Below the pieces are notes generated by a model. The model was given only the letters and a program-made list of their open reading frames with translations, searched no databases and was not told the origin of the DNA. 49,671 bases of DNA, taken from Alphaproteobacteria bacterium (lineage in GTDB: Bacteria; Pseudomonadota; Alphaproteobacteria; GCA-2731375). Positions 1 to 49,671 of the stretch are shown here, piece after piece. The translations under genes were made by a program, and so were the position numbers. Every line of letters starts with the position of its first letter. Position 1 is the first letter of the stretch. Location: NCBI GenBank assembly GCA_021776235.1, contig JAJFGG010000172.1, positions 1-49,671 of the forward strand. The letters run 5' to 3'.

Positions 1-330
1 GCCGGCACCACCGTGACCTTGAAATTGCGCCGCACTGATTTTCGGATTTTAACCCGGAGCCGCCGCTTGCCTGATCCCACCCAATTGGCCGACACCATCT
101 ACCGCCATGGCGCTGAGTTGTTGGCCAAGGAAATCAGCAACAATGTCGGGAGTACGGCCTACCGCCTTTTGGGGGTTGGTCTGAGCGGCCTGGTCGATGG
201 CATGGAAGCAGACCCCTTTGATCTGGCTGAACCCGGCGCGGAACGCCGGGCCGATGCAGAGCGGGCCCTGGATCGGGTACGTGACCGATTTGGCACTGAT
301 GCCATCGGCAAGGGCCGGGGGCTGCCTTGA
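1..330 (+). CDS. dinB: DNA polymerase IV (DinB), C-terminal fragment, cut by the window edge
   Basis: This is the last 109 codons of a Y-family translesion DNA polymerase. The frame is open from base 1, so the true start lies outside the window. What remains is the little-finger domain that grips DNA: a TVTLKL strand, then TRSRRLPDPTQLADTI, then YRLLGVGLSGL. The acidic tail ends in DAIGKGRGL, a usual ending for alphaproteobacterial DinB. The polymerase palm with its catalytic carboxylates is not in view, so activity cannot be judged. The gene converges on the eipB-like gene, with about 60 bp between the two stops. DinB rather than ImuB is favoured by the short, standard C-terminus. Confidence 0.85.
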   Translation, partial: AGTTVTLKLRRTDFRILTRSRRLPDPTQLADTIYRHGAELLAKEISNNVGSTAYRLLGVGLSGLVDGMEADPFDLAEPGAERRADAERALDRVRDRFGTDAIGKGRGLP

Positions 331-389
331 TTGTTACCAGCGGTCTTAGATCGGAAATGCTCGAAATATTATATGCAGACGCGAACTGT

Positions 390-1196
390 TCAATCACATG
401 TGGGCCGGTTGTAATATTCCAACTCAACCAGACGGCCGGTCAGTCCGAATTCCGCGTAATCCAGGGTTAGATTGTCGACGACGCCATCGCTGTACATGGT
501 AAAGCCGACTTCGAATGCCGGGAGCCCAAGGCGGTCGTCGTGATGGTAATAGGCCAGGCGAATTGGCCAACTGCTCAAGTCCTTGGCCAGCAATTTAGCG
601 CCTTCCCCCTGCCGGCTGGCCATTTTGTCGCCGATGAAGACGGCTGCAAAATAATAGCCCGCGTCAAAGCTGCCATCGAAAAATTCAATTTCAAAACCGC
701 GGCTGCCGCGCAGGGCGTGTTCCAACATGACACGGCTGTGATTGATAGGGAACATTGTGCCGGCAGGCAGCGCCAGGTCACGCGTCTTGGGCAGACGCCA
801 GACTGCGTTGCCGGCGCCCGCGGTGTCGACGTCCGCCCGGCCCTCTTCTCGTTCAACAATTTTACCGTTGACCCGGTTCAACAAATTAAAACGAATTGCC
901 CGTCCATCCCGGCTTTCCCAGAGCGAGGCCTGCATATCACCGATTACGTTGGGCCCTTCGCTGCTGGTGATGTCGGTAATGAAGCCTTGATTGAAGATGA
1001 AGCCGCCGCAGTCTTCCATAAATTCAATCACCAGGCGGCCACTGACCGAGTCGATGCCAGGGCTGTTCCGGTTCTGATCCAGTTTCAGGTCATAGACGGT
1101 ACGGGCCGGGCGTAGGACCTGAGCCGCCGCCTGACCGGCGAATACGATCAGTGCAAGAAGAACGATGGCCTGGAAATTTTTTAAAGCCTTAAACAT
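390..1196 (-). CDS. eipB: EipB/DUF1849 family periplasmic cell-envelope integrity protein
   Basis: The product is a secreted beta-rich protein of the EipB (DUF1849) family. In Brucella, EipB is a periplasmic beta-spiral protein needed for envelope integrity; that role is taken from the family. A signal peptide is visible (MFKALKNFQAIVLLALIVFA, then GQAAAQ). The two cysteines expected to form the conserved disulfide are present, one in the EDCGGF segment and one in the last residues (PTCD). Two adjacent ATGs lie at 1199 and 1196. An AAGGA motif abuts the first and sits better spaced for the second, so 1196 is chosen. A longer upstream start at 1247 is open but lacks support. Confidence 0.8.
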   Translation of the reverse strand: MFKALKNFQAIVLLALIVFAGQAAAQVLRPARTVYDLKLDQNRNSPGIDSVSGRLVIEFMEDCGGFIFNQGFITDITSSEGPNVIGDMQASLWESRDGRAIRFNLLNRVNGKIVEREEGRADVDTAGAGNAVWRLPKTRDLALPAGTMFPINHSRVMLEHALRGSRGFEIEFFDGSFDAGYYFAAVFIGDKMASRQGEGAKLLAKDLSSWPIRLAYYHHDDRLGLPAFEVGFTMYSDGVVDNLTLDYAEFGLTGRLVELEYYNRPTCD

Positions 1197-1515
1197 CATT
1201 CCTTCAGGTCCCGTGTGTTGGTGGTTTGGTATTTCATACTGTATCAACTGTCCTTAATTTCAGGGGATTAGGAAGTGACCGCCAGCATTCCTGACGGTCG
1301 GACCGTGTCGCAATGTTATACCATGCCGCCCTGACGCGAAGCCAATAACACTGCCTCAATGGATTCTTGCCGGGCCAGCGTGTTATCATCATCAAGGAAA
1401 CGCCGCCGTTCATTGCGCCACCGCCAGGCACGGCGGCAAGGCCCAAGCTATTGAAAAATCGACCGTGCGGGGACCACTTGTTAAACACAGGCATTGATTT
1501 GAGAGAAAAATTATC
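1197..1515. other. Divergent intergenic region
   Basis: This roughly 320-bp gap separates the divergent eipB and HMG-lyase-like genes and must hold both promoters. The only structure seen is an imperfect inverted repeat at 1277-1299 (9-bp arms GACCGCCAG and CTGACGGTC, one mismatch, five-base loop CATTC), which could be an operator or a small hairpin. No convincing small gene or RNA gene was recognised. Confidence 0.35.
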
Positions 1516-2598
1516 ATGAACAAGCTGCCAAAGTCCGTGGTGATAACCGATGACACGATGCGTGAGGGCCTGCAAATAGAGAGCGCCGATATAACCGTGG
1601 ACGAGAAGCTTCGCCTGTTGGATGCGCTGGGCGAGACCGGGGCCAAGGTGATCTCGATCGGTTCATTCGCGCATCCCAAATGGACGCCATCAATGGCCTG
1701 CATCGACGAGATCGCGGAACGGTTTGTGCCAAAGCCGAATGTGAAATACACCGCCGCCGTGTTCAACCGCAGAGGCTTTGAACGGGCTGATCAATATTAT
1801 CCCAAGATCGACGTGCGCGGCAGACAGTTCAGCACCAATGTGGAGCTTTGTGACACTTTCGCCCGGCGCAATTACAACCGCACACAAGCTGAGCAGATCG
1901 CCGGATTGGATGTGGCCATCGCCGCCGCGCGGGACGGGGATGCTGAGTATGGTCTGGTGGGCTTGGGTAATCCCTTTGGCTCGAACTTCGAAGGTCCGTT
2001 TTCCCTGGCGCAAAGAATGGCCCTTCTCGAGCTGATGATTGGCAAGTGGCATGAGGCTGGGTTCAAGGTGAAAAAATGCTCTTTCTTTGACGCCATGGGC
2101 TGGAATATGCCGCACGAAGTCCGCGAGACGCTAGTTGCCATCAAAGAACGCTGGCCGGAAATCACGGACTTCCATATGCATTTGCACGACAGCCGGGGCG
2201 TGACGCTGGCAAGTTATTACGAAGCATTGCAACTGGGCGTAACGGAATTCGACACATCGTTGGGTGGCATGGGCGGATGTCCCTATTGCGGCAACGGCCG
2301 CGCCGCGGGCCATGTGCCGACCGAGGATTTCGTGAATCTTTGCCACGAACTAGGGATCGAGACCGGCTACGACCTGGACAAGCTGATCGACGCCGCGGCG
2401 GTTGCCGAGGAGGTTGTTGGCCATCCGCTGTGGGGGCATGTTTCGAAAGCTGGCGCGCGGCCGCGCGGCAAGCGGCTCTACCCCTCGGATATGCCGTTCG
2501 TCGAGACGCTTGAAGAGGCCGCCCACTTCCGCAAGGGGCCGGAGGTCTATGCCGCTCAACTGTCGCCTTGGCGTGAAGGCGATGCTCTCAGCCGCTGA
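1516..2598 (+). CDS. HMG-CoA lyase-like (pyruvate carboxyltransferase fold) enzyme
   Basis: This 360-residue protein has the HMGL-like TIM-barrel domain of enzymes that make or break C-C bonds next to a carboxylate with a divalent metal (HMG-CoA lyase, citramalate and isopropylmalate synthases). It begins with the catalytic-Arg segment DDTMREGLQ. It carries the metal-binding HMHLHDSRG motif near residue 220 and the glycine-rich GGMGGCPYCGNGRAAGHVPT segment, which matches the HMG-CoA lyase active-site cysteine loop. SIGSFAHPKW resembles the SF-SPKW strand of HMG-CoA lyases. Length is slightly greater than the usual 300 or so. The start is the ATG at 1516 behind GAGAGA. Exact substrate is unknown; a lyase is more likely than a synthase. 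It stands alone between eipB and nadE. Confidence 0.7.
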   Translation: MNKLPKSVVITDDTMREGLQIESADITVDEKLRLLDALGETGAKVISIGSFAHPKWTPSMACIDEIAERFVPKPNVKYTAAVFNRRGFERADQYYPKIDVRGRQFSTNVELCDTFARRNYNRTQAEQIAGLDVAIAAARDGDAEYGLVGLGNPFGSNFEGPFSLAQRMALLELMIGKWHEAGFKVKKCSFFDAMGWNMPHEVRETLVAIKERWPEITDFHMHLHDSRGVTLASYYEALQLGVTEFDTSLGGMGGCPYCGNGRAAGHVPTEDFVNLCHELGIETGYDLDKLIDAAAVAEEVVGHPLWGHVSKAGARPRGKRLYPSDMPFVETLEEAAHFRKGPEVYAAQLSPWREGDALSR

Positions 2599-2712
2599 GC
2601 GCTCTATTTAACGCGGGTTGGTTTGCGACGTTTGATTCCTCTGAACTCAACCCCGGAGGCAAGGGATAAATGCGGCGTTGAGAATTGCGCCTGTTCGTCC
2701 TAAACAACCGCC

Positions 2713-4377
2713 ATGACCAATGAACTGAAAATTGCCGTGGCGCAGATCAATCCGGTGGTTGGCGATATCGCGGGTAATGCGAACCAGGTGCGTGCGGCCC
2801 GCGGCGAGGCGGCGGCGGAAGGCGCCGATCTGGTGGTCTTTGGCGAATTGGCCCTGTGCGGCTATCCGCCCGAAGATCTGGTTTTGAAGGGTGCGTTTCA
2901 GGATGCGATTGCGGCCACGATGCGGGATCTTGCCGCGGAAACAGCCGATGGCGGGCCGGGTCTGTTGGTTGGGGCACCCTGGCGTGACCAAGGTCTGTTG
3001 TACAACGCGGTATTGCTGTTGGACGGCGGTGAAATCGTTGCGGTGCGTTACAAGCACGATCTGCCCAATTACGGTGTATTCGACGAAAAGCGGGTGTTTG
3101 CCCCAGGACCCTTGCCGGGGCCGGTCAGTTTTCGCGGCATTCGCCTGGGCGTGCCGATCTGCGAAGATATCTGGACGCCGGACGTTTGTGAATGTTTGGT
3201 CGAAACCGGCGCCGAACTGCTGCTCGTGCCGAACGGCTCGCCCTTCGAGGAGGGCAAGTTCGATGTGCGCCTGAACCATGCTGTGGCGCGGGTTGTGGAA
3301 ACCGGTCTGCCACTGGTCTACGTCAACCAGGTCGGTGGCCAGGACGAGTTGGTATTTGACGGCGGCAGCTTCGTGGTCAACGGCGATCATTCCCTCGCCA
3401 TGCAACTGCCCACTTTTGAACGCGGTCTGATCGTGACCGCGTGGCGGCGCGTGGACGACGATTGGGTCTGCGCCCAAGGCCCACGCACGGCGCCCCATGA
3501 AGGTCTGGGGGCGATCTACCGGGCCATGACATTGGGATTGCGCGATTACGTCAACAAGAACCGCTTCCCGGGTGTGGTTCTGGGCCTGTCCGGGGGGATC
3601 GATTCAGCGCTCAGCGCTGCCGTCGCGGTAGATGCCCTGGGGCCGGACCGGGTTTGGTGCGTAATGCTGCCATCGAAATACTCGTCCGAACATAGCCTTG
3701 CCGACGCCATGGAATGTGCCGAACTACTGCAATGTCGCTTGGATGAAGTGACCATCGAGCCCGCCGTGGCGGCCTTTGATACCATGCTCGACGGGCTGTT
3801 CGAGGGACGGGAGCCGGATACGACGGAGGAAAACATCCAGTCCCGGGCCCGCGGTATCGCCCTGATGGCGATCTCGAACAAATTTGGCCACATGGTGCTG
3901 ACCACGGGCAACAAATCGGAAATGTCGGTGGGTTACGCGACCATCTACGGCGACATGTGCGGTGGCTTCTCCGTATTGAAGGATGTCTACAAGATTACCG
4001 CCTTCGAGCTGGCCCGTTGGCGAAACCAGCAGACCTTCGACGATGCGTTGGGTCCGGCGGGTCGGGTTATTCCGGAAAACACCATCGTCAAGCCGCCTTC
4101 GGCCGAGTTGCGTCCCGACCAAAAGGACGAGGATTCACTGCCCCCCTACGAGGCTTTGGACGATATATTGCGGTGCCTGGTGGAAGAGGACATGGCCTTT
4201 GATGCGATCCTGGACCGTGGACATGAGGCCGAGGTTGTGCGGCGGATCGAGCATTTGCTCTATCTGGCTGAATACAAACGCCGACAGGCGCCGCCAGGGG
4301 TGAAAATTACGGCTCGGAATTTCGGCCGCGACCGGCGCTATCCCATCACCAACGGTTTCCGTAACGCGCGCGATTGA
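2713..4377 (+). CDS. nadE: Glutamine-dependent NAD+ synthetase
   Basis: This cytosolic enzyme makes NAD+ from nicotinic acid adenine dinucleotide, ATP and glutamine. It has two domains. The N-terminal nitrilase-like glutaminase (about residues 4-260) shows the Glu of VVFGELALCGYPPEDL, the Lys of RYKHDLPNYGVFDEKR and the nucleophilic Cys of GVPICEDIW. The C-terminal NAD synthase (about 270-550) shows the ATP-binding P-loop GLSGGIDSALS and the GNKSEMSVGY region. At 554 residues it has the normal length for the bacterial two-domain form. No strong Shine-Dalgarno precedes the ATG, but the protein begins exactly where the family does (ELKIAVAQINPVVGDI). Confidence 0.95.
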   Translation: MTNELKIAVAQINPVVGDIAGNANQVRAARGEAAAEGADLVVFGELALCGYPPEDLVLKGAFQDAIAATMRDLAAETADGGPGLLVGAPWRDQGLLYNAVLLLDGGEIVAVRYKHDLPNYGVFDEKRVFAPGPLPGPVSFRGIRLGVPICEDIWTPDVCECLVETGAELLLVPNGSPFEEGKFDVRLNHAVARVVETGLPLVYVNQVGGQDELVFDGGSFVVNGDHSLAMQLPTFERGLIVTAWRRVDDDWVCAQGPRTAPHEGLGAIYRAMTLGLRDYVNKNRFPGVVLGLSGGIDSALSAAVAVDALGPDRVWCVMLPSKYSSEHSLADAMECAELLQCRLDEVTIEPAVAAFDTMLDGLFEGREPDTTEENIQSRARGIALMAISNKFGHMVLTTGNKSEMSVGYATIYGDMCGGFSVLKDVYKITAFELARWRNQQTFDDALGPAGRVIPENTIVKPPSAELRPDQKDEDSLPPYEALDDILRCLVEEDMAFDAILDRGHEAEVVRRIEHLLYLAEYKRRQAPPGVKITARNFGRDRRYPITNGFRNARD

Positions 4378-4523
4378 TTGCCCTCGATAAGGTGATTGTA
4401 TCGATCCCGCATTTGTGGATACTGTCTGCCCTTGCGGCGCGGACGGTGGTTTCCGTTCGGGCCTGGAAATACCTAACCGACGGAAGACAACTTCCGGATA
4501 ATTCTTTTTAACGGGGAACGACT

Positions 4524-6107
4524 ATGAAACGCACCTTACTTGCGGCGACCACGGCTTTGGCCATGGTTGTTGCCGGCGCCACCGGCGTCAACGCGAAAGA
4601 ACTTCGATGGGGCTTCCAGACCGATACGGACAGTCTGGATCCCCATGCTCATGCGGTAACCTTCACCATCGGCTTTCTGGGCAATGTCTATGAAGGCCTG
4701 GTGCGCCGCGATGCAGACCTGAAAATCGAGCCGGCCTTGGCTGAATCCTGGACTGTTTCCGACGATGCCACCGTCTGGCGCTTCAACCTGCGCAAAGGCG
4801 TAAAATTCCACAACGGCAATGATTTCAACGCCGATGACGTGGTCTTCAGCTTTAAGCGGATCGCGGACCCGGATGCGCAGATGAAGACCAACGTGGCCAG
4901 CGTCAAGGAAGTTCGCAAGATCGACGACCATACGGTGGAAATCATCACCAGTGCACCGAACCCCATCCTGACCAGCCGATTGAACAGCGTCTTCATCATG
5001 GACAAGGAATGGTCGGAAGAAACCGGCTCGACCAAGGTCACGGTGATGGACCAGGATAAGATCAGCCCAGCCGGCCAGACCTCTATGGGGACGGGCGCCT
5101 TTGTCATCACCGACCGGACGGCCCAGGTGAAAACCACCCTGGTGCCGAACAAGAACTGGTGGGATAAGACCCAGCACAATCTGACCAAGGTCACCATGAC
5201 CCCGGTAAAGCAGGACTCGACCCGCGTTGCCGCCCTGCTGTCCGGCGAATTGGATATGGCTTATCCGGTTCCGACCCAGGATATCAATCGGGTCAACAGC
5301 AATAGTGGAACATCGGTCCTGGTCGGGCCGGAATTGCGCACCATCTTCATATTCATGGATCAGGCCAGCAAGAATTTGTTCGGCACGGACACCAAGAATC
5401 CGTTCCTGGACGTGCGGGTACGCAAGGCGCTCTATCAGGCCATCAACATCGAGGCCATCAAGAAAAAGATCATGCGGAATTTGGCGACGCCGTCCGCGAT
5501 CATGATCTCGCCAAAGCTGTTCGACCGGGCCAGTGATTTCGCGCGTTATCCCTACGATCCGGCGGCATCGAAAAATTTGCTTGCGGATGCCGGCTATCCG
5601 GACGGTCTGTCGGCCCGCTTTGATTGCCCGAACGACCGCTATGTCAATGATGAGCAGATCTGTCAGGCCGTGACGTCGATGGCTGCCAAGGTCGGCATCA
5701 AGCTGAACCTGTCGGCCAAGCCGAAGGCCCAGTACTTCAAGCAAGTACTGAACCCGAAGAACCGCGACTATCACGTCGGTCTGATCGGCTGGACACCGGG
5801 CTCCTTCGATAGTCACAACGTGGTCACCAACCTGATCGCTTCGTACAGTGACGAGAAGAAGACCGGCCGCTACAATTTGTCGAACAACAGGGATGATCGG
5901 ATCGACGAGTTGAACCCGATGATTCAATCGGAAGGCAGCAAGGCAAAGCGTGATGCCATGATCGCCGAGGTCTACAAACGGGTGCACGACAATGTCTACT
6001 ACATTCCGCTGCATCAGCAGGCCCTGGCGTGGGGCAAGCGCGATAACGTCACATTGCAACAGCGCGGCGACAACGTTTTTCGTTTTCGCTATGTGACGAT
6101 CAACTAG
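4524..6107 (+). CDS. ABC transporter periplasmic substrate-binding protein, family 5 (peptide/opine type)
   Basis: This is the periplasmic binding component of the importer encoded by the following four genes. It has a cleavable signal peptide (MKRTLLAATTALAMVVAG, then cleavage near VNAKELR) and no lipobox, so it is probably soluble in the periplasm. The body is the SBP_bac_5 fold of DppA/OppA: LRWGFQTDTDSLDPHAHA, the NVYEGLVRRDADLKIEPALAESW signature, and WRFNLRKGVKFHNGNDF. At 527 residues it matches the family. Ligand cannot be read from sequence; di- or oligopeptides, opines or glutathione are possible. GGGGAA precedes the ATG. A strong hairpin follows before the permease genes, which fits higher expression of the binding protein. 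Confidence 0.9.
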   Translation: MKRTLLAATTALAMVVAGATGVNAKELRWGFQTDTDSLDPHAHAVTFTIGFLGNVYEGLVRRDADLKIEPALAESWTVSDDATVWRFNLRKGVKFHNGNDFNADDVVFSFKRIADPDAQMKTNVASVKEVRKIDDHTVEIITSAPNPILTSRLNSVFIMDKEWSEETGSTKVTVMDQDKISPAGQTSMGTGAFVITDRTAQVKTTLVPNKNWWDKTQHNLTKVTMTPVKQDSTRVAALLSGELDMAYPVPTQDINRVNSNSGTSVLVGPELRTIFIFMDQASKNLFGTDTKNPFLDVRVRKALYQAINIEAIKKKIMRNLATPSAIMISPKLFDRASDFARYPYDPAASKNLLADAGYPDGLSARFDCPNDRYVNDEQICQAVTSMAAKVGIKLNLSAKPKAQYFKQVLNPKNRDYHVGLIGWTPGSFDSHNVVTNLIASYSDEKKTGRYNLSNNRDDRIDELNPMIQSEGSKAKRDAMIAEVYKRVHDNVYYIPLHQQALAWGKRDNVTLQQRGDNVFRFRYVTIN

Positions 6108-6134
6108 TATCGGCCAGCGGTTAGCGAAGTCGGG

Positions 6135-6163
6135 CGCCGCCACGGTGAATTGCCGTGGCGGCG
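6135..6163 (+). terminator. Intercistronic hairpin between binding-protein and permease genes
   Basis: A perfect 11-bp inverted repeat (CGCCGCCACGG and CCGTGGCGGCG) encloses a seven-base loop TGAATTG. It is followed by a short TTTTA rather than a long T tract, so partial termination or 3'-end mRNA protection is more likely than a full stop. Such hairpins commonly follow binding-protein genes in ABC importer operons and raise their share of the transcript. Confidence 0.55.
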
Positions 6164-6208
6164 TGCCGGTTTTAGGGCAATGTATTTAATGCACGGCGGA
6201 AGCGAACG

Positions 6209-7198
6209 ATGATTGCATTCCTGGTCCGGCGGCTCCTGCAGGCCATCGCGGTCATGGCTGTCGTGGCGCTGTGCGCATTTTTCATGTTTCAATTCGTTGG
6301 CGATCCGGTCAACCAGATGGTCGCCGAAGACGCTACGGACGAGGATCGTGAATACCTGCGCGAGCAGCTTGGCCTGAACGATCCCATACCGGTACAATTT
6401 GGAAAGTTTGCCTTGAATGCGGCGCAAGGCAATTTCGGCGTGTCCTATCAGCACAAGCGGGCGGTTTCCACTTTGATCCTGGAGCGCATGCCGGCAACTC
6501 TGGAATTGGCCGTGACCGCGGCCATTCTGGCGGCCCTGCTGGGGGTGCCGATGGGCGTCTATACGGGGCTCAGACGAGATGGCTTCGCCAGTAAAGTGAT
6601 CATGACCCTGTCCCTGATCGGTATTTCCCTGCCGACCTTCCTGATCGGTATTCTGCTGATTTATCTGTTTGCCGTCATATTGGGATGGCTGCCGTCTTTT
6701 GGCCGTGGCGAGGTGGTGCAGGTCGGCGCCTGGGAGAGTAATTTTCTGTCTGCGTCCGGCTTGAAGTCGATCATTTTGCCGGCGATTACTCTGGCGCTCT
6801 TTCAAATGACCTTCATCATGCGGCTTATCCGCTCGGAGATGCTCGAGGTGTTGCGCACGGATTTCATTAAATTCGCCCGCGCCCGCGGCTTGAGCAACCG
6901 CGCGGTTAATTATGGCCATGCGCTGAAGAACACCTTGGTGCCGGTGATCACCATCATCGGCCTGCAACTCGGTTCGTTGATCGCCTTCGCCATAATCACC
7001 GAAACCGTGTTCCAATGGCCAGGCATGGGGCAATTGTTCCTGCAGGCCGTGCAAGTGGTCGATATTCCAATCATGTCCGCCTACCTGATCCTGATCGCCT
7101 TCTTCTTCGTCATCATCAATCTGATCGTGGACATGCTCTATTATGTGGTCGATCCGCGACTGCGCGTTGATCAACCCACTGGGGGCGGACATGGCTGA
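6209..7198 (+). CDS. ABC transporter inner-membrane permease, DppB/OppB type
   Basis: This is the first of two permease subunits. The N-terminal membrane helix (MIAFLVRRLLQAIAVMAVV) is followed by the LGLNDPIPVQFGKF segment typical of DppB/OppB. Further helices form the binding-protein-dependent transport domain. The cytoplasmic EAA-like loop is seen in RSEMLEVLRTDFIKFARARG, which contacts the ATPase subunits. The length of 329 residues is normal. The start is the ATG at 6209 behind CGGAAG. The 3' end overlaps the start of the next permease gene by eight bases, indicating coupled translation. Confidence 0.92.
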   Translation: MIAFLVRRLLQAIAVMAVVALCAFFMFQFVGDPVNQMVAEDATDEDREYLREQLGLNDPIPVQFGKFALNAAQGNFGVSYQHKRAVSTLILERMPATLELAVTAAILAALLGVPMGVYTGLRRDGFASKVIMTLSLIGISLPTFLIGILLIYLFAVILGWLPSFGRGEVVQVGAWESNFLSASGLKSIILPAITLALFQMTFIMRLIRSEMLEVLRTDFIKFARARGLSNRAVNYGHALKNTLVPVITIIGLQLGSLIAFAIITETVFQWPGMGQLFLQAVQVVDIPIMSAYLILIAFFFVIINLIVDMLYYVVDPRLRVDQPTGGGHG

Positions 7199-8156
7199 AC
7201 AAACGGCTGAAAGCCTCCCCTTGACAGAAAGCCCGACGCGAACACAATCGACCTTCTACCGGATTTGGGACAGCGACGTCTGCTATTCCTTCCGTTCCTC
7301 GAAAGTGACCATTGTTGCGGCGGTGGTGACCGCGGTCATATTTTTCCTGGCAATATTTGCCCCCTGGGTAGCACCGCACCGGCCCTTCGATGTGGCGACC
7401 ATCGATCTGATGGACGCGGAATTGCCACCCTCGTGGGAGCAGGAAGGTGACTCGCGGTTTCTGATCGGTACGGACAACCTGGGCCGCGATTTGTTGTCGA
7501 CGATCCTTTATGGCACGCGAATTTCCCTGATTGTCGGATTTTTAAGCGTGATTTTTGGCCTTGTTGTGGGCGTCACCCTGGGTCTGATGTCCGGTTACAT
7601 GGGCGGCTACGTCGACGCTTTTATCATGCGCGTGGCGGAAATTCAGCTCTCCATCCCTGGAATTTTGGTGGCATTGCTGCTGGCCGGCACGCTGCGCGGC
7701 GTGATCAGTGCTGAGGCCTACAACGAGGCCATCATCTATGTTCTTGTCTTGACCATCGGCACCTCTATCTGGCCGCAGTTTGCGCGCACCGTGCGCGGTT
7801 CGACTCTGGTCGAACGCAACAAGGAATACGTCCTCGCAGCCCGCGTCATCGGCCTGTCGCGATTTTCCATCATGTTGCGCCACGTCTTGCCGAATGTGAT
7901 GGGGCCGGTGCTGGTGATCGCCACTATTAATCTGGCCATCGCCATCCTGACCGAAGCGACCTTGTCGTTCCTCGGCGTTGGCGTGCCGCCGACCCAGCCG
8001 TCGCTGGGCACATTGATCAACGAGGGGCAGAACTACCTGTTCTCGGGCCTATGGTGGATCACCATATTCCCCGGCGCCGTGCTGGCGATCCTGGTGCTGG
8101 CGGTCAATCTGCTGGGCGATTGGCTGCGTGATGCCTTGAATCCGAAATTGCGTTGA
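7191..8156 (+). CDS. ABC transporter inner-membrane permease, DppC/OppC type
   Basis: This is the second permease subunit. It begins with a cytoplasmic N-terminal stretch, then the first helix near residues 38-60 (VTIVAAVVTAVIFFLAIFAP). The FLIGTDNLGRDLLSTILYGTRISL segment is the hallmark of DppC/OppC. The EAA loop is RTVRGSTLVERNKEYVLAARV, and it ends with LNLLGDWLRDALNPKLR-like residues. The start is the ATG at 7191, preceded by GGGGGCGG and overlapping the preceding stop. A GTG at 7143 would add 16 residues inside the previous gene and is not favoured. Confidence 0.92.
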   Translation: MAEQTAESLPLTESPTRTQSTFYRIWDSDVCYSFRSSKVTIVAAVVTAVIFFLAIFAPWVAPHRPFDVATIDLMDAELPPSWEQEGDSRFLIGTDNLGRDLLSTILYGTRISLIVGFLSVIFGLVVGVTLGLMSGYMGGYVDAFIMRVAEIQLSIPGILVALLLAGTLRGVISAEAYNEAIIYVLVLTIGTSIWPQFARTVRGSTLVERNKEYVLAARVIGLSRFSIMLRHVLPNVMGPVLVIATINLAIAILTEATLSFLGVGVPPTQPSLGTLINEGQNYLFSGLWWITIFPGAVLAILVLAVNLLGDWLRDALNPKLR

Positions 8157-8164
8157 TCGCGACC

Positions 8165-9169
8165 ATGCCCAAGCCCAGTAATCAGGCCCTTCTGTCGGTA
8201 CGCAATCTGCGTATTGAGTTTCCGAACCGGCGCGGCATCTTGGTGGCGGTGGACGATATTTCCTTCGATATCGCACCGGGTGAGATTCTGGGCGTGGTTG
8301 GCGAATCCGGCGCCGGAAAATCCCTTACGGGAGCTGCCATTATTGGTCTGCTGGAGCCACCTGGTCGCATCGCCAGGGGCGAAATCATACTCGAGGGGGA
8401 ACGCATTGACCACTTGCCCTATGAGGAGCTTCGTAAAATTCGCGGCCGGCGGATTGGCGCGATTTTTCAGGATCCTCTGACCTCTCTGAATCCGCTTTAT
8501 TCCGTCGGCCGCCAATTGATCGAAACGATCCAGACGCATTTGCCATTGAATGAACGGGAGGCCCGTGTCCGGGCCCTGGAATTGTTGGAGGAAGTGGGCA
8601 TTCCCGGTGCGGAGGAGCGCATCGATCATTATCCGCATCAATTTTCCGGCGGCATGCGTCAGCGCGTGGTCATCGCTCTGGCGCTGTGTGCGGAACCGCG
8701 TTTGATCATCGCGGACGAGCCTACGACGGCGCTGGATGTTTCCATTCAGGCCCAGATTATTTCTCTATTAAAAGGTCTTTGCCATGAGCACGGGACGGCG
8801 GTGATGCTGGTCACCCATGATATGGGCGTAATCGCCGAGGCGGCGGACCGGGTTGCGGTGATGTATTCCGGACGTATCGCGGAAATCGGGCCGGTGCAGG
8901 AAGTCGTGCGTACGGCCAAGCATCCCTATACCCATGGCCTGATGGGTTCGATCCCCCATATTGGCCATCACGTGGATCAACTGACGCAAATAGAAGGTTC
9001 CATGCCGCGGCTACAGGAAATTCCAACCGGCTGTCCTTTCAATCCCCGCTGTATACAAGTGATGGATCGTTGCCTTGTGGAAAGGCCCGATCTGCAAGGC
9101 GTCGATCAATCTGAAGTCGCGTGCCATCTGTTTGACGAAGCTGGGTTGGCGGCCGGCGCCGGTGAATGA
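8165..9169 (+). CDS. ABC transporter ATP-binding protein, DppD/OppD type
   Basis: This is one of two cytoplasmic ATPase subunits that power the importer. The Walker A is GESGAGKS, the Q-loop is FQDPLTSLNPLY, the signature is FSGGMRQRV, the Walker B is LIIADEPTTALD, and the switch His is in LVTHDMG. The C-terminal oligopeptide-transporter extension carries the cysteines GCPFNPRC and DRC...C that bind an Fe-S cluster or metal in some relatives. The chosen start is the ATG at 8165. A TTG at 8153 overlapping the previous stop is possible, and neither has a strong ribosome site. The 3' end overlaps the next gene. Confidence 0.92.
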   Translation: MPKPSNQALLSVRNLRIEFPNRRGILVAVDDISFDIAPGEILGVVGESGAGKSLTGAAIIGLLEPPGRIARGEIILEGERIDHLPYEELRKIRGRRIGAIFQDPLTSLNPLYSVGRQLIETIQTHLPLNEREARVRALELLEEVGIPGAEERIDHYPHQFSGGMRQRVVIALALCAEPRLIIADEPTTALDVSIQAQIISLLKGLCHEHGTAVMLVTHDMGVIAEAADRVAVMYSGRIAEIGPVQEVVRTAKHPYTHGLMGSIPHIGHHVDQLTQIEGSMPRLQEIPTGCPFNPRCIQVMDRCLVERPDLQGVDQSEVACHLFDEAGLAAGAGE

Positions 9170-10178
9170 CGTCGCGAAAATAGAAGCGCCCCTGCTTTCA
9201 GTCGATGGCCTGGTCCGTCATTTTGATGTTTCGGCGCCATTTCTCAACCGCTTAATCGAACGGCTGGATCGCGCTTACGTCAAGGCAGTGGATGGCATCA
9301 GCTTCGATATCGGGCGGGGCGAAACTTTCAGCCTGGTGGGTGAATCCGGTTGTGGCAAGTCCACCGTGGCACGCCTGATCGTTGGCCTGTATCAGCCAAC
9401 TGCCGGTTCAATTCAATATGAAGGTGTTGAAATCGGACCGCGCGAGGCCGCCGCCGACCGCAAACGCATTCAGCCCCACATGCAGATGATTTTCCAGGAT
9501 CCCTTTGCCTCGCTCAATCCCCGCTGGCGGGTTGCTGACATTATCGCCGAGCCGATCAATGTACGCGGGTTGCTGAAGGGTAGGGCCGAAATCATGACGC
9601 GGGTCGGCGACTTGCTGAGCCAGGTCGGGTTGTCGCCGGCGGACCGCGAGCGTTTTCCCCACGAATTCTCGGGCGGCCAGCGGCAACGTATTTCCATCGC
9701 CCGTGCCCTGGCGGGAGAACCGGAATTCCTGGTCTGTGATGAACCGACATCGGCTTTGGACGTTTCCGTGCAGGCGCAGATTTTGAACCTGATGAAGGAA
9801 CTGCAGAACCGCCTGGGTCTGACTTACCTGTTCATCTCCCATGATTTGGCGGTGGTCTATCATGTCTCGACCAGAGTGGGAGTGATGTATCTGGGCCGGC
9901 TGGTGGAATGGGCTGAAACCAAGACCCTGTTCGAAAATCCGCGGCACCCCTATACCCGGATGCTGCTGGACGCCATTCCGGATCTTGAAATGAGTGGCCG
10001 CCAGCGGATCCCCGTGGCTGGCGAGGTGCCCAGCCCGATCAATCCGCCGTCAGGCTGTGCCTTTCATCCCCGCTGCCCCCACGCCGAGGCCCGTTGCCGA
10101 ACAGAAATGCCCTTGCCTCGCAACTATGACGGCGTCCACGTCGCTTGCCACGCAGTCGCCGACGGCCGCATCGGTTGA
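9162..10178 (+). CDS. ABC transporter ATP-binding protein, DppF/OppF type
   Basis: This is the second ATPase subunit of the importer. It shows GESGCGKST (Walker A), FQDPFASLNPRW (Q-loop), FSGGQRQRISIARAL (signature), FLVCDEPTSALD (Walker B) and SHDLAVV (switch). The C-terminal extension has the cysteine pattern SGCAFHPRCPHAEARC. The residues around position 30 (LIERLDRAYVKAVDGISF) form the insertion usual in DppF. The likely start is the GTG at 9162, which overlaps the previous stop by eight bases. A farther upstream GTG at 9075 would place 29 unlike residues in front and is rejected. It is the last gene of the operon. Confidence 0.92.
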   Translation: MNDVAKIEAPLLSVDGLVRHFDVSAPFLNRLIERLDRAYVKAVDGISFDIGRGETFSLVGESGCGKSTVARLIVGLYQPTAGSIQYEGVEIGPREAAADRKRIQPHMQMIFQDPFASLNPRWRVADIIAEPINVRGLLKGRAEIMTRVGDLLSQVGLSPADRERFPHEFSGGQRQRISIARALAGEPEFLVCDEPTSALDVSVQAQILNLMKELQNRLGLTYLFISHDLAVVYHVSTRVGVMYLGRLVEWAETKTLFENPRHPYTRMLLDAIPDLEMSGRQRIPVAGEVPSPINPPSGCAFHPRCPHAEARCRTEMPLPRNYDGVHVACHAVADGRIG

Positions 10179-10415
10179 CGCTGAAAAGTCGTGTCAGCGC
10201 GAAGTTTGACCCGTGGATGATGCCAAACAACGTCAGATGCAGTCTAACCATCCAATTTCGGCCATTGTCATTGCGCCATTGTTGAGCCCGAAAAGCATCA
10301 CCCGGCCGCATCACTCGATTTTACAGGTCCTCGCCGATACGATAGTTTGTCATATGGGGGTTGCTCACGTTTTGGATTCGAGAGCCTGAATTTTGTGGGC
10401 GGGGGGAGGCGCGTA

Positions 10416-10778
10416 ATGCCGAAAATTCTTCTGGTCGAAGACAACGAAATGAACCGTGACATGCTTTCGCGTCGACTGGCGCGCAAGGGCTATGACGTTA
10501 CCATGGCCGAAGATGGCCAGCGCGGCGTCGATATGGCGGAAAGTGAAAGCCCCGATTTAATCCTGATGGACATGAGTTTGCCGGTGATTGACGGCTGGGA
10601 AGCGACACGGCGGATCAAGGGTTCGGTGGGTACCGGTAGTATCCCGATCATCGCATTGACGGCGCACGCCATGGCGAGCGATCGGGCAAAGGCGATGGAC
10701 GCCGGCTGTGACGACTACGATACCAAGCCGGTTGAACTGACCCGTCTGCTGGAGAAGATCGAACGATTGCTCGCGTAG
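10416..10778 (+). CDS. Single-domain response regulator (DivK/CheY-like)
   Basis: This 120-residue protein is a lone receiver domain with no output domain. It shows the acidic pair in LLVEDNEMNRDML, the phospho-acceptor Asp in LILMDMSLPVIDGW, the Thr in IALTAHAMASDR and the Lys in DTKPVEL. The AHAM...GCDDYDTKP pattern is that of the DivK-like subgroup. It probably shuttles phosphoryl groups between a kinase or HPt and another partner. A strong GGGGGGAGG precedes the ATG at 10416. It leads a signalling cluster and is paralogous to the receiver at 36530. Confidence 0.92.
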   Translation: MPKILLVEDNEMNRDMLSRRLARKGYDVTMAEDGQRGVDMAESESPDLILMDMSLPVIDGWEATRRIKGSVGTGSIPIIALTAHAMASDRAKAMDAGCDDYDTKPVELTRLLEKIERLLA

Positions 10779-10819
10779 AACCAGAATTGAACGATGGCGC
10801 AGGTGAAGGACGACCTTTG

Positions 10820-11887
10820 ATGTTGGGTAGTAAGGCGCGAATGATATCGACGACCGCACTGGCCGCGGTCATGGCAATTGGCACTGTCGCTGCCGCAGGT
10901 ACGGTGACGGTAGGTGCCTGTAGACCCGAGCGGCTGATCCGGCTGGCTGCCGGGGCCTGTCGGCCTGCGCCATGTGCCGCCAGGAATGGCAACAACCCTT
11001 GTGCCGCAAAAAAGGCGTGTAATCCATGTGCAGCCGCGAAAGCCTGTAATCCCTGCGCCGCAGGCAACCCCTGCACCGCAGGCAAACCTTGCAACCCCTG
11101 CCTCGCCGCTGGTATGGCGACGGATTGCGTGGTTCCGCGCCTCGTCGCGGAAACTCGCGGCGGCAACCCATGCGCCGTTGCAAAACCGTGCGGTGCCAGA
11201 AAAGCGTGTCGTCCCTGCGCGGCAGGAAATGCCTGCAATCCGACCGCGGCCAGAAAGGGATGCGGTCCTTGCGGAGCTCGCAAGGCTTGTAACCCTTGTG
11301 CCGTGAAGAGGGCGTGCAACCCCTGTGCGGCAACAAAGGCCGCCAGCCCATGCAGTCCCTGTGCCGCCGGCATGAAGGAGCCGCCGGAATTAAGCGAGGA
11401 GGAGGCGGTGGCCGCCTACCGTTGCGTTGGCCCGCCCATGTCCATGGCCTACCGCAAGTCCTGTCATCCGGTAGCGGTGACCTACCGGGGTTGGCGCCGT
11501 TTCAGCCGTATATCCTATCCGGCAGAGGCCCATGGTGTCCGCTTCATGAACAATTACGCGAATGAGATCGCCCGCGCCGATTATGGAAAATGGGAGGCGG
11601 CGGGAGAAATGCCCACTGGTTCGGTTCTGGCCAAAGACAGCTTCATCGTCGGTGACGACGGCAAAATCAGAGTTGGCCCGCTATTCGTGATGGCAAAGGG
11701 GGCCGCGGGGTCCAGCGATGCCATGCGCAATTGGAAATACACCATGATCATGCCCGGTGGCAGCGTGCGCCAAGATGTCGCTATCCAGAAATTCTGCAAT
11801 GACTGCCACCGCCGTGCCGGTGCGCAGGATGATTTCTTGATGTTTCTGCCTCTGCCGTTTCGGATCTCAAAGGGACTGGGCAGATGA
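10820..11887 (+). CDS. Secreted CxPC-repeat / cytochrome P460-like fusion protein
   Basis: This 355-residue exported protein has three parts. An N-terminal signal peptide (ISTTALAAVMAIGTVAAAG) is followed by a low-complexity cysteine-rich region, residues 34-181, with about 25 cysteines and eight CxPC motifs (CNPC, CRPC, CGPC, CSPC) spaced by Ala/Lys-rich linkers. The C-terminal part, about 195-350, resembles cytochrome P460: an HGVRFMNNYANEIA-like stretch, GSVLAKDSFIV, and a c-type haem motif CNDCH at residues 326-330. P460 family members oxidise hydroxylamine or NO using a covalently bound haem; whether this one does is unknown. The start is the ATG at 10820 behind GAAGGA; a TTG at 10787 is less likely. 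It is followed at once by a cupredoxin, a plausible electron partner. Confidence 0.75.
   Translation: MLGSKARMISTTALAAVMAIGTVAAAGTVTVGACRPERLIRLAAGACRPAPCAARNGNNPCAAKKACNPCAAAKACNPCAAGNPCTAGKPCNPCLAAGMATDCVVPRLVAETRGGNPCAVAKPCGARKACRPCAAGNACNPTAARKGCGPCGARKACNPCAVKRACNPCAATKAASPCSPCAAGMKEPPELSEEEAVAAYRCVGPPMSMAYRKSCHPVAVTYRGWRRFSRISYPAEAHGVRFMNNYANEIARADYGKWEAAGEMPTGSVLAKDSFIVGDDGKIRVGPLFVMAKGAAGSSDAMRNWKYTMIMPGGSVRQDVAIQKFCNDCHRRAGAQDDFLMFLPLPFRISKGLGR
10919..11362 (+). repeat. Degenerate tandem repeat encoding (K)ACNPCAA units
   Basis: The DNA repeats units of roughly 24-30 bases that read as KACNPCAA or GNPCAA in the P460-like gene. The units are diverged at the third codon position, so selection on the protein rather than recent slippage is suggested. 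The reading frame is maintained throughout, with one 20-residue interruption near 11115-11160 that lacks the repeat. Confidence 0.75.
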
Positions 11888-11907
11888 TATTGCAGAGAGG
11901 TTGGCGA

Positions 11908-12231
11908 ATGATGCGCCTGCTCACCGCACTGATAGTCACCTGCGCGATCATCCTGCCGGCAAGTTTCGCGTTTGCCGAGGAATACACTGTCTCACAGAAG
12001 AAAAGGCGGTTCGACCCCAAACAACTGAACGTCAAGCCTGGCGATACGCTGCTGTTTGTGAATGACGACCGTTACGCCCACAACCTCTTCACCGATAGTC
12101 CCGGTTTCGAGTTTGATGTGCGCAAGCAAATGCCCGGCGACAAATACCAGCTAAAGATCGAAAAACGCGGCACCTTTGAAATACGCTGTGTCATCCATCC
12201 GCGCATGATAATGACGGTTGTTGTTGAATAA
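11908..12231 (+). CDS. Amicyanin/plastocyanin-like cupredoxin
   Basis: This small periplasmic blue-copper protein of 107 residues has a signal peptide ending near SFAFA. The type 1 copper ligands are all visible: His58 in RYAHNLF, and Cys94, His97 and Met100 in the short CVIHPRM loop, followed by a VVVE end. The two-residue Cys-His and His-Met spacings are those of amicyanin and plastocyanin. It probably carries single electrons in the periplasm. The ATG at 11908 has AGAGG at good distance. A start at 11884 that overlaps the P460 stop (ATGA) is the alternative and would add eight residues. Adjacent placement suggests electron exchange with the P460-like protein. Confidence 0.88.
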   Translation: MMRLLTALIVTCAIILPASFAFAEEYTVSQKKRRFDPKQLNVKPGDTLLFVNDDRYAHNLFTDSPGFEFDVRKQMPGDKYQLKIEKRGTFEIRCVIHPRMIMTVVVE

Positions 12232-12262
12232 CCCGGATGCGAAGAAACGGAGTTAATCCGCC

Positions 12263-12283
12263 ATGAAAAATAGCCCGCTATGA
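12263..12283 (+). other. Possible six-codon leader ORF overlapping the kinase start
   Basis: An ATG preceded by CGGAG opens a six-codon frame (MKNSPL) whose TGA overlaps the ATG of the hybrid kinase gene (ATGA). The kinase ATG itself has no good ribosome site, so re-initiation after this mini-ORF could drive its translation. It may be chance. Confidence 0.3.
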
Positions 12284-14652
12284 AGTTGCGCCCCCAATTA
12301 TTGATTGGGTTTCTCTCGCTGACGATGTTGATCCTGTTCATGGGCTCGTACGGCATTTTTAGCCTGAACCGGATCTATGAATTCACCCGCGCGATGTACG
12401 ATGGGCCGCTGATGTCGATCAACTTCGCCCGCAGTGCACAGCACCATTTTTCCCGCATCGAAGTGACGTTGATGGAATTGGCCGCCGCGGTTGAAGACGG
12501 GAAACGAGAGGCTCTGATCAAGGAGATCGAGGAATACCGCGAGATTTTTTCTGAAGACCTGGATATCGCCGGAGACCGTGCAACCAGCCCCGAGGGCCGG
12601 GCGGCAATCGGGCGTATCCGCATTGCTCTGGTCGGATGGGATGTTGCCTGGGCCGAATCGGAGACCGCCTATTCCAACAATAACATGGCTGCCGCGGCGC
12701 GCCCGCAGGCCCGCGTGAAAACGGCAATAGCTGCGGTTAACGAGGAAATCGAGGTTCTGGTCGAGTTCGCCGCGCAGGAAGGTTACGACTTCAGAGGCAT
12801 GGCCCAGGACCAAAGCCAAAACGTTATCCAACTCAACTGGATCATCGTTATTCTTGGCATTGTGGGCGGCATATTACTCGGCTTGTTGATGGCCTGGCGG
12901 ATCGTCAATCCGACCGTTCGCATTACCAATACTTTGCGCGAACTTTCTGCAAACGAACGCAACGTCGATATCCCTGAAACCGGCCGCAAGGACGAAATCG
13001 GGGACATTGCGCGCGCTGCCGCAACGTTTCAAAAAACCACGATTAGCTTTCAGGATAATTTGCAGACAGCCAATGCAAATTTGGAAGAAACCGCTGAAGC
13101 GGCCCGCCAGGCTAATCATGCCAAGTCTGATTTCCTGGCCAAAATGAGCCATGAACTGCGCACACCACTCAACGCTATCATCGGCTACAGCGAGATGTTG
13201 TACGAAGAGGCGGAGGATTTGGGTGACGAAGGCTATATGCCCGATCTGGTGAAGATTCAGTCGGCCGGCAAGCATTTACTGGCTCTGATCAATGACATCC
13301 TCGACCTATCCAAAATCGAAGCCGGACGCATGGATCTCTACATCGAGAGTTTCAATATACGCGGAATGATTGATGAAGTGGCCGGAACGATCCGGCCGCT
13401 GGCGGAGAAGAACGACAACCGGCTGGAAGTTGTCTGTGCTGATGACCTTGGCGATATGTTGAGTGATTTGACCAAGGTTAGGCAGACTTTATTCAATCTG
13501 TTGAGCAACGCGTGCAAGTTCACTGAGCGGGGCGTGATCAGGTTGGAAGCGGTGCAGGACAGTGCGGGGGGTGGCGATTGGATCGAATTCCGCGTCGCGG
13601 ACAGCGGCATCGGCATGACCCCGGAACAACAACGCAAAGTGTTTGACGCCTTTATCCAGGCAGACTCATCCACCACCCGGAATTATGGTGGGACTGGCCT
13701 GGGCCTGGCAATCACCAAGAGTTTTGCCGTTATGCTGAAGGGTGATGTAACGGTGAGAAGTGAACCAGGTACGGGTTCCACATTCACCATCCGCCTGCCG
13801 CTACGGGCCCCGACGATGGGTATGGTGACGGCAGATGATGAGACAGATGGCATCGAAAGTACCGAAGGGCCGATTGTCCCGTACGACGCCAAAACAATTC
13901 TGGTTGTTGATGACGACCCAGTCGCCCGCGACTTGTTGCGCCGTCACCTCGGCTTTGGTGGCTACCGGGTTGAAGTAGCTGCCAACGGCGAGGACGCTAT
14001 ACGTCTGGCGCGGGAGATTTCGCCTGATGCCATCACCCTTGATGTCTTGATGCCGCAAATGGACGGCTGGGCCGTACTGGGTGCCCTGAAGGAAGACCCG
14101 GAACTGGAGAAAATTCCCGTTACCATGTTGTCGATCATTGATGACCAGCATATTGGCTTTACACTTGGTGCCTCTGACTACCTCACCAAGCCGATCGACC
14201 GAAACAAGCTGCTCACTGTGCTTGCCCGGCTGTGTCCCGCCAAGGAAGAAGTTCGGGTTTTGATTGTAGAGGACGACGCCCCTACCCGGGATTTGGTGCG
14301 GCGGACGCTCGAAAGCAAAAACTGGCATGTAGCAGAAGCTGAAAATGGTATTGTTGGACTACAGCGCATGGCCGAAGCATCGCCTGATCTGGTGCTGCTC
14401 GATCTTATGATGCCGGAAATGGACGGTTTCGAGTTTCTCTCGTGCATGCGTCAAGACGAACGCTGGCGCGGAATTCCGGTCGTTGTGGTTACGGCCAAGA
14501 CTCTTACCGTCGATGATCACAATCGCCTCAGTGACGGCTATGTCGAGAAATTGATCGACAAAAATGAGCAGAATTTGGAGAATTTGCTCGCGGACCTTGA
14601 CGAATTGTTGTCGAATTACGGCCGAGCGGAACCGGCCTCGGCTTTACCGTGA
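12280..14652 (+). CDS. Membrane hybrid histidine kinase with two C-terminal receivers
   Basis: This 790-residue sensor has one membrane helix at about residues 7-27 and a second at about 186-207. Between them lies a mostly helical periplasmic domain of about 155 residues, like a four-helix-bundle sensor. Then come HAMP (about 208-262) and a DHp domain with His291 in [19 protein letters not shown]. The HATPase follows with its N box ([12 protein letters not shown]), G1 (VADSGIGM) and G2 (GGTGLGLAI) motifs. Two receivers follow, with Asp588 in ITLDVLMP and Asp708 in [12 protein letters not shown]. There is no HPt domain, so transfer to a receiver partner may need a separate HPt. The stop overlaps the GTG of the cyclase gene. 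The input signal is unknown; redox from the upstream P460/cupredoxin pair is an inference. Confidence 0.9.
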
Positions 14653-16244
14653 GCCAGTCTTTCCAGGATGATCAGCGGGCCAGGCGGGCGCTTCTGGCCA
14701 ATATGCGGCAGCAATTGTTGACCCCTGCCGATGCTATTGTCGGTTACGGTCAAATACTTCGGGAAGAGGCCGCGCGAATTGGCGGCGACGATCTTGCCGA
14801 GGATCTTGCGTGTATCGCCGCCGCCGCCCAGGCGCTCTATAGTCTGGTTGATCAGCGCCTTGGCGAAGATACTGCGAGGGAGCTGAGCCTGAGCGGTGAG
14901 GTGGACGAGGCACAGAGAATTCTCCGTCACGATTTTCGGAATCCTCTCAACGCCATCAAGGGTTATGGCGAAATGGTGTTGGAAGACCTTGAGGGTCTGA
15001 ATGGCCAGACACTGACCCCGGACGTAGTAAAATTGCTGGGCGAAGTTAACCGGCTCCTGGCGCAACTTGATGATATCATTGATTTCTCCCGCCTTTTCGA
15101 TGGTGATGGGTCAAACGCAGCGTTAGCGCAATCCAGTGCCACGGCTTCGGATATTCTGGACACGGTCCGGCCGGTCGCCGGAGCGCCGATAACAGCGGCG
15201 GAAGCGGGCCGTATCCTGGTGGTCGATGACATCGAAGCCAACCGCGAACTGCTCTCGCGCCGGCTTGGCCGCGAAGGCCATGATGTTGCCGTCGCCGCCG
15301 GCGGCGTAGAGGCGCTGGAAATGTTGCGGCGGGATGAATTTGATCTGGTCCTGCTGGATCTGATGATGCCCGATTTGAACGGCTTTGAAGTGTTGGCGCA
15401 GATGAAAGCCGATGACGATCTGCGCAATGTACCGGCGATCATGATTTCCGCGCTCAACGAAATGGACAGTGTAATTCGCTGCATTGAAGCCGGTGCCGAA
15501 GACTATCTTTCAAAACCCTTCGATCCGGTGCTGCTTCGCGCCCGCATCAATGCCTGTTTGGAAAAGAAGTTGTGGCGTGACCGTGAAAACCTTTATCTCG
15601 ACCAACTGGAAGTAGAGAAGGCGAAGAACGAAAAACTGCTGTTGTCGATCCTGCCGGGGAAGGTGGTGGAGCGTCTGAACAAGGGGGAGACAATAATTGC
15701 CGACCGCTTCGATGATGTCAGCGTATTGATCTCCGACCTGGTCGGGTTTACGGAATTTTCTGCCGGCACACCACCCGCGGATCTGGTCGAATATCTTAAC
15801 TGGTTGTTTTCACATTTTGATATCCTGGCAAGCGAACTTGAGGTGGAAAAGGTCAAGACGATCGGTGATTCATACATGGTGGTTGCGGGTATGCCGCAAG
15901 CACGGGCGGATCATGCACAGGCCGCAGCGCGCATGGCGCTGGGCATGATGGAGGCGTTGGAAAAGGTCAACGCCGAAATCGGTCAAACTTTCCGGGCTCG
16001 AATCGGCATCCATTCGGGACCCGCGGTTGCCGGCATTATCGGTACTCATCGATTTGTCTATGATGTCTGGGGCGACACCGTGAACGTAGCCAGCCGCCTT
16101 GAGGGCAGCAGTCTGGCAAGCCGCATCCAGATATCTGAATATACCGCCAATCAACTCGGCAGCGGGTTTGCGTTAGAGCCACGTGGCGGCATTGAGATCA
16201 AGGGTAAGGGCCGGATGAATACCTTCTTTCTCAATTCGGGCTGA
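14649..16244 (+). CDS. Tandem-DHp / receiver / class III adenylate cyclase
   Basis: This 531-residue cytoplasmic protein combines domains in an unusual order. Residues 10-70 look like a DHp helix pair whose phospho-accepting His is Gln21 ([20 protein letters not shown]). Residues 85-150 are a second DHp with His94 intact ([20 protein letters not shown]). No HATPase follows. A receiver (about 190-310, Asp237 in [12 protein letters not shown]) and a class III cyclase (about 345-530) complete it. The cyclase has metal Asp residues in LISDLVGF and TIGDSY, the adenine-selecting Lys (KVKTIGD) and Asp (YDVWGD), and the transition-state Asn and Arg (TVNVASR), so ATP is the likely substrate. GTG start, overlapping the kinase stop. 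Confidence 0.88.
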
Positions 16245-16252
16245 TGTTATAA

Positions 16253-16270
16253 GGGCGGGTATACCCGCCC
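16253..16270. terminator. 18-bp perfect palindrome between convergent genes
   Basis: GGGCGGGTA and its complement TACCCGCCC form a perfect GC-rich palindrome nine bases after the cyclase stop. It lies between the stops of two convergent genes, as expected for a bidirectional terminator, but no T tract follows on either strand, so a rho-assisted or partial terminator is more likely. Confidence 0.5.
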
Positions 16271-16327
16271 GATCTTCGCTCTGGTGCGCGAAACTGATAT
16301 ATGCCGGTGGCGTCCGTAGTATTCTGA

Positions 16328-17170
16328 TCAAATGTCGATGATATCCAGGTCATTACCGACAATCACCTCGCCGGAGAATTTTGCTGCATCAAAGTCCGGT
16401 TCGACCCCGGGCAGGTGGTGGGTGAGCACGACCTTTGAAACATTCGCCCTGATGGCAATGTCGATGCAGTCTTGTGGGCTGGCATGAAACTCGTGCAAAC
16501 GTTCGATGATCCGCCGGCGGGCGGGCGGCAGGTCATTTGATGGGGCGGCCGCGCAGGCATCGATGACCAGTACGTCGGCGCCTTGGGTAAACGCGATGAG
16601 TTCCTCGCACATTGCCGTGTCCCCCGTAACCACCAGGGACCGGCCGTCAAAAGTAAAACGAAAGGCGAGCGCGTGCATTGGCGGATGGTAGACGGGCCCG
16701 GCTTCTACCAGACAGCCGGAAATATTCTCCGACCAGCCAACTGGCACATCCCGAACCTCGATGTCATCGAAACCAGAGCGCGGAAAGCCTAAATCCATGG
16801 CCCATTCAGCCTGCTCTCGGTAGTACGACTCGACCAGGCGATGGTGCATGTCCGAGGTGCCGATGGGCCCCGTTACGGTCAGTTTGAGTCGCCCCGCATT
16901 CCAACTCCCCCACACGAATGCAGGATAGCCAAGGATATGGTCCCAATGCATGTGGGTAAGCGCGACGTTGTGAACCTGTTCCAGCGCTACTCCAGCCGTC
17001 AACAGCTGGCCGACTACACCATCCCCGGCGTCAACCAGCATGTGCCCGGCGCTGCCCCATTGCACCAGGGCGGCGGGATGCTGGCGGTCCAGGTTGGGGC
17101 GAGGTGACCCGGTGCCAAGTAGGGTAATTCGAAAGGCATCCCGATCATTGCCGGCGTTCACTACGGACAT
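16328..17170 (-). CDS. Metallo-beta-lactamase-fold hydrolase, RNase Z / AtsA-like
   Basis: This 280-residue protein has the metal-binding motif THMHWDH, a LLGTGSPRPN start, a VTGDT strand holding the bridging Asp, and LTHHLPG near the C-terminus. That pattern belongs to the RNase Z/arylsulfatase-like branch of the MBL fold. RNase Z, phosphodiesterase or other ester hydrolase functions are all possible. It lies next to an adenylate cyclase and class II cAMP phosphodiesterases share the fold, but nothing specific to that class was seen. AAGGAG sits seven bases before the ATG. The gene converges on the cyclase gene. Confidence 0.8.
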   Translation of the reverse strand: MSVVNAGNDRDAFRITLLGTGSPRPNLDRQHPAALVQWGSAGHMLVDAGDGVVGQLLTAGVALEQVHNVALTHMHWDHILGYPAFVWGSWNAGRLKLTVTGPIGTSDMHHRLVESYYREQAEWAMDLGFPRSGFDDIEVRDVPVGWSENISGCLVEAGPVYHPPMHALAFRFTFDGRSLVVTGDTAMCEELIAFTQGADVLVIDACAAAPSNDLPPARRRIIERLHEFHASPQDCIDIAIRANVSKVVLTHHLPGVEPDFDAAKFSGEVIVGNDLDIIDI

Positions 17171-17457
17171 GGCACTTCTCCTTGCCGGCGAGAGCCGACC
17201 GCCGCTTGATTTCTTGCCGTCGAGAAAATGAAATTATCGCTGAATATGGTGGCGAACGCGATAGCGTCGTTCAACATATCCGGTCCCCAAGCCAAGGCAG
17301 ACCAAGTGTGCGGCAGGTCAAATGTACCTTCGACAAGCGGCTCGAGAATGCGGCAAATCCGGCTGCTTTTCAGGGCAGCGGAATAGTTGCTAAACTCCCT
17401 GCCTACCTAAACAGGGTGGTCTGGCATAGGAGGGGCCGCTGGCGCGGCCGATGCAGC

Positions 17458-19479
17458 ATGGCAACAAAGACCAAAACCAGGACAGCCACATCCAACGTTC
17501 AGCTATCGGCGGAGACGGCGGAAACGATCTATACCACCATGCGCCGCATCCGCGCGTTCGAGGAGCGCACCACCGAACTGTTCGCGCAAGGCGAGGTCAA
17601 GGGCACGGCGCACAGTTATATCGGCGAGGAAGCGGTGGCCGCCGCCGTCAGCGCCAACCTGCGTGACGACGACTTCATGGCCTCGAACCACCGGGGCCAT
17701 GGCCATTGCATCGCCAAGGGCGCTGATCAGAGTCTGATGATGGCGGAGTTGATGGGCCGCGAAAACGGCTATTGCGGCGGTTTGGGCGGCTCCATGCATA
17801 TCGCCGACCTGAGCCTTGGCATTCTGGGCGCCAATGGCATCGTTGGCGCCACCATGCCATTGGCCACGGGCGCCGCGCTGGCCATCAAGCTGCGCGGTGG
17901 CGATCAGGTGGTAGTTGCGTTTTTCGGTGATGGCGCTTCGAACCAGGGCACCTTCCATGAGTGCTCCAACCTGGCCAGCATATGGAAACTGCCGATCCTG
18001 TTTATCTGCGAGAACAATCAATATGCCTTGACTACCTCGTACCGGGATACCACCTCGGCCAGACAGATATCGGACCGGGCGGCGGGCTATGCCATGCCCG
18101 GCGTCACCATTGACGGCAATGACGCCGGTGAAGTCTACACAGTGGTCGGCGATGCGGTGGAGCGGGCCCGGGCCGGCGAGGGGCCAAGCCTGATCGAATG
18201 CATGACTTACCGGTGGGGCCAGCATTCCATGCGGGCCAATCTGCGCGACCCGCGGCCAAAGGAGGAATATGACGCCTGGATCGCCCGTGATCCCATCAAG
18301 CTGTTGGAAGAACGCATGCGGGCGGAAAAGACCGTGCCCCGCAAGCGGATCGCCGAAATCGGCGAACAAGTGGTGCAGGATCTGGAAAGCGCCGTTGCCT
18401 TCGGCGCCCAGGGGGCTGAACCCACGGTAGAGCGGATGCTGAATTCCGTCTATGCCGCGCACGCGGATTATGACGAACCAGGGCCCGTTGGCGGTCGGGA
18501 GATTACCTATGTGGAAGCCTTGAACGAGGCCATGGGGTTGGAAATGGCCCAGGACGACCGGGTTTTTGTCATGGGCGAGGACGTGGGTCGGACCGGGGGC
18601 ATATTCGGTGTAACCAAGGGCTTGTGGGAGCGTTTCGGAGATGACCGGGTCCGTGATACGCCAATCACCGAGGTCGGCTTCACCGGCGCCGGGGTGGGCG
18701 CGGCGATTGCCGGCATGCGCCCGGTGGTGGAACTGCAAATCTTTGATTTTGTCGCCTTGACCATGGACATGCTGGTCAATCAGGCAGCCAAGTTCCGTTA
18801 CATGCTGGGCGGCCGGCCAACCGTGCCCATGGTCGTGCGCGGCCCGCAGGGCGGCGGCATCCGCATGGCGGCGCAACATAGCCAAAGTCTGGAAGCCTGG
18901 TTTACCCATGTGCCGGGCCTGGTGGTGATGGCGCCGTCCACGCCTTATGACGCCAAGGGCATGTTGATCGCGGCGATCCGGGACGACAATCCGGTGATTT
19001 TTCTCGAGCACAAGATGCTCTACATGGAAAGCAAGGGCGAGGTGCCCGAAGGGGACTACGCCATCGCCATCGGCAAGGGAGACATCAAGCGCCAGGGCAG
19101 CGATGTCACCGTGGTGGCGACCATGACCATGGTTGGCCGTGTGCTCGCCGCGGCCCGGGTGTTGGAACGCGAAGGGATTTCCGTCGAGGTGGTGGATCCA
19201 CGCACCCTGCGCCCCCTGGACGAGGAGATCATCCTGAATTCCGTGGCCAAGACCAACCGTTTGTTGATTGCCCACGAGGCCTGGAAGAATGGCGGCTTTG
19301 GCGCCGAGGTGGCGGCGATGGTGGTGGAAAAGGGTTTTGATGATCTGGACGCACCGATCGTGCGCGTCGGCGGCCTGGATGTGCCCATGCCCTACAACGA
19401 CGCCCTGGAACGTACGGTGATCCCGTCCCAGGATCGCCTGACCCAGGCGATCCGTGATTTGGTGCGGAATGGCATCTGA
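17458..19479 (+). CDS. Fused E1 alpha-beta subunits of a thiamine-dependent 2-oxoacid/acetoin dehydrogenase
   Basis: One polypeptide of 673 residues joins both E1 chains. The alpha part (about 1-320) shows the thiamine diphosphate motif starting at GDG157-159 (GDGASNQGTFHECSNLAS, ending in ENN) and the GSMHIAD loop. The beta part (about 335-673) starts at REITYVEALNEAM and holds GEDVGRTGG, TPITEVGFTGAGVGAA and a transketolase C-terminal domain. The fusion decarboxylates a 2-oxo acid (pyruvate, branched-chain) or cleaves acetoin and passes the acyl group to a lipoyl E2. No E2 or E3 is in the window. The ATG at 17458 is preferred because homology begins just after it; an AGGAGG lies some 24 bases upstream, too far to be ideal. 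An HPt gene overlaps its end. Confidence 0.87.
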   Translation: MATKTKTRTATSNVQLSAETAETIYTTMRRIRAFEERTTELFAQGEVKGTAHSYIGEEAVAAAVSANLRDDDFMASNHRGHGHCIAKGADQSLMMAELMGRENGYCGGLGGSMHIADLSLGILGANGIVGATMPLATGAALAIKLRGGDQVVVAFFGDGASNQGTFHECSNLASIWKLPILFICENNQYALTTSYRDTTSARQISDRAAGYAMPGVTIDGNDAGEVYTVVGDAVERARAGEGPSLIECMTYRWGQHSMRANLRDPRPKEEYDAWIARDPIKLLEERMRAEKTVPRKRIAEIGEQVVQDLESAVAFGAQGAEPTVERMLNSVYAAHADYDEPGPVGGREITYVEALNEAMGLEMAQDDRVFVMGEDVGRTGGIFGVTKGLWERFGDDRVRDTPITEVGFTGAGVGAAIAGMRPVVELQIFDFVALTMDMLVNQAAKFRYMLGGRPTVPMVVRGPQGGGIRMAAQHSQSLEAWFTHVPGLVVMAPSTPYDAKGMLIAAIRDDNPVIFLEHKMLYMESKGEVPEGDYAIAIGKGDIKRQGSDVTVVATMTMVGRVLAAARVLEREGISVEVVDPRTLRPLDEEIILNSVAKTNRLLIAHEAWKNGGFGAEVAAMVVEKGFDDLDAPIVRVGGLDVPMPYNDALERTVIPSQDRLTQAIRDLVRNGI

Positions 19480-19810
19480 GCCCCGGCCGGCCATCGATTT
19501 GATACATCTGGGCACCTATACCCAGGGCGACCAGGCCCTGGAACGCGAGTTGCTCAGCATGTTTCTGCCCAGCGCCCAAGGCTATATAGATACCATGAAG
19601 GATAGCCAGGACGACGGGGCCGACAGATGGTGGACGGCGGTCCATAGCCTGAAGGGCGTTGCCCAGGGGGTTGGCGCCTGGGAAGTCGCCGTGCTGGCGG
19701 AAGCGGCGGAAAGCCACCGCGACAGCGCGCCACCGGTTCGCCATGACGATGCCGGGGCATTGCAGGCGGCCCTGGAACGCGTGCGTTGTTTTGTCGCGAA
19801 CTTGACCTGA
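19469..19810 (+). CDS. Orphan histidine phosphotransfer (HPt) protein
   Basis: This 113-residue helical protein is a stand-alone HPt domain. The phospho-accepting His59 sits in WWTAVHSLKGVAQGVGAWEV, which has the H-S-LKG-A pattern of HPt proteins. HPt proteins move phosphoryl groups between receivers. Both hybrid kinases in the window end in receivers without HPt, and each has receiver-type partners, so this protein could be their missing carrier; that is inference. The ATG at 19469 overlaps the end of the E1 gene by 11 bases, so it is probably co-transcribed with it. A GTG at 19454 is an alternative start. Confidence 0.8.
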   Translation: MASEPRPAIDLIHLGTYTQGDQALERELLSMFLPSAQGYIDTMKDSQDDGADRWWTAVHSLKGVAQGVGAWEVAVLAEAAESHRDSAPPVRHDDAGALQAALERVRCFVANLT

Positions 19811-19821
19811 TACAGGTCAAG
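19801..19821. promoter_or_regulatory. Perfect 9+9 bp inverted repeat at the HPt stop
   Basis: CTTGACCTG and CAGGTCAAG flank a three-base centre ATA. The repeat spans the HPt stop codon and lies about 90 bp before the universal stress gene. A loop of three and lack of a T tract argue for an operator rather than a terminator. The right-hand part (CTGAT-N4-GTCAA) resembles a degenerate FNR/CRP-family site, which often controls stress genes, but this match is weak. Confidence 0.4.
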
Positions 19822-19911
19822 TTGAAAACTGGAATTACCGGCCATGATCCCTATCTAAACTAGTGTATGCTGCCGCGTGACAAGGTCGGCGAAACCGAAG
19901 GGGATAAGTTA

Positions 19912-20730
19912 ATGGCGATCAAGGATATTGTTGTACATCAGGGCGAAGACGTCCATGCGGATAGGCGTTTGACAACGGGTCTGGCGCTGGCCAGACAGTT
20001 TGATGCGCATCTGACGGGCGTCTATGTCCTGAGTTATCCATCGGTGCCGGGTTTCGTGCAGACCGAATTGCCCAGTGAAATTATCGAGCAGCGCTACAAT
20101 GAGATCCGTGCCGCGGGCGAGGCCAAGCGGGCTGCTTTCGATGCCGCCGCGGCGAAGGAAAATGTGGCTGGTGAATTTCGCATCATGGAAGGTGATTTGG
20201 TCGATGCCGTGGCGCTTTGCGGCCGCTATAGCGATCTTCTGGTGGTCGCACAGCCCGATCCGGATCACCCTGCGCCCACCGACAGCTTGGCGGAAGATCT
20301 GTTGCTGGCCGCCGGCCGGCCCATATTGGTGGTGCCTTACGCCGGCGATTTAGGCCAAGTCGGCAGTCGCATAATGGTGGCCTGGAGCGGCACCCGCGAG
20401 GCAACCCGGGCGGTGCATGACGCCATGCCGTTACTGGTCCAGGCCGATGAGGTGGTGGTTTTCTCTGTCAATCCGGAAGACAGCGAGCATATCGCCGGGG
20501 CCGATATCAGCACGCATTTGGCCCGCCATGGGGTCAACGCCACCCCGCGTCATATCGTGGCGCCTGATATGCGGGTGGGTGACAGCGTACTTTCAGCCGT
20601 CGCCGATAACAGCATCGATCTGCTGGTCATGGGGGGATACGGCCATTCCAGGCTGCGCGAATTGGCCTTTGGCGGCGCCACGCGGGCCATCATGCGGTCG
20701 ATGACCTGTCCTGTATTGATGTCACATTAG
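19912..20730 (+). CDS. Universal stress protein with two UspA domains
   Basis: This 272-residue cytoplasmic protein has two UspA folds. The first (about 1-145) starts at IKDIVVHQGEDVHADRR. The second (about 150-272) starts at SRIMVAWSGTREATRAV and ends with the nucleotide-binding pattern MGGYGHSRLRELAFGGATR, then CPVLMSH. The second domain keeps the G-x2-G-x9-G motif of ATP-binding members; the first does not clearly show it. Such tandem proteins help survival under starvation, oxygen limitation or stress. AAGGGG precedes the ATG at 19912, so the earlier ATG at 19867 is not used. Confidence 0.88.
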   Translation: MAIKDIVVHQGEDVHADRRLTTGLALARQFDAHLTGVYVLSYPSVPGFVQTELPSEIIEQRYNEIRAAGEAKRAAFDAAAAKENVAGEFRIMEGDLVDAVALCGRYSDLLVVAQPDPDHPAPTDSLAEDLLLAAGRPILVVPYAGDLGQVGSRIMVAWSGTREATRAVHDAMPLLVQADEVVVFSVNPEDSEHIAGADISTHLARHGVNATPRHIVAPDMRVGDSVLSAVADNSIDLLVMGGYGHSRLRELAFGGATRAIMRSMTCPVLMSH

Positions 20731-20883
20731 GGCAGTCTCTGATTATTCGGATCGCTGCCGCGAGGTGATTCATTGTCTTGATTGCGATGCCATGGAGCGT
20801 CTGAGCGCGTTTTGTTTGTGACTACTTTCGGTGTACCTGTGATCAAGGACACTTGGATTTTACCCTGACTTCGGGGTACATGA

Positions 20884-20918
20884 TTAGGGCGGGTGGTCCC
20901 GTGGGCCATTCGCCCTAA
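20884..20918 (+). terminator. Hairpin upstream of the amidohydrolase gene
   Basis: Eight-base arms TTAGGGCG and CGCCCTAA enclose a 19-base loop that itself can pair (GGTCC with GGGCC-like). It lies after the universal stress gene and some 50 bp before the amidohydrolase start. It may end the stress-gene transcript; no clear T run follows. Confidence 0.35.
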
Positions 20919-20967
20919 ATCATTTACGACTGTAGATGTCACACTGAACCGAAATCAGGAGCACGCC

Positions 20968-22143
20968 ATGGCGATCATTAACCGAATTGCCGACCTTCAT
21001 GCGGATATGGTGGCCTGGCGCCACGATATTCATGCGCACCCGGAAACGGCCTTTGAAGAGGTGCGCACGGCGGCCGTGGTCGAGGAAAAGCTGCGCTCGT
21101 TCGGCATGGAGGTGCATACCGGATTAGCCAAGACCGGCGTTGTCGGCGTGCTGAAATGCGGCAATTCAGACCGCAAAATCGGACTGCGGGCGGATATGGA
21201 CGCCCTGGACCTGCAGGAACTGGCAGATGTTGCCCATAAATCCAAACACGATGGCAAGATGCATGCCTGTGGCCATGACGGCCATACCACCATGCTGTTG
21301 GGCGCCGCCCGTTATCTGGCGGAAACGAAGAATTTCGATGGCACCATCTATTTCATATTTCAGCCGGCGGAAGAGAACGAAGCCGGCGGCCGGGTCATGG
21401 TGAATGAAGGCCTGTTCGATCAATTCCCCTGCAACGATGTGTATGGCATGCACAATATGCCGGGCATTCCCGTCGGACAGATTGCCCTGATGCCTGGACC
21501 GATGATGGCTTCGGCGGATTTCTTCGAGATCGTGGTGAAGGGCACAGGTGCGCATGGGGCGATGCCTCATCAAGGCGTTGATCCCATCCTGATCGGTTCG
21601 GAAATCGTAACGGCGCTGCAACGGATCGTCTCGCGTACCGTGGATCCGCTAAAACAAGCGGTAATCTCGGCGACCAAATTTCAGGCCGGCCACACAACCA
21701 ACGTGATCCCCGAAACGGCCTTGATCGCCGGCACCACGCGGGCCTTTTCGGTCAAGGTGCAGGACATCATGGAGACGGAGATCAAGCGCGTCGCCGAGGG
21801 GATCGCCGCGGCCCATGGCGCCAGCATCGACTATACCTATGATCGCCGTTACGCGCCGACCATCAATACCCCGGAAGAGACGGAAATAGCCCATCGGGCT
21901 GCCGCGAACGTGGTTGGCGAGGAAAATGTTCGCCGCGATCTGCCGCCAACCATGGGAGCGGAGGACTTTTCCTGGATGCTGCAGGCCAAGCCAGGCTGTT
22001 ATGTCTGGGTTGGCAACGGCGCTAGCGGTGAACTTGGCGGCTGCATGGTGCACAATCCAAACTATGATTTTAATGACGAAGTGCTTCCCATAGGCGCTTC
22101 CTATTGGGTTAAGCTGGTGGAGCAGGAACTTGCCGCCGCTTGA
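20968..22143 (+). CDS. M20D-family amidohydrolase (hippurate hydrolase-like)
   Basis: This 391-residue enzyme is a two-metal amidase/carboxypeptidase of the M20D family, which removes acyl groups from amino acids or cleaves indole conjugates and peptides. The metal ligands are visible: the HACGHDGHTTMLLG motif, the PAEENEAGG glutamates, the His in YGMHNMPG and the His in MVHNPNYDFND. The dimerisation domain lies in the middle (KGTGAHGAMPHQGVDPI). CAGGAG sits seven bases before the ATG at 20968. The acyl substrate is not known. It is monocistronic, with its own upstream region. Confidence 0.88.
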   Translation: MAIINRIADLHADMVAWRHDIHAHPETAFEEVRTAAVVEEKLRSFGMEVHTGLAKTGVVGVLKCGNSDRKIGLRADMDALDLQELADVAHKSKHDGKMHACGHDGHTTMLLGAARYLAETKNFDGTIYFIFQPAEENEAGGRVMVNEGLFDQFPCNDVYGMHNMPGIPVGQIALMPGPMMASADFFEIVVKGTGAHGAMPHQGVDPILIGSEIVTALQRIVSRTVDPLKQAVISATKFQAGHTTNVIPETALIAGTTRAFSVKVQDIMETEIKRVAEGIAAAHGASIDYTYDRRYAPTINTPEETEIAHRAAANVVGEENVRRDLPPTMGAEDFSWMLQAKPGCYVWVGNGASGELGGCMVHNPNYDFNDEVLPIGASYWVKLVEQELAAA

Positions 22144-22227
22144 AAACTAGCCGCGTAGGATTAAGTTAGTTTTTACTATCTTTTGACTACCTAAGGTAAA
22201 TACGCCTGCGCCGACAAGGGGAAACCG

Positions 22228-23055
22228 ATGGGATTCAAGGTCAAGTTTTGGGGAGTTCGGGGCTCGATAGCCTGCCCATCCTCAAAATACGTCATGTTCG
22301 GCGGCAATACCTCTTGCATTGAAGTTTCCTGCGGCGGCCAGCGGGTGGTGTTCGACTGCGGCACGGGCATCCGGAATTTCGGCCACTGGATGATGAAAAA
22401 AGGCGTGCGCCGGGCGGATATTCTGATGTCCCACAGCCATTGGGATCATATCAACGGTTTTCCCTTCTTTTCTCCGGCTTTCCAGCCTGATTGTGAATTC
22501 CGCATCATGGCCGGACATCTATTCAACATACCGGAGACCCTGCACGACGTCATGGCCGGGCAGATGAACCAGCCGACTTTCCCCGTTCCCATCGAGGCGA
22601 TGCAGTCGAAGATGGTGTTCGAGGATTTCGTCGCCGGCGACAGCTTTACCCTGGGCAGCGATATCAAGGTTAGCACCACGTTACTGCGGCACCCGGACAA
22701 TGCCACCGGTTACCGCATCGATTATGGCGGCAAGAGCTTCTGTTACGTGACGGATACGGAACATATCCCGGGCAAGCCTGATGAAAACATTCTGCATTTG
22801 ATCGATCACGCCGACGTTGTGGCCTATGATTGCACCTATACGGATCGGGAGTTCCCCGCAAAAATCGGCTGGGGCCATTCGACCTGGCAGGAAGGCGTAC
22901 GTTTGTGCAAGCTGGCCAATGCCAAACGCCTGGTTATTTTCCACCATGACCCTGATCATGAAGATCCGTTCATGGAACTGTTGGAGGCCGAGGCGCGCCT
23001 GGCCTGGGACGGTGCCCTGATGGGCCGGGAGAACATGCGCCTGACGTTGGCTTAG
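22228..23055 (+). CDS. Metallo-beta-lactamase-fold hydrolase, phosphodiesterase-like
   Basis: This 275-residue protein starts with KVKFWGVRGSIACP, typical of an MBL-fold branch related to PhnP, RNase Z and cyclic phosphodiesterases. It carries the SHSHWDHINGFP metal motif, a RHPDN His, the bridging Asp in CYVTDTEH and a C-terminal FHHDPDHED. The substrate is not known, and it is a different branch from the MBL protein at 16328. AAGGGG precedes the ATG. It converges on the choline-kinase-like gene with 61 bp between stops. Confidence 0.8.
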   Translation: MGFKVKFWGVRGSIACPSSKYVMFGGNTSCIEVSCGGQRVVFDCGTGIRNFGHWMMKKGVRRADILMSHSHWDHINGFPFFSPAFQPDCEFRIMAGHLFNIPETLHDVMAGQMNQPTFPVPIEAMQSKMVFEDFVAGDSFTLGSDIKVSTTLLRHPDNATGYRIDYGGKSFCYVTDTEHIPGKPDENILHLIDHADVVAYDCTYTDREFPAKIGWGHSTWQEGVRLCKLANAKRLVIFHHDPDHEDPFMELLEAEARLAWDGALMGRENMRLTLA

Positions 23056-23061
23056 AGCGTG

Positions 23062-23096
23062 TCGCGGGCCCGGATCGAGTGGCCGAAGGCCCGCGA
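23062..23096. terminator. Inverted repeat between convergent genes
   Basis: Perfect nine-base arms TCGCGGGCC and GGCCCGCGA are separated by 17 bases. The position between two converging stops suits a bidirectional terminator. No T tract is seen on the plus strand. Confidence 0.45.
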
Positions 23097-23116
23097 AAGT
23101 GATTGCGGTAAAGCGC

Positions 23117-24007
23117 TCAGATTTCGCGAAATTCAACGATACTGCGATCCAACAGGTCCAGGCGTTGTTGACTGTAGGCGGCGTGGTCAAAATCCAGATC
23201 GGCAAACATTTCGCCGACGCCGCCCCATAGGCCGGCCCATATCAGGGCAGCGCATTTCCAGGCCCTAAGCCTGCGTCGGCTGGCCTGGTTCGGTTGTTCA
23301 TCGTTTTGCCGCCGGTAACGGTGCAAGAGTTCATCGGCCGCCTCCGACTCCAGGTCCAGATTGGCGGCCAGACAGGCCAAATCGTACAGGCCGTCATTCC
23401 AGCCGCCGAATTCCCAACCGATGAGCCAAAGCCGCCCGCCGTCATCCAGAATATTCTCCGCCATCAGACCGTTGTGGCAGAACACCGGCTGGATCGGGCC
23501 GATGGCGTTTTCCAGTTCATCGTTCAACGTCATCAATCTGCTGATCGCCGGGGCCATCCGTCCGCCATGTTGCATGATGATCCGGGCATAGCGGCGGCTC
23601 AGATGAAATACCCAGAACATCGGACCTGGCACTTCCAGGTGCCCCGGGAGATCCAGGTGGCATTGGCCCAGCAGACCGGTCAAGCGGTCCATATTGGCGT
23701 CCTGGACCAAAATCGCGGCATCCATGGTTGTGGAATCCGCCAGGTAGTCAAATATCAGCGCGCCGGGTTCGTGATGGATCAGGGCCGGGGACAGGCCGGC
23801 GTCGTGGGCTGCCTGGCTGACCGCAATTTCGTTGTACCGATAGAGCGCATGTTCCGGCCTGTCGTCGCCGATGTGCACGACATATTTTTGCGTCCCGTCG
23901 TCAACCAGAAATTTGTGCTTGTTATGGTCACCGGGCAACGGTTGCGCCGTTACGGGCCCCGTCCAAAAGTCCAACTGCATTGCCTGCCGGCGGGCCTGAT
24001 CGACCAT
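23117..24007 (-). CDS. Choline/ethanolamine kinase-like protein lacking both catalytic aspartates
   Basis: The fold is that of the APH/choline kinase family (296 residues). The N-lobe has the loop PGDHNKHKFLV and strand KYVVHIGDD. The C-lobe has the catalytic loop and the metal-binding loop. In active relatives these read HND-L-x3-N and LIDWE. Here the catalytic loop is CHNGLMAENIL (Gly180, codon GGT) and the metal loop is LIGWEFGGWND (Gly197, codon GGT). The Arg usually found in the VVRIPG-like strand is His45. The rest of both motifs is intact, so this looks like a pseudokinase or a repurposed binding protein rather than random decay. The ATG at 24007 has AGGGGA upstream. Confidence 0.75.
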   Translation of the reverse strand: MVDQARRQAMQLDFWTGPVTAQPLPGDHNKHKFLVDDGTQKYVVHIGDDRPEHALYRYNEIAVSQAAHDAGLSPALIHHEPGALIFDYLADSTTMDAAILVQDANMDRLTGLLGQCHLDLPGHLEVPGPMFWVFHLSRRYARIIMQHGGRMAPAISRLMTLNDELENAIGPIQPVFCHNGLMAENILDDGGRLWLIGWEFGGWNDGLYDLACLAANLDLESEAADELLHRYRRQNDEQPNQASRRRLRAWKCAALIWAGLWGGVGEMFADLDFDHAAYSQQRLDLLDRSIVEFREI

Positions 24008-24135
24008 TACTTCAATCCCCTGAGTTCAAACGGCCCCGTATCGTTCCGGCGTGATCCGACCATGCTAGAGGGTTTTCCCACGCCTTGCTATGATCGCCGT
24101 CGCAGATGTCATTACATGTCAAGCAGGGGGTAGCC

Positions 24136-25314
24136 ATGCCATTGAGTGGAATTCGGGTAATTGATCTGGGGCGGGTCATCGCTGGCCCACTGGGGCCGAT
24201 GTTGCTGGGTGACCTGGGCGCCGATGTGATCAAGGTCGAGACCGGCCAGGGCGACACGCTACGCCAACAAGCTCCCAGTTTCAGTCCCGGCCTGGGCGGC
24301 TATTTCACCACCGCCAACAGGAATAAACGCAGCCTGCATGTTGATCTGCGCAAGCCGGGGGGCAATAAGCTTTTGCAGGCACTCATGCGGTCCGGCGATG
24401 TGCTGGTGGAAAATTTCCGCCCCGGCGTGTTTGATGCCATGGGTTATACGGACGAAGTGCTGGCGCGTGATTTTCCGCATCTGGTCGTGGCCCGTCTGTC
24501 CGCTTTCGGCGATGTGGGGCCCATGGGCGCGCGCTCCGGGGTGGATCAACTGGTGCAGGGTTACTCCGGACTTATGGCCATTACAGGCAGTGCCGAGACT
24601 GGGCCGATCCGGTCGGGCGTTGCCATCTCGGATGTTCTGGGCGGGTTGTGCAATACCATTGGAATTCTGGGCGCCTTGATGGAACGGCAACAAAGCGGCC
24701 GGGGCCAGGTGGTGCGCACCTCGTTGTTGGAGGCGACCATGTCGATGTTGACGGTGCAGGCGGGGAAGTATTTCGCCTCTGGTCAGGATCCCCAGCCCGA
24801 AGGCAATCATCATCCGGCCATCGCACCCTATGGCTTGTTCCAAACGTCCGACGGCCAGATTCAGATCATGGTGGCCCGCAACGAGGATTTCCGCCGCTTC
24901 GCTGATTTCTGTGGCCGGCCGGAATGGAAGGATGACCCCCGCTTCGCCGACGGCGGCGCCCGCTCTATCAACAAGGACGCCATGCGCGCACTGGTCGCCG
25001 AGGCGATGGTGGAAAAAAGCACCGAAGCATGGCTGCAGTTTCTGGTCGAGAACGACATCCCCCATGGGCCGGTGCTTTCCATCCAGCAAGCCTTTGACAG
25101 CGCCCAGGCCAAGGCGCTTGGCATGACCATGGAAATGACGGCGGGGGATGGCACGGAGATCAAGGTGCCGCGATTTCCCTGGCGCTTTAACCGCACACCC
25201 GCCCAGGTGCGCCGACCGCCGCCGCAAGTGGGTGAGCATACAGAGGAAATTTTGTCCGAAGTGGGCCTGGCCGACGATCCGGAGGTGCGCGCCGCGCTTT
25301 TGAAATTGCCCTGA
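24136..25314 (+). CDS. Family III CoA-transferase (CaiB/BaiF type)
   Basis: This 392-residue enzyme moves CoA between carboxylic acids by an aspartyl-CoA mixed anhydride mechanism. The N-terminal LSGIRVIDLGRVIAGPLG, the GADVIKVE strand, NRNKRSLHVDLRKPGG, and the VENFRPGV motif are all typical. The likely catalytic Asp is in VAISDVLGG. The start at 24136 has AGGGGG; an upstream ATG at 24106 is not supported. Its substrate cannot be read. It opens a run of catabolic genes and may activate an acid made or used by the dioxygenase downstream. Confidence 0.9.
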   Translation: MPLSGIRVIDLGRVIAGPLGPMLLGDLGADVIKVETGQGDTLRQQAPSFSPGLGGYFTTANRNKRSLHVDLRKPGGNKLLQALMRSGDVLVENFRPGVFDAMGYTDEVLARDFPHLVVARLSAFGDVGPMGARSGVDQLVQGYSGLMAITGSAETGPIRSGVAISDVLGGLCNTIGILGALMERQQSGRGQVVRTSLLEATMSMLTVQAGKYFASGQDPQPEGNHHPAIAPYGLFQTSDGQIQIMVARNEDFRRFADFCGRPEWKDDPRFADGGARSINKDAMRALVAEAMVEKSTEAWLQFLVENDIPHGPVLSIQQAFDSAQAKALGMTMEMTAGDGTEIKVPRFPWRFNRTPAQVRRPPPQVGEHTEEILSEVGLADDPEVRAALLKLP

Positions 25315-25431
25315 TCCGGCAAAAGAGATGGAAGCGCAGGTTTGCCTGTCGGGAACAGGATATCTTCCATCGGGCTTGAGCCGGGGACGGGTTGCGGGCA
25401 GAATGTACTTTCAATAACCGGGAGACATTGC

Positions 25432-26280
25432 ATGGGCTATCAAACGCTGGACGTGGAACCATGTTCGGGCGCCATGGGGGCGGTCATACATGGCGTGGAC
25501 CTGTCGGGGGACCTGAGCAATCAGGCCTTTGACGAAATTCACCAGGCGTTTCTGGACCACAAGGCCATCTTCTTCCATCATCAGGAACTGGATCCACATC
25601 AACAAATTGCTTTTGCCCGGCGTTTTGGCCCATTGAGCATCTATCCCTTTATCGAAGGATTACCCGAGGCGCCGGAGGCTTTTGAAATTCTCAAGACCGA
25701 GAGCGACGAGCGGAACTTCGGTGGCGCCTGGCATTCGGATATGTCCTTTGCCACCACGCCGCCGTTGGGCACCATGCTGTATGCCCAGGAAGTGCCCGAA
25801 GCCGGCGGCGACACAATGTTTTGTAATACAGCCCTGGCGTACAATGCTCTTTCCGATGGCATGAAGGATATGCTGGATGGCCTGGTCGGCATCTACAGCG
25901 CCGCCCTGAAGGGCAGCGGCGGGCGCGCGGCGGCCTTTAAATCCGCCACCGCCATGACGGCGAAAAACATGGATCAGGTGGAAATGGGCGCGGAACATCC
26001 TATTGTACGGACCCATCCCGCGACGGGGCGAAAGGCACTGTATGTGGGCAAGGGGCATACGGTCGGGCTGAAGGATATGACCGAGGCGGAAAGCCGTCCC
26101 CTGATTGATTTTTTGGCAGACCATTGTGTGCGCCCGGAATTCACCTGCCGTTTTCGCTGGCAGGCCGGTTCACTCGCCTTGTGGGACAACCGCTGCACCA
26201 TGCACTTCGCCGTTGATGATTATCCTGGCCAGCGCCGGCGCATGCGCCGGTTGACCATCGAGGGCGATAAGCCCTTTTAG
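25432..26280 (+). CDS. TauD/TfdA-family 2-oxoglutarate- and Fe(II)-dependent dioxygenase
   Basis: This 282-residue enzyme couples oxidation of 2-oxoglutarate to hydroxylation of a small carboxylate, sulfonate or ether. The iron ligands are the His and Asp of WHSDMSF and the distal His in TMHFAVDDY. The 2-oxoglutarate-binding Arg is in RRMRRLTIEG. The sequence begins YQTLDVEPCSGAMGAVIHGVDL, a normal TauD start. GGGAG precedes the ATG at 25432. Taurine, alkylsulfate, phenoxyacetate and carnitine-precursor substrates are all known in the family; the neighbours do not decide among them. Confidence 0.9.
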   Translation: MGYQTLDVEPCSGAMGAVIHGVDLSGDLSNQAFDEIHQAFLDHKAIFFHHQELDPHQQIAFARRFGPLSIYPFIEGLPEAPEAFEILKTESDERNFGGAWHSDMSFATTPPLGTMLYAQEVPEAGGDTMFCNTALAYNALSDGMKDMLDGLVGIYSAALKGSGGRAAAFKSATAMTAKNMDQVEMGAEHPIVRTHPATGRKALYVGKGHTVGLKDMTEAESRPLIDFLADHCVRPEFTCRFRWQAGSLALWDNRCTMHFAVDDYPGQRRRMRRLTIEGDKPF

Positions 26281-26319
26281 AATGTCTTCGAAAGAGACTC
26301 TCGCAACAAGGTTAGTGAC

Positions 26320-27390
26320 ATGAATGAACGGATCCTGATTATCGGCGCGGGCGCGGTCGGCGCCTATGTAGGAGGGCATTTTGCCCGAGCGGGGTTGGAA
26401 GTCATCCTGGCTGATCCCTGGCCGGCCCATGTTGAGCATATGCAGGCCCATGGTTTGCGGGTGGAAGGCATGACAGAGCCGGAATGCTTTTCCACCTCCG
26501 TGCGCGCCATGCATTTCACTGATCTGCAAAGCCTGAACAAGGAGCGGCCGGCGGATATCGCATTCGTCTGCGTCAAATCCTACGACACCGTCTGGGCGGC
26601 GGCCCTGGCCCGGAACTATCTGGCGGCCGACGGTTTCGTGGTGTCGTTGCAGAACGGTATCAACGAGGATGCCATCGCCGGCGTCATCGGCTGGAACAAG
26701 GTCGTCGGTTGTATCGCCTCCAAGATCGTAGTGGAACTGGTTGAGCCGGGCCTGGTGCGCCGCTCCGTTTCCAAGGGGGGCAAGGACTATACGGTGTTTC
26801 GGGTCGGCGAACCGCACGGCCGCATTACCCCCCGGGTTGAGCGCATCCGTGAGATGCTGGCGGACATTGACAGCGCCAAGGTCACCACCAACCTTTGGGG
26901 CGAGCGCTGGTCCAAGCTGGTGCAGAACGCCATGGGCAACGGCCTGTCGGCGGCCAGCGGCATGAGCAACAAGCAATTCACCCAGGATCAAACCGCCCGG
27001 CGCCTGTCGATCCGCCTGGCGGGCGAGGCCGTACAGGCGGGCCAGATGCAGGGCCTGGCGCTGGAAAAGATCGCCGGGGTGGAGCCGGATCAATGGTTGG
27101 CGGCGGCCCGGGAACTGACCGGGGCGGCCAATGACACCCCGATTCTGGATGAACTGGAGGCCAGGATGCTGGCCCAGTCAGAGCGCATGAGCGACAGCGC
27201 CCGTCCCTCCATGGGACAGGACATGATCAAGGGCCGGCGCACGGAGATCGAGTTTCTTAATGGCCTGGTGGTGCAGCGGGCCGGCGAACTGGGCCTGGAG
27301 GCACCGGCCAACGCGGGCCTGATCGCCGCCGTGCAAAGCGTCGAGCGCGGTGAAGCCCCCGCCGGCATCGAGCGGGTCCAGGACATATAG
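26320..27390 (+). CDS. 2-dehydropantoate 2-reductase-family oxidoreductase
   Basis: This NADPH-dependent 356-residue protein has the N-terminal Rossmann motif IIGAGAVGAYVGG, the catalytic Lys in VCVKSYD, an Asn in QNGINEDAI, and the C-terminal helical domain with ERWSKLVQNAMGNG. True PanE enzymes make pantoate for coenzyme A. Here the length (over 340) and the catabolic neighbours suggest a broader ketoacid reductase, so panE is not assigned. It follows the dioxygenase gene by 40 bp and is probably co-transcribed. Confidence 0.82.
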   Translation: MNERILIIGAGAVGAYVGGHFARAGLEVILADPWPAHVEHMQAHGLRVEGMTEPECFSTSVRAMHFTDLQSLNKERPADIAFVCVKSYDTVWAAALARNYLAADGFVVSLQNGINEDAIAGVIGWNKVVGCIASKIVVELVEPGLVRRSVSKGGKDYTVFRVGEPHGRITPRVERIREMLADIDSAKVTTNLWGERWSKLVQNAMGNGLSAASGMSNKQFTQDQTARRLSIRLAGEAVQAGQMQGLALEKIAGVEPDQWLAAARELTGAANDTPILDELEARMLAQSERMSDSARPSMGQDMIKGRRTEIEFLNGLVVQRAGELGLEAPANAGLIAAVQSVERGEAPAGIERVQDI

Positions 27391-27481
27391 GAAGCTATCT
27401 CCGGCGCCCAGGAGTGGCCGGGCCGGCCTCGCGGGCGGCTTGGCCATTCGTGAAAAGCTCTATGCCTGGGAAGTTTCCGGT

Positions 27482-28246
27482 CTATCCGTAGTGCTCGTGC
27501 AGCCGCCGCATACCCTTTAACCAGCGGTCGTAATCACCTGTCTTGCGCTGCATATACTCCAAGACCTGGGGATGCGGCAGGCACAGGAAACGTTCGGCGG
27601 CCAGGGTCTCCATCACGGCATCTACCAGTTCTTCGGGCTCCATCATGCCATCGACCCCTGCGACGCCACCGCCTTCCAAGCCGGCGGTCATGGCCGTACG
27701 CACCGCCTGGGGGCACAACAGGGAAACCTTGATGCCGCGATTTCCATAGGTGATGGACAGCCACTCGGCAAATCCGACAGCGGCGTGTTTGGTCGCGCTA
27801 TAGGTTGACGAACCGATCTGGCTGAGCAGGCCGGCGGCCGAGGCGGTATTCAAAAGATAGCCGCCGCCCCGCTTGATCATGCCGGGTACCACCGCGCGGG
27901 CCGCATAGACGTGGGACATCAGGTTGACATCCCAGACCCGCTGCCATTCCTCATTGCTGTTTTCCAGGTCGCCATGTACGGCGATGCCGGCGTTGGAGCA
28001 GAACAGATCGATGGGACCGGCCTGGCTTTCCGTGGTCTGCACCAGATTAATGACATCGTCCTCGATCCCGACGTTTGTGGCGACGGCCAAGCCATCAATT
28101 TCCTTGGCAACGGCGGCGATCCCCGCTTCATTCAGATCGGCGACAACGACCTTTCGCGCGCCTTCGGCGGCAAAACGGCGGGCCAGGGCGCGGCCAATGC
28201 CGCTGGCTCCACCGGTCACGACGACGACTTTATCTTGGACGTGCAT
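27482..28246 (-). CDS. Short-chain dehydrogenase/reductase
   Basis: This 254-residue NAD(P)-dependent oxidoreductase shows TGGASGIGRA, the CSNAGIA motif, the catalytic Ser in NTASAAGLLS, and YSATKHA (Tyr and Lys). A conserved PQAVRTAM tail region follows. Substrate unknown. The ATG at 28246 has GGGAG upstream on the minus strand. The frame stays open for 500 bases further upstream, but that part overlaps the divergent methyltransferase gene and is not coding. The gene converges on the ketopantoate-reductase-like gene. Confidence 0.9.
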   Translation of the reverse strand: MHVQDKVVVVTGGASGIGRALARRFAAEGARKVVVADLNEAGIAAVAKEIDGLAVATNVGIEDDVINLVQTTESQAGPIDLFCSNAGIAVHGDLENSNEEWQRVWDVNLMSHVYAARAVVPGMIKRGGGYLLNTASAAGLLSQIGSSTYSATKHAAVGFAEWLSITYGNRGIKVSLLCPQAVRTAMTAGLEGGGVAGVDGMMEPEELVDAVMETLAAERFLCLPHPQVLEYMQRKTGDYDRWLKGMRRLHEHYG

Positions 28247-28335
28247 CTTTCGACTCCCATGCTGATTTAAAGCGCAGGATAGCGGCATCGGCAAGGGATG
28301 GCTAATATCGTCTCGCAATAATGAAAGGGACGGCA

Positions 28336-29160
28336 ATGGCCGACAATGACGTTGAAGCACACTACAGCCGGGGTGATTTGTATCAGGCCATCGCCGATGG
28401 CTTGGCCGCCGCCGGCAAGGATGTAGACAATCTACAGCCCGGTGATCTTGATGCGATGGAGCATTTCCATGGCCGTGGGGTAAGGGCGACCGCCGACCTG
28501 GCAAGTTCTCTGGCGCCGTCGCGCGGCGATGAAATTCTTGATATCGGCAGCGGCATCGGTGGTCCGGCCCGTTATTTCGCCCGTACTTATGGCTGCCGGG
28601 TCGTCGGCATCGACCTGACGGCGGAGTTTTGCGATGTGGCGCGGCGCCTGAACCATGTTGTTGGCTTGTCAGATAAAATTCAGATCGAACAAGCCAGCGC
28701 CACCAACCTGCCGTTTGATGATGGCCGCTTCGATGCCGCCTATTCACAGAATGTCTCCATGAATATCGCTGACAAGGCGGCCTTTTTCGCCGAAGCCTAT
28801 CGGGTTTTGCGTCCCGGCGGGGCCTTGGCGTTGTCGGAACTGGCCTTGGATGATGGCGGGCCGGTAATCTACCCCACGCCCTGGTCCAGTGACGGTGTCC
28901 ACTCTTTCCTTTTGACCGAGCAGCAGACGGTGGCTGGCCTGACCCAGGCTGGTTTCGAGGTCGTATCGGTGCAGGATAACGGCCCGGCCATGCTGCAGTT
29001 CTATCGGGCGCAGCGCGAGGCGGTGGCCCGCGACGGCGCCCCCAAGCTGGGCCCGTTCATACTAATGGGCGCCAACGCCAAGGAGAAGGGCCGCAACGCC
29101 GCCCGCAATGTCGAGGAGGGGCGGACCCGCCCCATCGAAATTCTCTGTCGGCGCCTTTAG
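28336..29160 (+). CDS. Class I SAM-dependent methyltransferase (glycine/sarcosine or sterol MT-like)
   Basis: This 274-residue enzyme has the SAM-binding motif EILDIGSGIGGPARYFA, the acidic loop VVGIDLT, and motif II-like LPFDDGRFDAAYSQN with VLRPGGALALSEL. The whole pattern, with YSRGDLYQAI near the start, resembles glycine betaine-pathway methyltransferases (sarcosine/dimethylglycine N-methylation) and the UbiE/sterol group. The product cannot be settled from sequence. The ATG at 28336 has AAAGGG; ATG 28321 is also in frame. It is divergent from the SDR gene. Confidence 0.82.
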   Translation: MADNDVEAHYSRGDLYQAIADGLAAAGKDVDNLQPGDLDAMEHFHGRGVRATADLASSLAPSRGDEILDIGSGIGGPARYFARTYGCRVVGIDLTAEFCDVARRLNHVVGLSDKIQIEQASATNLPFDDGRFDAAYSQNVSMNIADKAAFFAEAYRVLRPGGALALSELALDDGGPVIYPTPWSSDGVHSFLLTEQQTVAGLTQAGFEVVSVQDNGPAMLQFYRAQREAVARDGAPKLGPFILMGANAKEKGRNAARNVEEGRTRPIEILCRRL

Positions 29161-29262
29161 GGTCTAATCCGCAACACAAGTCACCGTTGCGTCTCCGTGC
29201 GCGGGCATGCAAGCATCAATCAGGGCATTCGTACAGTAACTGTAGTTGGACGAAATAACACC

Positions 29263-30297
29263 ATGAGCACGCAATTTGGCCGTTTAGGCGACTACCCCCG
29301 TGTACCCTTGTCGAGCTTGCCGACGGTGATAGAACCGGCGCCAAGGTTGTCGGCGGAAACGGGTCTGAATGTATTCATCAAACGGGATGACCTTACCGGC
29401 CTTGCCTTTGGCGGCAACAAGACCCGGCAGCTGGAGTTCTATTTCGGCGCGGCCCAGGCTCAGGGCGCCGATGCCATTGTCATTACCGGTGCGGTGCAAT
29501 CGAATTATGTTCGGGTCGCCGCCGCCGCCGCCGCGCGCCTGGGCATGGAGATGCATGTCCAGGCCGAGGAACGGGTCCCGGACATGGATGCCCTGTACTA
29601 TAAATCGGGCAATATTCTGCTCGGCGACTTGCTGGGCGTACAGCGCTATTCCTATCCCGACGGTGAGGATGAAGCAGGCGCGGACCGGGCGGTGCAAGCG
29701 ATCGCCGATACCCTGCGGGGCGAGGGCAAGCGACCCTATGTGATCCCCCTTGGACCCGGCCATCCGCCTTTGGGCGCCATGGGTTATATCCTGGCGGCGG
29801 CCGAGATCGTGGAACAGGTGCAGGCCAGCGGAACCAGGATCGACGCCATTGTTTTGGCTTCGGGCAGCGGCTTCACCCATGCGGGGCTGTTGTTCGGCTT
29901 GCGCGCCTTGGGTCAGGACATCGCCGTGCATGGCGTTTGTGTGCGCCGGGCGGCCCCGGCGCAATTCCAGCGCATCGCCGGCCACTGCCGTGAACTGGCC
30001 CGGATGCTGGATATGGCGGAGGTGGTATCCGAGCCCGATATCAGGCTGTTCGATGAGGTGCTGGCGCCGGGCTATGGTCAATTAAACCCGGCCACGGCGG
30101 ACGCCATCGTGCTGGCGGCGCGCTGCGAAGGGTTGTTCCTGGATCCGCCCTACACCGGCAAGGTCATGGCCGGCCTGATCGCCCTGGCCGCGAACCGGAC
30201 ACTGGCCCAGGATGCCAATGTCATGTTCGTGCACACCGGCGGTACCCCGGCGCTATTCGCCTATGGTCCGCAGTTACAGAATTGGCTACAGCCATGA
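29263..30297 (+). CDS. PLP-dependent D-cysteine desulfhydrase / cysteate sulfo-lyase family enzyme
   Basis: This 344-residue enzyme belongs to the fold-type II PLP group of ACC deaminase, D-cysteine desulfhydrase and L-cysteate sulfo-lyase. It has the PLP-lysine in FGGNKTRQLEF, IKRDDLTGL, the LASGSGFTHAGLL phosphate-binding loop and FVHTGGTPALFAY near the end. The substrate loop reads QSNYVRVAA, where desulfhydrases commonly have QSNHVRQTA, so substrate choice may differ. The ATG at 29263 has only a weak ribosome site. Its stop overlaps the ATG of the next gene (ATGA). It heads a three-gene coupled operon. Confidence 0.85.
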   Translation: MSTQFGRLGDYPRVPLSSLPTVIEPAPRLSAETGLNVFIKRDDLTGLAFGGNKTRQLEFYFGAAQAQGADAIVITGAVQSNYVRVAAAAAARLGMEMHVQAEERVPDMDALYYKSGNILLGDLLGVQRYSYPDGEDEAGADRAVQAIADTLRGEGKRPYVIPLGPGHPPLGAMGYILAAAEIVEQVQASGTRIDAIVLASGSGFTHAGLLFGLRALGQDIAVHGVCVRRAAPAQFQRIAGHCRELARMLDMAEVVSEPDIRLFDEVLAPGYGQLNPATADAIVLAARCEGLFLDPPYTGKVMAGLIALAANRTLAQDANVMFVHTGGTPALFAYGPQLQNWLQP

Positions 30298-31382
30298 AGA
30301 TTGCAGTGATCGGTGGCGGTCATGGCTGCCACGCCGCCGCGGCGGATCTGGCCGAACAGGGCCATCAGGTACGCTTTTGGCGGCGCGACGGCGCGGCCCA
30401 GGCGGCCATCCGGGACGCCGGCGCTATTCGCCTGATCGATGCGGCGGGCGAGCGGTCCGTGCCCTTGCATTGTGTCACCACCGATCTGGCCGAGGCCCTC
30501 GACGGCGTCGAACTGGTGCTCTCGCCGCTGCCCGCCACGGCGCAGGTGGCGCTGGCTGGAGATCTGGCGCCCCATCTGGTATCCGGCCAGGTGCTGTTCA
30601 TCCCGCCGGGCACCCTGGGTGCGATCCCCATGGCCCGGATAATTCGCCAGGAAGGCAATAATTCCGAACTGGCCTTCGTCGAGGCCGGCACGCTGCCCTA
30701 TTTGGCGCGCTTGCGGGCTCCGGATACGGTGGCGATTTCTGCCCGGGCCACACGGCTACCCGCCGGCGTTTATCCGGCGCGGCTATCGGAACAGGCCCAG
30801 GCCGCAGTGGCGGGCGCTTTTCCGGCTATCGAGCCGGTCGCGGACGTCCTGGACGCGGCGTTGATGAACGCGGGACCGATCATTCATCCACCCCTGATCC
30901 TGATGAATGCAGGGCCGCTGCAGCATTTTGACGCCTGGGATATCCACAATGAAGGCACCCAGCCGGCAATCAGGGCGGTGACCGACGCCCTGGATAGGGA
31001 ACGGGTCGCGCTGCGCGGCGCGTTGGCTTACGGCGGGCCGCATTTCCCCTTGGCGGATCATTATGATGATGCCCGGCCCGAATGGATGTACGGCAACGCG
31101 GCCCATGAAAGTTTGACGGATTCTGGCGATTGGCGGGAACATATCGATCTCGCCAGCCATCGTTATATGCGCGAGGATGTGGCCATGGGTATGGCTCTTA
31201 TGGTTTCTATCGCCGATTGGGCCGGGGTGGCCTGTCCGGTGGCCAAAGGCCTGTTGGCCATGGGCTCGGCCATCTGCGGCGAGGACTTCCGCCATGGCCC
31301 GCGCACCTGGGAGGCATTGGGCCTGGCTGCATTGAGCCGGGCGGAACTGCGGGTACTGTTGCATGAGGGAGAAGCCCCATGA
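30294..31382 (+). CDS. Octopine/nopaline dehydrogenase-family oxidoreductase
   Basis: This 362-residue protein has an N-terminal Rossmann motif (IAVIGGGHGCHAAAADL) and the C-terminal helical domain of octopine/nopaline dehydrogenases. AGPIIHPPLILMNAG with its His and Asn fits the catalytic region of that family. These enzymes join or split an amino acid and a 2-oxo acid. Its start ATG overlaps the stop of the PLP gene and its stop overlaps the start of the next gene, so all three are translated together. A role in opine-like or N-alkyl amino acid breakdown is possible but not shown. Confidence 0.78.
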   Translation: MKIAVIGGGHGCHAAAADLAEQGHQVRFWRRDGAAQAAIRDAGAIRLIDAAGERSVPLHCVTTDLAEALDGVELVLSPLPATAQVALAGDLAPHLVSGQVLFIPPGTLGAIPMARIIRQEGNNSELAFVEAGTLPYLARLRAPDTVAISARATRLPAGVYPARLSEQAQAAVAGAFPAIEPVADVLDAALMNAGPIIHPPLILMNAGPLQHFDAWDIHNEGTQPAIRAVTDALDRERVALRGALAYGGPHFPLADHYDDARPEWMYGNAAHESLTDSGDWREHIDLASHRYMREDVAMGMALMVSIADWAGVACPVAKGLLAMGSAICGEDFRHGPRTWEALGLAALSRAELRVLLHEGEAP

Positions 31383-32377
31383 GCGCAGGTGCGAACGCCG
31401 ATCAAATCAGGCATGTCGCCGCCATGGGCGCCGGCCGCATGGGCCGGGGTATCGCGCATGTTTTCGCCTACGCCGGCTATCGTGTCACCCTGGCTGATGC
31501 AAAGCCGCGCGGCACCCGGCAGCATGCGGAGTTCTTGGCAGAGGCGCGGGCCGAAATCGCGGGCAATCTGGCCACCCTGGCCGAATTCGGCGCCTTCGAC
31601 GGCGCCTTGATCCCGGCCATGCTGGGGCGGATCGATTTCACCGCCGATCTGGCGGATCTGGCCGATGCGGATCTGATATTTGAAGGCGTCAGCGAAACCA
31701 TGGAGGCCAAGCAACAGGCCCTCACCGCACTGTCCCGGGCGGTCGGCGCGGGGGCCATCATTGCCTCCACCACCTCAACCCTGCCGGTGGATAAATTGGC
31801 GGCTTTCGTCACCCGGCCCGAACGCTTCCTGAACGCCCATTGGCTAAACCCGGCCTATCTGATTCCCCTGGTTGAGGTCAGTCCCGGTACGGCGACCGGC
31901 CCGGGGATTGTCGATACCGTTCGGGAGGTGCTTGAAAAGGTGGGCAAGGTACCCGTGGTCTGTGCTGCGACACCGGGCTATATCATTCCGCGCATTCAGA
32001 CCGTGGCCATGAACGAGGCCGCCCGAATGGTCGAGGAGGGCGTGGCCACGGCGGCGGATATCGACAAGGCGATCCGCGCCGGTTTCGGGCCCCGCTATGC
32101 CACCATGGGTCTGTTGGAATTCGTCGATGTGGGCGGCGGCGATATTCTTTATCACGCGTCACGCTATCTGGCGGAAAACCTGAGCTCGGAGCGTTATCTC
32201 TCGCCGCAGAACGTGCAGGACAACATGGCCCAGGGCCGCCGTGGCCTGCGTGATGGGCAGGGCTTCTACGACTTCAACGCCATGGATGTGCCAGCCTACC
32301 AACGGGACCAGATGGCCCGCTTCGTGGCTCTAATCCGCCATCTGAACTTGTTGCCGCCGCCGGGACCGGTAGAATAA
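31379..32377 (+). CDS. 3-hydroxyacyl-CoA dehydrogenase-family protein
   Basis: This 332-residue NAD-dependent dehydrogenase starts with the Rossmann motif AMGAGRMGRGIAHVFAYAG. It has STTSTLPVDKLA and the catalytic His in NAHWLNPAYLIPLVEV. The helical domain begins PGYIIPRIQTVAMNEAARMVEEG. The Asn normally present in GFIxNR is Pro here (YIIPR), a feature of a subfamily. Substrates may be 3-hydroxyacyl-CoA, hydroxybutyrate or carnitine-like alcohols. It closes the coupled operon. A small inverted repeat GCCACA-N5-TGTGGC spans its stop, at 32378-32394. Confidence 0.82.
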   Translation: MSAGANADQIRHVAAMGAGRMGRGIAHVFAYAGYRVTLADAKPRGTRQHAEFLAEARAEIAGNLATLAEFGAFDGALIPAMLGRIDFTADLADLADADLIFEGVSETMEAKQQALTALSRAVGAGAIIASTTSTLPVDKLAAFVTRPERFLNAHWLNPAYLIPLVEVSPGTATGPGIVDTVREVLEKVGKVPVVCAATPGYIIPRIQTVAMNEAARMVEEGVATAADIDKAIRAGFGPRYATMGLLEFVDVGGGDILYHASRYLAENLSSERYLSPQNVQDNMAQGRRGLRDGQGFYDFNAMDVPAYQRDQMARFVALIRHLNLLPPPGPVE

Positions 32378-32518
32378 GCCACATGTTCTGTGGCACCTGA
32401 ACCAAGTGTAAAGAATTTGGTTGGCAATTATTCAACCACAAACTAAGAGCTATGAAGAATTGCGGGCGTTGCCGACGATGTAATCCAGTTCTGTTCCCGT
32501 ATTTTTTATAGGTGAATA

Positions 32519-35500
32519 GTGAGCCAAGAAAAAGCCGTCGAACAAGATCGCCTGACCCGGCTTCTCCATAGCGTGTCTATTGAGGCCAATTTGGCCGTGA
32601 CCGTGTCTGAGTTTCTGCAACGCTGTCTCGGCGAAATCGGCCGCGGTGCGGGATGGCCGGTGGGTCACGTCTATCTTTTGCGCAACGGCAGCGGTGACGA
32701 ACTGATCCCTGCCAAAATATGGCATCTGGCGGACCCCAAGAAATTTGCCGCCTTTCGGGAAGTGACCGAGAGAACCGGATTTCAATGGGATGTGGGCCTG
32801 CCGGGCCGTGTGTTGGCCTCCGGCAAGGCGGCATGGATCGTTGATGTCACCAAGGATCCCAATTTTGTGCGGGCTGAGCAGGCCAGGAACATTGGTGTGC
32901 GGGCGGGCATGGCTTTCCCCATCCTGGGCGGCAACGGAATACTTGGCGTTCTCGAGTTTTTTTCCACCGAAGCACGCGAACCGGACCACGAGGAATTGGA
33001 GGTTCTGGCGAGCGTTGGCCGGCAAATAGGCAATACGATGGACCGGAAAAAACTGGAGGAGGACGCCAAGCGCAAAGAGTCGGAACTGCATGCCGCGCTG
33101 CAGAATATGTCCGATGGCATGTTGATGGTCGATGGCGATGGACGGCTGGCATTCGTAAACGATCAATACAAGGCGATGACCCAACTGCCGCCGCAGCATT
33201 ACAGGATCGGCAGTCCCATGCGCGAATTGCTTGCTGAATTCGCCAAGGCGGGCCTGTATGGCGCGGGTGAGCCCCATAAGCTGGCGGAACAGCGTTTCCG
33301 GGAGATATACGACCGGCCGGTCAAACTGCAGACGGAAATGAAAATGTCGGATGGCCGCACAATCGAGTTCCGCAAGGCGCCGGTCGAAGGCGGCGGAGCA
33401 ATCGTTAACACAACCGATATAACGGCACGAAAATCAGCAGAACAAGACCTGGCGGCGAGCGAGGCTCGAATCCAGAACATTTTGGACAACAGCCCCGCCG
33501 GCATCTCAGTGGTGTCGCTTGGCACGACAAAGCGCCTTTATTGCAACGCACGCTTCAATGAAATGTTCACCGGCGATCCCAAGACATCTCTCGAAGGAAG
33601 CGAGGCTGCCGACAGTTTTGTTGACCAGAATGATATGCATAACATGCTGCGGCTCATGCGTGAACATGCCGGTAGCTATAATGTAGAAATTGAAAGAAGG
33701 CGTCGCGACGGCACTAAATTCTGGTGTTTCCATAGTTGGCAGCCAGTGAACCTTTGGGGCGAAGATGCCTACCTGTGCTGGCTCTACGACATTACAGAAC
33801 GTCGGCAGGCGGAGACATCCCTGGCTCGGGAAAAGAGAATTATCGAGCTGACGCTCGAGAATATGGACCAGGGCATTACCATGTATGACAATGACCTTAA
33901 TCTGGTTATTGCCAACCAAAGGGTCATAGAACTGGGCGATGTTCCATCCGATCTTATGGTGCCCGGAAAACCACTCGCCGATGTGTTTCGTTACAATGCG
34001 GAACGCGGCGACTACGGCCCCGGCGTCATAGAGGATCAGGTCCACGATCGGGTCGAACTGGCGCGGAAATTCGAACCGCACCAGTTCGAGCGCGCCCGAA
34101 CGGATGGCCTGGTCATGGAAATTCGCGGCCGGCCGGTGCCCGAAGGCGGCTTTGTCAGCACCTATACGGATGTCACCCAGCGAAGACGTTCGGAAGAGGA
34201 AGTGGCCGAAAAAGAGGCCCTGATCCGCCTGGTGCTAGAGAACATCAGTCAAGGCGTGGTGATGTATGATGCAGATTTGCGCCTGGTCGCCTGGAACAAG
34301 CACTATCAGGAATACTTGGGCTTTACCGATGACCTGATGCAGTCGGGAGAGCCATTGATCACCTTCATGTACGATTTGGCTGAACGGGGTCAATATGGTG
34401 TGGGCGAGCACAAGACCCTGGTCGATCAGCGCCTGGAGTATCTGACCGACGGTCAGTCACGACGCGGCGAAATCACCTTTGATGATCGCACCTATGAAGT
34501 TCACAAACAGCCGACGCCGGACGGCGGTTTGGTCATCACCTATACTGATATTTCCGAGCGCAAGGCGGCCGAGGCGGAAATTCAAAAGCTCTCCAGCGCG
34601 GTCGAACAAAGCCCGGTGTCGGTGGTGATCGCCGATTTCGAGGGCACAATTGAATATGTCAATCCGATGTTCGTCCAAACGACCGGGTTTTCTGAAGCAG
34701 AGGTCATCGGCTACCCGCTGCGAATCCTGAAAAAGGGTCAGCTGGAAGACGATGACTTTGCCAAGCTCTGGGACACGCTACACAAGAGTGAGACATGGCG
34801 CGGTGAATTTTCCAATCACAAGAAATCGGGCGAACTCTACTGGGAGAGTATTTCAATCTCGCCGTTGACGCGCAGTGATGGGGTCCCCACACATCTAGTG
34901 GCGGTAAAGGAGGACATTACATTACAGAAAGGCCACGAGAGAGAACTGGAGCAGGCCCGGGACGATGCCGAAACGGCCACGCGGTCCAAATCGGTCTTTC
35001 TGGCCAATATGAGCCATGAATTGCGGACGCCCTTGAATGCGGTCATCGGCATCACCGAGATGCTTGAAGAGGACGCCAGGGACGACGATCTGGAAGACTA
35101 TATTGAACCCCTGCAGCGCGTCACCCGGGCCGGCAAGCATCTTTTGGAATTGATCAACGATATTCTGGATCTCTCCAAGATCGAGGCGGGCCGGCTGGAA
35201 TTCCATTTGGAAGACATCGGCCTCAAGGCCCTGGCCGGTGATTTGGGTCTGACGGCTGAACCGTTGGCGAAGAAGAATGAAAATTCGCTCAGAATAGACT
35301 GCCCGGACGATATCGGCACCATGCATGCCGACGTGACGCGGGTCCGCCAGGTGGTTCTCAATCTGCTCTCCAACGCCTGTAAGTTCACCGAGCAGGGTGA
35401 CGTTTCGCTTGCTGTCAGCCGCGAGGGCGGCGCTGACAAGGAATGGGTCAACTTCGAAGTCAGCGATACAGGCATCGGCCTTGCGCCGGAAAAATTGGAA

Positions 35501-36508
35501 CGCTTGTTCGAGGAATTCTCCCAAGCCGACACGTCGACCACGCGCAAATATGGCGGCACCGGCCTTGGCCTTTCCATCAGCCGGCGGCTATGCCACATGA
35601 TGGGCGGCGATATTTCCGTTACCAGCGTGCCCGGCAGTGGCAGTACCTTCACGGCCCGATTGCCGGCCGTTGTCGGCGGCGCCCTGCTGGCGCCAGAAGG
35701 CGAGGCGCCCCTGCCGGTCGCCGGTGAAGATGGTGCCGAAGTTCCGGATGCCACGGGCAGCGCCACGGTGCTTGTGATCGACGATGATGCCGACGCCCGC
35801 GACCTGATGCGCCGCATTTTGAGCCGCGAGGGCTTCGATGTGATCACCGCTGACAGCGGCGCCAAGGGGCTGGCGGCGGCGCGGCGCTATGACCCGGTTC
35901 TGATTACCCTGGACGTGCAGATGCCGGACATGGATGGCTGGACCGTCCTGCATGACCTGAAGGCAGATCCCGAATTGCGGCAAATTCCTGTCGCCATGCT
36001 GACCATCATGGATGAACAAAAAAAAGCCTTCGCGCTGGGCGCTTCCGAATACCTGAATAAACCGGCCGATCGGAACGACTTGCGTCAACTGCTGGACCGT
36101 CTGCGCGTCGGCAACCCGGATTTCCATGTTCTTGTGGTTGATGATGAGGCATCGACCCGGGATAGGTTGTGCCGGATGTTACAGGGCGAGGATTGCCGGG
36201 TCAGTGAGGCTGAAAATGGCCGTTTGGCGCTGGTCTGCCTGGATGGCGGTGTGCCGGACCTTATCCTGCTTGATTTGTTGATGCCTGAAATGGATGGTTT
36301 CGAATTTCTCGCCGCCCTGCGGCAACGTCCCGAGTATGAAGATATTCCGGTGATCGTGGTTACCTCGGCAGATTTGAGCGAGGCCGACCATCGCCGCCTC
36401 GATGGCGGTGTGGTCAAGGTTTTGCAAAAGAACCTGGCCACGGAAGCAGAACTGATTGCGCAGCTGCGCGACCTGACCCACTCCTTTCAGACCGGTACAG
36501 ACAAATAA
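32519..36508 (+). CDS. Soluble hybrid histidine kinase: GAF, five PAS, kinase core, two receivers
   Basis: This 1329-residue sensor has no membrane helices. A GAF domain (about 15-180) is followed by five PAS-type domains at about 190-305, 318-440, 440-560, 565-685 and 690-810. The first, third and fourth share the (L)-(E/Q)NM-(D/S)-QG-(V/I)-MYD pattern and look internally duplicated. His833 lies in [20 protein letters not shown]. The HATPase has [20 protein letters not shown] and GGTGLGLSI. Two receivers follow ([13 protein letters not shown] and [12 protein letters not shown]). The GTG start has AGGTGA five bases upstream. With the next two genes it forms a module parallel to 12280-16244, but with cytosolic input. 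Confidence 0.9.
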
Positions 36509-36529
36509 CGTCGGACAGAGACCTATTGC

Positions 36530-36895
36530 ATGAAAATACTTTATGTTGAAGACAACGACGACAACGTCTACATGCTGACGCGCCGCCTGGGCCGCAAAGG
36601 TTTCACCGTCATAGTTGCCGGCGATGGTGCCGAGGGCGTGGCCAAGGCGGCCAGCGAGATGCCGGACTTGATCCTTATGGATCTGAGCCTGCCAGTGCTT
36701 GACGGCTGGGCCGCGACTGGACAGATCAAGTCGGCACCGGCCACCGGCCACATACCCGTTATCGCTCTGACTGCCCATGCCATGACCGGGGACCGTGAAA
36801 AGGCTCTGGCGGCGGGCTGTGATGATTTTGACACCAAGCCGGTCGTGCTGGGCCGGTTGCTGGCCAAGATCGAAGCCTTGATTGGTGAGGTCTAA
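36530..36895 (+). CDS. Single-domain response regulator (DivK/CheY-like)
   Basis: This 121-residue lone receiver has YVEDNDDNVYML, the phospho-acceptor Asp in LILMDLSLPVLDGW, IALTAHAMTGDREKA and the Lys in DTKPVVL. It closely resembles the receiver at 10416 (same GCDD-D-DTKPV tail), so the two are paralogues. It sits between the hybrid kinase and the receiver-cyclase gene with gaps of 21 and 5 bases, so all three form one operon. It probably relays phosphate rather than binding DNA. Confidence 0.92.
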   Translation: MKILYVEDNDDNVYMLTRRLGRKGFTVIVAGDGAEGVAKAASEMPDLILMDLSLPVLDGWAATGQIKSAPATGHIPVIALTAHAMTGDREKALAAGCDDFDTKPVVLGRLLAKIEALIGEV

Positions 36896-36900
36896 TCCAG

Positions 36901-37947
36901 GTGGAGCAAAAATCAGCCGCCATCCTGGTCGTCGATGATAATGACGACAATCGCTATACCCTGACCCGGCGCCTGAAACGGCTGGGCTATGGCGAGGTGG
37001 AAATCGCGGAAAACGGACGCGTCGCGCTGGAAAAAATTCAGCGGCAGGCCTTTGATCTGGTTTTGCTCGATATCATGATGCCGGAAGTCAACGGCTACGA
37101 AGTGCTCGAACAGATCAAGTCGCAGAAGGATTTGCGGCATCTACCGGTAATCATGATTTCGGCCGTGGATGAAATCGACAGCATCGTCAAATGCATCAAG
37201 ATGGGGGCCGAGGATTACCTTTCCAAGCCGTTCAATCCCGTCCTGCTTGCGGCCCGCGTCGGGGCCACTCTGGAAAAGAAGCAGTTGCGCGATCAGGAGG
37301 CACGGCATCTGGAGCAGCTGGCGGCGGAAAAGAAGCGTGGCGATGATCTATTGCACGCGATGCTGCCGGCCAACGCGGTCGGAGAATTGCTTGCGACGGA
37401 CCGCGTACAGCCCCGGCGCTTCGAGGACGTCACGGTTTTGTTCTGCGATATCGTAGGGTTTACACGCTATTGCGATGCCCATCCGCCGGAGCAAGTCGTG
37501 GCCGAATTGCAGGCCCTGGTCGGCGGTATGGAGGATATTGTTGCCCGCAATGGACTGGAGAAAATAAAGACCGTCGGAGATGCCTTTCTTGCCACCGCCG
37601 GCCTGCTTGAAGCCAACGATGACCCGGTCACCTCGGCGGTGCGTTGCGGCCACGAGATGGCGGCCCTTAGTCAGCAGATCGAACCGCACTGGCAAGTCCG
37701 CATCGGCCTGCATACCGGCCCTGTCGTGGCCGGCATCGTCGGCCGGCACAAGTTTCTCTATGACCTCTGGGGCGATACGGTCAACGTGGCGGCGCGCATA
37801 ACGGAACAGGCCGCGCCCGGTACGGTCTGTGCCAGTGCCGAGACCTGGGCCCGTGCGGGGGGCATTGGCCAACAACGCCCCCTGGGCGCGGTCGAGATCA
37901 AGGGCAAGGGCGCGATTGAACTTGTCGAAATTCGCAGCCTTGGATAG
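36901..37947 (+). CDS. Receiver / class III adenylate cyclase
   Basis: The 348-residue protein has a receiver (about 8-125, Asp in LLDIMMPEVNGY, Lys in LSKPFNP), a helical linker (about 125-170) and a class III cyclase (about 175-345). The cyclase metal Asp residues are in FCDIVGFT and VGDAFL. The Lys of EKIKTVGD and the Asp of LYDLWGD select adenine, and TVNVAAR supplies the Asn and Arg, so ATP to cAMP is predicted. It lacks the two DHp segments that its paralogue at 14649 carries. A GTG start with GAGG ten bases before is used. Confidence 0.9.
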   Translation: MEQKSAAILVVDDNDDNRYTLTRRLKRLGYGEVEIAENGRVALEKIQRQAFDLVLLDIMMPEVNGYEVLEQIKSQKDLRHLPVIMISAVDEIDSIVKCIKMGAEDYLSKPFNPVLLAARVGATLEKKQLRDQEARHLEQLAAEKKRGDDLLHAMLPANAVGELLATDRVQPRRFEDVTVLFCDIVGFTRYCDAHPPEQVVAELQALVGGMEDIVARNGLEKIKTVGDAFLATAGLLEANDDPVTSAVRCGHEMAALSQQIEPHWQVRIGLHTGPVVAGIVGRHKFLYDLWGDTVNVAARITEQAAPGTVCASAETWARAGGIGQQRPLGAVEIKGKGAIELVEIRSLG

Positions 37948-37991
37948 CGAATCTTCAACGGCTATCTATCAGCGCTCGGTGGTATGAGGCT

Positions 37992-38417
37992 TCAATCTTC
38001 AGCAACGACGCATGTTTTCGCCAGAATGTCGCCCAATCGCCGGTTCTTCTTGTCGATCATCATGCAGACGAGCCCAACGGCATAAATCGCGATGCCGTCG
38101 ATAAAGCGCAGGATGTTTCGAATTAACGCCGGCCCCAGGGTGATGCGGTTGCCGTGCTCATCGGTCACCCGGGTACGGGCGATGTATTTTCCCGGGGTTT
38201 TGCCGAGAGACGCCTCCATCTGCGCGAAAACCAGGAACACCAGCAAACAGCCCAGCAGGAATGGCCAGCCATCGATGCTGATTGATGCGCGTTTATCTTG
38301 AGGTGACGTCTCACCCAGGCCGGTTATCCACCCGAACAGAAGGACCAGGATGAAAGTCACGGCAAAATCAATCAGGCCGCCACTCATGCGTCGCCCGACG
38401 CCGGCTATTTTCAGCAT
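37992..38417 (-). CDS. RDD family membrane protein
   Basis: This 141-residue inner-membrane protein has the RDD-family layout. An R-R-x-x-G-x-x-IDF start (VGRRMSGGLIDFAVTFILVL) is followed by three hydrophobic segments, and the GKTPGKYIARTRVTDEHG segment is the family hallmark. Some RDD proteins affect ion transport, but no role can be set here. It converges on the cyclase gene. Confidence 0.82.
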   Translation of the reverse strand: MLKIAGVGRRMSGGLIDFAVTFILVLLFGWITGLGETSPQDKRASISIDGWPFLLGCLLVFLVFAQMEASLGKTPGKYIARTRVTDEHGNRITLGPALIRNILRFIDGIAIYAVGLVCMMIDKKNRRLGDILAKTCVVAED

Positions 38418-38511
38418 GCCGTTCCATCTCCCGGCCCGCCATTACTGACACAGTCCCTATCATCGCAAGGCGGAATAAGGCCTTGCAATTGCCGGGCCGG
38501 TCCCGCGGACC

Positions 38512-39702
38512 TCAGCACCCTTTGTACTGCTTGCTCACGCATTCACGAGCCAATTCCTGCGCCTCCGCAATTTGTGCCGGGGTCATATCCTTCGCAACTT
38601 TGTCCATGTTTTTCTGCGCTTTCCTATGCCCCCGCGAGGCCGCAATATCGAACCACATATGGGCATGAACATTATTTTGGCTGACGCCACGACCCTTTAG
38701 GTAGATCTGACCCAGGTTGTTCTGGGCCGGGGCATACCTCTGATTAGCGGCAAGTCTGTACCACTTGATGGCCGTCTCGTAGTTCCGCGCAATGCCGCGT
38801 CCTCTGCGGTACATCCCGGCTAAATTTGACTGGGCCGAAGCATATCCCTGTTCGGCGGCAAGCCGGTACCATTTGACCGCCGTCTTGTAATCCTGGGCAA
38901 CACCTTGCCCTTTCCGGTACATCAGGCCCAGCTTGTACTGCGCGGGGGCATATCCCCGTTCAGCCGCAAGGGCGTACCACTTCACCGCGGTTTCATGGTT
39001 CCGGGCAACCCCCAGGCCTTTGAAATACATCCAGCCCAGATGAAACTGGGCCAGGATGACCCCCTTGTCAGCGGCAAGCCGGAACAGCTTGACGGCGGTC
39101 TGGTGGTCTTGGGCAACGCCCCGTCCATCCCGGTACAACAAAGCCAGGTTGATCTGAGCGCGGGCATACCCCTGCTCAGCAGCGAGTTTGTACCAACGCG
39201 CCGCGGCCTCGTCGTCTTGCGGCACCCCGCGTCCGTACTGGTACAGTAAGCCCAGACTGAACTGGGCCAGGGCAACGCCCTTATCAGCCACGGATTTGTA
39301 CCATTTCAGCGCAATCTTGTAGTCTTGGGGAACCCCGCGCCCATTGGCGTACATGAAGCCCAGATTGAACTGGGCAATGGCGCGTCCCTGGTCAGCCGCG
39401 AGTCTGAACCATTTCACGGCTGTTTTATCATCCCGGGAAACACCTTGTCCCCGCATATGGATCTGGCCCAGATTATGCTGGGCATTGCCATTCCCTTGCG
39501 CCGCAAGCGGGCTCCATTCAGCCAAGGCTCTTGCATAGGCTCCTGTCGCATAGGCGGCGGAGCATTTGCCTCCTATGGCATAATGCGAATGATCGGTCCC
39601 CGAAAGGCAGTACTGCAGCGCATTTGGCTCGGCGCACCACCCCGCCACCGGATGAAATAACAGCACCGTAAGGGTCAGCAGAATGGATTGCAGTCGGGCC
39701 AT
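38512..39702 (-). CDS. Secreted Sel1-like repeat protein
   Basis: This 396-residue protein has a signal peptide (LQSILLTLTVLLFHPVAG, cleavage near GWCA) and eight full Sel1 repeats of 36 residues (AQxNLGxMYxxGxGVxxDxxxAxKWYxxAAxxG). It has short caps at both ends and cysteines near each end (ALQYC; ECVSKQYKGC). Sel1 repeats form helical arrays that bind other proteins, often in envelope or signalling complexes. The repeats are diverged in DNA, so old expansion is likely. No partner gene is adjacent. Confidence 0.88.
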   Translation of the reverse strand: MARLQSILLTLTVLLFHPVAGWCAEPNALQYCLSGTDHSHYAIGGKCSAAYATGAYARALAEWSPLAAQGNGNAQHNLGQIHMRGQGVSRDDKTAVKWFRLAADQGRAIAQFNLGFMYANGRGVPQDYKIALKWYKSVADKGVALAQFSLGLLYQYGRGVPQDDEAAARWYKLAAEQGYARAQINLALLYRDGRGVAQDHQTAVKLFRLAADKGVILAQFHLGWMYFKGLGVARNHETAVKWYALAAERGYAPAQYKLGLMYRKGQGVAQDYKTAVKWYRLAAEQGYASAQSNLAGMYRRGRGIARNYETAIKWYRLAANQRYAPAQNNLGQIYLKGRGVSQNNVHAHMWFDIAASRGHRKAQKNMDKVAKDMTPAQIAEAQELARECVSKQYKGC

Positions 39703-39953
39703 GGCGGAATTATGGCAATTTTCCGGCTTGGCTGCGAGTCGTTGCCGCAGTTCTGCTGATCACGGAGCCTACAGGCTTTAAGCAGGCTGCGGTGGAACGA
39801 ATTTCACCTTCATGGCAACGGCAGGCACGTTCGGCCCTTGGCTATCGGGAAGACCGGCGTTAGGCTTTCACCCGGTACGGCGCAGGAGCGAGTGGCTGGG
39901 TTCCCACGTTCACCAGCGCCTGTTTGCATTTGACGCGAAGGACATCCAGAAGC

Positions 39954-41075
39954 ATGCCAACAGCACCCATGGCCGGGCTGCGCGTGGTAGATTTTACCAC
40001 CGTGATCGCCGGCCCCTATTGTACCCGTTTGCTCGCCGATTGCGGCGCGGAAGTGATAAAAATCGAGTCCGACGCAGGCGATCAAATTCGTCTTGTCCCG
40101 CCCATGAGCGACGGTGCGTCCAGTTATTTTGCCCACCTCAATTGCGGCAAGAAAAGCGTCGTGCTGGATTTGCGCAGTGCGGACGGCCATCGCGCCGCGC
40201 TCGAATTGGCGGCCAGCGCCGACGTGGTGGTGGAGAATTTTCGCCCCGGCGTCATGGCCCGCCTGGGCCTTGACTATGCCCGGCTGGCGGCCGATCACGC
40301 CGATCTGATCTACTGCGCCATATCCGGCTTTGGCCAGACCGGGCCCCGCGCCATGGAGCCGGCCTATGCCCCGATCATCCATGCCGCCGGTGGCCTGGAT
40401 CTGGCGCAAATGGACTATCAGGACGAATTGAGCCGGCCGGAAAAATGCGGCGTTTTCACCGCCGACGTGCTGGCCGCAATCTATGCCTTCGGGGCGATAC
40501 AGACCGCCCTGTTGGGCCGGGAACGTCATGGCGTGGGCCAGTTCATCGATGTCGCCATGATGGATTCCATCATCAACCTGCTGGTCTATGAGACCCATAT
40601 GGCGCAATTTCCCGATACCCCGCCGCGTGTCCTGTTCATGCCGATCCACACCACGGACGGCTTTGTCATCATCGCCCCCATAGGGCAGCGGAATTTCGAG
40701 GTTATGGCCGACGCCATGGGGCACCCGGAATGGAAAGAGGACCCCCGTTTCAGCACCGCGCCCGAGCGCCGGACCCATTGGCCGGAGGTGATCGCGGCGA
40801 TGGAAAGCTGGACGTCCTCCCGCACGGCCCATGATTGCGAGGCCGCGATGATCGCCGCCGGTGTGCCCTGTTCCCGCTATCGCTCCCTGGGCGAGGCCAT
40901 GACGGACCCGCAAAGCCAGGCGCGCGGCGTGATGGCAATGGTACCGGACGCGGCGGGTGGTTTCCTGGTGCCAAACCCGCCGTTTCAATTTGCCGACGGC
41001 ACCGTGGGCGTTACCCCGGCCGCCCCGAAACTGGGCGAACATAACGAGGAAGTACTGGCTTGCATTGAAGGCTAA
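39954..41075 (+). CDS. Family III CoA-transferase (CaiB/BaiF type)
   Basis: This 373-residue paralogue of the enzyme at 24136 has LRVVDFTTVIAGPYCTRLLA, GAEVIKIE, NCGKKSVVLDLR, and VENFRPGV. The likely catalytic Asp is in VFTADVLAAIYA. It ends with KLGEHNEEVLACIEG. The ATG at 39954 fits the family start; an ATG at 39924 is possible. It converges on the Rieske oxygenase gene with only 25 bases between stops. Substrate unknown. Confidence 0.88.
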   Translation: MPTAPMAGLRVVDFTTVIAGPYCTRLLADCGAEVIKIESDAGDQIRLVPPMSDGASSYFAHLNCGKKSVVLDLRSADGHRAALELAASADVVVENFRPGVMARLGLDYARLAADHADLIYCAISGFGQTGPRAMEPAYAPIIHAAGGLDLAQMDYQDELSRPEKCGVFTADVLAAIYAFGAIQTALLGRERHGVGQFIDVAMMDSIINLLVYETHMAQFPDTPPRVLFMPIHTTDGFVIIAPIGQRNFEVMADAMGHPEWKEDPRFSTAPERRTHWPEVIAAMESWTSSRTAHDCEAAMIAAGVPCSRYRSLGEAMTDPQSQARGVMAMVPDAAGGFLVPNPPFQFADGTVGVTPAAPKLGEHNEEVLACIEG

Positions 41076-41100
41076 CTAGACATCCATCCCTATCGGTCGA

Positions 41101-42180
41101 TTATTCGGCGGCCTGGAGCGCGGCCAATTCAGCTCGGATCATGCGTTCAATGGCGCGCCGGGCCGGTAAGCGAGCGACATCGTGCTTGATGTTGACAAAA
41201 GTGTCGCCCATGGACGCCGCCATGCATGCTTGTTGGGATTCCAGAAATTCCAAATCCTCGGTGAAGGTAAACGCAATTTCCTTGTGCAATGTCTTTGTCG
41301 CCGCCTCGTCTTTCGGTTTGTAGCCATTCAAGGGTGTCCAGAAATAGTAACAACTGGTCTCCGTCTTTGGCGTGGCGCCATGATATAGGCGCAAATTGAA
41401 GCCGCCGGCTTGTTCCCGATTATCTTTCGCACCACGGCCGGCCTCCAACGCACCTGTCCACTGCAAGACCGACGACGGCACCACATATTCAAACTCCTGC
41501 CAACGATCAACCAACGTGCCCTCGGGAAATCCGGCGCCTTTGACGTAAGTGGGCGGTGGGACGATGCCTTCCATCCAGCGAATGTAATGCACGCCCGCAT
41601 CCGTCGGCGTCACGTCCATGCTGGCATCGACCTGGCCCTTTTGGTCACCGCCGCCGATGGTGTTACGGTGAATGTAGGGAATGTGGGTCAGATCCATCAG
41701 ATTATCGATAAGCAACATGTAATTACATTCGATCTCGAACATGTCGTGATAATGAGGCCAGTTCTCGTGGTCGTCGTTCCAAGGAAAATCGACCAGCAAT
41801 TTGGCTTCATCCGCCAATGCCGGGTCGCCCATCCAGATCCAGATGATTTCCTGCTTCTCTAAAATGGGATAGCTGCGCACCTTGGCTTGCGGCGGAATTC
41901 TCTCCTGGCCCGGGATTATGACGCACCTTCCGCTGCCGTCGAACACCAGGCCATGATAGCCACAGCGCAAACCCTCGGGCACCACATCGCCGAGACGCAA
42001 GGGTGTCGCGCGATGACAACAACGGTCCTCCAGCGCGCAAGCCTTGCCATCGCCATCACGGAACAGTACCACTTCCTGGTTCAGCAAGGTTCGCGCCAGT
42101 GGTTTATCTTCGACTTCGTGGGTCCATGCCGCTTGGTACCAGGCGTTGAGCGGCCATTGTTGGTCCGTATTTAGAAACAT
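41101..42180 (-). CDS. Rieske-type ring-hydroxylating / O-demethylating oxygenase subunit
   Basis: This 359-residue oxygenase has an N-terminal Rieske [2Fe-2S] domain with Cys-x-His in RCCHRATPL and Cys-x2-His in CGYHGLVFD. The C-terminal mononuclear iron domain shows the NLMDLTHIPYIH region, which holds the Asp and His ligands. The layout resembles vanillate O-demethylase oxygenase (VanA-like) and related monooxygenases. No ferredoxin/reductase partner is beside it, so its electron donor must be encoded elsewhere. An 11+11 bp palindrome lies 38 bp before its start codon, where it would overlap the promoter. Confidence 0.87.
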   Translation of the reverse strand: MFLNTDQQWPLNAWYQAAWTHEVEDKPLARTLLNQEVVLFRDGDGKACALEDRCCHRATPLRLGDVVPEGLRCGYHGLVFDGSGRCVIIPGQERIPPQAKVRSYPILEKQEIIWIWMGDPALADEAKLLVDFPWNDDHENWPHYHDMFEIECNYMLLIDNLMDLTHIPYIHRNTIGGGDQKGQVDASMDVTPTDAGVHYIRWMEGIVPPPTYVKGAGFPEGTLVDRWQEFEYVVPSSVLQWTGALEAGRGAKDNREQAGGFNLRLYHGATPKTETSCYYFWTPLNGYKPKDEAATKTLHKEIAFTFTEDLEFLESQQACMAASMGDTFVNIKHDVARLPARRAIERMIRAELAALQAAE

Positions 42181-42540
42181 TTCGATGCCCTTTTTCTTTG
42201 TCGCCTCATTCGATCATAGAGCACATTTAATCTAAATGTGCTCAGACTCTTTAAGATAGAGCAATTGAACCAATCACTTGAGTAGCGAGACTGGGGAGAG
42301 GTCTTGTTTCTTGTTGTTTCTTGAATTACAGCGGCCGGCACGAAGAATGGCCTGACCCCAATCATGTACTGACCGGCTTGGTATAAGGCTTGCATTCAAG
42401 GCGGCCGGACCTGAGAACCGCCCGTTTGGTGCGGCAATCAGCCGAGCCGGCCAAAATCCTAATTCCGGTGTTCTGATTGACGGCGAAAAATGCTATCTGC
42501 CGTCAAGCCGTCTTGAAACAAAGCAGTAGGAGTGAACTAA
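42181..42540. other. Divergent promoter region, Rieske gene / malate synthase
   Basis: This 360-bp gap lies between divergent genes. Besides the palindrome at 42219-42243, a minus-strand TATGAT (near the palindrome's start-proximal edge) could be a -10 element for the Rieske gene. The malate synthase side holds a TTGACG near 42477-42482 and a clear AGGAG before the ATG. No small gene was recognised. Confidence 0.4.
42219..42243. promoter_or_regulatory. Perfect 25-bp palindromic operator candidate
   Basis: Arms GAGCACATTTA and TAAATGTGCTC are exact reverse complements separated by ATC. The site is AT-rich in the middle, has no T tract, and lies 39-63 bp upstream of the Rieske oxygenase start, overlapping the presumed -35/-10 region. 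That is the shape expected of a dimeric repressor site (GntR, TetR or similar). No regulator gene is next to it. Confidence 0.65.
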
Positions 42541-44730
42541 ATGACAGATCGTATACGAAGGGGTGGTCTTCAGGTCGCCGTGATATTGGATGACCTGGTG
42601 GCCAAACAGATCCTGCCCGGCACCGGCATCGATGCCGATGGTTTCTGGCAGTCCTTTGAGGCGATCGTCGATGATTTGGCGCCGAAGAATAAGGCGCTGT
42701 TGGCCAAACGCGCGGAAATCCAGACCAGGATCAACGCCTGGCATCTGGCCCGCCAGGGACAGCGGATCGACGCTGGGGAATACCGCGCTTTCCTGCAGGA
42801 TATCGGTTATTTGGTGCCGGAAGGCGATGATTTTTCCATCACCACGGCCAATGTGGATGACGAGGTCGCGACGATGGCCGGGCCGCAACTGGTGGTGCCG
42901 GTGATGAACGCACGCTATGCCCTGAATGCGGCGAATGCGCGTTGGGGCAGCCTTTACGACGCGCTTTACGGCACCGACATAATATCGGAGGCCGACGGCT
43001 GCGAAAAAGGCGGTAGCTACAACGTGAAGCGCGGTGCGCAGGTCATTGCCCAGGCGGCGAAGTTTCTCGATGAGACGGTGCCCCTGGCGGCCGGCTCCCA
43101 CGCCGAGGTGACGGCCTACAGGCTGGCTGATGCGAACGGCGACAAATGTCTGGTGGCGGCGTTGTCGTCCGGGGCCGAAACGGGGCTTGCCGATCCGGGC
43201 CAACTCACCGGTTACCTTGGCGGCGACGAACTAAGCAATGTCCTGTTGCGGCATAATGGCCTGCACGTCGATATCCAGATCGATCGCGGCCATCCCGTCG
43301 GCAAGGATAATCCATCCGGCGTCAAGGACGTGGTTTTGGAAGCCGCCCTCACCACCATTCAGGACTGCGAGGATTCCATCGCCGCCGTCGATGCCGAGGA
43401 TAAGGCCGAGGTCTACGGCAACTGGCTGGGCCTGATGAAGGGTGATCTGGTGGACAGCTTCGAAAAGGGCGGCGGCACCGTCGAACGCAGCTTGGCGCCG
43501 GACCGGACCTTCAAGGCCCCGAACGGCGAAGAACTGACGTTGCACGGGCGCAGCCTGCTGCTGGTGCGCAATGTCGGCCATTTGATGACCAACGACGCAA
43601 TTCTCGACAAGGCAGGGAACGAGGTGCCCGAAGGCATCATGGATGCCATGATCACGGCCGCCTGCGCCTTGCATGATCTGAATGGCGCGGGTACCCGGCG
43701 CAATAGCCGCACCGGCAGCATGTATGTGGTAAAGCCGAAAATGCACGGCCCGGAAGAAGCCGCCTTTACCGATGAGCTGTTTGCCCGGGTGGAAGCGGCC
43801 CTGGGCATGGCGCCCAACACCATGAAGGTCGGCGTTATGGATGAAGAGCGCCGCACCACTGTCAATCTCAAGGAATGTATCCGGGCTGTATCCGGCCGGC
43901 TGATGTTCATCAATACGGGCTTCCTCGACCGTACCGGCGACGAAATCCATACCTCCATACTGGCCGGCCCGTTCCTGCGCAAGGATCAGATTAAAGGGCA
44001 GCCCTGGATTCGGGCCTATGAGGATTGGAATGTGGATATCGGCCTTGCATGCGGCCTGAAAGGCAGGGCACAGATCGGCAAGGGCATGTGGGCCATGCCG
44101 GATGAAATGAAACAGATGATGGCAGCCAAGATCGGCCATCCCAACGCCGGCGCCAACACCGCCTGGGTGCCGTCCCCGACCGCGGCCACATTGCATGCCA
44201 TCCATTATCATCGGGTCTCCGTCCCGGATCGACAGGCGGAACTGGCCTCGCGCCAACGCGCCGAGCTTGGCGATATCCTCACCGTGCCGTTGATGCATGG
44301 CGAAAATCTGTCAACCGATGAAGTTCAGGCGGAATTGGACAACAACGCCCAGGGCATCCTGGGCTATGTGGTGCGCTGGATCGATCAGGGCGTGGGTTGT
44401 TCGAAAGTGCCGGACATCAACGACGTCGGCCTGATGGAAGACCGGGCAACCTTGCGGATTTCCAGCCAGCATATCGCCAACTGGCTGCAGCATGGCATTT
44501 GCAGCAAGGAACAGGTGGTGGCAACCATGCAGCGCATGGCGGCCGTCGTGGATCGGCAAAATGCCGGCGATGGCGCCTATCGCGACATGGCGCCGAATTT
44601 CAATGACAGCGTCGCCTTCCAGGCCGCCTGCGATCTGGTCTTCAAGGGCAAGGAACAGCCGAGCGGCTATACCGAGCCGATTTTGCATGCCCGCCGCCGG
44701 GAAGCCAAAGCGAAGTACGGTTCCGCCTAG
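42541..44730 (+). CDS. glcB: Malate synthase G
   Basis: This 729-residue enzyme condenses glyoxylate with acetyl-CoA to malate in the glyoxylate cycle. Length matches the G isoform (about 720). Family blocks are [55 protein letters not shown] and [20 protein letters not shown], and the C-terminal block holds the catalytic Asp region ([20 protein letters not shown]). AGGAG sits eight bases before the ATG. It is divergent from the Rieske gene and may share its control region. No isocitrate lyase is in the window. Confidence 0.95.
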
Positions 44731-45061
44731 GCTGTATCCGCGGCCACATGGCGCCGGAGCGACGGATGGTGGTTGAACCCATCGCCGCCGCCGGGAGGTG
44801 CTGCCCGAGCGCCTGCCCGAAGCGGCGAGGTATTGCCGAATTGCGTCCCGTCGAAGGTCGAGGTGCCGCGAATAGGTCCAAGATCGAACCGCCTGTTCCA
44901 GAAGTTTGAGCCGATGAGCGCGCGCCTTCGGACGGTCCCACAACGATCCCGCGCCAGAGCCATGATGGCGGGTTGTAACCACAATTCAAAAAACAGGGGA
45001 CGGCCCTGGCCCCACAAACAAACAAGAACCTCAATCCATTTGTTGAGGAGAAAGATTTCTG
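44731..45061. other. Unassigned intergenic region
   Basis: This 331-bp GC-rich stretch lies between malate synthase and the methyltransferase. Several frames are open on both strands but none reads like a known protein or has a credible ribosome site. It could be a decayed gene or mobile remnant. The last 40 bases hold the GAGGAG ribosome site of the next gene. Confidence 0.35.
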
Positions 45062-45826
45062 GTGTCCGACGATAACTTCTACCGACTCGAAAACGTGCCG
45101 TCATTCGAAGCGATTTACGGCAAAGGGCTGATATCCCTGGGTGGCTTTCAGGCGGTCGACGAGATGATGGCCGGGTTGGAGGTGGGGCGGAAAGAGCTGC
45201 TCGACATTGGTTTCGGTATCGGTGGCATGGCTCATTATCTGGCGGCTGAATACGATGCCCGGGTGTGGGGCCTTGAAATCCATGAGTGGATGGTCACCTT
45301 CGCCCGGCACGCCACCCCTGCGGCGATCCGCAACAACGTCGAATTTCTGACCTATGACCGAAATGGAAATATTCCTCTATCCGACGCCTGTATCGATTTG
45401 GCCTATAGCAAGGGCGTGTTGACGAATGTCGAGGACAAGCAATGCCTGTTCGGGGAAGTCGCTCGGGTGCTGCGGCCCGGGGGGCGGATTTGCCTGATCG
45501 ACTGGCTCGCGCCAGCTGGTACGGGAAAGACGTCCGAACGCCTGCTGCTCGGCGATTTGTCACACAGGGAAACCGCTCTATCCTACCAAGAGCTGCTGAC
45601 CGCTTGTGGGTTTTCCGCGATTGAAATTCAGGACCTTAGCCCATCCTATCTGGCTTATGTGCGGGCGCTTCGGGCGCGTCTCGAAGATAATGAGCATATT
45701 GCAAGATATGGCGACGTTCTAAGTGACAGACTTCGCCAGGACATCATTGCGTCCCATGCCAGCACTGCGCAAGCTATCGAAAACCACACGCAGCTTTCCT
45801 GCCGCATCCTGGCCACATATCCATAA
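45062..45826 (+). CDS. SAM-dependent methyltransferase, phosphoethanolamine N-methyltransferase-like
   Basis: This 254-residue enzyme begins VPSFEAIYGKGLISLGGFQAV, which resembles the FI-GGL start of phosphoethanolamine N-methyltransferases. The SAM site is LLDIGFGIGGMAHYLA, then VWGLEIHEWMV, and VLRPGGRICLIDW. If the match holds, it would make phosphocholine from phosphoethanolamine. Other small-molecule methylations are possible. The GTG start lies 12 bases after GAGGAG, a slightly long spacing. Confidence 0.75.
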   Translation: MSDDNFYRLENVPSFEAIYGKGLISLGGFQAVDEMMAGLEVGRKELLDIGFGIGGMAHYLAAEYDARVWGLEIHEWMVTFARHATPAAIRNNVEFLTYDRNGNIPLSDACIDLAYSKGVLTNVEDKQCLFGEVARVLRPGGRICLIDWLAPAGTGKTSERLLLGDLSHRETALSYQELLTACGFSAIEIQDLSPSYLAYVRALRARLEDNEHIARYGDVLSDRLRQDIIASHASTAQAIENHTQLSCRILATYP

Positions 45827-45911
45827 TCCAGCGTAATTCAATGGATCCCGGCCAATGGCTCATTGCCGGATCAACAGAACCGAACACGGACAACCAAACA
45901 CAGGCAATGGA

Positions 45912-46373
45912 TCACCCGGATCTTTGGTGGGGCGGCCGGGCGACGAAGCCGAATTTTTCGTCGTCCCTAAAACCGCAGGCCTTGTAGAAGTTATGTGTCG
46001 AATGGCGCTTCGACCCCGTTTGCAACATAACCTTGTAACAACGTTTATCCCAGGCAAAGCGCAGGGCATGCCTAATGATCGCCTTGCCGAAACCTTGCCC
46101 GCGCAGGGCTTCTTCAGTCACGACGTTTTCGATGATCCCATAGGGGGACGCACCACGCGATATGTTGGGGATTAGATTCAGATAGCAGGTCGCTTGAACA
46201 TTGCCATTGTCATCTTCCAGGACGAACAGAAGCAGGTTGCTGGAACGGCGTATCTCGTCAAATACGGCTCGATCCTCGCCGCGTTCAGGGGTTGGATCGT
46301 CAGGATTCAGTTGCCCATAGAGTGCAGTCAAACGCCTGAAGTCCTGTGCCTTGGCTTCCCGGATCAAATGCAT
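45912..46373 (-). CDS. GNAT-family N-acetyltransferase
   Basis: This 153-residue protein has the GNAT fold. LLFVLEDDNGNVQATCYLNLIPN forms the central strands, VVTEEALRGQGFGKAIIRHAL carries the acetyl-CoA-binding R-x2-G-x-G motif, and HNFYKACGF ends the fold. Substrate unknown. It is the first of three minus-strand genes but is separated from the next by 88 bp. Confidence 0.88.
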   Translation of the reverse strand: MHLIREAKAQDFRRLTALYGQLNPDDPTPERGEDRAVFDEIRRSSNLLLFVLEDDNGNVQATCYLNLIPNISRGASPYGIIENVVTEEALRGQGFGKAIIRHALRFAWDKRCYKVMLQTGSKRHSTHNFYKACGFRDDEKFGFVARPPHQRSG

Positions 46374-46461
46374 GTCTGCCGTGTTACCGCGTCCCTTTGG
46401 AATTTAACGCTGCATGTACGAAATGCCAGAGAACGCAGCGCCTGCAAGGCGATAGCAAGGA

Positions 46462-46776
46462 TCAGCCTTCCGCGGCGAGCGTTTCCTTTGCCACCGACAG
46501 CGCGCCATTTAGCTGGCCAAATGCCTCTCCAATCGGATTAAGCGCTACTTCGGCTATGACGTCTTCCAGTTCGTCGATGAGCCTGCGCAAAAGCTTGGCT
46601 CGATTGGCGAAGTCATCGTTGAGCGCTTTATTGTAGGCCCGTCTAACGGCCCTGAAGGACTCGTTTGCCTCGTCAAGGGCGGGCCCGTCTTCATATTCGC
46701 TCATCACGGAAACCAGGGCACCAAGAGCTGCCTTGTAGGCGGCTCGTGCGTCTTCAGTTTTCTGCTCATTGGGCAT
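46462..46776 (-). CDS. Small helical hypothetical protein
   Basis: The 104-residue product is not recognised. It is acidic and fully helical in appearance with heptad-like runs (FANRAKLLRRLIDELEDVIAEVA), no signal peptide and no cysteine. AGGGA lies nine bases before the ATG. It follows the lipoprotein gene by 33 bases, so the two are probably co-transcribed. Confidence 0.6.
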   Translation of the reverse strand: MPNEQKTEDARAAYKAALGALVSVMSEYEDGPALDEANESFRAVRRAYNKALNDDFANRAKLLRRLIDELEDVIAEVALNPIGEAFGQLNGALSVAKETLAAEG

Positions 46777-46809
46777 GGCTGTCTTCCCTGTGGATTGGCT
46801 ATAAAGTCA

Positions 46810-48057
46810 TCACCGGCTGGACGCGCTGGCGTTCGCGGCGGCCTCGGCCTTGCGCAGACTCGTCCGTAACCTGATTGTGTTGACGAAGATGGTTTGAACC
46901 ATCGCGTCCATGTTCGGCGGCTGGTCAACCTTCGCCTGCAGCCGGTCGAGGCTGATTTCCAGGGCCCGCAGGAGCATCACGTAGTCATGCAGGGCTGTGT
47001 GATAGGCTTCCCGCTCCTGAGCCATGGCGACAACGGTGTTCGCGGATTTCTCGCCGTCGGCCAAAAGCTGCTGTAGTTGGGTCAGGACGAGCTCTGTGTA
47101 AGGCGTTGGCGGCGGGTTGGTCTTCTTAACGGAGCCGAACTGCCGGACCGTAACCTTCTTCGACCGGTTGGGGTCAGTGGCGGCCAGGCTGCTATCAACA
47201 ACAATGCCCACCTTGGTTTTCAGAGCCTGGCCTTGGTACTCTTCAATGGCCTCAAAGGCCTCAAAAATCTCTACGAACCTTTGCAGGACCTTGGTGCGGC
47301 CGGCGGCAAACGATGAGCCTGCCGGCGGATCGCTGTGCTCGGAATCCAGGCGCGCAGCAGCCCGGCCGGACTTCTGAAGCTTGCCGTAGGCAAACCTCAG
47401 GCTCTCGTCCGCCAGCAATTCTCGCCTGGCGTCGAAGTTTTTCGTGTCCGGAATGAACACGTCATTGATGATTTTCTTGATGATTGGGTGTGCTTTTTGG
47501 GCGGCCTCCTTGAACTCCTGCTGCGTCCTGGCCTTTTCGGCCAGCTCCAGGAAATCACTGATCACCGGTACGGCGAAACCCAAACCAGGGGTGGCCGTGC
47601 CGGCCATCATGGCCAAACTTTGGACATTTTCTGCCAGTGCGCTGACACCGCCCGCCACTTCCTGCGCTGACTTGCCCGCCGCCAGAGCCGTAAGGACGGC
47701 GTTGTACTGGGCCATGACTTCCCAGGCCGCCACATGAGCGGCAATTGGCGACACATCGGACCCGGAGGCACCCACGGTGCCTGGATCGAAGAGCCTGCTT
47801 GCCTCATTCCTGTCATCATCAAGATCAGCATCAAGCGCGTCCGCGGCTTCTTTCTTGGCCACATAGTCCACAAGCATTTGCTCTGAAACGGCGCGGGCGT
47901 TGGCGAAGGATTGCTTATAGGTGCTGAATTCGGCTTTCGGGACCGGTGTGCACCCAATTGTGAATGCCAGAAACAGGGCAAATACAGACGTCAGCAGGGC
48001 TGGTGCACGAGGGCGTTGAAGCGGGACCTTCATTGCAGCATCCGGATCATCACTCAT
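46810..48057 (-). CDS. Unrecognised helical lipoprotein-like protein
   Basis: The 415-residue product has an N-terminal hydrophobic segment (ALLTSVFALFLAFTIGC) ending in a lipobox-like TIGC, so it may be a lipoprotein facing the periplasm. The mature part is mostly helical: a first bundle about 45-215 with a hydrophobic turn (GTATPGLGFAVPVISDFL), then a long second helical region with a short basic stretch (SVKKTNPPPTPY). No known domain was recognised. The start at 48057 has AGGGAG; a start at 48111 is not supported. It heads a two-gene operon beside the insertion sequence. Confidence 0.6.
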   Translation of the reverse strand: MSDDPDAAMKVPLQRPRAPALLTSVFALFLAFTIGCTPVPKAEFSTYKQSFANARAVSEQMLVDYVAKKEAADALDADLDDDRNEASRLFDPGTVGASGSDVSPIAAHVAAWEVMAQYNAVLTALAAGKSAQEVAGGVSALAENVQSLAMMAGTATPGLGFAVPVISDFLELAEKARTQQEFKEAAQKAHPIIKKIINDVFIPDTKNFDARRELLADESLRFAYGKLQKSGRAAARLDSEHSDPPAGSSFAAGRTKVLQRFVEIFEAFEAIEEYQGQALKTKVGIVVDSSLAATDPNRSKKVTVRQFGSVKKTNPPPTPYTELVLTQLQQLLADGEKSANTVVAMAQEREAYHTALHDYVMLLRALEISLDRLQAKVDQPPNMDAMVQTIFVNTIRLRTSLRKAEAAANASASSR

Positions 48058-48314
48058 GCGTTTCTCCCTGCCTTTTGAGCCGGACGATGTCATCTGGGCA
48101 GGCATCGCCAAGTTCCACTATCTTAACTAGCAATATAATGGAAATTCAACGGAATACGCGCTCCGGCGATTTGGCATTACCGAATTTGATAGCTTTGGCC
48201 ATCTCGCCAGTTCCGGCCGAGCATGCCTCCGGGTGACGGGTTACGGTGGCTTACGCTGACGTTGCATGCGATAATAGCTTGTGGTGTTCCCGAACGGGGA
48301 CAAAGGGGCGCTAC

Positions 48315-48334
48315 CCCATAGGCGCTAAGTTAAG
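48315..48334 (+). repeat. Left terminal inverted repeat of the IS
   Basis: This 20-base end is an exact reverse complement of the right end at 49652-49671. It lies 40 bases before the transposase start. Confidence 0.92.
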
Positions 48335-48373
48335 AAAGGTTGACAGCGCGAATCGTATTTGATTCAAGCTGTT

Positions 48374-49522
48374 ATGACTCAAAATTTGCGCGTTGATAAG
48401 TGTTGGTCGGAGTTGCTGGAACGGCTTCCGGCTGGCCTGGATTTATCGGAGACGGCTCGCCACTCCGGTGCGTTTGAGCGGGCTCGTGGGGTTCGCAGTG
48501 CCGAAGATCTGCTTCGTCTTGCCTTGGTCTACGGCACGACACCGCTTTCGCTTCGCAGCACGGTGGCCTGGGCTTTGGCGCAGGGTTTGGCGGAGATATC
48601 GGATGTCGCCCTTCTGTTTCGCCTGCAGGGCTGCGAGGCGTGGCTGCAGAACATGGTCTCAGGCTTGCTGTCGCAGGCAGTGCAGCCCTTGGGCTCGCAT
48701 TCGGTTGTTGAACGCCGGGTGCGACTGATCGATGCGACAGTTGTTTCAGGCCCCGGCTTGGGCAAGGGCAGTTGGCGGCTGCACGCCGACTACGACCTCT
48801 GCGCCGGCCGCTTCATGGGCTTCGAACTGAGCGACCGGCACGGCAGTGAGAGCCTGGAGCGCTTCGAGCCGGTACCAGGCGACCTCTTTGTCGGAGATCG
48901 CTATTACGCCAAGGCGCGTCAATTGGCCCATGTGGTCGAGCATGGCGGTGATTTCCTTGTGCGCCGCGGCTTGACTTCATGCCGGCTGCAACATCCCGAC
49001 GGCCGGGCCCTCGACATTGGACAGCTCCTGAAGACCTTGACCCCAGACCAGACCCTGGACTTCCCAGTCTTGGTCCCCTTGCCTGAAGCCGGGGGGCGGG
49101 CGCCCTTGCAGGCCCGGCTGATCATGCGCCACATCGGCGAGGAAGGCGCCGCGCGAGGCCGTCGGCGGGCCCAGCGCAAGGCCGCCAAGAACGGCCAGAC
49201 TGCCTCCGACAAACGGCTGAAAGCGGCCGAGTACATCATGCTCCTGACCTCGCTGCCGGCCGAGCAAGCCAGTACCGATCAACTGCTCCAGATCTATCGT
49301 CTGCGCTGGCAAATCGAGCTCGCCTTCAAGCGGCTGAAAAGCCTCATGGGCCTGAATGACTTGCTCGCCAAGGATCCAAGGCTGGTTCGATCGTGTCTCT
49401 ACGCCAAGCTCATCCTGGCCCTGATCACCGAGGACATCACAAGCAAGGTCCTCGACTCTTTCCCCTCTGCACCAGCACACCCGTCTACCGTCAATCTGGC
49501 GGCTCCAGCAGCTCATCTATGA
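48374..49522 (+). pseudogene. IS4-family transposase, C-terminus in a shifted frame
   Basis: The 382-residue frame carries the DDE residues: Asp in LIDATVVSGPG, Asp in VGDRYYAK, and the Glu in the Y-x2-R-x3-E-x6-K motif (YRLRWQIELAFKRLK). It ends early at 49522 with an unlike tail (STVNLAAPAAHL). The normal C-terminus is readable in the +1 frame (RLPSIWRLQQLIYEKLAVLI ... PQAFMLRFALT) and stops at 49661 inside the right repeat. A stop in the +1 frame at 49422-49424 confines the shift to 49425-49522. It is either an inactivating mutation, a sequencing error or a frameshift used in expression. A TTG at 48359 is another start. Confidence 0.82.
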
Positions 49523-49651
49523 AAAGCTTGCCGTTCTGATCACCGGAAGCCTGAGCCTTGAGCAATACATCCAAAGCCTAACAAAACACCCGCGAAATGG
49601 CTGCGAGCCCCCAAGGCGACGAAAACCGCAGGCATTCATGCTCCGGTTCGC

Positions 49652-49671
49652 CTTAACTTAGCGCCTATGGG
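49652..49671 (-). repeat. Right terminal inverted repeat of the IS
   Basis: This 20-base end is exactly complementary to the left end. It holds the stop codon of the shifted transposase frame and forms the last bases of the window. Confidence 0.92.

Follow-up and report, generated by a model that had tools for sequence, protein, structure and literature searches.

A cupredoxin paired with a four-helix membrane receptor: a candidate modular redox-sensing system in Alphaproteobacteria

Background

For most bacterial receptors the ligand is not known. At the locus described here, genes for a blue-copper protein and a probably exported haem protein stand directly upstream of those for a membrane kinase and an adenylate cyclase. 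The locus lies in a stretch of 49,671 nucleotides of alphaproteobacterial DNA, which as a whole is called the window below. Five genes run from 10416 to 16244 on the forward strand, and the second of these includes a distinctive segment that is given its own line:

10416..10778, + strand: stand-alone receiver protein (REC only), first of the run; Response_reg, 96.3 bits
10820..11887, + strand: P460-fold c-type haem protein, exported as judged by eye, with an NPC/CxPC cysteine-rich arm; Pfam Cytochrome_P460, 28.8 bits (cut-off 27)
10916..11374, + strand: the cysteine-rich arm within the P460 gene; 25 Cys in 153 residues
11884..12231, + strand: amicyanin-like cupredoxin; Copper-bind, 35.1 bits (cut-off 21.2), and also Cupredoxin_1
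12280..14652, + strand: hybrid histidine kinase, ordered as TM, periplasmic four-helix (4HB) sensor, TM, HAMP, HisKA, HATPase, REC, REC; 4HB_MCP_1, HAMP, HisKA, HATPase_c and two Response_reg stretches
14649..16244, + strand: DHp(HisKA)-REC-class III cyclase; HisKA, Response_reg and Guanylate_cyc

An earlier sequence-only reading had described this as one run with short gaps and a GTGA overlap. This is borne out: the frames lie where it placed them, and a Pfam search of the window's open reading frames gives all five a match above cut-off. The P460 frame opens at a TTG at 10787, but the ATG at 10820 is the likelier start because it precedes a stretch resembling a signal peptide (signal peptides were called by eye). 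The P460 stop overlaps an ATG at 11884, with 11908 being the likelier start of the cupredoxin. The cyclase starts on a GTG that overlaps the stop of the kinase (GTGA). The gap upstream of the run measures 237 bases (10178 to 10416), and the downstream gene, at 16328-17170, is on the opposite strand. Promoter and terminator scans of the locus gave no signal above that of shuffled sequences.

The proteins of the run

The cupredoxin has the complete type-1 copper ligand set, His and Cys-x2-His-x2-Met. Each ligand position is kept in 53 of 54 cupredoxin frames, and in the closest orthologue (genome G010) a Tyr replaces the first copper His. The protein does not reach the amicyanin equivalog TIGR02657, scoring 33.5 bits against a cut-off of 110.2.

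For the C-terminal 171 residues of the P460 protein, the AF2 model has a pLDDT of 91.7. The model aligns with McP460 (6hiu) over 129 residues (VIA-align Z 12.8, rmsd 2.9), and Foldseek matches it to 8gar with an E-value of 2.8e-06. The predicted structure thus indicates a P460/c'-beta fold. A single-sequence PDB search with this domain had no P460 among its matches; a profile search did find P460. A CxxCH is encoded at 11795-11809, and its C142, C145 and H146 are invariant in the 43 rows of the P460 alignment. Equally invariant there is K88 (codon 11633-11635), which aligns with the cross-link lysine of NeP460 (2je2) and with a Met of 7s5o; a table in the P460 review (PMC11928373) names Lys70 and Met79 at these positions. 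Judging by the alignment, the window protein appears to keep a lysine at the haem cross-link position. It was also considered as a cytochrome c'-beta, which has no such lysine, and this identity was set aside since the lysine is present. The distal carboxylate position (Glu96/Asp102), linked with hydroxylamine oxidation, is occupied by Gly in the alignment to 7s5o and falls in a gap in that to 2je2.

The arm holds 8 CxPC and 8 NPC motifs over its roughly 153 residues. It consists of two low-confidence blocks on either side of a confidently predicted strand-helix element (the DCVVPRL segment), and the P460 frames of relatives have a similar layout. No fold is claimed for the arm, because the full-length model has a mean pLDDT of 61.0 and the arm is mostly below 50. 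Compared with the NeP460, McP460 and NsP460 covered by the review (PMC11928373), the window protein is alike in fold, CxxCH and cross-link lysine position, but adds the arm, the strand-helix element and a place beside a cupredoxin and a receptor. The examined sections of that review describe no receptor-coupled role, and the title of one of its references names NO sensors for c'-beta. A literature search on cysteine-rich P460 proteins, with subscription journals mostly outside its coverage, found no paper.

The kinase has hydrophobic stretches at residues of about 7-29 and 181-209. Its 4HB_MCP_1 match scores 47.5 bits (Pfam cut-off 27); outside the window's family, several linked receptors score less than this or are not matched at all. 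Kinase residues 40-53 carry a 14-residue motif common to cupredoxin-linked receptors, of the form YDxPLMxINFARxA. Motif counts draw on receptors at fetched loci (36 linked, 9 unlinked) rather than on a random sample, and 10 of the 36 linked ones take in rows used to build the profile. The translation of kinase residues 1-265 contains no cysteine, which leaves the receptor without its own CxxCH haem site.

When aligned to adenylate cyclase 9, the cyclase has the class III residues, namely a metal Asp pair, an adenine Lys/Asp and an Asn/Arg. Pfam finds HisKA and REC in this protein but no HATPase.

Conservation of the run

The five-gene order was sought in other alphaproteobacterial genomes, and was found. 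The exact five-gene set is rare: an orthologue of the cyclase occurs in 3 of the 15 genomes of the order, and the whole run in two of these three. G010 has the same order at 63-84% identity, including a receiver gene at the same place that is 84% identical. In G012 the last three genes (cupredoxin, kinase and cyclase) are 59-70% identical and in the same order; its P460 gene is missing the 5' part and the arm, and no receiver gene was seen at the corresponding place. With the last three genes in the same order in both genomes, the arrangement is more than chance. Homologues of the kinase and cyclase might have turned up always without P460 and cupredoxin, which would have argued against the sequence-only reading. 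This is not the case: all three kinase-cyclase pairs that were found have the cupredoxin, and two of the three an intact P460.

Pairing across the class

Profiles for the cupredoxin and the sensor were built solely from the window's own family, so the other genomes of the class serve as an outside test. Outside the family, 21 of 28 full-length sensors in the class sample, where in many genomes the first look scored part of the candidates, have a cupredoxin of this (A2) type no more than 5 kb away. The expected number is 0.10, from a chance model that uses cupredoxin numbers and genome sizes and places genes uniformly and independently, related genomes such as G286 and G191 not being independent. 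The distance is 2.9-3.7 kb in 4 of the 21 paired sets. As a control, we took 85 partial (HAMP-type) matches of the same sensor profile from 40 genomes, nearly all of them with A2-type cupredoxins. None of the 85 is within 5 kb of a cupredoxin, and the nearest is 36.7 kb away. This is a better control than the first count, where 5 of 6 partial matches came from genomes without a class-search cupredoxin.

Seven of the 28 full-length sensors have no A2 cupredoxin nearby, and three of these (L178, L182, L183) keep a motif-like stretch. Conversely, a sensor lies within 5 kb of only 21 of the 53 cupredoxin places found outside the family. Six further genomes of the class, from the phylum sample, have a full-length match: the cupredoxin is found at L200-L202 and is absent at L198, L206 and L218. 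Beyond the class, the phylum search gave no cupredoxin within the roughly 1.5 kb flanks of 13 fetched sensor loci (L203-L205, L208-L211, L214, L215, L217, L219, L224, L225). Two MCPs (L150, L153) and a kinase (L086) that match the sensor profile beside a P460 were dropped, the motif being absent. On plasmids, one cupredoxin query had no match, and a second retrieved a single record, from Neorhizobium sp. EC2-8, where CCP and cupredoxin are split over frames.

Genome G028 has both parts in one reading frame. A single frame of 709 amino acids contains a match to the sensor profile, HAMP, HisKA, HATPase_c, a hydrophobic stretch and Copper-bind over its cut-off.

Cupredoxin and kinase sensor type are therefore supported as a conserved pair in the alphaproteobacterial sample, and this pair is the general part of the module.

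Exchangeable outputs and haem neighbours

What surrounds the pair varies. The linked loci outside the family number 28, being the 21 paired sensors plus L115 (of unassigned family), L175, L187, L200-L202 and L226. Typed by Pfam for part of the loci and by profiles built in this analysis for the rest, their outputs are 5 MCP, 9 kinase-REC, 8 kinase, 5 GGDEF-EAL and 1 Guanylate_cyc. In this last locus the receptor, a related one, runs directly into a class III cyclase within one protein, and a cupredoxin is its neighbour. Within the window's own family, four sibling trios of P460-repeat protein, cupredoxin and 4HB receptor have an MCPsignal output. The phosphorelay-to-cyclase output is specific to the window's branch.

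A haem-protein gene accompanies the pair in 13 of the 28 linked loci: 7 CCP/MauG, 4 globins (one of which, at L175, has no Pfam match), 1 catalase-like and 1 P460. Among receptors that match the sensor profile and lack a cupredoxin, this is so for 1 of 9. Of the 28 linked sets, 15 are without any recognised haem neighbour, and 11 of 28 are given as having no CCP/MauG, globin or catalase-like gene.

P460 is not a universal part, and we rejected it as such. When P460 was searched for across the class (37 of 289 genomes, the window's family accounting for 3), the only P460 outside the family with E <= 1e-12 and within 5 kb of a class-search cupredoxin was at G208:C122, read by eye; a weaker match stands beside a cupredoxin at G067:C8 (L192). 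Repeat-P460 genes are not always signalling genes either, as the cupredoxin is beside 7 of 80 named P460 loci, many of which end at contig ends.

Interpretation

The proposal that the haem and copper proteins together control the kinase stands in part. The conserved pair, the shared frame, the MCP siblings with P460 and cupredoxin, and the cyclase-fused receptor give comparative support to the idea that they feed the receptor, but P460 is not general. Similarly, the proposed control of cAMP by a phosphorelay is an output confined to this branch, other linked receptors having other outputs.

We consider it probable, with some reserve, that the run belongs to a modular system of periplasmic redox sensing, leading from a haem protein through a cupredoxin and a 4HB receptor to an output. 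On the best reading, the cupredoxin is the redox messenger of the receptor, P460 a lineage-specific input and cAMP a lineage-specific output. In the periplasm, the exported haem protein, here P460, would react with a nitrogen oxide or a small oxidant; NO or hydroxylamine may be the signal. P460 would then exchange electrons with the amicyanin-like cupredoxin, which in one redox state would dock on the periplasmic four-helix sensor, probably at the conserved patch around YDxPLMxINFARxA, and switch the receptor. Phosphoryl groups could leave the receivers of the kinase for the DHp of the cyclase protein, move on to the receiver of that protein and so set the activity of its adenylate cyclase. 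A tuning or draining role in this relay is probable for the small REC protein.

One could also think of copper itself as the signal. The cupredoxin, apo or metal-loaded, would then tell the 4HB receptor about the copper supply of the periplasm, the haem partners would be incidental or linked to copper, and the arm of P460 would bind the metal. The complete copper sites and the 25 cysteines of the arm agree with this, and copper could be what unites the linked sets outside the family, 15 of 28 of which show no recognised haem protein. Yet haem proteins recur in the other 13, and no copper pump or chaperone was noticed at the loci, where most neighbours are read only as untyped ORFs. We regard this explanation as unlikely. 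(The cupredoxin of the copA resistance cluster, in the portion of PMC8478169 consulted, is a separate matter.)

It is a rather poor prospect, too, that P460 and cupredoxin are just co-expressed redox or detoxification proteins and that the kinase 4HB domain senses something else, untouched by the copper protein. P460-cupredoxin pairs without such a receptor do exist (L079, L083, L191, L192), as do sensors without a cupredoxin, 7 of 28 in the class and 13 of 13 fetched outside it. Against this, in the class the cupredoxin is retained beside receptors with five types of output, although the haem neighbours change or are missing; the linked receptors keep the sensor motif, and in G028 cupredoxin and kinase share a frame. 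Simple chance is a far weaker candidate. The genome holds 42 Guanylate_cyc places, so a cyclase adjoining a kinase is not rare there, and one such pair might have landed beside an unrelated P460-cupredoxin pair, a combination found at only the 7 of 80 P460 loci. The conserved order in G010 and G012 speaks against it, and the class-wide pairing, far above chance, contradicts it. We rejected this explanation as highly improbable.

Relation to known systems

DcrA of Desulfovibrio and GSU0582/GSU0935 of Geobacter are periplasmic c-type haem chemoreceptors that carry the haem inside their own periplasmic domain, according to the part of PMC8396549 consulted. The system proposed here is alike in that a metal cofactor would read a periplasmic redox or gas signal and a HAMP membrane receptor would transmit it. 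It differs in that the window receptor is without CxxCH and the cofactors are on separate proteins, so it is not a receptor of the DcrA type.

In LuxP-LuxQ and TorT-TorS, a separate periplasmic binding protein acts through a membrane hybrid kinase. Here the partner is a blue-copper protein instead of a solute-binding protein, and the sensor is 4HB. Cyanobacterial adenylate cyclases of the CyaC type, which combine phosphorelay domains with a class III cyclase, are under kinase and receiver control, whereas in the window kinase and cyclase are separate proteins. Amicyanin and MauG are electron-transfer partners of methylamine oxidation. At L158, L159, L200 and L201, a small type-1 copper protein likewise lies beside a MauG/CCP-family protein, but a 4HB receptor follows.

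Literature searches joining cupredoxin, amicyanin or P460 with signalling had no such module among the matches listed, judged by titles and abstract openings and with subscription journals mostly outside coverage. The recurrent cupredoxin-sensor pair, with its varied inputs and outputs, suggests an undescribed wiring of outside redox chemistry to internal signals.

A wider principle for the Alphaproteobacteria is conceivable, and we put it forward tentatively, at somewhat less than even chances. The cupredoxin, an electron carrier of the periplasm, would be the ligand of a dedicated four-helix receptor family, the upstream haem enzyme (P460, peroxidase, globin or catalase-like) would set the chemical that is sensed, and the downstream domain (kinase, chemotaxis, c-di-GMP or cAMP) the response. 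If true, one could tell from the sensor motif and the neighbouring copper protein which class of signal, periplasmic redox state or copper, is read by a whole receptor family with five output types. Cupredoxins would gain a signalling role, and a P460-type protein might serve as an input to cAMP instead of as a metabolic enzyme.

Gene run and its relatives

The conserved unit at this locus is the cupredoxin with its four-helix (4HB) receptor, and the P460 protein and the cyclase are interchangeable ends. The window is contig C82 of a 6.36-Mb genome in 174 contigs. The five-gene cluster described in the sequence-only reading stands: the open reading frames are in place, every gene has Pfam support, the intergenic gaps are short, and the cyclase GTG overlaps the kinase stop. 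The upstream neighbour ends at 10178, and the downstream neighbour lies on the opposite strand.

Features of the window
10416-16244, + strand: five-gene run of receiver-only protein, P460-domain protein with Cys-rich arm, cupredoxin, hybrid kinase and DHp-REC-cyclase, in that order
19454-19810: free-standing Hpt protein, located 3 kb downstream of the five-gene run
32519-37947: a further kinase-REC-cyclase run, made up of a GAF/PAS hybrid kinase (with two REC stretches), one REC protein and one REC-Guanylate_cyc protein

The Hpt protein is a possible extra relay partner.

A cyclase orthologue is present in 3 of the 15 genomes of the order (these 15 also make up the family sample): the window's own, G010 (77%) and G012 (70%). 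All five genes are present in G010. In G012 the cupredoxin, kinase and cyclase genes follow one another as in the window, but of the P460 gene there is only the 3' part, and no REC gene was seen at that locus. In four genomes (G000, which is the window's own, G003, G004 and G010) a cupredoxin comes after a repeat-P460 gene and is itself followed by a 4HB receptor with MCPsignal output, so the same kind of input trio precedes a chemoreceptor.

Pairing across the class

In a class sample of 289 genomes, the cupredoxin profile (E <= 1e-8) matches in 38 and the sensor profile (E <= 1e-25) in 32. With the window's family set aside, a cupredoxin lies within 5 kb of 21 of the 28 full-length sensors, where 0.10 of 28 would be expected from those genome sizes and cupredoxin numbers; seen from the other side, a sensor accompanies 21 of the 53 cupredoxin places. 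The control consisted of 85 partial sensor-profile matches from 40 genomes picked for their cupredoxins; most of these matches cover the HAMP region of other receptors. None falls within 5 kb of a cupredoxin, the nearest being at 36.7 kb.

A phylum sample of 398 genomes narrows the claim. Six further class genomes have a full-length match, with a cupredoxin at the sensor locus in three (L200-L202) and none there in three (L198, L206, L218). Outside the class, 0 of 13 fetched sensor loci, with about 1.5 kb of flank, contain a cupredoxin.

The window cupredoxin has an amicyanin-like ligand set. Among 54 cupredoxin frames, drawn from linked loci and a number of unlinked ones, each copper-ligand position is kept in 53; the deviations are a Tyr in the orthologue from G010 and a single tail that did not align. 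There is no Cys in kinase residues 1-265, the 4HB sensor plus HAMP. Following their first membrane helix, linked receptors (those with such a cupredoxin nearby) have the motif YDxPLMxINFARxA in common (D41 33/36, P43 32/36, L44 36/36, R51 33/36, A53 36/36). A similar stretch occurs in three of nine unlinked receptors (L178, L182, L183).

One genome, G028, has both partners in a single 709-aa frame: sensor-profile match, HAMP, HisKA, HATPase_c, a hydrophobic segment and Copper-bind above cut-off. This segment resembles a former signal peptide. The shared frame could also have arisen through loss of a stop or an error in sequencing.

Outputs and neighbours

The 28 linked loci outside the family are a different set from the 28 full-length sensors. 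They comprise the 21 (L158-L174, L176, L177, L185, L186) plus L115, whose family is not known, L175, L187, L200-L202 and L226. Outputs were typed by Pfam or by profiles built in this analysis.

Outputs at the 28 linked loci
MCP: 5 (L115, L158, L159, L200, L201)
Kinase with REC: 9 (L160-L166, L171, L185; also Hpt in L160 and L166)
Kinase without REC: 8 (L168, L170, L172-L174, L176, L177, L187; in L177 a stop separates sensor from kinase)
GGDEF-EAL: 5 (L169, L175, L186, L202, L226; in L226 sensor and output are in separate frames)
Guanylate_cyc: 1 (L167)

The neighbours of the pair at these loci are CCP/MauG (7), globin (4; three by Pfam, L175 by our own profile only, with no Pfam hit), DUF4394 (4), catalase-like (1) and P460 (1), with none of these at 11. 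At the nine sensor-profile receptors without a cupredoxin, CCP genes occur at one and the other types at none. In L169, L186 and L202 the cupredoxin is encoded on the opposite strand; in L162, L164, L185 and L186 it lies at a distance of 2.9-3.7 kb.

The DUF4394 protein adjoins the cupredoxin in kinase-type sets L161, L162, L164 and L185. DUF3034 and a truncated globin, which looks exported, stand beside the cupredoxin-kinase sets of L168, L173 and L187. On the plasmid locus L226 (Neorhizobium sp. EC2-8, NZ_CP147998.1), CCP, cupredoxin, 4HB sensor and GAF-GGDEF-EAL stand in a row, with several frames broken.

The two ends

The C-terminal 171 residues of the P460 protein give a confident predicted model (pLDDT 91.7); among solved structures, those of P460 and cytochrome c'-beta proteins come closest to it. 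The CxxCH and one Lys are invariant over 43 aligned rows. This Lys aligns with the NeP460 cross-link Lys and the NeCP-beta Met, which a review table gives as Lys70 and Met79 (PMC11928373). By sequence, the window protein falls on the P460 side. The alignment gave no placement in it for the distal carboxylate linked with hydroxylamine oxidation.

The arm has 25 Cys in 153 residues and is mostly modelled below pLDDT 50; the exception, at a pLDDT near 95, is a strand-helix element in the region of DCVVPRL. Such arms are common: at 56 of 80 named P460 loci a P460 frame contains three or more NPC. The closest P460 relatives are from alphaproteobacterial and Rhodospirillaceae MAGs. The family's repeat-P460 genes at L070-L075 and L077 share a recurring neighbourhood, composed of untyped ORFs with common starts.

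A cupredoxin adjoins P460 in 7 of the 80 loci. At L191, L192, L079 and L083 the two genes adjoin each other without a receptor of the 4HB type, which suggests that P460 and cupredoxin also work alone as a redox pair.

In an alignment to adenylate cyclase 9, the cyclase domain has the Asp pair for the metal, a Lys and an Asp of the adenine type, and the Asn/Arg residues. On these residues the expected product is cAMP rather than cGMP. With DHp and REC but no HATPase, this protein probably takes phosphate from the kinase. The cyclase by itself is unremarkable, as the genome has 42 Guanylate_cyc places.

Interpretation

None of the papers brought up by the literature searches describes such a module, judged by titles and abstract starts, which is weak evidence of absence. 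A possible general principle in Alphaproteobacteria, with the cupredoxin as ligand of four-helix receptors, exchangeable haem inputs and exchangeable outputs, is weighed slightly lower since the loci fetched from outside the class did not show the pairing.

The sequence-only reading of a redox or reactive-nitrogen sensor controlling cAMP had the right direction, but did not place its weight on the conserved part, the cupredoxin-receptor pair. The signal may be redox state, via the haem protein, or copper.
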